Shown: positions 1-35,772 of the stretch, one piece after another
How the letters are laid out: every line of letters starts with the position of its first letter
How positions within the stretch are numbered: position 1 is the stretch's first letter
Assembly (NCBI GenBank): GCA_938008015.1
Contig: CALLMA010000109.1
Coordinates: 1-35,772 of the forward strand
Length of the DNA: 35,772 bases
Source of the DNA: an uncultured Celeribacter sp.
GTDB taxonomy: Bacteria > Pseudomonadota > Alphaproteobacteria > Rhodobacterales > Rhodobacteraceae
Direction of reading: 5' to 3'
Translations under genes and position numbers: made by a program
The notes under the pieces: generated by a model
Told to the model about the DNA's origin: nothing
Databases searched by the model: none
What the model saw: the letters and a program-made list of their open reading frames with translations, nothing else

Positions 1-229
1 AAACCTAAACATACACCAACCTTCAGGCGTATGGATGGCAACAATAGCTAAAAAATTCTGAAAAACTAAACCACTACCGAACGGCCTCAGTAAAATGAGC
101 GAATGCTCAGCCAAAAACGCAAACCCAAGACAAGCTGGGCCTTATAACACTTTGCATACAGCATGCCGTGACTGTGGCTTGAATTCATCTGGAATAGTGT
201 AAATAAGATGGGACGCGACTGTCGCGTTA

Positions 230-600
230 GTTTTTGGTGGTCAGGGAGCCGCTTCAACGCTACATGATCGCTTTTGAAATGCGGATCGTATCGATGGTTT
301 ATGTTGCGGATGACATGGCAATATGTCGGAGCCTTGTCCGTGACGATTATCAATGGACGATGGGGCCTGACCTGCTCAATCGCCTTACTAAGAAACACCT
401 TAGCGTCCCGCCGACACGAATGTAAATTTCATCCACGTATCAATCAAAGCTGGCGCGGCGCTGATGTTTTTCGGTGGGTTTGGTAAGTTCGGGCCGAACT
501 TTTGGACTCCGCAACACCGGCTGAGCGATCAACAACGCCTCGATAGGAGAGTGGGCCGCGCACAAGATGCTCTCTCGCAAAAACAGTGGTGCTTGAATGG
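230..600 (-). pseudogene. Decayed IS6-family transposase (left relic)
   Basis: Reading the minus strand from about 600 downward gives, in shifting frames, pieces typical of alphaproteobacterial IS6 transposases. First comes a degraded N-terminus near FKHHCF, then a segment like FGPxLPKPTEKHQRRAS and YVDEIYIRVGG, then DAKVFLSKAIEQVRPHRP followed by IIVTDKAPTYCHVIRNINHR and DHVALKRL. From family knowledge these cover the first and second catalytic Asp regions and the stretch leading to the Glu. About 30 residues between the first Asp region and DAKVFL are missing. At least one stop and several frameshifts interrupt the reading, and the usual C-terminus was not found. The element is therefore dead. 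Terminal repeats were not identified, so the outer limits are approximate. A related relic on the same strand lies near 30.7-31.0 kb. Confidence 0.75.
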
Positions 601-995
601 GGGCTTATGTGGCATCATCAAGCTCAAAAGGCCAAGCCCACCAATTACGGCAACACTCCTTTATATAGAGCAGCAACCAATGCGAGCGAACCAGATCTTT
701 ACGTTCCATAAAAGCCGTCATTCCTCAAGGCTGCATAGCTTTTTCACTCAATAGACAGAGCCTGCTCCTCTGCTCACGGATGCTTCTTTTTTTAAGTGGC
801 CTCGCAGCGTCCAATATTGGCGCAAAGCACCAATCCTTATTTAAAGAGGAGATTGATGACGCCGCCCCTTCAAGCCAGTAAAAACCGCAAATTTTACAAT
901 TTATTCACCACAAGACCATTGAGAGTTGAGTGTTTGTAGGAATCGTGATAGTGACCTTCAATTGCGAAGTTTACGATGTTGGTAGGAGATGGGTA
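601..995. other. Gene-poor stretch between the IS6 relic and the Hint gene
   Basis: I see no credible gene in this stretch of about 395 bases. Open frames here (for example 464-754 on the plus strand) overlap the transposase relic and resemble no protein family. The part nearest 995 must hold the promoter of the Hint gene, but no convincing -35/-10 pair was identified. Confidence 0.5.
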
Positions 996-2090
996 ATGCC
1001 TTTAGTCAATGGTGCAGGAAACGAAATATACAAATTCTATAATGGTCCTAGTGGGCCTTCTGCAACTATTTACGAAACTGGGAATGACCCTTCAGATGAT
1101 GGCCTCCTAAGGTTTGTGTTTGATGATACTGGTCTCGATTATATTCTGACCTATACCAATGTTAATGATATTGGGGGTTATAGTACAACTGGGAACGCGC
1201 TTGACTCTGTTGCTCGTGGTACCACGACAGTATACCTTGATCCTTCGATATTAACGACTGCCAACGCCAATCAATTATGGTCTGTCGGCACGGCGTATTA
1301 CCATTCAACGTCTCTTGAAGATTTTGCGCTTGAACTTCCGCAAGGGTTTACGACGGCGACGCCCACTGTCACTGCTTCCGGCCTTACTTATGGTGCAACG
1401 CAGACTGGTAAAGTCGAATATAGAATACTCAATTCCTTAGGCCAGCAAGTTGGTATTATTCAATTCACCTCCTTTAACAACCTTGCCGTTGGAGGGGGCC
1501 AAAATGTTACGAATACGTGCTTCACAGCTGGAAATAAAATTCTGTGTGCAGATGATCAAATGGTCCCTGTCGAAAATATTGCCGAAGGCACCCTCGTCAT
1601 GACGCGGGACCATGGATTGCAGCCGGTTAAATACATTTTGAAGGCTTTAGTGAGTAGCGAAACGCTACGCCAGTTCCCAGATCGCCGCCCTGTCAAAATT
1701 AAGAAAAATACCTTTGGTGAGCATGATGAGTGCATCGTTTCTCAGCAGCACAAGGTTCTTCTGCAAAATTCATCTCTTGAAATCTTATACGATATTCCAG
1801 AGGCTTTGGTGCCGGCAAAGCACCTGACAGGTGATAAAAATGTTGAAATCGTAGATGATTGTGAAGAAATTGTATATTATCATCTCGTCTTTGATAATCA
1901 TGAAGTTGTTAATAGTGGTGGGCTATGGTCCGAGAGCTTCCACCCTGGTCGCTTCGTCGTAAATAACGCGATGGATTCAACTTATAAAGAGTTGGTAGAT
2001 ATATTCCCAGAAATCGAAAGCGGCGGTAATCCAAATATGATTTTATGCCGACCAAAATTAAACGCTAAAGAAGCTATGTCTGTCTTATAA
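996..2090 (+). CDS. Hint-domain protein (Hint_2 type)
   Basis: A 364-residue protein whose second half is a Hint domain, the fold of inteins and hedgehog autoprocessing domains. The domain opens at Cys175 with CFTAGNKILCADDQMVPVEN, continues TRDHGLQPVKYI, and ends with HLVFDNHEVVNSGG and LWSESFHPG, all hallmarks of the Hint_2 group common in Rhodobacteraceae. The first about 170 residues are rich in Gly, Thr, Asn and Ser and predicted beta-like, without a signal peptide or clear calcium-binding repeats. The open frame extends up to a GTG at 930, but the ATG at 996 has AGGAG seven bases upstream (984-988) and gives the more natural start. In related proteins the domain sits in secreted or surface proteins; whether this one self-cleaves is not known. 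It is followed by two unrecognised genes on the same strand. Confidence 0.85.
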   Translation: MPLVNGAGNEIYKFYNGPSGPSATIYETGNDPSDDGLLRFVFDDTGLDYILTYTNVNDIGGYSTTGNALDSVARGTTTVYLDPSILTTANANQLWSVGTAYYHSTSLEDFALELPQGFTTATPTVTASGLTYGATQTGKVEYRILNSLGQQVGIIQFTSFNNLAVGGGQNVTNTCFTAGNKILCADDQMVPVENIAEGTLVMTRDHGLQPVKYILKALVSSETLRQFPDRRPVKIKKNTFGEHDECIVSQQHKVLLQNSSLEILYDIPEALVPAKHLTGDKNVEIVDDCEEIVYYHLVFDNHEVVNSGGLWSESFHPGRFVVNNAMDSTYKELVDIFPEIESGGNPNMILCRPKLNAKEAMSVL

Positions 2091-2315
2091 TAGGATGAAC
2101 TGCACGGATTTGAGTATGATTGTTTTATGCCCATAACATCTCGTGCGTGCAGCGGAAGCTCTGATGTGTTCACAATTTAGGCTCGTATGATACTAGATTC
2201 CATGGCAGTTATGCTTGTGAATATGTGCAAGGTTTTACTTTTGGCCAAAGATACACGGAGTGGATTTAATGATGTATTCGAAGAGCTCTCTATTAGAATG
2301 TCGGTATAAATCTTA

Positions 2316-2693
2316 ATGGACATATATTATCGCTACAAACCCAAGAAAACTGTTGTTTTTTTGGTAGATGCCTCCTCAAAAAACTTATCCAGCTCTCTCA
2401 AACGTATCGCAATTGTTGATGGTGATGGCGTGATTTGGCCGGCCAGCAATCGCGCTTTATCCGAAGCTGAACGTGCTGAGATCGAAGAATGGGTCGTAGA
2501 TGTTAAGAGTAAATTAGATGATGGCGAAGGGGCTGAATGCACGCGTGTTATGCAGCTTGCCGCTGATCTCGCCAAGGAAATGCAGGCGCTCACGGGCTCG
2601 TCTTTAAACGACTACCAAAGAAAGCAACTTATATTTTCTTTACATGACGTTAAGAGAAATTTATTAAGAGCTCTTTCCCCAGACCACAATTGA
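2316..2693 (+). CDS. Hypothetical protein, 125 residues
   Basis: I do not recognise this protein. It is soluble and charged. Residues about 1-45 alternate hydrophobic and polar residues, and the rest looks strongly helical with many Glu, Lys, Leu and Ala, including ALSEAERAEIEEW. There is no signal peptide or membrane segment. No good ribosome binding site precedes the ATG at 2316, so the true start may differ. It lies between the Hint gene and another unknown gene, all on the plus strand, with gaps of 225 and 75 bases, so co-transcription with the next gene is possible. Base composition resembles its neighbours. The even amino-acid composition suggests a real gene, but no function can be assigned. 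Confidence 0.55.
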   Translation: MDIYYRYKPKKTVVFLVDASSKNLSSSLKRIAIVDGDGVIWPASNRALSEAERAEIEEWVVDVKSKLDDGEGAECTRVMQLAADLAKEMQALTGSSLNDYQRKQLIFSLHDVKRNLLRALSPDHN

Positions 2694-2768
2694 GAATATG
2701 TAGTTAATATTAGAGATATTTTTTAATCGAGCTTGCAACTAATAACGTGTTAAATTTAGGATTCCCTT

Positions 2769-3284
2769 ATGCTTACGGATCGCCTTGAAAAATTCAATCT
2801 TCGCTTTGAGAAAAACTCTCAGGAGGCGCAGCCTTATGAGAGTTATTATTCTGTAAAGCAGGATAATCGCCTCCTTGTTGGAAATGTTTTTCAAAGTTTT
2901 CCGCCAACAAGCAGTCATACTATTTCACGGCTGGGTGAAGACTGCAATTTGGAATGGGAACTGCTAAAAAACTTGAACATCCCAGTGGATCATCCGTTGC
3001 ATGAATTGCGTGATATGCTCTTTCGCCTCGTCACGGAATCAATTTCTTTCGCATCCAATGTTATCGACGGTGATATCAATCGGTTGCAGCGTTGTCTAAG
3101 TGTCGAGATTTTTGTCGCCTCTAGCCCTAATTTTTCATGCTGCGGAGCCTTGTCTATGATGATGTCCAATATTATGCGTATGCTGTTTGAACCTGATGAT
3201 GCTCCTTTGGTGACAACTGTTGGCGTGTCAGTTTTGCCAATGAAATCAATCATGATGGGTCGCTTTGAATACATAACAGCATAA
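2769..3284 (+). CDS. Hypothetical protein, 171 residues
   Basis: No family was recognised. The protein has no signal peptide. Its central part (about residues 70-115) looks helical, and the last third is hydrophobic and rich in Met, with a run from SMMMSNIMRMLF to VTTVGVSVLPMKSIMMGRFE that could be a compact hydrophobic core rather than a membrane span. An AGGA about eight bases before the ATG supports the start. It begins 75 bases after the 125-residue unknown gene and ends about 50 bases before a sulfotransferase gene on the same strand, so the three may form one transcription unit. Function unknown. Confidence 0.6.
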   Translation: MLTDRLEKFNLRFEKNSQEAQPYESYYSVKQDNRLLVGNVFQSFPPTSSHTISRLGEDCNLEWELLKNLNIPVDHPLHELRDMLFRLVTESISFASNVIDGDINRLQRCLSVEIFVASSPNFSCCGALSMMMSNIMRMLFEPDDAPLVTTVGVSVLPMKSIMMGRFEYITA

Positions 3285-3335
3285 AGCGCTCGCTTCGTTT
3301 GCGCCGCCCGTAACGAGAATGGAATAATACTTTAA

Positions 3336-4139
3336 ATGACATCTTCTGATCAAATGGCTTCTAGGCAGTACTTTTTTGTGAGCGGATTGCCTCGTTCAGG
3401 GTCAACGCTTCTGTCAGCAATATTGCGCCAGAACCCTAAGGCAACAGCCGGTATGACCAGTCCTGTTGGGTCGATTACTGGCATGGTCCGCGTTGCGATG
3501 TCGCAAAATCCTGAAATTTCTAGCCTAATCAACGATACGGATCGCAAGAAAATTCTTAAAGGCGTTTTTGATGGTTTCTACGATGATTCTGATCCTGATG
3601 GTTATGTGTTTGATACAAACCGCGGTTGGACTGGGCGCATCCCCGAGCTGATGGCCTTATTTGATGATCAGGTAAAAATAATAGCTATGGTCCGCGATCC
3701 TGCATGGATCATGGATTCCGTTGAACGCATCATTCAAAGGGCTCCTTTGCGTCAATCGAAAATGGTCAACCCTGGCTCAACATTGGTGGCACGCGCTGAG
3801 GGGATTATGGCCAATGATGGTATGGTAGGATCGCCTTTAGGGCATTTAAAATCAGCATTATCTGGCCAATATAAGGATCGCATTTTATTGGTTGAATATG
3901 ATGCCTTATGCGAAGATCCTGCTGCAACGATGAAAGGCATTTATGACTTTCTTGGCGTCCCGCACTTTGAACATGATTTCGTTAATCTCGAGTTCCAAGA
4001 AGAAAGCTTTGATGAAGCGCTTATGACGCCAGATCTGCACACGGTGAAAGGCCCTGTCCGGAAGATTGAACGCACAACGCTTTTGCCACTCGAAATATTT
4101 GAACGCTTATCCAACTGTGCTTTTTGGCGCAGAGGATAA
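3336..4139 (+). CDS. Sulfotransferase family protein
   Basis: A 267-residue cytosolic protein of the PAPS-dependent sulfotransferase family, which moves a sulfuryl group from 3'-phosphoadenosine 5'-phosphosulfate to a hydroxyl or amine. The 5'-phosphosulfate loop is seen at residues 18-24 (LPRSGST, after a beta strand), and the 3'-phosphate site at about 119-122 (VRDP, within IIAMVRDPAWIMDSVERII). A downstream LLVEYDALCEDPAATM segment is also typical. The acceptor cannot be read from the sequence. The ATG at 3336 has only a distant purine stretch; a second ATG at 3354 would still keep the whole domain. Length is slightly short for the family but both binding sites are intact. The gene runs convergently into the B12 operon, with a shared hairpin between them. 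Confidence 0.85.
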   Translation: MTSSDQMASRQYFFVSGLPRSGSTLLSAILRQNPKATAGMTSPVGSITGMVRVAMSQNPEISSLINDTDRKKILKGVFDGFYDDSDPDGYVFDTNRGWTGRIPELMALFDDQVKIIAMVRDPAWIMDSVERIIQRAPLRQSKMVNPGSTLVARAEGIMANDGMVGSPLGHLKSALSGQYKDRILLVEYDALCEDPAATMKGIYDFLGVPHFEHDFVNLEFQEESFDEALMTPDLHTVKGPVRKIERTTLLPLEIFERLSNCAFWRRG

Positions 4140-4153
4140 TGAGCTCCTAAATG

Positions 4154-4193
4154 ATCGGCCCAGAAGCTGGCATACTGCTAGCACTGGGCCGAT
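4154..4193. terminator. Inverted repeat between convergent genes, likely bidirectional terminator
   Basis: ATCGGCCCAG at 4154-4163 is perfectly repeated in inverse as CTGGGCCGAT at 4184-4193 with a 20-base loop. It lies exactly between the stop codons of the sulfotransferase (plus) and tonB (minus). No strong T-run follows on either strand, so it may be a weak or factor-assisted terminator. Confidence 0.6.
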
Positions 4194-4197
4194 ACTC

Positions 4198-4902
4198 TTA
4201 CCTGAATTTGATTGGCACTTTAAAAGTAAACTCTTTTAAGTCTAAATTTTGTGGTGCGGGAGGGAAATCAATTTGCTTCAGTCGTGCAATTATAGCTGCA
4301 TTAAAGGTTTTATTTGCTGTTGATTGTGTGATCGCAATCTGGCGTTTTTTTCCTGATTTCGTGAGTGTGATTTCAAGTGTTGTGCTGGCATTTTGCCTGA
4401 TTTTCGATAAGTTTTTAAACACTGTATTCCGTATTTCTTGGCCCCATGTTGCGACCATTTTCTGGCGTTCACTTTTGGTGAGGGTTGCGGCAGATGGGCG
4501 CTGACCTTGATGTTTTTGGGGAGATATTTTCTTGGGTGTTGGCACGGCGGCGCGAATGGGCGCAGGCGCGCGCACTTCAGAGGCGGGCGCCTTTAATGAA
4601 GGCTGCATCTTGTGCAGCGTTGTTTGATAACGCCCTGTTTGATCCGGGCCTGTTATAGAATTTTGCACTGTGTTTTGCGTTTCAGGCTTCAGGCTATCTG
4701 CCGGTGTATATGCGCTAAATCTTGGGGCGACCCAAGTATCAACGAGGCTTTTTAAGTCCTTTTGCGCTGATGAGATTGATATGGTTTCAAGGCTATGAGA
4801 TGTCGCAATCTTTGCAGGTTTTGACGGCAAAGATATCCAAGCGGCGGCATGCAAAAGCGTGGCCAGTATCATAAAGCTGCTAAAGACTAAAACGTTCTTC
4901 AT
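4198..4902 (-). CDS. tonB: Energy transducer TonB
   Basis: A 234-residue protein with TonB architecture: one N-terminal membrane anchor (about residues 3-25, VLVFSSFMILATLLHAAAWI), a periplasmic spacer rich in Pro, Ala, Lys and Gln (about 60-140, including APAPIRAAVPTPKK), and a C-terminal TonB-type domain (about 150-234) ending LKEFTFKVPIKFR. It would carry proton-motive energy from the ExbB/ExbD motor to the outer-membrane receptor encoded at the start of the same operon. A GTG at 4908 overlaps the preceding exbD stop by four bases (GTGA) and is an alternative start; the ATG at 4902 was preferred. It is the last gene of the operon and is followed by the convergent hairpin. The C-terminal domain is a diverged version, so the call leans partly on the neighbours. 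Confidence 0.82.
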   Translation of the reverse strand: MKNVLVFSSFMILATLLHAAAWISLPSKPAKIATSHSLETISISSAQKDLKSLVDTWVAPRFSAYTPADSLKPETQNTVQNSITGPDQTGRYQTTLHKMQPSLKAPASEVRAPAPIRAAVPTPKKISPQKHQGQRPSAATLTKSERQKMVATWGQEIRNTVFKNLSKIRQNASTTLEITLTKSGKKRQIAITQSTANKTFNAAIIARLKQIDFPPAPQNLDLKEFTFKVPIKFR

Positions 4903-4904
4903 GC

Positions 4905-5294
4905 TCACTGCACGATCAATTCAATGTTTGAAAAGCCAATATTTTCGAGCCGTTCAATATCTTGCGTGAGTGTTTGTGCAGATAGCTGGGCATCTGCATA
5001 GAGATGCAGGATCTGCATGCTTGGTTCAGAAATTTGAGACAAGTTTTCCCATGCGCGGCTTGCGCTTGTGTCCTGAAATGTGACTTGGCCCGCTTGTGTG
5101 ATATATACTTTATATTCAGTTGCTTGGGCTTTTTGCCCTGCGGAGGTTGGCACGATGAAGCCTTGCGGTAGGGGGTGCGAAAAAGAGGCGCTGAGTAAGA
5201 AGAAGATCAATAATAAGAACACCACATTTATCATGGGCAAAATTTGCTCTGGTGCGCGTTTGCTGCTTTGCTGAGAAAAATCCATTTTTTTCAT
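4905..5294 (-). CDS. exbD: ExbD/TolR-like protein, second copy, with Asn in place of the key Asp
   Basis: A 129-residue ExbD/TolR-type protein: short cytoplasmic N-terminus, one membrane span (PMINVVFLLLIFFLLSASF, about residues 20-38) and a periplasmic domain ending NIELIVQ. In ExbD the span carries one conserved Asp (Asp25 of Escherichia coli ExbD) needed for proton use. Here the matching residue is Asn23, codon at 5226-5228, inside PMINVV, whereas the neighbouring exbD copy keeps PMIDVV. This copy probably cannot relay protons alone and may form a mixed ExbD pair. The open frame continues upstream to 5318, but the ATG at 5294 lies just beyond the previous stop codon and is the likely start. 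The tonB start follows at once. Confidence 0.85.
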   Translation of the reverse strand: MKKMDFSQQSSKRAPEQILPMINVVFLLLIFFLLSASFSHPLPQGFIVPTSAGQKAQATEYKVYITQAGQVTFQDTSASRAWENLSQISEPSMQILHLYADAQLSAQTLTQDIERLENIGFSNIELIVQ

Positions 5295-5298
5295 ATCG

Positions 5299-5676
5299 TT
5301 ATTGCACCACCACAACATTTGTAAAACCGGCTTGGTTTAACGAAGAGAGCACATCTGCAAGCTTTTGGACTGTTGCCCCTTCTTGCGGCTGTAAAATAAT
5401 AGTGTCGGTTTTATCTCGTGTTAGGAGCTCGAGATCTGAGGGCAATTTCATAAAGGTGGTTGGTGTGCCGTTGATTTTTATCTGTTCGGCAAAAATAGTA
5501 ATCAGGCGCGGCGGGCCTTGATATATTCCAGCATGACCAGCGCCGCCAATTTGGATTGCTGTATCTTTATTGAGCTTTGTGCTGAGCATAAAAAACACCA
5601 ACAATAAAAATACCACATCAATCATAGGCGTGAGGCTGATTTTCTTTCTTCTTTTATGAGGTGAGAGGCTAAGCAT
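5299..5676 (-). CDS. exbD: Biopolymer transport protein ExbD (first copy)
   Basis: A 125-residue ExbD with a basic cytoplasmic N-terminus (HKRRKK), one membrane span holding the canonical LTPMIDVVFLLLVFFML with the essential Asp at residue 20, and a periplasmic domain ending in a hydrophobic strand (GFTNVVVVQ). With ExbB it forms the proton-driven motor of the inner membrane that energises TonB. The open frame reaches up to 5772, but that part lies inside exbB in another frame; the ATG at 5676 comes seven bases after the exbB stop and leaves the normal short N-terminus. It is followed closely by a second exbD that lacks the Asp. Confidence 0.9.
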   Translation of the reverse strand: MLSLSPHKRRKKISLTPMIDVVFLLLVFFMLSTKLNKDTAIQIGGAGHAGIYQGPPRLITIFAEQIKINGTPTTFMKLPSDLELLTRDKTDTIILQPQEGATVQKLADVLSSLNQAGFTNVVVVQ

Positions 5677-5683
5677 CTTGGGC

Positions 5684-6313
5684 TCAATCGCTTTGGGGCA
5701 GATTGGATTGTGCAAATATTTTGGCGGCCACATCTTCCATCTCGGCTTGGAGGCGCTCTGCGATTGCTTCAAACCATGTCAGAGCGATGGAGCTAAAAAT
5801 GGCAACGAACATGCCCGCGGCCGTGGTTAAAAGCGCTTCCCATATTCCGCCGGCTAGGATGGATGGATCGGCTTGAGTGCTTTCAATTTGCAAAGCTTGA
5901 AACGCGGATATCATTCCAAGGACTGTTCCAAATAAGCCAATTAAGGGAGAAATATTGGCGATAAGTTCGAGGGGGCGCAAACCTATACGCACATCGAAGA
6001 GCATATTCTTTGCAACGCGTGTGGTTTCCTCACGGGCAGTTTGATCGCTGTAGTGCGGACTGTGAAGCGTTTGTTTTGCAGTATATGCAAGCTTCCCAGT
6101 CATGCTCATGTTTTTTTCTATCTCTGGGTCGGGGTATTCGCTTAAAGAGATTGCGACGTCGTTAGCATTTTGTTGGATTTTGAAAGCTTTGAGGCCAAAT
6201 AAGTGGACAATTTTCCACATGATGATGCTCAATGCGAATATGGATAATATTCCAATAACCCACAGAGCAGGGCCGCCTCGGTTTGCAAACTCGGTTAATC
6301 CTTGCCAATCCAT
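5684..6313 (-). CDS. exbB: ExbB/TolQ/MotA-type proton channel protein
   Basis: A 209-residue inner-membrane protein with the three-span layout of ExbB/TolQ. The first span is near residues 14-36 (ALWVIGILSIFALSIIMWKIV), a long cytoplasmic loop follows, and two C-terminal spans carry the family signature (LIANISPLIGLFGTVLGMIS and ALLTTAAGMFVAIFSSIAL). It should be the pentameric proton channel that works with the two downstream ExbD proteins and TonB. The chosen ATG at 6313 shares one base with the stop of the upstream ATPase gene (TAATG), implying translational coupling; the longer frame up to 6367 would overlap that gene with no added homology. Its place inside a B12-riboswitch operon suggests it is dedicated to cobalamin uptake. 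Confidence 0.92.
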   Translation of the reverse strand: MDWQGLTEFANRGGPALWVIGILSIFALSIIMWKIVHLFGLKAFKIQQNANDVAISLSEYPDPEIEKNMSMTGKLAYTAKQTLHSPHYSDQTAREETTRVAKNMLFDVRIGLRPLELIANISPLIGLFGTVLGMISAFQALQIESTQADPSILAGGIWEALLTTAAGMFVAIFSSIALTWFEAIAERLQAEMEDVAAKIFAQSNLPQSD

Positions 6314-7065
6314 TATATCACTTCCATAGGCTGAAAAATATGCCCTTCGGATGTGTGCTTTTGCCAAGCGCGCACCTGAAAGACGTTTTTTAAATTTTGT
6401 TCTGTTAGCACGTCACTCGGGGCGCCTATGCTGACCATTTTACCCTCCCCAAGCACAATTAAGCGGGTGCAATACCGCGCGGCTAAGCTTAGATCATGCA
6501 AAGATAATACAATGGCTTTGCCTTTTTGCGCGAGGGTGGCGAAAAGGCGCATCGTTGAGATTTGTTGCGCTGGATCTAGCCCTGCGATCGGTTCATCCGC
6601 GAGTAAGAGCGGCGTGTCCTGAGCCAAGGCGCGCGCAAGCAGCACTCGGGCTTTTTCGCCGCCTGATAATTGCGTTGCTGGGCGATCTTTAAGTGGTAAA
6701 AGATGAAGGTCTTTAAGGGCTTGGGTTACTTTTTGATCAGGCTTATGGGGCGCTTTTCCGAAATATTGACGATGCGGCATCGTGCCGAGAGCGACAAGTT
6801 TTTCGACAGAAATAGGCCAGGCAATTTCTCTTTCTTGCGGCATCCATGCTGCGATTTTGGCGCGCTCTTTTGTTGGAAGTTGGCTTATATTGCACTGGCC
6901 GCTATGCTCAACGAGCCCTAAAATACTGCGCATTAATGTCGTTTTTCCAACGCCATTTGGCCCAATAATTCCAACAAGTTCCCCTGTGCTCACTGAAAAA
7001 GAAATGTCAGATAACAGCATGCTCTTTTGGCGGTGGATTGACAGGTTGTGAACCTCTAAAATCAT
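6313..7065 (-). CDS. btuD: Cobalamin ABC transporter ATP-binding protein
   Basis: A 250-residue ABC ATPase of the BtuD/FecE/HmuV class. Seen: Walker A GPNGVGKTT (residues 35-43), a Q-loop Gln near 77 (WMPQERE), signature LSGGE (133-137), Walker B LLLADEP (153-159) and the switch His190 (LSLHD). It powers the BtuC permease at the cytoplasmic face. The start overlaps the btuC stop by four bases (ATGA at 7062-7065), and the stop overlaps the exbB start. By sequence alone an iron-siderophore or haem importer could look the same; the cobalamin riboswitch at the head of the operon decides the substrate. Confidence 0.92.
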   Translation of the reverse strand: MILEVHNLSIHRQKSMLLSDISFSVSTGELVGIIGPNGVGKTTLMRSILGLVEHSGQCNISQLPTKERAKIAAWMPQEREIAWPISVEKLVALGTMPHRQYFGKAPHKPDQKVTQALKDLHLLPLKDRPATQLSGGEKARVLLARALAQDTPLLLADEPIAGLDPAQQISTMRLFATLAQKGKAIVLSLHDLSLAARYCTRLIVLGEGKMVSIGAPSDVLTEQNLKNVFQVRAWQKHTSEGHIFQPMEVI

Positions 7066-8042
7066 GATGCCTGCCCCTTTCGCAATTTTACAATGAGATG
7101 AAGAAAGAGCGGTGCGCCAAGAAGGGCTGTAATCACGCCAAGTTTTAAATCCTTGGTCGGAAAAACAACTCTTATGAATATATCAGCAGATAAGAGCAAT
7201 GCAGCGCCTCCTAAGGCTGAGATGGGAAGGAGCTGTGAAGGTTGCGCTTTCACAAGGGGTCTTAAAATATGCGGGACAACCAAGCCGACAAAGCCGATCG
7301 CGCCTGCAATTGCAGTGGATGCGCCTACGATACAAGCCGTGCCAAATATGATCACGAGGCGCAAGTTATGCATGTTTATGCCAAGGCTATGGGCGGCGTC
7401 TTCGCCGAGGGTGAGTGCATCGAGGGCGTTTTTGCTTTTTAAGAGCAAGAAGGCCCCGAGGGCTAAAAATGGCAAGATGAGCCAAAAATCTTGCATTGAA
7501 CGATCGGCAACGGATCCCATCATCCAAAAGATAACTTCATATACAGCAAATGGATTTGGAGAGAGGTTTAGCACTAAAGTTAAAAGCGCCCCCGAAAAGG
7601 CCGAGACGGCGACACCGGCTAAAATCAATGTGAGGGAAGAGGCGGTTGGGCCTGAGAGGCGCAACACAATGAAGACGCCGATGGCAGCCGCCAGTAAGGC
7701 AGATAAGGGCAATGCAAATGCAAAGCTGGCGGCAAATCCAGTTTGCAAAGCTATAATAGCGCCTAAGGCTGCAGTGGAAGAAATGCCGATTATCCCAGGC
7801 TCCGCTAAGGGATTGCGCAAATAACATTGCATGGCGGCGCCTGATAGGCCGAGGCCTGCGCCTATGAGTGCTGCTAAAAGCGCACGCGGCAATCTTATCT
7901 CATACATGATTAAAGTAAGCATACCTTGATCGCTGAAGATTGCGACAAGGCTGTCTGAAATTGGGAGATGTGCTGGCCCAATGAAGAGCGATATGACAAA
8001 AAGTGTGCAAACGAGCGTTGTTAAGAACAATTTAATTGTCAT
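7062..8042 (-). CDS. btuC: Cobalamin ABC transporter permease (FecCD family)
   Basis: A 326-residue polytopic inner-membrane protein of the FecCD/BtuC family, expected to have ten spans and to work as a dimer. Typical segments are RLPRALLAALIGAGLGLSGA near the N-terminus, NPLAEPGIIGISSTAALGA, and IGFVGLVVPHILRPL in the cytoplasmic coupling region that contacts the ATPase. The open frame begins at 8096, but two adjacent ATG codons at 8045 and 8042 follow a GGAG. The ATG at 8042 has the better spacing and overlaps the end of btuF by 11 bases. It is translationally coupled to btuD through an ATGA overlap. Confidence 0.92.
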   Translation of the reverse strand: MTIKLFLTTLVCTLFVISLFIGPAHLPISDSLVAIFSDQGMLTLIMYEIRLPRALLAALIGAGLGLSGAAMQCYLRNPLAEPGIIGISSTAALGAIIALQTGFAASFAFALPLSALLAAAIGVFIVLRLSGPTASSLTLILAGVAVSAFSGALLTLVLNLSPNPFAVYEVIFWMMGSVADRSMQDFWLILPFLALGAFLLLKSKNALDALTLGEDAAHSLGINMHNLRLVIIFGTACIVGASTAIAGAIGFVGLVVPHILRPLVKAQPSQLLPISALGGAALLLSADIFIRVVFPTKDLKLGVITALLGAPLFLHLIVKLRKGQAS

Positions 8043-8859
8043 CATAGGCTCCCAGCATAATATTTTTAGCGGCGCGCAAAACATAAGGTGTGCCACAGAC
8101 CCAATCTTGGTCTTGTAGGTGCTGTTGCTGATGCGTGTCGGATTGCAGCGCTTTGATGATGGGATGTGCTAATATGGCTTCCGCTTGGGAATGCGCGGGG
8201 TAGCGTGAGGAGGTTATCAATACATCGGGGCGGTTTATCGCCAAGATTTCAAGGGGCACTTTCCCTCCCCATGCATATCCCGCTTCAAGTGCGGCATTGT
8301 GGTATCTGGCCGCTTCAAGGATTTCATGTGCCAAAGTGTTTTGGCCAGAGGTGTAGCCATTTGCGGCGTAGATCATCGCACTTACTTGTGTGGAAGGGCG
8401 AGTGTTCAAATCATCTAGCTGAGCGTCAAAATCGGCTATGAGCTGTGCAGCCGTGTCTTCTTGAGCTAGGGCAGCCCCCATTTGTGCGATGCGCGCTTTT
8501 ACATCGCTAAAGGATTGGGAGGGAGCAAAAGCTTCAACCTTAATGCCTAAACGCTTTAACATATTCAATAAAGCCGGATTTGAGTATTCACTGGCGAAGA
8601 CTAAATCAGGCTGCATCATATAGATTTCTTCAGCGAAGCCATAGTTGAGTTCATAATTCTGCGCCTCAATGGCCATGGGGGAAACCAATGGATCGAAGGC
8701 CACATGAGAGACCGCAAAAAGCTGAGTGGGCTGGGCAAGCATCATCGCCAATTGGTCCGTACAGAGGTTGATTGACACAACGCGTTGCGGTGTATTCTCC
8801 ATCGAAAATACACCGTATGGGACAAGCATTCCAATGAGAAAGGCGATGATGCGGCGCAT
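8032..8859 (-). CDS. btuF: Periplasmic cobalamin-binding protein
   Basis: A 275-residue periplasmic substrate-binding protein of the helical-backbone (TroA/BtuF) class. A signal peptide spans about residues 1-20 (basic MRR, then a hydrophobic stretch); no lipobox Cys is seen, so it is probably free in the periplasm. The mature start RVVSINLCTDQLAMMLA is typical of alphaproteobacterial B12 and iron binding proteins, and the two lobes are joined by a helical region around residues 130-150. It delivers cobalamin from the BtuB side to BtuC. Its ATG follows the btuB stop directly (TAAATG), and its end overlaps btuC. Confidence 0.88.
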   Translation of the reverse strand: MRRIIAFLIGMLVPYGVFSMENTPQRVVSINLCTDQLAMMLAQPTQLFAVSHVAFDPLVSPMAIEAQNYELNYGFAEEIYMMQPDLVFASEYSNPALLNMLKRLGIKVEAFAPSQSFSDVKARIAQMGAALAQEDTAAQLIADFDAQLDDLNTRPSTQVSAMIYAANGYTSGQNTLAHEILEAARYHNAALEAGYAWGGKVPLEILAINRPDVLITSSRYPAHSQAEAILAHPIIKALQSDTHQQQHLQDQDWVCGTPYVLRAAKNIMLGAYDDN

Positions 8860-10788
8860 TTAGAACTCCGTTGAAATGCCAAGAAATGCGGTGCGTCCTT
8901 GGCTCGCGTAACCTTGTGCTTCTTGATAGCTTTCATCAAATACATTGTGGATATGCGCTTGGAGTTTTACGCTCTCATTAAATTGGTGGATGAGCCCAAA
9001 TCCGACAGTTGTAAAATCCTTTTGCTCATATGCGTCAAACCCGAAAGAGGGCGCTGTAAAGTCCACCAAAGTTAATCCCGAGACATATCTCACATCCGTG
9101 CTGATTTGAGTTTTATTGTTCGGCAATTGATACTTGAGACTGACCGATAAGTCATCACTCGAACGTCTGGCTTCTTTGCTGCCATTCGGATTCGTTGCGT
9201 TGAGCCATGTATAATTCAATCCAAAATTTATAGCCTGCGTTAAAGGCAGATTGGCTGAAATTTCAACGCCTTCGCGCTTGCTCTCGCCTTGGGCATTATA
9301 GGGCGTGTTTGTCACAAAATCAGGAACGATCTCTTTGGTAAGATTTTGGCGGAAATACGTGATGTCAAACAATCCTGTCCCGTCCCAGAATTGGTGCTCT
9401 AAGCCTATATCCCAGCTTTTGCTTTGCTCCGGCTCTAAATCTGGATTTCCTTTAAAGTTTGAAAAGAAGCCAAATTGCTCAATCAGTGTCGGGTTTTGAA
9501 CAGCGGTTCCCAAGGAGGCATGAAGGCGCGTTGTTTCATTAGAAAATTGGTAAGATGTGCCTAAAGAATATGTCCAAAAATCTTTGAAGGATGTATTTCT
9601 ATCATATCTCACGCTTGCTTGCAGATGCAGGTCTTCTTTGAGTTCGCCTTGGTATTCAACAATAGCGGCCCGTTGAATGCGCGTGCGGTCTTCTAATTGG
9701 CCAGGGTTAAAAACAATTGCAGGATCATTCTCTTTGTAGCTCTCTTTTTCCCATTCAACGGCGCCTGTGATGATGTGATTTGCGAAGGCGATTGGCTGAT
9801 CATCGAGTGCATAAGTGCTTTTGAAGAAATACTTTTCGCGAGAACCACTTGTATCCCCATTTTTGGCATTCACCGTGGCGTATGATTGGAGGTCATTCTC
9901 GCCATAAGAGAGATCAAGGCGCGAAAGAAGGCGCCCATTCAATGCTTCGGTTTCGACAAAAAGAGACGCGAAAAGTTCTTGCGTCTCCGTGAGTTCTAAT
10001 GAGTTTGTCACTAAATCTTGATTGCGCGCGGCACCAAAATTGAATTGATCACTCTGTGTGCTGCGATCCGTATAACGCAATGTGCCGCCAAGCGTTAGAT
10101 TGTCGCTGAGATTATACTCCCCTTTCAGATTATAGCTTTGGTTTTCTTCTCCATCTAGCTCACCCTTGTCGCCCGATGCATCAAAGCCGTTATTGCTTAA
10201 GCGAGAAAATGCGAGGCGCAGATTTCCCTTATCGCCCTTTAGCCCAAGAGAGGCATTGAAACCCGCTGTGCCATCCGTGCCAAAAGTTAAGCCACTATCG
10301 CCTGAAAATCCGCTTTTTGTGACTTGCTTCGTCGTGATCGAGATCACCCCGCCCACGGCATTTGATCCATAAAGCGAAGATTGCGCGCCGCGTAACACTT
10401 CGACTTTTTCAATATCGGATGCCAAAAGCGCGCCAAAATCATAAGCCCCACTTGCCGTCGCAGAAACTTCAACGCCGTCAATTAAAACTAAGGTATGATT
10501 GCTTTCGTTGCCTCTCAAACGAATTTCCGTCAAAGAGCCTGTTGAACCGCTGCGTGTTACGGCAATGCCTGGAACCGCGCGCAGGGCCTGCGCCAAATGG
10601 GTCTCACCGTTTTTGGAGATATCCTCTTCTTCAATGACTGTGATAGATCGCCCAGATTCAACATATTCAAGAGGGGTTAACCCACTTGAAATGATAATCT
10701 CATCTAAGGCGAAATAAGTTTCCTGTGCGCTTATCGGCTGTGTCAAAAGTGCTGTGCTGGCCAGCAACCATTTTATTTGTTTCTTCAT
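8860..10788 (-). CDS. btuB: TonB-dependent vitamin B12 receptor
   Basis: A 642-residue outer-membrane receptor, close to the usual BtuB length. Seen in order: signal peptide (residues 1-21, ending ISA), a TonB box-like segment at about 29-34 (DEIIIS), a plug domain (about 45-150, including LAQALRAVPGIAVTRSG, VLIDGVEV and VEVLRGAQSSLYGSNAVGGV), then a 22-strand-type barrel with alternating hydrophobic strands and a final strand ending in Phe (TAFLGISTEF), as needed for barrel assembly. It is the first gene after the cobalamin riboswitch, which strongly favours cobalamin or a related corrinoid as substrate. The operon continues without gaps into btuF. Confidence 0.93.
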   Translation of the reverse strand: MKKQIKWLLASTALLTQPISAQETYFALDEIIISSGLTPLEYVESGRSITVIEEEDISKNGETHLAQALRAVPGIAVTRSGSTGSLTEIRLRGNESNHTLVLIDGVEVSATASGAYDFGALLASDIEKVEVLRGAQSSLYGSNAVGGVISITTKQVTKSGFSGDSGLTFGTDGTAGFNASLGLKGDKGNLRLAFSRLSNNGFDASGDKGELDGEENQSYNLKGEYNLSDNLTLGGTLRYTDRSTQSDQFNFGAARNQDLVTNSLELTETQELFASLFVETEALNGRLLSRLDLSYGENDLQSYATVNAKNGDTSGSREKYFFKSTYALDDQPIAFANHIITGAVEWEKESYKENDPAIVFNPGQLEDRTRIQRAAIVEYQGELKEDLHLQASVRYDRNTSFKDFWTYSLGTSYQFSNETTRLHASLGTAVQNPTLIEQFGFFSNFKGNPDLEPEQSKSWDIGLEHQFWDGTGLFDITYFRQNLTKEIVPDFVTNTPYNAQGESKREGVEISANLPLTQAINFGLNYTWLNATNPNGSKEARRSSDDLSVSLKYQLPNNKTQISTDVRYVSGLTLVDFTAPSFGFDAYEQKDFTTVGFGLIHQFNESVKLQAHIHNVFDESYQEAQGYASQGRTAFLGISTEF

Positions 10789-10832
10789 ACCATAACCCGA
10801 CGAATGCCCTTTCAGGCTTCGCTTCTTTTAGA

Positions 10833-10860
10833 GTCTATGGAAGATTTGACTTCCGTAGAC
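10833..10860 (-). promoter_or_regulatory. Hairpin in the btuB leader, possible expression platform
   Basis: On the minus strand GTCTACGGAAG and CTTCCATAGAC can pair around a six-base loop with one mismatch. The hairpin sits between the riboswitch aptamer and the btuB start. No T-run follows, so it is not a classic terminator; it could be part of the switching platform that controls translation of btuB. This role is an inference. Confidence 0.4.
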
Positions 10861-10914
10861 AGTGAGAATCCCACCACTACGGATTATCCGTTGCCCAATA
10901 CGCCCCTCGCGATT

Positions 10915-11085
10915 AGACAGGGTGATCACTTCGGCAGGTCTCCTGACTTGCGGGTCGATGTTCGGTTGGGCCTTCCCATTGTTTCTGAACAACAGTGGCA
11001 TAATCCAACGTCACTTTCCGCTTACAGTTGCGAGGGCAGTCACGGATTTGAATGTCGCACCGTGTTCCCTATTATCCAAGCTACA
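10915..11085 (-). promoter_or_regulatory. Cobalamin (adenosylcobalamin) riboswitch
   Basis: The minus strand carries the conserved core of the cobalamin riboswitch in order: GGGAACACGGTG near 11070-11059, CCGTGACTGCCCTCGCAACTG to GTAAGCGG near 11045-11017, TGCCACTGTTG near 10999, GGGAAGG, then the B12 box AGTCAGGAGACCTGCC near 10948-10932 followed by GAAGTGATCACCCTG. This aptamer binds adenosylcobalamin (or a related form) in the transcript and normally shuts expression when B12 is plentiful. It lies about 130 bases before the btuB start, so the whole btuB to tonB operon should be repressed by B12. Limits are approximate because peripheral stems were not folded. Confidence 0.95.
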
Positions 11086-11112
11086 TGTAGCCCAGACCGA
11101 AGCTAAAGTTTT

Positions 11113-11118
11113 ATTATA
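11113..11118 (-). promoter_or_regulatory. Likely -10 element of the B12 uptake operon
   Basis: A perfect TATAAT on the minus strand lies about 30 bases upstream of the first conserved riboswitch block, placing a start of transcription near 11106 just before the aptamer. A matching -35 at the right distance is poor, so the call rests on the -10 and on position. Confidence 0.5.
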
Positions 11119-11526
11119 ACACAGACGCCTATTTGGGAAGAATTAATTGAAAAACGCCACCAAATTATCGGACGCATAGGCCCGCTCTCACAAGCGTGCA
11201 AAAGGAAGCTGCGGGAGAGGCTGGCGTGAAAATTACAGAGTCCTATCAACAGGTTCATAAAAATTGATACGATCGCTACAGCTCACTCTAAATCATTGAT
11301 CTCTATTACCGCCGTGTGTTTGGCTCGAACCTGCGCAATCGGATACAGCGTGAGTTAGACATCCCAGCGCTAGATCTGGCTATCGTTTGAGAAACTACAG
11401 TCATCGCACCGATCGTCGATTTTAATATTGCTATCGCGCCTCTACTTAAACCCATACCTTTAAGGCGCAGCATCTCTAAACACCAAAACGAATAGAAACA
11501 TCAAACAACTTGGATGCCCCCTACAA
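11119..11526. other. Intergenic stretch between the B12 and Mrp operons
   Basis: About 400 bases without a recognisable gene. It must hold the upstream part of the btu promoter at its left edge and the end of the mrp transcript at its right edge. No clear terminator hairpin with a T-run was found for mrp, and short reading frames here match no family known to me. It may include decayed coding sequence. Confidence 0.45.
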
Positions 11527-11835
11527 CTATTCTGGATCATCTTTCGGCTTCCAAACGGGAATCTTCAAGCTCAGCGCTGCTCGACCAATCATATGGGCTC
11601 CAATCGGGGCGGTCAGTAGTAGAAAGCCGATGATCAAAATACAGCGCAGTACAATCCCTGGATCGCCAAAGTACACCGCAGCACCTGCCATGGTCAGACC
11701 AGATCCTAGCGTACCCACCTTCGTTGCCGCATGCATTCGCGTAAACAGATCTGGCAAACGCAAAATACCTACGCCCGCAGCAAAGGTCATAATACTACCC
11801 ATAAGAATTAGAACTGAAGCGATGATATCAGTCAT
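11527..11835 (-). CDS. mrpG: Na+/H+ antiporter subunit MrpG (MnhG)
   Basis: A 102-residue membrane protein with three hydrophobic segments, matching MrpG/PhaG. It starts MTDIIASVLILMGSIMTFAAG, followed by the characteristic GILRLPDLFTRMHAATKVGTLG, which is typical of the family. MrpG is one of the small subunits of the multi-subunit Na+/H+ antiporter. The open frame extends to 11883, but the ATG at 11835 overlaps the mrpF stop by eight bases and gives the usual length. It is the last gene of the operon. Confidence 0.9.
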   Translation of the reverse strand: MTDIIASVLILMGSIMTFAAGVGILRLPDLFTRMHAATKVGTLGSGLTMAGAAVYFGDPGIVLRCILIIGFLLLTAPIGAHMIGRAALSLKIPVWKPKDDPE

Positions 11836-12130
11836 TCTTTGCCTCCTCAGCTTGCTGGCGACGAATAACTGCCCGCTCTGCAAATCGAGCTAAAGCGACC
11901 GTGGCCAAAAAACCCACCAGTGCCAGCACCAGCGCCACATCCAGAAATGCCACATCGCCAGACCAAATCGCCGCAAGTCCACAAAAGGCAACAATAGAGA
12001 CCGTCATTTTATCGAGGGCGACCACCCGATCCGGCATTGTCGGCCCGAGTATCAAGCGCAAAACGGCAAGTCCAACACCCAAAAAAACCAGCGCAAGTGA
12101 CATGATCAAGGTTATCAATGCTAAGCTCAT
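11828..12130 (-). CDS. mrpF: Na+/H+ antiporter subunit MrpF (MnhF)
   Basis: A 100-residue protein with three predicted membrane spans. The segment LRLILGPTMPDRVVALD is diagnostic of MrpF/PhaF, and the conserved acidic residue in ALD lies at the membrane border. It overlaps mrpE by four bases (ATGA at 12127-12130), so the two are translationally coupled. The charged tail RRQQAEEAKND is cytoplasmic by the positive-inside rule. It is a required subunit of the Mrp complex in known systems. Confidence 0.92.
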   Translation of the reverse strand: MSLALITLIMSLALVFLGVGLAVLRLILGPTMPDRVVALDKMTVSIVAFCGLAAIWSGDVAFLDVALVLALVGFLATVALARFAERAVIRRQQAEEAKND

Positions 12131-12615
12131 GCGGTGTCTCCTTCTACGGCATCAATCACCCAACGCTCAATCCCGCCTTTGATCTGTTTGCATACCGCAT
12201 CCGGATCATCTGCGAACATCACGTGCAATTTCAGTGTCTGACGATCATCACTGACATCAATACTCAAAGTGCCAGGTGTCAGTGAAATCAGGTTGGTCAC
12301 AAGCAAAATGCCAGCGTCGGTTTTTACATCCAGTGGCATTTCGATAATCGCAGGGTTCGATAAATGGCGCGGCGTGAAAATATCCCATAGCACTTGAAGG
12401 CTCGACGCCAACAATTCATAGTGGAACATCACAATCAACCTGAGCCAATACCAAACCCTTTTGAAATAGCTCGATGATGCGCCCTTAAGCGGTTGCAAAA
12501 GCCACAAGATCGCGTAGCCTACAGCAAGGCCAGATAGCACCGTCAGCCAAGTAAAACCGCCGAAAAATAGCGCCCAGACGATAGCCAATACAATATTTGA
12601 TACAAGCGTATTCAT
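12127..12615 (-). CDS. mrpE: Na+/H+ antiporter subunit MrpE (MnhE)
   Basis: A 162-residue protein with two or three N-terminal membrane spans (about residues 7-42 and 57-80) and a soluble C-terminal part. The stretch TNLISLTPGTLSIDVSDD is the hallmark of MrpE/PhaE (TPGT with a following acidic strand). It overlaps mrpD and mrpF by four bases each. In studied bacteria MrpE supports complex stability and activity rather than forming the main ion path. Length is normal. Confidence 0.92.
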   Translation of the reverse strand: MNTLVSNIVLAIVWALFFGGFTWLTVLSGLAVGYAILWLLQPLKGASSSYFKRVWYWLRLIVMFHYELLASSLQVLWDIFTPRHLSNPAIIEMPLDVKTDAGILLVTNLISLTPGTLSIDVSDDRQTLKLHVMFADDPDAVCKQIKGGIERWVIDAVEGDTA

Positions 12616-14111
12616 GCGCCTTCTCCTAAAACGGCGGCCATATAATCACTTGGATCCAGCAGTTGCGCGGCGGCCATTTCAGCAAATGCCACGAAAGTCT
12701 GCGGGAAGAAGCCGATCACCAAAGTCAGCATCGCAAGTGCAGCGATTGGCAAAAGAAATGCCCACCGCCGCGCCGGGTCGATCGCTTCCAGAACAGGATC
12801 CACTCCCTCAGGATGTGGTTTCCAGAAGGCTTCCGCCCAGATTTTTGTCATTGAGAAGATGGTCAGCAGCCCAACCAGCAAAGCGACTGCAGCGATCACC
12901 CAAGCGTTGTCTTCAAGTGCCGCCGAGACCAGCACGTATTTTGCCCAAAATCCAGACAACGGCGGAAAGCCCGCCAGCGAAAATGCCGGGATGAAAAACA
13001 ACACCGCAAGCAGCGGCGCCGTCTTGTACAGCCCGCCTATCTTTGCAAGTTCCGTGGAACCCGCCGTTCGTTCAATCACCCCAGTGATCAAGAGCAGGTT
13101 CGCCTTTACGATGATGTGGTGCACCAAATAGAACACAGCGCCGACCATGGCGAGCGGAGTAAGCAGCGCAAGGCCCATGATCATATACCCGATCTGGCTG
13201 ACGATATGAAACGACAGGATCTTGCGAATATCATTGTGCGCCGCGGCCCCCAAAACGCCGGTGATCATCGTTAGCGCTGCAACCCACAACAAGATGGTAT
13301 GTGTGAAGTCAGTATCCGCGTTAAAAACTAGCGTGAACATGCGGATCAGGGCATAGACCCCAACTTTGGTCAACAGCCCCGCAAACACTGCCGAAACGGC
13401 GAAAGCTGGCGTGTGATATGATGCGGGCAGCCAGAAGAACAGCGGGAACACCGCCGCCTTAACCCCAAAAGCAACCATGAACATCACCGCAATCACGGTA
13501 ACCAGCCCTTGGTTTTCGAGCTCAGGCAAGCTGCGCGCGATATCGGCCATATTCAGCGTGCCGGTCATCCCGTAGAGCAAGCCGATCCCAGACAAGAACA
13601 AAATGGTCGAGATGAGATTCAGCGTCACATAGCGCACGCCCCCGTCAACCTGCTCCTTGGTCCCGCCCAATACCAACAGTCCGAAGGAGGAAATCAACAT
13701 GACCTCAAACCAAACATAAAGGTTAAACAAATCTCCAGTAAGGAAGGATCCCGCCACCCCGCCGATCAACACATTGAAAAGCGCGTGATATCCCAGATGC
13801 TCTTTCCGATCATTGATGTCACCCAGCGCATAAACGGATACGGCAAGCGCCGTGATCGCCGTAATCACCACCATGACTGCACTCAGGTAGTCAGCGACCA
13901 GCGTAATACCAAAAGGTGCGGCCCAGCCGCCCATCTGCCCCGCAATCACGCCCTGATCGAGCACTTTGGCCATCAACATGCTTGCCGCAAGCAACATCGC
14001 CACGTTGCCAATAACAGATATCCACCGACCCGCGGGGCCAAAGCGGGTCAGGAAGGCAAAGACCGCCGTCAAAAAGGGCAGAACCAGAGGAACTGTAAGA
14101 TACCAACTCAT
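12612..14111 (-). CDS. mrpD: Na+/H+ antiporter subunit MrpD (MnhD)
   Basis: A 499-residue polytopic protein of the NuoM/NuoN/MrpD antiporter-like family, about 14 spans. Key features are visible: LYVWFEVMLISSFGLLVLGG with the conserved membrane Glu, and FGVKAAVFPLFFWLPASYHT followed by FAGLLTKVGVYALIRMF with the conserved Lys residues of the proton path. It is one of the two large ion-translocating subunits. It overlaps mrpC and mrpE by four bases (ATGA). GC content is clearly higher than in the glycosyltransferase island. Confidence 0.95.
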   Translation of the reverse strand: MSWYLTVPLVLPFLTAVFAFLTRFGPAGRWISVIGNVAMLLAASMLMAKVLDQGVIAGQMGGWAAPFGITLVADYLSAVMVVITAITALAVSVYALGDINDRKEHLGYHALFNVLIGGVAGSFLTGDLFNLYVWFEVMLISSFGLLVLGGTKEQVDGGVRYVTLNLISTILFLSGIGLLYGMTGTLNMADIARSLPELENQGLVTVIAVMFMVAFGVKAAVFPLFFWLPASYHTPAFAVSAVFAGLLTKVGVYALIRMFTLVFNADTDFTHTILLWVAALTMITGVLGAAAHNDIRKILSFHIVSQIGYMIMGLALLTPLAMVGAVFYLVHHIIVKANLLLITGVIERTAGSTELAKIGGLYKTAPLLAVLFFIPAFSLAGFPPLSGFWAKYVLVSAALEDNAWVIAAVALLVGLLTIFSMTKIWAEAFWKPHPEGVDPVLEAIDPARRWAFLLPIAALAMLTLVIGFFPQTFVAFAEMAAAQLLDPSDYMAAVLGEGA

Positions 14112-14473
14112 GTCTTGCCACCTTCACGCGGTTCTGCCACGCGCATTTCATCTGAATAGAGTGTTCCAAGGCTGCTGTAGGCGCGGAACATCAGCACCAG
14201 CGCAAAAGCGAACAGCCCAAATCCGATTACAATTGCCGTTAAAACCAGTGCTTGCGGCAGCGCATTCGCCACATCGCCCACAGGCGCATCCGCCCCTACT
14301 GGGATCAACGGCGGCGCGCCTACCGTCACGCGGCCCGAGACAAAAATCGTCAGGTTCGCCGCGTTGGAAAACAGAACAAGGCCAAAGATAAAGCGCAAAA
14401 TATTGCGCGCCAGCATCAGGTAGACCGCCGTGGCCACCAAAACGCCAATAGTCAGAGCAAGAAGCGCTTCCAT
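14108..14473 (-). CDS. mrpC: Na+/H+ antiporter subunit MrpC (MnhC)
   Basis: A 121-residue three-span membrane protein homologous to NuoK. It begins MEALLALTIGVLVATAVYLM, has FIFGLVLFSNAANLTIF in the second span and ALVLTAIVIGFGLFAFALVL in the third. The start shares one base with the mrpB stop (TGATG), and the end overlaps mrpD by four bases. MrpC is a core subunit next to MrpD in the complex. Confidence 0.93.
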   Translation of the reverse strand: MEALLALTIGVLVATAVYLMLARNILRFIFGLVLFSNAANLTIFVSGRVTVGAPPLIPVGADAPVGDVANALPQALVLTAIVIGFGLFAFALVLMFRAYSSLGTLYSDEMRVAEPREGGKT

Positions 14474-14892
14474 CAGATTTCCTCTTCCATGGCGAAAACG
14501 ATACTTAAGATCGATCCGAATACGACCAGATAGACCCCAATATCAAAGATAAGAACGGTAGAAATCGGCAGGCCTTTGCTGTCTTCAGTCGGGTTGAGGA
14601 ACAGCCATTGCCCGGTGAAAAGCGCATCGCCAAAGAGAGCTGCAGCGATTCCGGCAAGCAGCGCAATGCCTAACCCTGCGACCGCAATATTTTGCGGCAT
14701 GATCTTAAGCGCCGCGCGCGCTTCGGCAGTCCCGCAAGCGATGGCATATAGAACAAAGCTGGTTGAACCGATCAATCCGCCAATAAAACCGCCCCCCGGC
14801 TCGTTGTGGCCGCGGATGAGCATATAGAGCGAAAAAAGCACAAGAATGCCGGCCAAATAGCGGGTGCCGACCCGAAGGATGATCGAATTCAT
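14473..14892 (-). CDS. mrpB: Na+/H+ antiporter subunit MrpB (MnhB)
   Basis: A 139-residue protein with four predicted spans and the family signature RGHNEPGGGFIGGLIGSTSF near residues 27-46. The separate mrpB gene, rather than a fusion to mrpA, marks this as a seven-gene group 1 operon. It overlaps the mrpA stop by four bases (ATGA at 14889-14892). The last residues (VFAMEEEI) are acidic. Confidence 0.93.
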   Translation of the reverse strand: MNSIILRVGTRYLAGILVLFSLYMLIRGHNEPGGGFIGGLIGSTSFVLYAIACGTAEARAALKIMPQNIAVAGLGIALLAGIAAALFGDALFTGQWLFLNPTEDSKGLPISTVLIFDIGVYLVVFGSILSIVFAMEEEI

Positions 14893-17159
14893 GGGTCCTT
14901 CCTTTCAGATGTGGTGCGTAACAAGGCATAGGCGGACAGTGCCGCGATCACAACCACCGCGATCTCGCCAAAGGTATCCAGCGCTCGGAAATCCACGAGG
15001 ATGACGTTGACAATGTTGCGACCAAAGGCCTCTGGCCAGCTTGTGACCTCAAAATATTCCGTCAAGCGCAAGTCGATCGGCGTCTCCAAAACGGCAAGAA
15101 GTACGAGCGTGAAAACGCCCCCCACCCCAAGCGCCAACACCGCATCAGCAGGTCGATGATCGCGACCGCCTTGATCCAAAAGTGGCAACCGCAGCAAAGC
15201 TACCGCCACCAACACGACGACAAGCGTCTCAACAAGAAGCTGAGTGATGGCCACGTCTGGAGCGCTGAAAACGATAAACACCATCGCCACGCCAATACCA
15301 ACGACGCCAAGGGCCGCCATCGCCGCGACTCGCGAGCTGGTTAACGCAGCCATAATCGCTCCAACGCTGATGAGCAGTGAGATTGCAATGATCGGCCATG
15401 TTACATCCTGAAAATCAGGCAGCCCTGGCCAAGCGTTCCGCGCGATGATCGTCCCGCCGATTGCAACCAAAGCAGTCGCGAAGGTGACCCCGATATAAAC
15501 GCGCAAGATACCCGGCTGAATAATCCGTGTTTGCCATGCGGCAAAGCCCTTGAGCCCAGCTAGAAAACGGTCCCAACCCCGGTCAAAATTGGGGGCAGCC
15601 GCCACGACCCTGCCAAGCCAAGCCCGAAGGCCGCGATGACCAATATAAAGAGCGGCGCCTAAAGTCACCGTCACGATGGATAGGATCAATGGCATATTCA
15701 CTCCCGCCCACAACTTCAGTTCCTTCGCTTCATCTATAGAGCCGAGAAGAGAGGCGACCAATGGATCCACGAGCGCGAATTGCAGCGGATCAGGATGGAT
15801 CCCGAAGAAAACCCCAAGACAAGCCAATACGACAGGTCCTAGCAGCATGGTCCAAGGCACCTCTTTCGGGGAGCGCGGAAGTTCTACTTCGCGTCTGCCC
15901 CAGAACGGGCGCAGCGCAACGATCCCCGCCACTGCAAACATCAATGCGTTAGAGAGCAAAAGCGCAACAGTGAAAACGAACGGCTGTGAACCGATGGCAA
16001 GAATGCCCGCGTATTGTAATTCTTTTCCGATAAAACCCAAAAACGGCGGAAACCCAGCCATTGACAGCGCCGCAAGCGCGGCCGCAAGTGCGCTCACGGG
16101 CATGATCCGGCCCAACCCGCCAAGAATATCGGCATTGCGCGTACCGGCCGAATAATCAACGCAGCCAACCACCAGAAACAGTGACGCTTTATAAAGCGAA
16201 TGTACAATCAAAAAGGTCGCAAAAGCCGTCATCGCATAAGCTGAATCTTGCCCTAGGAATAGCGTCAATGTCCCCAGCGCCATGAGCGTAGTGTAGGCCA
16301 GAGATTGCTTCAAATCGATTTGTCGTAGCGCCAAGACACTCGCAAAAACTGCCGTAAACGCCCCCGCCACGGTTAACGTCCAGAACCAAATGTCAGTGCC
16401 GGACATGGCCGGATGCAGCCGCGCCATCAGATAAATACCCGCCTTCACCATCGTAGCCGAGTGCAAGAAGGCCGACACCGGCGTCGGCGCAGCCATAGCA
16501 TTGGGCAACCAAAAGTGAAACGGAAATTGCGCCGATTTGGTAAAAGCGCCTGCAAGGATCAAGATCAGGATCGGCACGTATAGCTCATGATTGCGCAGCG
16601 CATCACCATTTGCCAAAATTTCGGACAACTCGAAACTGCCCATAGTCGTACCAAGCAAGATAAAGCCCGCCAGCAACGCCAAAGCCCCTGCCCCAGTGAC
16701 AAAAAGCGCCTGCAAGGCAGAGCGGCGGCCCTTCTCGGTCGCATGCGCAAAGCCGATCAGCAGATAAGAGGTAATCGTGGTTAATTCCCAGAACACGAAC
16801 AACGTGATTAGATTATCTGCCAAAATAAGGCCCAGCATCGCAAGCATGAAGCTGGTCAGGAAGAACATAAAGCGGTTAAAATGCTCTTGTCCGGCTAGAT
16901 AGGTGCGCGAATAGAGGAACACCATCGCACCTATTCCACTGATCAACAGCGCGAAGGTTAGGCTTAGCCCGTCCAACATGAACGACATGGAAATACCCAG
17001 AGACGGCACCCAATCCCAAACATATCGGATCGCGCCCCCTTCGGCGATCGTGTTCGCTTGAGTGATAAGCCAAGCAAACAGAGCTGCCGACAAAGCGACA
17101 GGAATCAAGCCGATGAGGCCGTTGTCCCTGTTCTCAGAAGTCTCAATATTTCTCGCCAT
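14889..17159 (-). CDS. mrpA: Na+/H+ antiporter subunit MrpA (MnhA)
   Basis: A 756-residue polytopic protein, the largest Mrp subunit and homologous to NuoL. Seen: FMLDGLSLTFALLISGIGAM and FLYSRTYLAG in the early spans, LFVFWELTTITSYLLIGFAH with the conserved Glu, and FTKSAQFPFHFWLPNAMAAP leading to LHSATMVKAGIYLMARL with conserved Lys and His residues. The C-terminal part (about 600-756) has the MbhD/MbhE-like domain with APDVAITQLLVETLVVVLV and ALDTFGEIAVVVIAALSAY. With the other six subunits it exchanges cytoplasmic Na+ for external H+, useful in the sea and at high pH. The ATG at 17159 is preceded by GAGG. It lies 50 bases downstream of a possible leader gene. Confidence 0.95.
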   Translation of the reverse strand: MARNIETSENRDNGLIGLIPVALSAALFAWLITQANTIAEGGAIRYVWDWVPSLGISMSFMLDGLSLTFALLISGIGAMVFLYSRTYLAGQEHFNRFMFFLTSFMLAMLGLILADNLITLFVFWELTTITSYLLIGFAHATEKGRRSALQALFVTGAGALALLAGFILLGTTMGSFELSEILANGDALRNHELYVPILILILAGAFTKSAQFPFHFWLPNAMAAPTPVSAFLHSATMVKAGIYLMARLHPAMSGTDIWFWTLTVAGAFTAVFASVLALRQIDLKQSLAYTTLMALGTLTLFLGQDSAYAMTAFATFLIVHSLYKASLFLVVGCVDYSAGTRNADILGGLGRIMPVSALAAALAALSMAGFPPFLGFIGKELQYAGILAIGSQPFVFTVALLLSNALMFAVAGIVALRPFWGRREVELPRSPKEVPWTMLLGPVVLACLGVFFGIHPDPLQFALVDPLVASLLGSIDEAKELKLWAGVNMPLILSIVTVTLGAALYIGHRGLRAWLGRVVAAAPNFDRGWDRFLAGLKGFAAWQTRIIQPGILRVYIGVTFATALVAIGGTIIARNAWPGLPDFQDVTWPIIAISLLISVGAIMAALTSSRVAAMAALGVVGIGVAMVFIVFSAPDVAITQLLVETLVVVLVAVALLRLPLLDQGGRDHRPADAVLALGVGGVFTLVLLAVLETPIDLRLTEYFEVTSWPEAFGRNIVNVILVDFRALDTFGEIAVVVIAALSAYALLRTTSERKDP

Positions 17160-17209
17160 ACACGGTTACCTCACTGGTGTATCTAATTTTAGGGCTTCAC
17201 TGCCAGTAC

Positions 17210-17359
17210 CTAACTTCTATCAATGACGCGTCGTGTCGACCTCTTTGCCCAACACAAGCCCAACACCATAGCGTGCACCAACCAAGTGACCTTCGTTAGC
17301 ACAGCTGCCGAAAATCCTTCATGGTTCAGGCCCAAAAGTATGTTTTTAAAACGCCACAT
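17210..17359 (-). CDS. Possible 49-codon leader gene upstream of mrpA
   Basis: An open frame of 49 codons on the minus strand begins MWRFKNILLGLNHEGFSAAV and continues with a hydrophobic stretch TWLVHAMVLGLCWA followed by a basic tail (KRSTRRVIDRS). A strong ribosome binding site, GGAGG at 17370-17366, stands six bases from the ATG, better than that of mrpA itself. The stop lies 50 bases before the mrpA start, so it would be on the same transcript. It could be a small single-span membrane protein of the antiporter or a leader peptide. I recognise no family, and chance cannot be excluded. Confidence 0.45.
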   Translation of the reverse strand: MWRFKNILLGLNHEGFSAAVLTKVTWLVHAMVLGLCWAKRSTRRVIDRS

Positions 17360-17370
17360 GAACGCCCTCC

Positions 17371-17812
17371 AGCTTTTTATTTTAAGTAAGGATGCTTAAC
17401 GGCAGTTTCAAATTAAAATCCTAAAAATATTGGCAGAATTTTTCTATCAATGGGATCTATACGCCAGCAAACACTTTAGCAACACCCCGATCAACAACCA
17501 AACAAGCCTTCGTTCAATTTGCTGTTACGTCAATTGCCTAGTAACCTTAATATGGGCCTAATCGATACGCCAAAATCCCGCACAATAGCGCGGCCAGCCA
17601 CGCCATCGAAGTCGCTTTTTCATTTCTGAAGCATAGCGCCGAACCTACCATGGCTTTAGGTGATTTGTGCCCTAAACCCCATAGACACTGAGACAAGCAC
17701 TGCCCCATGGAGAAGTTAAATATACGGGAAGCTTTAACAACTCGACTGTAGTTTCAATGGCTTCATTTTGCGGAGCCCATTCAAGATTTAAAGCCATCAT
17801 CATCGAGGATAA
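17371..17812. other. Intergenic stretch upstream of the mrp operon
   Basis: About 440 bases with no recognisable gene. The part nearest 17371 should hold the mrp promoter: on the minus strand a TTGAAA occurs near 17422 with an AT-rich segment downstream, which is only a weak candidate. The rest shows nothing that I can name. Confidence 0.45.
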
Positions 17813-17870
17813 AAATATACAGCCAAACGATTTTATCGAAAATATGTCGACAAAATTGTTTGGCTGAAAA
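17813..17870 (-). terminator. Strong hairpin terminator after the 1085-residue glycosyltransferase
   Basis: Downstream of the gene, CAGCCAAAC and GTTTGGCTG (17866-17858 and 17828-17820) form the base of a hairpin. The pairing continues inward for about 20 base pairs in all, with one mismatch and one G-U, around a short loop. On the minus strand TATATTTTTAT follows. Only about 16-20 bases separate it from the stop codon. Confidence 0.85.
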
Positions 17871-17885
17871 TAAAATTATAAAAAC

Positions 17886-20800
17886 TTATGCCTTGGGATC
17901 GGAGCGTTCAGGCATGTAGATCGCATCAGGTTGAGTGGGTGCCGAAATTTTCCGATAGAGCGCCTCAAAATCAGCATTCTGCTTCAGGGCTTGCACCTTC
18001 GCTTTATGTGCCTGAACACCCGCCATATGCAAACGTGCCAACTCAGGGTCTGATAGGAGGCGATCTGCCTCAGCGCGCGCACGCGGGAGACGAGAATGAA
18101 TGCTGTCATCGAGTTCGCTGTTATAATTGCGGCGATCCCAATAATAACCACCCATATCTTCATCAACGTGATTAACGCGCCCTCGATCTCTCTTCACTAA
18201 ATAGCTGTCTGCCGAACGCAATACATAGTGGTTCAGCGTTACCATATTATAGCCCAGCGTACGTTTGGTCGTCCGCCAACTATTAGAAGTGTAAACCTGC
18301 TCGGGCATCATATGCCCTGCGCCATTTACCCAGCGCACTTCATCAAGACGGGTTTCATCAGCATCCAATGGGCGATGAACGCCAATTTTATTGTAAGGCG
18401 CGGATTTATGAACGAGAGACTTAAACCCCCAACCTAATCTTGGCTTCGGTATGAAGCAAGGAGCGCAGCGTGTGAATTGCTCTGTCGTCCAGCGATCTTC
18501 ATACTCGTGAACGCCTGCATTACCAAAGAACTTCCAAGTCATAGAAACAACATTTGGCTCACCCATGGCTTCAAACAATTCGCCCAGAGTGCCGCTGCCA
18601 ACATGGACATTGATAAACTCGTCACAATCCATGCATATATACCAGTCGGCCTCCGTTATGAGAGGATGATTGACTGCATGATTTAATGCGCCGCGTTGAG
18701 GCTTTTGCCCCTTGTCGGTCTTATACGGATTATCAAGGCGCGTTACATATCCCATCTGCTGCAAGCGATCCAAAATCTCGACGGTGCCATCTGTACAATC
18801 GTTGCTATAAATCAAGAAATCCGTCACCCCTATAGAGCGATGGTACGCAATCCATTCAAGCAAGAAGGGCGCTTCATTGCGAACAGTTGTGACAATCGTG
18901 ATCTTTTCACGTGATAGAGGGTTTTCAAGCGCCGGCAACTTAGGAAGTAGGTTTTGCATGCGCTGATTTACCTGCGCATATGCTTCACGAGCCTTTTCCC
19001 CTGTAAGAACGTGATCCATTGCAGCCTCAGGTTTATGCGTGGAAGCGGGAGCCAACGGAGCCTGCGCCATAGAATTTATGGTCGAAATCTGTTGCGTCTC
19101 GCTTTGCTGACCTTCGACAGGAAAAAGATTTCCAGCAAGATCCGTCGCCGACACTTTTATCTCAGCCTCGACAGGCTTGGCCTCTGTTACCATATGGCTC
19201 ATAGGATTTTGGGCAAAAGCCAAATACAAGCTCTTATAGTCGTCCAAGCCCTTCAAGTGATTAATCCGCGCCCGATGCCAATCACAGCTTTTTTCGTGTA
19301 GCTGTACCAAAGTAGGATCTGATTTCAATAGGCTCAAAAGAGCCTCTGCTTTATTAAAATTCACATGGATAGATGAATCGCGTTGATCATTGCGGTTATG
19401 TATATTCCAATATTCAATGCCCTGCTCGCGATTGGTGTGGTTCGTTCTTCCACGCTCACGCTTGATCAAGAAACCATCAATCGAGCGTATGGAGTAATGG
19501 TTTAAGGTCACAAGACCATAACCCCAGCTCTCAAGCGACGAACGCCACCCCCCATCAAGGTAACGATCTGGCATTTGCATACCCGACCCATTAACCCAAT
19601 GCGGCATCTTATTATTTTTTGGCTGTAACGGGCGATGAATGCCGAGGTTTGAAAACTCTGAAGGGAGACGCACAAACGTTTTAAATCCCCAATTTTGATG
19701 AGGCGCGCGCACCAACTGGGGGGAACAACGATCAAATTGCAATGGCACCGGCACATCAGAAAAGTCTACAACCCCTGAACATCCGAAAAACCGCCATGTC
19801 ATCGAAATCATTTCTGGGTTTCCTGTCACATCCATCAACGAACGCAATGTGCCTTCAGGCGTATGAATATTGATGTATTCATCGACATCAAACACCATAT
19901 AAGCGTCTGCCGATTTAATGACAGGGTGCTGCTGCGCCATCGAAAGCGCAACACGTTGAGGACGTTCGCCCGCAGAGATGTCTGCTGGATTATCGACGCG
20001 AGTTACAAGCCCACGGTCTGCCAAGCGGTCTAAAATCTCATTCGTCCCATCACTGCAATCATTTGTATAAACAAGGAAATGAGTGAAACCTAACCAAAGG
20101 TGGTAAGCAACCCAGTCTAAAATATAGGGCCCTTCGTTTTTCATTGTAGTGACGCCCACTACAGAATTCAACGCAACCGCATCCCCTGACGTTGAGCTGA
20201 CTTGCGGGGATGCCACTGGCGCTGGTTCCTGCACAGCAGGGGTGGCCGATGTGTAGACCGTGCCGTCAATTTCTTCTCGAAACACTTTTGCAAAAGCACT
20301 ATCGCGATCTGGTTCTGGAAAATCTCTCAGTGGCGCATCCAGCGGGTTGACTTTATGCTTAATCAAGAGCTGGCCCAACAGCCCTGTCGGATCAGGCACG
20401 CCCTTATAATGCTCCGCCAAAAACTTGCGCATACGTCGACCGTAAAGATGCACCGAATATGTGTTATCTGTCACATAATCACTGATTTTATTGTTAGGTT
20501 TTACAATTTTGCGTCGGTCTTTAAATGTGTAAGGGTATAGGCCATCTTGCGCAAATGCATAGCGGTCTTCTCCCGTTTCATGCAGGAAATGGGATACCGC
20601 ATGGGGCCCCCAAACACCCCAAGGTTGCTCCCCAGCATGTACAGGATTTCCCGCCGCTTTCTTTTCTTCGAGCTCTCGCGTATATTTTTCGCCATACCAA
20701 GTGGGAATAGCAAATTCATCAGAACAATGGTTAAGTAGGCCATGCAACGTCGGGCTATCTTTGGGCAAACCCAAAACACCACCGTTAATATGCTTTTTAC

Positions 20801-21143
20801 TTTCCCAACCATAAAAGTGGCCGGTCTTTGTCACAAAGGGCTTACGACAATATGCATCAGTATCCGCCCAAATCATCCGATCCGCATCACGCAACATATG
20901 ATAGCGAAACAGGTCTGAATGCAAAGCAGGGGAACCCGTGCGTTCATGGACAAGAAATCCCTCTTCCGGCAATACATCTGCGGCATCGCGAAACTCAACA
21001 CCATCAGGCACCATATCTACGTTTTCATAGGTATACAAAATAACATGATGACCAGCATCAAGGAAAGACTTCACGCAGAGCTGCTCCAAGAAGCTTAGTG
21101 AACCCCGCATCCACAGCATGCCAATCTGATTGAGATCTGTCAT
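17886..21143 (-). CDS. Three-module glycosyltransferase (GT32-like + two tandem GT2-like)
   Basis: A 1085-residue soluble protein without signal peptide or membrane span. Module 1 (about 5-270) resembles GT32/DXD sugar transferases: SDLFRYHMLRDADRMIWADT with the acidic pair Asp94 and Asp96. Module 2 (about 327-645) and module 3 (about 748-1070) are GT2-like domains of the Glyco_tranf_2_4 type. Each starts with a strand plus KNEGP or RNEAP, has NDCSDGTNEILDRL or NDCTDGTVEILDRL, and a DXDE site (FDVDEY at 418-423; MDCDEF at 838-843). Linkers near 298-326 and 645-745 are rich in Ala, Pro, Gln and Ser. The rest of each GT2 module, with WVNGSG or WVNGAG and LVTLNHYSIRS or MVTLNHYVLRS, is well conserved. 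It probably adds several sugars in sequence to a cytosolic acceptor. An AGGAA precedes the ATG. It is divergent from the seven-gene glycan cluster, and module 3 closely resembles the GT2 part of the 28464 gene. Confidence 0.88.
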   Translation of the reverse strand: MTDLNQIGMLWMRGSLSFLEQLCVKSFLDAGHHVILYTYENVDMVPDGVEFRDAADVLPEEGFLVHERTGSPALHSDLFRYHMLRDADRMIWADTDAYCRKPFVTKTGHFYGWESKKHINGGVLGLPKDSPTLHGLLNHCSDEFAIPTWYGEKYTRELEEKKAAGNPVHAGEQPWGVWGPHAVSHFLHETGEDRYAFAQDGLYPYTFKDRRKIVKPNNKISDYVTDNTYSVHLYGRRMRKFLAEHYKGVPDPTGLLGQLLIKHKVNPLDAPLRDFPEPDRDSAFAKVFREEIDGTVYTSATPAVQEPAPVASPQVSSTSGDAVALNSVVGVTTMKNEGPYILDWVAYHLWLGFTHFLVYTNDCSDGTNEILDRLADRGLVTRVDNPADISAGERPQRVALSMAQQHPVIKSADAYMVFDVDEYINIHTPEGTLRSLMDVTGNPEMISMTWRFFGCSGVVDFSDVPVPLQFDRCSPQLVRAPHQNWGFKTFVRLPSEFSNLGIHRPLQPKNNKMPHWVNGSGMQMPDRYLDGGWRSSLESWGYGLVTLNHYSIRSIDGFLIKRERGRTNHTNREQGIEYWNIHNRNDQRDSSIHVNFNKAEALLSLLKSDPTLVQLHEKSCDWHRARINHLKGLDDYKSLYLAFAQNPMSHMVTEAKPVEAEIKVSATDLAGNLFPVEGQQSETQQISTINSMAQAPLAPASTHKPEAAMDHVLTGEKAREAYAQVNQRMQNLLPKLPALENPLSREKITIVTTVRNEAPFLLEWIAYHRSIGVTDFLIYSNDCTDGTVEILDRLQQMGYVTRLDNPYKTDKGQKPQRGALNHAVNHPLITEADWYICMDCDEFINVHVGSGTLGELFEAMGEPNVVSMTWKFFGNAGVHEYEDRWTTEQFTRCAPCFIPKPRLGWGFKSLVHKSAPYNKIGVHRPLDADETRLDEVRWVNGAGHMMPEQVYTSNSWRTTKRTLGYNMVTLNHYVLRSADSYLVKRDRGRVNHVDEDMGGYYWDRRNYNSELDDSIHSRLPRARAEADRLLSDPELARLHMAGVQAHKAKVQALKQNADFEALYRKISAPTQPDAIYMPERSDPKA

Positions 21144-21578
21144 TGATTTTCCTTTTAAAATTGTACTCGGTCTAAATACTTTGTGGTGTTATATTATCCT
21201 ACGTATTTACTTAGAGATGTACTTACTGTCCAGTGAATAAGACCAAAAACACGGGCATCAAAAGGCTCATATCCGCCTTTATTTACATGAAAAAATTAAT
21301 ACTGATCAACATTATGCACACCCAACAGCTTGATGCAACTCCGATACAATGACGATATCCGAACCGGCATAGGCTAAAAATCAGACATAAAAGACACAGT
21401 TGCTATAACATTTTATATAATTCACTTTGACAAGCAGGCGATGCGCATTGATATGATCGCAATTGAAATAGTTTAATGTAATTTATAGAATATTTTTTTA
21501 AAGCTCAGGCGGGCAATACTGGCGAAGCCAGAACGATTATGTCTAGCTTGTAAAGTGAGTATTTCCGAGGGGGTCTTG
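21144..21578. promoter_or_regulatory. AT-rich divergent promoter region of the glycosyltransferase island
   Basis: About 435 bases separate the divergent glycosyltransferase genes and no gene is visible. It must contain both promoters. For the plus strand, TTGACA at 21427-21432 and TATGAT at 21452-21457 form a candidate pair, but the 19-base spacer is longer than ideal. For the minus strand no clear pair was chosen. Confidence 0.4.
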
Positions 21579-22568
21579 GTGAGGTTTTTACTTGTTGCGA
21601 CAGTCAAAGATGAAGGGCCTCATCTTTTGGAGTGGGTTGCCCACCACAAGCGCATTGGATTTGACGATATAGTAATTTATCAAAATAATTCAACTGACTT
21701 TACGGACCTTAGTCTGCGCGTCATGGCACAGGCAGGCTTAATCGAGTACCACCTCAATAATTTTAAAAAAAGCCATCCTAACCCCCCTTATCAAAATAGA
21801 GCCTTGCGGCGGGCGTCACTTACGCAAGCTTACGCAGATGCAGATTGGTGCATCGGGCTAGATGGTGACGAATTTTTACATATTAAAACGCCTGAGGGCA
21901 CATTGCAGTCTTTGGTAGAGGCTGTTGAGGGCAAAGCTGGCAAAGTGGATGAAATACGCTTGAATTGGCGCATTTTTGGCAATAGTTTTTTAAATCGATT
22001 TGACACTCAGATGATGACAGAACGCCTTACCAGAGCTGAGCCTGAAGAGCGCCTTCAAACAGAGAAAATTCCAGTAAAAACTCTATTTCGCACAACATCA
22101 TTTAAGCGCCCCGGCATTCACCTCCCAAAAGAACCCCTCAAACCCGAACTCCGGTTTACAAATGGGTCTGGATTGTTGCCTGAGTGCATTCCCATGAGTG
22201 GCTTTCGCTCTAGTGATGAGGATATGGGGTGCTTTGCGCGGATCAACCACTATGCGGTACGAGATACTGAAAGCTTTCTATTGAAATCAGCCCGCGGTAG
22301 CGCTTCCAATACTTCGCGTACGATCAATATGCGCTATTGGCGACGCTTTAATCGCAATCAAGTGGAAGAGCTGGGGCTTTATAACCAGCTCGATTTGACA
22401 AAAGCAAAGATGGAAGAACTTAGTGATCAAACTAATGGGCGCCTGATGCACATACGACGCCGTTCGATGCGAAACTGGCGATTAAAAATACGAGAGCTCC
22501 GAAACGATCCAGATTATATGCGACTTTATAACAGCTTGATCAAAGCAAGTCGCAAAAGTGGGGATTAA
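21579..22568 (+). CDS. GT2-like glycosyltransferase (Glyco_tranf_2_4 type)
   Basis: A 329-residue soluble glycosyltransferase. It begins MRFLLVATVKDEGPHLLEWV, typical of the family, has a nucleotide-binding strand, NNSTDFTDLSLRVM, and the metal/sugar site LDGDEF with Asp95 and Asp97. The middle has LNWRIFGNSF and FTNGSG, and then INHYAVRDTESFLLKSARG, the family's conserved second half. The frame is open from 21555, but a GTG at 21579 has GAGGGGG five bases upstream and gives the canonical N-terminus. It is the most diverged GT2 member here. It opens the plus-strand cluster, 108 bases before the GSCFA gene. Donor and acceptor sugars are unknown. Confidence 0.87.
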   Translation: MRFLLVATVKDEGPHLLEWVAHHKRIGFDDIVIYQNNSTDFTDLSLRVMAQAGLIEYHLNNFKKSHPNPPYQNRALRRASLTQAYADADWCIGLDGDEFLHIKTPEGTLQSLVEAVEGKAGKVDEIRLNWRIFGNSFLNRFDTQMMTERLTRAEPEERLQTEKIPVKTLFRTTSFKRPGIHLPKEPLKPELRFTNGSGLLPECIPMSGFRSSDEDMGCFARINHYAVRDTESFLLKSARGSASNTSRTINMRYWRRFNRNQVEELGLYNQLDLTKAKMEELSDQTNGRLMHIRRRSMRNWRLKIRELRNDPDYMRLYNSLIKASRKSGD

Positions 22569-22676
22569 TCATTGTTTGGAAAGAAATTTTAACATACTAC
22601 GTATAACAATTAAGCGGTTGTATTGCGGCATTAAGCGCCTGTGGATACAGGAATAACGAATAGTAAGGTATAGATC

Positions 22677-23831
22677 ATGGCTAAAAGTAGAAAAGCACGT
22701 CACCATAATTTTCAAACAACAACACGAAATACACCCGAATTTCGAACTTGGTTCCGAGGCGAACATACGCATTACAACCCAACTATGGCCCGCATGGTTC
22801 CTGCGAACTCCGTGCAAAAACACGTCCTCAAAGGTTGGGAGCCAAAAGAAAAGTTTATTAATGATAAAACGCAAATTACGGCCTTCGGCAGTTGTTTTGC
22901 AGCTAATATTTCTGAATGGCTTGCGCGACGCAATTACCGCGTTTTGAATAAAGATGAAGAAGCAAAAGATGCATATGTGGTGACTTGCGGTGAGGGGATG
23001 GTAAATTCCTTTGTGATTAGGCAGCAGTTTGAATGGGCGTGGGAAGATAAGGTCTTTGATGAAGATCTCTGGCATGGATATAAAGCCGAAGCCTATGGGT
23101 ATGATCCAAAAATTCAAGCCGAAACAAAACGGATTTTTGATGATACGGACGTATTTATCCTAACGTTTGGCCTATCTGAAGTTTGGTATGATGAGGTGAC
23201 GGATAACGTATTTTGGCGCACAATTCCTAAAGATGCATATGACCCAGAGCGGCATAAATTTCGCGTATCGACTGTTGAGGAAAACAAAGAGAACCTGCGT
23301 GCAATTTATCATCTGATCCGCAAGCATCGCCCAGATGCGAAAATATTGTTCACATTATCTCCAATTCCCCTGATTGCAACATTTAGGGATAACTCCTGCC
23401 TGACATCCAACTCTGTTTCAAAAAGCGTTTTGCGCGTTGCTATCGATGAGGTTGTGAGGGAATTCCAAGATGAGGGCATTTTGCACTATTGGCCTTCATT
23501 TGAAATTGTAACAGACGTTTTCAAAATGCCCTACCGCCCAGATCGCAGACACCCTAAGGGCGCGCCCCTAGATTTTATTATGACATTATTCGAACATACT
23601 TGGTGTGCGGATGGTGATATCCCCAAGCCGTCAATTCTGAATGCTTGGGCGCAAGCTGCTGCCTCTGCTGAACTTTTCCCGCCAGCAATGTGTCGATGCA
23701 TTCTAAAAAAACGTTGGGGACAGTTGCAAAAAGTTATCCAAAATGGCGAACTCGATGCGGATCCTAAATTGAATGCAGCTTATATAAAGTTGTGTGAAGA
23801 GTTGATCGCTGCCAACACAGCTGCAGATTGA
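22677..23831 (+). CDS. GSCFA family protein
   Basis: A 384-residue soluble protein carrying the motif that names the GSCFA family at residues 71-75 (ITAFGSCFAANISEWL), followed by FILTFGLSEVWYDE and ILFTLSPIPLIATF. GSCFA proteins are thought to be SGNH/GDSL-like hydrolases or acyl-transfer enzymes, with Ser of GSC as nucleophile, often found in polysaccharide gene clusters; the exact reaction is not established. A His/Asp pair may be supplied by the RRHPKGAPLDF area, which is inference. No signal peptide is present, so it should act in the cytosol. It sits between a GT2 gene and a methyltransferase gene, suggesting a role in tailoring the same glycan. Confidence 0.85.
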   Translation: MAKSRKARHHNFQTTTRNTPEFRTWFRGEHTHYNPTMARMVPANSVQKHVLKGWEPKEKFINDKTQITAFGSCFAANISEWLARRNYRVLNKDEEAKDAYVVTCGEGMVNSFVIRQQFEWAWEDKVFDEDLWHGYKAEAYGYDPKIQAETKRIFDDTDVFILTFGLSEVWYDEVTDNVFWRTIPKDAYDPERHKFRVSTVEENKENLRAIYHLIRKHRPDAKILFTLSPIPLIATFRDNSCLTSNSVSKSVLRVAIDEVVREFQDEGILHYWPSFEIVTDVFKMPYRPDRRHPKGAPLDFIMTLFEHTWCADGDIPKPSILNAWAQAAASAELFPPAMCRCILKKRWGQLQKVIQNGELDADPKLNAAYIKLCEELIAANTAAD

Positions 23832-23850
23832 TTGAGCGAGAGTACATAGC

Positions 23851-24648
23851 ATGGTAGCTGAGAACACATTAACGAAAGACGATTTCAAGCTAAAAGGGCA
23901 AGTCGGACGTCAAGGAATTGCAACTTTAATTCGCCTGCAGGAGCTCTCTTCTAAAGAGGGCCCTTACTCCTATCTTGAGATTGGGTCTTATCTCGGGAAA
24001 TCACTGCAACCACATATCCAAGATGATGACTGCGTTCATGCCCTCTCTATTGATCTGCGCCCAGATTTAACTCCAGATGAGCGAGGAGCACTGAGCACAT
24101 ATGAAGATATTCGAACAGAAGACATGCTGGAAGGATTACGTCAGCATGCCTCCCCTACGCAGATGGAAAAGCTGCAGACTGTCGATGACACTTCAGATTA
24201 TCTGAATAATTATCGCGGCGAGATACGATTTGATCTCGCGCTAATTGACGGTGAGCACACAATAGAAGCCGCTTTTCGTGATTTCACGAATGCGATGACT
24301 GTTATGAAAGAAAACTGTATTATCGCTTTTGATGATACGCATATCATTTACCCCGCCATTAAAAATGCCTGCAGCTATTTAGAAAGCCATAAAATTCCCT
24401 ATGAGGTTTGTTTTGGCAGAGGCTTTATAACGGCCCTTTTTATTGGAGACAAAATGGCAAAAAGGGCGCAATATTTTTCTGAACAGTCCCGCCTTAAAGA
24501 ATCCCGAGTGAAAAACGCATATGAAGAAAATATGGCTACCAGCTATATTAACCGCTTTATGTCGCGAAAGCTGCGGCAAGATGTGAGCGTTCAAAGCAAG
24601 GCAGTAAAAACTCTTAGAAACCTTGGCTTTCAGATCTCACAGCCATAG
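23851..24648 (+). CDS. Class I SAM-dependent methyltransferase (Methyltransf_24-like)
   Basis: A 265-residue protein with a Rossmann-type methyltransferase domain. Motif I appears as YLEIGSYLGKSL (residues 41-52), an acidic strand end as ALSIDLRPD, and the family's metal- or substrate-site-like DLALIDGEHTIEAAFRDF at about 128-145, followed by IIAFDDTH. These point to the class that includes sugar and cephalosporin-hydroxylase-like O-methyltransferases. The C-terminal 60 residues are charged and helical. It starts 19 bases after the GSCFA gene and ends 5 bases before the FkbM-GT2 gene, so it is part of the operon and likely methylates a sugar of the product. Confidence 0.8.
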   Translation: MVAENTLTKDDFKLKGQVGRQGIATLIRLQELSSKEGPYSYLEIGSYLGKSLQPHIQDDDCVHALSIDLRPDLTPDERGALSTYEDIRTEDMLEGLRQHASPTQMEKLQTVDDTSDYLNNYRGEIRFDLALIDGEHTIEAAFRDFTNAMTVMKENCIIAFDDTHIIYPAIKNACSYLESHKIPYEVCFGRGFITALFIGDKMAKRAQYFSEQSRLKESRVKNAYEENMATSYINRFMSRKLRQDVSVQSKAVKTLRNLGFQISQP

Positions 24649-24653
24649 CCGAT

Positions 24654-26441
24654 ATGGAGAATAATGTGTCACAAAAAAGTTCCAACCATATCCCGAGTAC
24701 ATCCTCAAAATATGGTTACAATGAAACAATTGAAGTAATGGGCGTCCACATTCCTTTCATACAAGATGTCATTACCCCTAAAATTGAGCGCCCGATGCGA
24801 AATAATCGCTATGAGAAAGGGGAGTGCGAGGCAGTAAAAAGACTTGTGCGAGCCGGTGATCGCGTTTTGGAGCTTGGCGCTGGTATCGGACTTATCTCCA
24901 GTATTGCAGCGCGCGTTACAGGCGTGGAGCGGGTTGTGTCAGTCGAGGCTAATCCTGAATTGATTGAAATAATCGAGGAAACTCACCGTATTAATGGCAT
25001 TTCGAATGTGGAATTGCTCAATGGAGTGGTGACCCAGGCAAGTTGTGCGCAGCATGATTTCTATTTGCGCAAAGATTTTTGGGGCTCGAGTATGGAGCCA
25101 GATTCTCGCAATTATGAATCGATTGCCTCCGTGCCGGGAATGGGCTTGAATGATTTGCTTAACGAAGTGCGGCCAACGGTACTGATCGCTGACATTGAAG
25201 GGGCGGAGCTCGAAGTATTTGACACATCGGCGCTGGAAGGCGTCCGAATTGCAATTATTGAGTTACATCCAAAAGTTTATGGTGATGAAGGCCAATCGCA
25301 TATCTTTGGAATTTTTGAAAAATTAGGATTTCGAGTTCACCCCGAATATTTGAAGGGCTCTGTTTGGGTGTTTGAGCGCGCAATCGAAAGTGAATTATCC
25401 GCTCCAGAGGCTGATAAAAGCTTCCCATCCCCGGCACATAATCTCAACAATCCTGAAGTGACCATTATCACTTGCATGAAGAATGAAGGGCCTTTTATTC
25501 TAGAATGGATCGCTTTTCATAAATCGATTGGAATCAATAATTTCGTAATATTTACGAACCATTGTACAGACGGGACAGACCTTCTTTTAGATCGTTTGGA
25601 TGAAATGGGCATTGTTACTCATTTGCCAAACCCCGCCCTCATGATGGATAAAACATATTATCAGCCTATTGCTTTTAAATATGGCCTAACCTTACCCATT
25701 GTGCGTCGGTCTGACTATATCATCTCGATGGATGTCGATGAATTTATCAATATCCGTGCTGGGAGAGGGCTTTTCACCGACCTGCTAAAAGCTGCGGGTC
25801 CGTTTCATGCACTCTCTATGAGTGAGTTGAATTTTACGTCCAGCGGACATGAAAAATATGAAGATCAGTGGCTGACAGAAAATTTTCATACGCATGAAAC
25901 ACCAACGCCTGGGCCTTGGAAATCTCGGCGTGGTGTAAAAACCATTCTCAATGGTACGGCAGCCTTCGAACGCCCTGCAAATCATCGCCCGATTATTCAT
26001 TCCGGCACCGAAAACCAGCTGATATGGAAAGATGGTTCAGGCAGAGCAATGGATTTGGAATTTGTTAAAAACCAAAATGACAAAAGTCACGACTGCCGCG
26101 GCACATATGATCTGGTCGCCTTAAACCACCACGCCTTGCGCAGTGTGGATTCATATTTAATAAAGATGGATCGGGGAGATGTTGTTGCTTCTTGGCGTAA
26201 AGTAAACCAAAAATATTATCGAGTCCGTTCAAGAGGTGGCCATGCATTGGGCTGGATTAACCATCAGCTCACAGCCGCTCGAACAGTACATGCAGAATTA
26301 ATGCAAGATGAAGAATTATCTCGCCTGCATACATTGTGTGTCGAGCGCCACAAGGCGCGATTGGATGCGATCAGCCATACACCTGAGGTCAGTGAGCTTC
26401 GCGCTTGGATTACAGAGAATTATTTTAATGAAAGTACATAG
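24654..26441 (+). CDS. FkbM-type methyltransferase fused to a GT2-like glycosyltransferase
   Basis: A 595-residue bifunctional protein. The first half (about 30-240) is an FkbM-family methyltransferase: SAM motif I LELGAGIGLIS at 73-83, VVSVEANPELIEII, and the diagnostic ADIEGAELEVFD at 179-190, followed by IIELHPKVYG. The second half (about 268-590) is a GT2-like domain with CMKNEGPFILEWIAFHKSIG, TNHCTDGTDLLLDRLDEMG, DXDE site MDVDEF (Asp360, Asp362), and LVALNHHALRSVDSYLIKMDRG. Fusion suggests that a sugar is added and an O-methyl group placed in one step. The ATG at 24654 lacks a ribosome binding site; a GTG at 24666 has GGAG six bases upstream and may be the true start. It follows the methyltransferase gene by 5 bases. 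Confidence 0.88.
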   Translation: MENNVSQKSSNHIPSTSSKYGYNETIEVMGVHIPFIQDVITPKIERPMRNNRYEKGECEAVKRLVRAGDRVLELGAGIGLISSIAARVTGVERVVSVEANPELIEIIEETHRINGISNVELLNGVVTQASCAQHDFYLRKDFWGSSMEPDSRNYESIASVPGMGLNDLLNEVRPTVLIADIEGAELEVFDTSALEGVRIAIIELHPKVYGDEGQSHIFGIFEKLGFRVHPEYLKGSVWVFERAIESELSAPEADKSFPSPAHNLNNPEVTIITCMKNEGPFILEWIAFHKSIGINNFVIFTNHCTDGTDLLLDRLDEMGIVTHLPNPALMMDKTYYQPIAFKYGLTLPIVRRSDYIISMDVDEFINIRAGRGLFTDLLKAAGPFHALSMSELNFTSSGHEKYEDQWLTENFHTHETPTPGPWKSRRGVKTILNGTAAFERPANHRPIIHSGTENQLIWKDGSGRAMDLEFVKNQNDKSHDCRGTYDLVALNHHALRSVDSYLIKMDRGDVVASWRKVNQKYYRVRSRGGHALGWINHQLTAARTVHAELMQDEELSRLHTLCVERHKARLDAISHTPEVSELRAWITENYFNEST

Positions 26442-26480
26442 CGCGCGATGTTTGCAGGTACAAAATTTTTAGGAGGTTGA

Positions 26481-27485
26481 ATGTCTGATCGTGTAACGAT
26501 TGTGACCGTCATGAAAGATGAAGGTCCCTTCATCTTAGAGTGGATTGCATGGAACCAAATGATTGGTATTGACCATTTTATAGTGCTGACAAATGATTGC
26601 TCAGATGGCACTGATGAAATTTTGGACCGTCTGGATGATCTCGGAATCGTCACGCACCTTCCAAACCCTTGGGGGTTGTTTTCACAAAGAAGCCCTCATG
26701 GCATTGCGCTTAAATACGCACCGCAACTAAAAGCTTATAAGCGGTCAGATTGGATTTTCCATACCGATGTTGATGAGTTTTTGAGTATAAAAGCAGGGCG
26801 GGGAAGTATCCAGGATTTGATCGCTGCTGCAGGCCACCCAGACGCCATTTCAATTGGTGAATGCTTAATTGGTGCCTCTGGTGTAGAGCATTATGAAGAT
26901 TGCCTACTGACAGCTCGCTTTCAGCATGGCATGCGCCAAGAGCCCGAAGGCGATCAAGAACTTCGACGAGGTGTGAAAACCCTAGTGCGCAACAGTGACG
27001 TGTGGCGCAACCGCAAAAATCATCGGCCTGTGGTGCGCTGGAGTGAACGTAATAAAATTTCTTGGACGGATGGCTCAGGGCAGCCTGTGCCGGAAGAGTT
27101 CAAGAATGGAAAAGAACCGGGTCTGGACTGTACTGGCCGTTATGATCTGGCAGTGCTTTACCATTATTCCGTACGCTCAATGGAAAGCTACCTCGCGAAA
27201 CTCCGTCGAGGAGATGCGGTGAAATCCGAGCGCACACAGGGTTATAAATACTGGAAGAAGCGCAACCAAAATTCAGTATTATATACAGATAACGCGGCGC
27301 GGCAGCCAGAACTTCAAAAACAATTGCAAGTATTGCGGGCAGATTCAATTCTTGAGCAACTTCATACGGCAGCGTGCCGGCATCATGAAAAGGTCATTCA
27401 AACTGCTTTGCAAGATCCAGAAATGGAAGAAATGGTTGCCTTACTACGTTCAACGCTTTGGGGAGATCCCAAATTTCAGGGATAA
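26481..27485 (+). CDS. GT2-like glycosyltransferase (Glyco_tranf_2_4 type)
   Basis: A 334-residue single-domain glycosyltransferase, closely related to the GT2 half of the preceding gene. Shared traits include VTIVTVMKDEGPFILEWIAW, TNDCSDGTDEILDRLDDLGI and VTHLPNP, the DXDE site HTDVDEF (Asp96, Asp98), RRGVKTLVRNSDVWRNRKNH, and SVRSMESYLAKLRRGDAV. A perfect AGGAGG stands six bases before the ATG. The gap to the gene before is 39 bases and to the next is 9, so the genes are co-transcribed. The similarity to its neighbour suggests tandem duplication, one copy then fused to FkbM or losing it. The sugar it transfers is unknown. Confidence 0.88.
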   Translation: MSDRVTIVTVMKDEGPFILEWIAWNQMIGIDHFIVLTNDCSDGTDEILDRLDDLGIVTHLPNPWGLFSQRSPHGIALKYAPQLKAYKRSDWIFHTDVDEFLSIKAGRGSIQDLIAAAGHPDAISIGECLIGASGVEHYEDCLLTARFQHGMRQEPEGDQELRRGVKTLVRNSDVWRNRKNHRPVVRWSERNKISWTDGSGQPVPEEFKNGKEPGLDCTGRYDLAVLYHYSVRSMESYLAKLRRGDAVKSERTQGYKYWKKRNQNSVLYTDNAARQPELQKQLQVLRADSILEQLHTAACRHHEKVIQTALQDPEMEEMVALLRSTLWGDPKFQG

Positions 27486-27494
27486 GATATAATT

Positions 27495-28430
27495 ATGGTT
27501 CAGGAAATTTGGCTTCACATAGGCACCGCTAAAAGTGGCACAACAGCTCTACAGCATTACTATAACGAGAATGCGGCGGCTTTATCTACAGCAGGCCTCA
27601 AATATATCACGGCTCCGGGGCACTCCTCCGCAAATAAACTTGCTATTGCTATCAATAAAAAACGTGAAGCTGAGCTTGCGAAAATCTCTGAACATATCAC
27701 ACAGCAAATTCGGAATGGACCCGAACGCACAGCTTTGATTTCTTCAGAGATGTTTTTTGGGATGGCCCCAGAAAAAATTCTGAATGCCCTCCCAGTTTTG
27801 AGAGAATATCCGCTAAATATCTTGGTTTATCTGCGTCGTCAGGATCGTTATATTGAAAGCAAATATTTGCAAAAAATGAAGAATGGTCGATTTAAAGGGA
27901 CTATTTGGGATTACATAGCAAAATTTCAAGGCTCTGGGTCGGACTATCGGGCGGAATTACACCCGTGGATCAATGAAGAATGCAGTGTCTTCCCTCGAAT
28001 ATGTGAGGCAGATCAACTTGTCGGCCGCTCTGTTGTCTCAGATGCCTTAACTGTAATGGGCTATGGCGCAGTCGCAGCACAAGTGCCTGAAAGCCGGATT
28101 GAAAACACCTCCCCCTCTATCGGACGCATTCAATTGATGCAGGCATTACAAGAAGCCGGTCATCCGAAAGTACGCCAAATCCAACGTGCCCTTCCCCCTG
28201 ATCGCAATGGCAAGGCGAAGGTCTTGACGCAGGAAGAACGGCGAGATTGGTTGGCTAAATTTGAGACAAGCAACGAAATGTTGCGGCGCGAATATTTTCC
28301 AGCACATACACAGCTTTTTTCAAATAGTGATCTACATGCACAACAAGATGCTTTGCCAACAGGCTACAGTGAAGCGCAGCTTTCAGAGCTGCTTGAAATC
28401 TTCCGCTTGTTGATTAAACCACAGCCATAA
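27495..28430 (+). CDS. Sulfotransferase-like protein in the glycan cluster
   Basis: A 311-residue cytosolic protein. Near the N-terminus is a P-loop-like 5'-phosphosulfate site (IWLHIGTAKSGTTALQHYY, residues 5-23), and near 109-124 a 3'-phosphate-type segment (ILVYLRRQDRYIESKY), both as in distant bacterial sulfotransferases. The intervening LISSEMFFG also fits. The rest matches no motif known to me. If active it would sulfate the glycan made by its neighbours, as in sulfated marine polysaccharides. It starts 9 bases after a GT2 gene and ends 33 bases before the GT32-like/GT2 gene. Activity is inferred; a nucleotide-binding protein of other function is possible. Confidence 0.78.
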   Translation: MVQEIWLHIGTAKSGTTALQHYYNENAAALSTAGLKYITAPGHSSANKLAIAINKKREAELAKISEHITQQIRNGPERTALISSEMFFGMAPEKILNALPVLREYPLNILVYLRRQDRYIESKYLQKMKNGRFKGTIWDYIAKFQGSGSDYRAELHPWINEECSVFPRICEADQLVGRSVVSDALTVMGYGAVAAQVPESRIENTSPSIGRIQLMQALQEAGHPKVRQIQRALPPDRNGKAKVLTQEERRDWLAKFETSNEMLRREYFPAHTQLFSNSDLHAQQDALPTGYSEAQLSELLEIFRLLIKPQP

Positions 28431-28463
28431 ATTACCAAAATATTATTACGAAAGCAGTTTCAG

Positions 28464-30410
28464 ATGACGCTTCCAACCGTTTCGAGTCTTTGGATAGGTG
28501 AAACCCTTACCTATATAGAAAAATTATCAATGGCGTCTTTTATTGGGCAAGGCCATCACTATCAATTGTTTTCCTATGGACCAATCACCGGCATTCCTAA
28601 AGGAGTGACGCTTCGTGATGCAAATGATATTCTACCCTTAGCCAAAGGCATTCATGATTACACATATGAAGAGGTGGAACTACAGACAGATAGGTTCAAA
28701 TACCGCCTTCTGCAAGCGGAGGATACGATCTGGGCGGATGTAGATATGCTGTGCTTGCAGCCTTGGGAGTTTGCCCCGGGTCCGGTGGTGTGCTGGCAGC
28801 GCGAAGGAAAGCAAATTGCTGGGGCCGTCTTACGCCTCCCCGCAAATTCTCGAGCACTGAGTGAAATTAGCCAAATAGCGGATGATCCAACACCTGTGCC
28901 TAATTGGCTGAAACCTGATGATCTGTCTAGCGCGCTGGAAGCACAAAAAAATGGGTCCCCTATTGCAGCAGCCCAGCTTAAGCGAGGGACATTTGGCGTT
29001 CATGGATTAACCCATTTTTTAAAAAACGGCTCAGAGGTTGCATCTATATATCCATCAAAATCTTTTTTCCCCTGCGATTTCAAGGATAGAAATGCACTTT
29101 TCGACGCAGATGATCCCATCACTCCCCTGCTAACAGAGCAGAGCTACGGGGTGCATATGTGGGGACGTCGCCTGCGCCGTTCTGCTCTTTCCGGCGAAAC
29201 GCGCTTACCTGTTCCGACTTCATTTTTTGGCAAAATGCTGAAGAAATATAATGTTGAAATTGATGAAATTACTGGGGATGTGGATGAGAATTCAGGGCTA
29301 ATTAAACAAAGTGCATCCGTCCATGATTTAAATATAACAGAGTTGCGTCGGGCCATGTCCGCATTGGAAAAAAAAGCTAAAACAAACTTTGAGTATTTAG
29401 ATCCTCCTGCACAAAAGCCTGAGCTTGGCCGTGTTCTTGTGGTTTCGGCGATGAAAAACGAAGGCCCGTTCATTTTGGAATGGATCGCTTATCATCTCTC
29501 AATCGGCGTCACAGATTTTCTAATTTACACGAATGACTGCAGTGATGGCACCAATGAAATACTAGATCGACTGCAAGAGATGGGCCACGTAACCCGCTTT
29601 GATAACCCCTATAAAAAAGATAAGGGCCAAAAGCCCCAGCGTGGGGCATTGAATCATGCCGTTGAGCAGGAGCTGTATCACGCATCTGATTGGGTCATGT
29701 GTATCGATAATGATGAATTCATCAATATTCATGTAGGAGACGGCACACTTAAAACTTTGTTTGAAGCAACCAATTACCCCAATGTAATCTCAATGACTTG
29801 GAAGCTTTTCGGCAATGGCGGCGTGCATGATTATGAAGACAGATTCATCACGGAGCAGTTTACGAAATGCGCCCCAGAATTTCTTCCAAAACCTCGCCTA
29901 GGTTGGGGATTTAAGACAATGTTCCAAACGACGGCACCTTACCAAAAGCTGGGAGTGCATCGCCCGCTTATGCCCGATGAAGATCGGGTGGATGAGGTGC
30001 GTTGGGTCAATGGATCTGGCCGGAAAATGCCGGACATGCTGCTCACCAATAATGGCTGGCGCTCAACGAAGCGCTCTATTGGATATTCATTAGTCACATT
30101 GAACCACTATGTTTTGCGATCCGCAGACAGCTATCTAGTCAAACGAGATCGTGGTCGCATCAATCACGTCGATCAAGACCAAGGACTAGATTATTGGACC
30201 CAACGCGATTACGCCATGGATGAAGATAATACTATCGTACAAAACCTGCCGCGCGCACGCGAACAATTCAACAAATTTATGGACGATCCTAAGTTAGCAA
30301 AATACCATAAAGAAGCCGTGGAGTGGCACCGAGCTAAAATTGATAGTCTAAAATCTCAGCCTAGCTATAGTGAACTCTATGAAAAGATTACCAGTAACAT
30401 TGAGCCATAG
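28464..30410 (+). CDS. Two-module glycosyltransferase (GT32-like + GT2-like)
   Basis: A 648-residue soluble protein with the same order of modules as the 1085-residue enzyme but only one GT2 part. The N-terminal module (about 5-270) starts LPTVSSLWIGETLTYIEKLS and has QTDRFKYRLLQAEDTIWADV with Asp92 and Asp94. The C-terminal GT2 module (about 322-645) has SAMKNEGPFILEWIAYHLSI, TNDCSDGTNEILDRLQEMGH, the DXDE site CIDNDEF (Asp415, Asp417) and LVTLNHYVLRSADSYLVKRD. Side by side this module and module 3 of the 1085-residue protein share most residues by eye, including DKGQKPQRGALNHAV and PKPRLGWGFK. It is the last gene of the plus-strand cluster. Confidence 0.88.
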   Translation: MTLPTVSSLWIGETLTYIEKLSMASFIGQGHHYQLFSYGPITGIPKGVTLRDANDILPLAKGIHDYTYEEVELQTDRFKYRLLQAEDTIWADVDMLCLQPWEFAPGPVVCWQREGKQIAGAVLRLPANSRALSEISQIADDPTPVPNWLKPDDLSSALEAQKNGSPIAAAQLKRGTFGVHGLTHFLKNGSEVASIYPSKSFFPCDFKDRNALFDADDPITPLLTEQSYGVHMWGRRLRRSALSGETRLPVPTSFFGKMLKKYNVEIDEITGDVDENSGLIKQSASVHDLNITELRRAMSALEKKAKTNFEYLDPPAQKPELGRVLVVSAMKNEGPFILEWIAYHLSIGVTDFLIYTNDCSDGTNEILDRLQEMGHVTRFDNPYKKDKGQKPQRGALNHAVEQELYHASDWVMCIDNDEFINIHVGDGTLKTLFEATNYPNVISMTWKLFGNGGVHDYEDRFITEQFTKCAPEFLPKPRLGWGFKTMFQTTAPYQKLGVHRPLMPDEDRVDEVRWVNGSGRKMPDMLLTNNGWRSTKRSIGYSLVTLNHYVLRSADSYLVKRDRGRINHVDQDQGLDYWTQRDYAMDEDNTIVQNLPRAREQFNKFMDDPKLAKYHKEAVEWHRAKIDSLKSQPSYSELYEKITSNIEP

Positions 30411-30437
30411 GTCCATTTTCTAATATAGCAAGTCACA

Positions 30438-30455
30438 TCGCCACAAATATGGCGG
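30438..30455 (+). terminator. Weak hairpin after the glycosyltransferase cluster
   Basis: CGCCA at 30439-30443 and TGGCG at 30450-30454 can pair around a six-base loop, about 28 bases after the last stop codon of the cluster; only GATTTAAG follows. It is a weak candidate for the operon's end; nothing better was found before the IS relic. Confidence 0.3.
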
Positions 30456-30670
30456 ATTTAAGAAGCGTCGTGCGACAAAAGCCGTTTATGCGCCAAGGGC
30501 TAGCATATATGTGGCTGATCGCAGCCTTGATTAGCTTCAAATGTCCTACAAACAATATAAATCCGCTTCTTTGGTTCTACTATACGCACCCATTGCTAGA
30601 GTGGCGCATGTCGATTAGCTTTAGGCGATAGTTTTTGTTGGTTATAACTTTGCTTAGATTGCCTTGCAGA

Positions 30671-31033
30671 TCATGCGACTTCGAAGAGTTGGTAGATGAG
30701 CGCGATTTTGCCTTGAGCACCAGGTTTATTGTTATGGATATGTCTGCATTTGATGGGTCGGATGGTTTCAATTCCGCTGGGCATTGCCTTGGCCCTTTGC
30801 ATCGGCAGCGCGCCATAGGCATCGTCCTTTGTCGCCAACGCGGATATAAGTTTCTTCCACGTGCCAATCAAGGCAGATGCCTCTCTGTACGTTGAATAAA
30901 TTCCGCTCCAAACTTAATCACCCAGCGATTCACGGTTGGTCTATCAACATATCTTGATAGGCAAGTGGGCAGCGCCAATACCACCGAACCGCGCACAAGA
31001 TGGTCTCTCGTGGAAAGCGGCGGTGCTTAAATG
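30671..31033 (-). pseudogene. Decayed IS6-family transposase (right relic)
   Basis: The minus strand from 31033 downward reads FKHRRFPRETILCAVRWYWR, a typical IS6 N-terminus. After a stop and frameshifts come RWVIKFGAEFIQRTERHLP and DWHVEETYIRVGDKGRCLWR, then AADAKGQ. The reading then jumps to the family's C-terminus AKAMPSGIETIRPIKCRHIH and NNKPGAQGKIALIYQLFEVA. Roughly 110 residues between these parts, holding the second Asp and the Glu, are deleted. The first catalytic Asp (normally HVDET) reads Glu. The element is therefore inactive. Its start overlaps the end of the HEXXH-type fragment, suggesting that insertion cut that gene. It is in the same orientation as the left relic at 230-600. 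Confidence 0.75.
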
Positions 31034-31380
31034 AAAACTTGCCGACGGGCGTCCTCGAATATTTTCTGTCCCAACTGGGTTAATTTTGCATTTTCCGATA
31101 TGATCTTTTCCGCATCCCTCGCCGCTTCTTTCGAAGCCTGAATAAGAGTTTGGAACCTGTCTAATTTCGCGTGATGCATTTGAGTGGTTTTATGTGATTT
31201 TGACCCGCCAGTGCCATGCGGCACGACACCCAAAATGCGTGGAATACGCCCTCCATTGGGCGAGGCTCACGGCGCAAAGGGGATCCAAAATGCTCATCCG
31301 CATCGTTTAATATCACTGGATCATCTAGGTGACACAAAGTTTCGGTCATAGCTTGGCCTTCTACTTGGCGGGTGTTGGCG
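31027..31380 (-). pseudogene. C-terminal remnant of a HEXXH-type peptide-modification protein
   Basis: Two short frames on the minus strand fit the tail of proteins called HEXXH motif-containing putative peptide-modification (beta-hydroxylase-like) enzymes. First comes LNDADEHFGSPLRREPRPMEGVFHAFW, which recalls the family's SPWRxDPRPxxGVxHGAY region. After a frameshift near 31190 comes a helical end with AKLTQLGQKIFEDARRQVF, like the family's LTPxGxxF. The HExxH motif itself would lie just upstream, where the sequence reads YHANTRQVEGQAM, so the motif is lost or altered. The last codons run into the IS6 relic. Family recognition is from memory and moderately sure. Confidence 0.5.
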
Positions 31381-31387
31381 TGATATT

Positions 31388-32279
31388 TTACTTTGAACGC
31401 AGCGGGGCCGGGCGCAGCATGAAGCGAGTTTCATCGCTTTTTACGCCCAATAAGGATGAGTTCTTGATAGCAGGAATTTGAATGCAATCGTAAATCTCTT
31501 CGACCGGCCCGCGGATCTCTAAGCGATGCTCAATATAGCCGCTTTCTAAGTTGACCACAACCAAACCGACAAAAGGCGCAAGCTCCTTTTCCTTTAAGCA
31601 CTCGCCCAACTTTAAATCTTTAAAATTTTCGTTTTTGCGATCATCAGACAAAGAGATCACCGCATATTTTCCAACAATGGACATCCCACGCGCAAAGCCT
31701 GGTAAAAAGCTTACGGGGAAGAATATCCCAGTGCTTAAATCAACATAGCCCAAATCGCCCTGACCGCTATTAAGTAACCATAATTTATCGCCAATCAAAC
31801 GAGGGGAATGGGCATCAATCTTCCGCGGCAAGACGATCGATAAAGGGCGGAAGCTGTATGGGCACAAAACTGTGTCTGTCATCAATTGTTGCCAAACAAT
31901 TAAAACGCGTCACCACAAAATAAGGGCTTCCATCCGGCGCGACTTGAATGTCGTGAACATCGACATCCCCCGTTAAATGACTGCTGATTGGCACAAATAA
32001 AGCATCTTTTTTCTCATCTGGGCCATCCATATAATTTTCAAATCGCCACAGATGCTGTTGTGTGCCCAACCAAACTGTTCCAGACCCGTTCCGGGCAATT
32101 CCCATTGGTCTTGGAAATGAGCGTTCCCAAATGGACAAATGGCCATCTGATTTACACCCAATCATGAAGAGCTTGCCTATCGTATAAGTCGTGAATGCCA
32201 GCGAAACGCCGCTTTGTTGCAGCCAACTGGAAAAAAGTCGCGATCTTTGTAATTCAAAACTCTTAGCTTGTGCGTTCAT
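31388..32279 (-). pseudogene. TIGR03032-type (DUF4915-like) gene with internal deletion and frameshift
   Basis: The minus strand starts with an ATG at 32279 and reads a 154-residue frame typical of TIGR03032 proteins: WLGTQQHLWRFEN, HDIQVAPDGSPYFVVTRFNC, ending IQLPPFIDRLAAED then a stop. Immediately after, in another frame, the family continues with AHSPRLIGDKLWLLNSGQGD, LGYVDLSTG, LPGFARGMSIVGKYAVISLS and GPVEEIYDCIQIP. In intact proteins I recall about 50-55 residues between RLAAED and PHSP. They are missing here, so one deletion of a length not divisible by three explains both the gap and the frameshift. The family binds no known ligand but has a beta-propeller-like pattern. The HEXXH-type remnant follows directly. 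Confidence 0.72.
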
Positions 32280-32398
32280 CTTGGAAATTCACCTTTATTA
32301 ACCCTAAAGGTTTTACACAATTGCGGACATTAAATTGATGTCCATTTGTGTTGGAATTGCTTTCAGCACCATTCTCTTAGTGGTGGAATATATATAAA

Positions 32399-32434
32399 AT
32401 TGCTCTGCAAAACAAACCTATTTCACAGAGCAAT
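32399..32434 (-). terminator. Hairpin terminator after the FG-GAP surface-protein pseudogene
   Basis: ATTGCTCTG at 32399-32407 and CAGAGCAAT at 32426-32434 pair perfectly over nine bases with an 18-base loop. On the minus strand the sequence TTTATATATATT follows, as in an intrinsic terminator. It lies about 45 bases after the stop codon of the surface-protein remnant. Confidence 0.75.
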
Positions 32435-32476
32435 GTTGCTGATCAAAAGCGGCATAACTTCGCGTCACATACGGGG

Positions 32477-33486
32477 TTAAACTCCCGCAAAGCCAACACC
32501 GATAAGAGCTACAAAAGCAATCCACCACAGCATTTCAAACGCGTCGCTCCCACTATCGTCACCTTCAAGCGGCTCTTCTTCAAGCTGTTTTTCTTCAAAC
32601 GAAACTTGGCCCTGATCTTCTAGCGTGCCATCACTCACCGTATAAAGAAGCGATGGCGTGGTATCTGGGTCGTCATCAGGCGTGAATTGAATTTGGTTAT
32701 CGACAATCTCAGCTTCGCCGCCCGTGGCGTCAAATTGAGAGATCGAAAGCTCATCCCCATCTGTATCTGAGCTTGCTGCCAGCACGTCAATCAAGACGCT
32801 CGAACCGTCCGCGGAAAGTTCCACTCCGTCGATATCTTCGGCAATTGGCGTGTCATTGACGTCGGTCACCTCCATCATCAATGTCGCTTCGGCCTGAATG
32901 GCGTTTAGAGAAAACAGCTCAATCTGACCATCTGCCATGCCATCGGCCGCATCCACCGCGTCCCAATTGCCGCCAAACACCACATAACTTTCGCCGGCGA
33001 TATACTTAAGATAACCATCCTCGCCAATGGGATCTGCGTAAGGAGCACCAATGATAATATCATCGACACCATTCACATCCCCAGCAGACGAAACAGAAAA
33101 GCCGCTACCATCAAACTGATCGGCCCCTTAATGATCGCCCCAAATTCACCGGCTGCACTTTCGCCCACATGAATGGCGATTCGCCCGATGCCACCGCCAT
33201 TGGTGTAGGTTAGAAACTCTGTCCCCGAAAAATCTTCGTTCGGCGTGTAGACAATCGCGCCATTTTCATCAAGCGTTAGCGTACCATTTTCAGGGGCTGA
33301 GATATCTGCAAGTGTTAACGCACCATAACCCTCGGTAGCGGTTGGATCAATAATCAGCTCCGTGCCGACTGAAATCCGGAAAAAATCATCTTCTGGCGCG
33401 GAGCTGCCAATTTTGGCCGAGCGCGCTGCAGCGCTGCCTTGAAGATAAAATAGACGCGCAAGGTCAAGATTGAATAGGTTTGGCAT
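32477..33486 (-). pseudogene. Frameshifted remnant of a cadherin-like/FG-GAP surface protein
   Basis: Two overlapping minus-strand frames are parts of one protein. The first (33486 to about 33115) has a start MPNLFNLDLARLFYLQGSAA, then a cadherin/Ig-like repeat (NGTLTLDENGAIVYTPNEDF, SGTEFLTY). Near 33115-33125 the frame shifts. In the other frame, upstream of the ATG at 33076, the sequence DQFDGSGFSVSSAGDVNGVD and then DIIIGAPYAD forms a clear FG-GAP (integrin-type) calcium-binding repeat. The second frame continues with a further cadherin-like repeat (SDTDGDELSISQFDATGG, IQFTPDDDPDTTPSLLYTVS), an acidic stretch and a C-terminal membrane span (MLWWIAFVALIGVGFAGV). Intact relatives are large calcium-binding adhesins, so most repeats were probably lost by deletion. 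Confidence 0.7.
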
Positions 33487-33548
33487 AACGTCCCCTTAAG
33501 TGCAAAGCCAACTAAATAGCCAATTTTGGCGGGAGTTATTCGAGTTTT

Positions 33549-33734
33549 ATGGAAAGTGGAATAATTAAAACTGTATCTTTATCATCATGGAAAAGCGGCT
33601 TAGATGGCATTACAGACCACGAAGTTTTGCCGGATTTTGGCGAGTTGAGTTTAGAGCGATCCGACATAGCGGCGTACCGTCCAGTGGATGAGACGAGTGA
33701 ACAAACGGGCGATACGACTGTTTTTTATCTATGA
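33549..33734 (+). CDS. Doubtful small ORF, 61 residues
   Basis: A short open frame with no recognised family. It is polar, with many acidic residues, and has a GGGAG 13 bases before the ATG, rather far. It lies between the surface-protein remnant and the AhpD-like gene in a decayed region, so it may be a leftover of a larger gene or chance. Confidence 0.28.
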   Translation: MESGIIKTVSLSSWKSGLDGITDHEVLPDFGELSLERSDIAAYRPVDETSEQTGDTTVFYL

Positions 33735-33952
33735 TGGACGCCCAATGCGAATGCAGCCAAACAGTTCTCGTCGGGTTATTGCGCTCAGCAGGCAGCGTCG
33801 TACCATTTGTATGTCCTCAATATGTGATCTATGATTTTGAGACAATGCTTGATATTAAGCTTCTTAATGAGACAAATCGAAGTTATTAAAAGCACGGTTT
33901 TAACACTCGCGTCTACCCAGCTCTCAAATGAACAGTTAAAAGACATCTCTCA

Positions 33953-34489
33953 ATGCTGAAACATATCGCCCATTTCCTGATCCGACGCGCAGAGCGCCGT
34001 ATCGGCGTTCAATTCGATTATATACACCAAATCGCCGAAACGGAGATCGGCTTGCTGGCGCGGTACAACAAAATCTTTGGCTTCCTGGACCCAAACCGAA
34101 AAGTTCCAGCACAGGCTTATCATACCGCACGATTGCGCGGTGCGATTGCTGCCGACTGTGGGACATGCGTTGAGGCGGAAATCAATCTTGCGCTCATTGC
34201 CAATGTTGACCCCGCCATTATAGATCTTGTTCTGAGCGGCAATTACACAACTTTGCCGGCAGAAATCGCTGCTATTGCGTCCCTTGCTGATGCCGTTGCG
34301 GGGCGGCGAGTAGATAATCCCGAAGCCCGAGGTGCCATACGCAAAGCATTTGGCGAGGCTGGATTGATTGAAATCTCGCTGGCATTGAATGGGGCAGCAC
34401 TGCTCCCCGGTGTCAAGCGCGCCATGGGATATGCAACGGCCTGTGATATTCAAACGATACGCAAAATTGCAAAAGCGGGCAATGGTTAG
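33953..34489 (+). CDS. AhpD-like (carboxymuconolactone decarboxylase-type) protein
   Basis: A 178-residue all-helical protein. A CxxC pair at Cys69-Cys72 (ADCGTCVEAEINLALIANVD) sits in the same setting as the redox pair of AhpD-like alkylhydroperoxidases. It is followed by the typical segment LVLSGNYTTLPAEIAAIASL and by GEAGLIEISLALNGAALLPG with KRAMGYA at the end. AhpD-like proteins reduce peroxides or act in thiol exchange; the histidine usually found between or after the cysteines is replaced by Glu/Asn here, so peroxidase activity is uncertain. It has no good ribosome binding site. It looks intact amid pseudogenes. Confidence 0.65.
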   Translation: MLKHIAHFLIRRAERRIGVQFDYIHQIAETEIGLLARYNKIFGFLDPNRKVPAQAYHTARLRGAIAADCGTCVEAEINLALIANVDPAIIDLVLSGNYTTLPAEIAAIASLADAVAGRRVDNPEARGAIRKAFGEAGLIEISLALNGAALLPGVKRAMGYATACDIQTIRKIAKAGNG

Positions 34490-34680
34490 AACAGGCGATA
34501 TCCTTGGTTAGGCGGCGGCAAGCCATTTGATCGTCCCAGCCTCTCGTCGCTTATGGACCATACCCGCCCCTGCGAAAGTCTGCTGGACAAACCGCAATTC
34601 AACCAAGCATCGCAAGATCAAAAGCCTTTAGCTTAACCAAGAATCCGGCGCGGCAATAATTGTTCCTATATTGCTCTGCA

Positions 34681-35000
34681 TCAACGGGTTTCTACAGGCA
34701 CACCTTCCAACTGGACCAATGCCCATTTCGCTTTCTTTCCGTAAGGATGATGCAATTCGAGCGCATCAATGCCATAAATCCGGATTTGGTTTCTTTGTAT
34801 TGTAATGGTGTTGCCTTGTGGCAAATACCAGCTTGTTGTGATTTTGGCGACGAAGAGGGGAAGTTGGCACGACGCTCAGCAGAGCAATGCGAAGACTTGC
34901 GCCGCGATATTAGGTTTACGACGGCCACCGCCCCCCCCAACAAGAGACCCAGAAAAACTTCAATATAACTGCATCTTGGAAGAGAGCCCGAGGAGAGCAA
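34681..35000 (-). pseudogene. Remnant of a thermonuclease (SNase-like) protein
   Basis: On the minus strand, one frame gives an N-terminal hydrophobic segment (VFLGLLLGGAVAVVNLI) ending in basic residues. Another frame gives LPQGNTITIQRNQIRIYGID, then ALELHHPYGKKAKWALVQLE and a stop after GVPVETR. This is the start of the staphylococcal-nuclease fold: the canonical DGDTI is QGNTI here, while IRxYGIDAxEL and GKKA are kept. A run of eight G near 34935 on the minus strand may mark the frameshift. The C-terminal half of the domain is absent. The 34490-34680 stretch beyond shows nothing I can assign. Confidence 0.6.
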
Positions 35001-35007
35001 GCCTCTG

Positions 35008-35772
35008 TTAAGGAGCGGCCAGAGCTATTGCGGATCTGAATACGTTGGGGCATCGATCATAACGTGTTGCAATGCGTCGCCAATCTTTGAGCATTCCAAA
35101 CATCCGCTCTATACGGGTGCGCCGTTTGTATCTTCGTCTATCATATTTGATTTTCTTTTTGCGTGATTTTCGGCCAGGAATACAGGGTTTTATATCCATA
35201 TCTAACAATGCCTTACGGAATCAATCTGCATCATAACCTCGATCCGCAAGCAGATAGTTTGCCTTTGGTAGATTTTTGATCAAAGTTGCGGCTCCCGTGT
35301 AATCACTGGTTTGGCCAGCCCGTGATAATGAACTGGATTGGCCGCCCATTCGTGTCTGTAACGGCATGCAATTTCGTATTCATGCCACCTTTTGCCTTAC
35401 TGGTTTTGTCTGGCCTATCAGCCTTTGACGCCCCCTTTTTTAGCCGCAAGCTTGATGCAGTGCGATGGGCTTTAAGGTAAGTCGCATCCACAGCCCGACA
35501 GTTGAAACAAAGTTTCAATGAAAGGGGATGGAGAGGGTATTATTGTCAGGAACCTCAGCTGATAGGCCATTCATGATATTAACAAAGACGCCAAGGTCAC
35601 TCCAAAGTTTCCATCGGTTGTACAGCGTCTTCGCAGGCCCGTATTCTGCAGGAGTATCACACCACCTTAACCCATTACGATTTATAAATATAATGCCGCT
35701 CAAAATGCGAAGATCATCAACCCGAGGCCGCCCACAACTCTTCGGAAAATAAGGCCGAAGCCGATCCATCTG
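35008..35772 (-). pseudogene. IS5-family transposase, frameshifted and truncated by the window edge
   Basis: The minus strand reads the IS5-family (IS427-like) transposase almost in full: MDRLRPYFPKSCGRPRVDDL and GIIFINRNGLRWCDTPAEYG at the start, VDATYLKAHRTASSLRLKKG and AKGGMNTKLHAVTDTNGRPI in the middle, LLADRGYDAD and IERMFGMLKDWRRIATRYDR at the end. Damage seen: about 38 extra bases near 35485-35525 that shift the frame, a further one-base frameshift near 35308, and a stop in the place of Trp after GYDAD (near 35235). The catalytic Asp, Asp and Glu sites are otherwise recognisable. The first residues lie beyond the window. Ends and inverted repeats were not found. Confidence 0.85.

Follow-up and report, generated by a model that had tools for sequence, protein, structure and literature searches.

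The stretch of DNA analysed here (the window, 35,772 nucleotides from an uncultured Celeribacter sp., contig CALLMA010000109.1) carries the genes exbB-exbD1-exbD2-tonB on its minus strand, at the end of a btuBFCD operon that lies under a cobalamin riboswitch (Table 1). The gene set of a Ton motor was found in the window, comprising an ExbB with its Thr ring, ExbD, TonB and the receptor encoded by btuB. The btuD stop and the exbB start overlap in the sequence TAATG, the GTG start of tonB overlaps the stop of exbD2, and an inner ATG at 5285 is a second possible start of exbD2. The window tonB encodes a His within the N-terminal hydrophobic stretch of the protein. Copy 1 of the ExbD pair (exbD1) reads SLTPMIDVVFLLLVFFML with the motif PMIDVV, and copy 2 (exbD2) reads ILPMINVVFLLLIFFLL with the motif PMINVV. 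The earlier note had described this tandem pair with its two motifs and had placed the Asn codon at 5226-5228; the pair was confirmed on the minus strand, with the codon at that place.

Table 1. Features of the operon, in positions of the window.
Feature	Position	Strand	Evidence and remarks
Cobalamin riboswitch, upstream of btuB	10916..11116	-	Rfam RF00174, 127.7 bits, E 5.3e-32, full length
btuB, TonB-dependent receptor	8860..10788	-	PF00593 and PF07715
btuF-like, periplasmic binding protein	8032..8859	-	PF01497, E 4.6e-18
btuC, FecCD permease	7062..8096	-	PF01032, E 2.6e-85
btuD, ABC ATPase	6313..7065	-	PF00005, E 9e-27
exbB	5684..6313	-	PF01618, E 2e-26; both proton-path Thr kept, GGIW Trp present
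exbD1, Asp copy	5299..5676	-	PF02472, 64.0 bits; Asp codon GAT 5619-5617
exbD2, Asn copy	4905..5294	-	PF02472, 53.3 bits; Asn codon AAT 5228-5226
tonB	4198..4908	-	PF13103, PF03544, TIGR01352

The operon combines a Ton motor with a full gene set for B12 import and can be described as a minimal natural Ton system. Judging from these genes and the riboswitch, we infer that the motor drives vitamin B12 import via BtuB. The draft genome to which the window belongs (2.0 Mb in 137 contigs, 86% complete) contains three matches to PF02472, namely exbD1, exbD2 and one gene on another contig. The latter was taken as TolR because it adjoins its own gene of the MotA/TolQ/ExbB family. The plug domain PF07715 gave one match in the same genome, the window btuB. 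Neither another Ton motor nor a second TonB-dependent receptor was found in this 86% of the genome, and these absences are not final since the draft is incomplete. Elsewhere in the window, an ORF at 930-2090 contains a Hint domain (PF13403, E 3.5e-38), and a minus-strand cluster at 11527-17159 resembles a multi-subunit Mrp-type cation/proton antiporter. Two large ORFs of this cluster match PF00361, and its smaller ORFs are presumably further Mrp-type antiporter subunits.

Both ExbD copies score well above the curated cut-off of PF02472 (ExbD/TolR), which is 25.4 bits. With regard to narrower families, both copies fell far below the cut-off of the TolR equivalog of NCBIfam (28.9 bits for copy 1 and 25.1 bits for copy 2, against 127.3). 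Copy 1 also fell below the cut-offs of the models for ExbD of the E. coli type, TIGR02803 and PRK11267 (29.9 and 30.4 bits, against 152.95 and 216), and copy 2 gave no match to these two models at E 0.01. When the PDB was searched with the copy 2 sequence by itself, only a weak match resulted (E 0.74), so that a profile of Asn copies was needed. A profile built from 30 Asn copies aligned the Asn with the Asp of the motif PFIDVM in solved ExbD chains; this Asp corresponds to Asp25 of E. coli K-12 ExbD. The structural models of both copies matched the periplasmic domains of E. coli ExbD. In Foldseek searches ExbD periplasmic domains were the top matches for the copy 2 model (E 3.3e-4 and 1.1e-3; target TM 0.58 and 0.75), and one was also the top match for the copy 1 model (E 1.6e-6; target TM 0.89). 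The periplasmic ExbD fold is in other words predicted for both copies, and the membrane-span Asp of proton-conducting ExbD is present in copy 1, with Asn in its place in copy 2.

To what extent the order Asp-then-Asn is constant was determined in several sets of loci. At the level of the order, loci were sampled with an ExbB query, which is blind to ExbD (30 listed loci and 60 chosen from the listed places), and all 90 loci, every one of them among the stronger ExbB matches, contained Asp-Asn. ExbB matches with E <=1e-20 were found in 203 of the 292 genomes of the order, the weakest of them possibly being TolQ. That all 90 of these loci, found by a query blind to ExbD, have the Asp-Asn pair shows that it is not a matter of chance. 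A search of relatives with ExbD2 as query gave Asp-Asn in 30 of 30 loci among the matches listed, and a class-level search with a profile of Asn copies gave the same result, 30 of 30 among the matches listed; one locus in each set is the window itself. Named genomes were retrieved with a pattern, P[ML]IN[VI]VFLL, that requires Asn but leaves the partner free. Of at least 558 confirmed loci in this set, 80 were kept; 79 of the 80 had an upstream partner, and the partner had Asp in all 79. Forty further hand-picked regions of lower rank at the class level comprised 41 groups: 27 Asp-Asn, 7 Asp-Asp, 5 single Asp, 1 Asp-Ser and 1 lone Asn, the last (L144) lacking its partner because the contig ends there. 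Of the seven Asp-Asp pairs, six are of another motif type (e.g. LTPMLDVVFIMLIFFIVTA) and are unlike the window pair in having Asp in both copies; the seventh (L164) belongs to the genome G136 discussed below. The phylum search yielded 48 loci, of which 25 were Asp-Asn (one being the window), 2 Asp-Asp (L190 and L204) and 21 single Asp, and it placed the pair in four genomes outside the Alphaproteobacteria (L185, L194, L197 and L203). Within the Alphaproteobacteria, the pair is present beyond the order as well. One record, titled Nocardioides marinus (L113), contains a Ton operon of Rhodobacteraceae type and is probably a contaminated or mislabelled assembly.

The relatives, class and phylum sets share some genomes, and the total of 282 Asp-Asn groups obtained from all loci taken together includes genomes fetched more than once; the same total set contained 28 single Asp, 9 Asp-Asp, 2 lone Asn and 1 Asp-Ser. 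The remaining ExbD/TolR genes, 28 single ones and 12 from other tandem pairs, had Asp throughout. Asp and Asn are consequently not distributed at random among the homologues, an outcome that the earlier note had named as refuting its reading: in the loci of this family that were examined, Asn was present in nearly all second copies and Asp in all first copies, and the retention of Asn in alphaproteobacterial second copies, which the note had left to be aligned and counted, was complete among the ExbB-anchored loci of the order. It should be mentioned that a regular expression for the motif overlooked diverged copies (L027, L029 and L032) and was replaced by a profile with motif positions, and that the tandem-pair counts were taken from the sets above and not from the class-wide family search, which covered the best-scoring places only. 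An apparent Asn-Asp order in L106 and L158 turned out to be an artefact of ordering by ORF start, as the motif positions put Asp first. That the Asn reflects a pseudogene or an assembly error was ruled out by its conservation.

A few second copies deviate. Two genomes, G136 (L164 and L204) and G640 (L190), have Asp, and a third, G353 (L151), has Ser. These exceptions show that the second-copy Asn is not strictly obligatory. Moreover, Pseudotabrizicola sediminis has a lone chimeric exbD after ExbB (L086:8899-9399), in which an N-terminus like that of copy 1 is fused to a copy 2 body with Asn; this is the only locus without a partner in the named-genome set. The chimera is either the product of a natural recombination in which the Asp copy was lost, or an error of the assembly, and since it lacks a local Asp copy it would be a dead motor if such a copy is needed.

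Ancestry was examined in two trees built with the Asp/Asn column removed. In the tree of 125 rows, a branch with support 25 set apart the 48 Asn copies together with the three exceptions, and another with support 77 set apart the 48 Asp partners together with three more sequences. In the tree of 45 rows, its 13 Asn copies formed a clade with L190 (Asp) and L151 (Ser) with support 94/93. The second copy of G136 fell outside this clade, beside two single-Asp genes (59/80), and the whole second-copy group was separated from the rest by a branch in 34% of the bootstrap trees. The deep branches of both trees are weak. As the Asn copies group with L190 and L151 inside one clade, the Asn would most simply have arisen once, followed by one return to Asp (L190) and one change to Ser (L151). 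The Asp of L190, nested among Asn copies, is likely such a return, and the pair of G136 (L164) may have retained the older Asp-Asp state.

The surroundings of the pair were examined in the 79 named pair loci, for which up to 9 kb was fetched on each side, sometimes cut by contig ends. ExbB was found no more than 1.2 kb upstream of the pair in 78 loci and TonB no more than 2.2 kb downstream of it in 76, and a His was located in or near the predicted membrane span of TonB in 70 of 77 cases. The earlier note had viewed the pair as part of btu operons. This holds for the window, but the context of the pair is wider: of the 79 loci, 46 include a FecCD-type permease, 44 a BtuF-like protein and 40 a detected TonB-dependent receptor. 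Similar proteins were also found on 18 plasmid records from Leisingera, Phaeobacter and Tritonibacter; the two plasmid loci that were examined, one from Leisingera and one from Phaeobacter, were both Asp-Asn. Plasmid pP72_b of Phaeobacter inhibens carries such a pair (L327).

Apart from the key position, the two copies differ in other conserved features. These were compared in distinct sequences of copy 1 (n=255), copy 2 (n=254) and, as a small and mixed control set, single ExbD/TolR (n=27), with the numbering of E. coli K-12 ExbD; Asp25 (255/255) and Asn25 (254/254) are fixed by how the classes were made. An acidic residue located between positions -9 and -6 relative to the key position was present in 238/254 of copy 2 and 27/27 of the single proteins, but in only 10/255 of copy 1. 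The same distribution was seen for Pro50 (208/254, 27/27 and 36/255, respectively) and Asp107 (249/254, 25/27 and 28/255). The opposite was the case for Thr at position -4, which was present in 247/255 of copy 1 and 25/27 of the single proteins, and in one of the 254 sequences of copy 2. Gln113 was found in 247/255 of copy 1 and 7/27 of the single proteins, and is outside the four commonest residues in copy 2. Few copies of either kind had the complete feature set. In six other tandem pairs, the acid and the Thr were present in 12/12 copies, and Asp107 in 2/6 first and 5/6 second copies. Hence the loss of Asp107 from the first copy is not private to the Asp-Asn family, and Asp107 is, in these alignments, no clean marker of the division. 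Tyr112, which in Serratia belongs to the interface of the ExbD dimer (PMC10771500), is uncommon in copy 1 and copy 2 alike, a rarity that was given no weight because only 3/27 of the single controls have this residue; a position around residue 47 was left out, since the alignment varied there. The mean entropy of the membrane span (residues 22-39) was 0.69 bits for the Asn copy and 0.46 bits for copy 1, and that of the periplasmic domain was about 2.4 bits in both. The span of the Asn copy is thus nearly as conserved as that of copy 1, which fits a place inside a tight pore. From the complementary features we infer that the two copies may now need each other.

The partner ExbB also has a characteristic of its own. 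ExbB of the Asp-Asn operons had both Thr148 and Thr181 in 186/186 cases (175/175 distinct sequences), and a Trp at E. coli ExbB position 175, six residues before Thr181, equally in 186/186 (175/175 distinct). Beside single ExbD/TolR genes, this Trp was found in 1/26 ExbB (L221), and at Asp-Asp loci in 3/9, namely the same-family oddities L164, L204 and L190; it is also present in the Ser locus L151 and the chimeric locus L086. A motif count over the 90 ExbB-anchored loci gave 89 Trp and one Thr. Glu176, an ExbB residue described as essential in E. coli (PMC8599685), is not fixed in the Asp-Asn operons (141/186). Taken together, the division of features between the copies and the ExbB-specific Trp argue for a working heteromeric pair.

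We consider it probable that exbB-exbD1-exbD2-tonB encodes a Ton motor with an obligate ExbD heterodimer in an ExbB pentamer (5:1:1) and one titratable Asp; the sequence comparison suggests both the co-assembly of the two ExbD in one pentamer and the use of protons through a single Asp. The constancy of the Asp/Asn pair agrees with a heterodimer whose ExbD1 would do the proton work and whose ExbD2 would be permanently neutral. ExbD1 would supply the sole proton-binding Asp of the membrane span, and the Asn of ExbD2 would act as a permanent mimic of the protonated state. ExbD2 would keep the ancestral acid on the cytoplasmic side and the periplasmic Asp107, and serve as structural and periplasmic partner in the pore. 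The dimer would sit within the ExbB pentamer with the Thr148/Thr181 ring intact; periplasmic protons would load the Asp of ExbD1 and exit to the cytoplasm as this Asp passes each ExbB subunit. With one Asp, a turn would presumably be completed in five proton steps, each of 72 degrees, and not in ten of 36 degrees. In line with the heterodimer, the two Asp are in unequal environments in published structures of ordinary motors (PMC12905483, PMC12965293): in the structures reviewed, one of them contacts the Thr ring and its counterpart is turned to the cytoplasmic cavity, AbTolQR being an exception (PMC12905483). A model of the Tol motor has the two Asp swap protonation states at each 36-degree step (PMC12905483). 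Two ExbD chains have been reported to grip a single TonB segment in unlike ways (PMC10907165), and the two periplasmic domains of the pair could specialise for the single segment gripped. A role of copy 2 as a structural partner only, suggested in the earlier note, is compatible with the data. E. coli ExbD with D25N is described as inactive (PMC11658791), which counts against the heterodimer reading, though every ExbD copy in that case is Asn.

Other readings of the second copy were weighed against this heterodimer. The acid of ExbD2, a Glu/Asp about seven residues before the Asn, might be a relocated one that aids proton exit at the cytoplasmic mouth, giving two titratable sites at different depths, and its frequency in copy 2 and scarcity in copy 1 would agree with this. 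The same acid is, however, present in all single controls and all copies of the other tandem pairs, every one with Asp25, so that it looks ancestral and not like a replacement; in the model of the window ExbD2 it also precedes the predicted helix by five residues, and we regard the proposal as unlikely. It is likewise doubtful that the ExbD1 homodimer is the working motor and ExbD2 a non-conducting competitor or brake that tunes the number of active motors. Reviewed Ton and Tol structures do contain two copies of one ExbD or TolR (PMC12905483), and an Asn mimics a locked protonated state, but a copy 1 homodimer would miss conserved features, as copy 1 has mostly lost the Asp107, N-terminal acid and Pro50 that single-copy ExbD/TolR mostly keep. 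The constant order of the two exbD genes between exbB and tonB, and the fact that the TolR-like gene is the only other PF02472 match in the window's draft genome, also speak against such a competitor.

A position of ExbD2 outside the pore, as a membrane-anchored binder of peptidoglycan or TonB, would be in line with its more canonical periplasmic motif (Asp107 in nearly all of copy 2) and with the match of its predicted structure to ExbD periplasmic domains. This appears highly improbable, since the sequence of a mere anchor should drift and the span of copy 2 is highly conserved, its PMINVVFLLL being aligned with pore-inserted ExbD. That the Asn merely marks the decay of a duplicate can hardly be maintained: GAY and AAY codons differ by a single base, but the comparative data refute drift, with Asn in each of the 90 second copies found blind to ExbD and with two codons in use for it, AAC (61) and AAT (19), among the 80 loci of the named-genome set, where Asn was preselected.

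Compared with known systems, the window shares with the Ton motors of E. coli and Serratia (5 ExbB : 2 ExbD) the ExbB and ExbD families, the Thr148/Thr181 ring, a TonB with a C-terminal TonB domain and a receptor of BtuB type. Ordinary Ton motors have two identical ExbD, each with Asp25, whereas the window has two paralogues and one Asp. Tandem exbD1-exbD2 genes are likewise present in Ton operons of Sphingobium SYK-6 (PMC8599685) and Xanthomonas campestris (PMC3551730). The Sphingobium system differs in that ExbD1, ExbD2 and ExbD3/TolR all have Asp25 (PMC8599685), and exbD2 of X. campestris is reported to be unnecessary for iron uptake (PMC3551730). The gliding motor AglRQS of Myxococcus similarly combines one MotA/ExbB-like protein with two ExbD-like proteins, but AglQ and AglS are both described as having the conserved Asp, and they may form a hetero- or a homodimer (PMC9389320). 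Heterologous pairs of ExbD-like proteins or pore helices beside one tolQ-like gene are also known from the paired tolR-like genes of PVC bacteria and from paired TPH-vWA proteins (PMC12204202); these have other force-transducing partners, and the TPH helices keep Asp, with no Asn named in the part of the paper available (PMC12204202). The heme operon of Ruegeria TM1040 contains exbB, two exbD and tonB, and the accessible text notes a 'duplicate exbD1a' without mention of Asn (PMC5225302); by analogy, this operon is probably the same kind of system as the Asp-Asn pair. In the open-access literature, as far as its text was available, we found tandem exbD genes but no Asp/Asn ExbD pair; most subscription papers and bioRxiv were outside the scope of this search.

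The occurrence of an Asp ExbD with a fixed-Asn ExbD in many alphaproteobacteria points to a natural motor with one working proton site, not two. On balance we are inclined to think that a large lineage of Ton motors consists of obligate 5:1:1 heteromers with a single titratable Asp. If this is true, the alternating two-Asp cycle of 36 degrees that has been proposed for MotAB, ExbBD and TolQR would not be universal in the 5:2 family, and the axle would be built with a fixed asymmetry. How proton flow is turned into motion in 5:2 motors is unsettled, and a natural Asp/Asn motor would be an evolutionary experiment on the two-Asp model. If one Asp works, a motor can do with half of the proton sites, its step size and torque have to be different, and the unequal environments revealed by cryo-EM would represent roles that evolution can separate. 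In addition, the pair would provide two axle chains open to independent labelling and mutation, which a homodimer does not.
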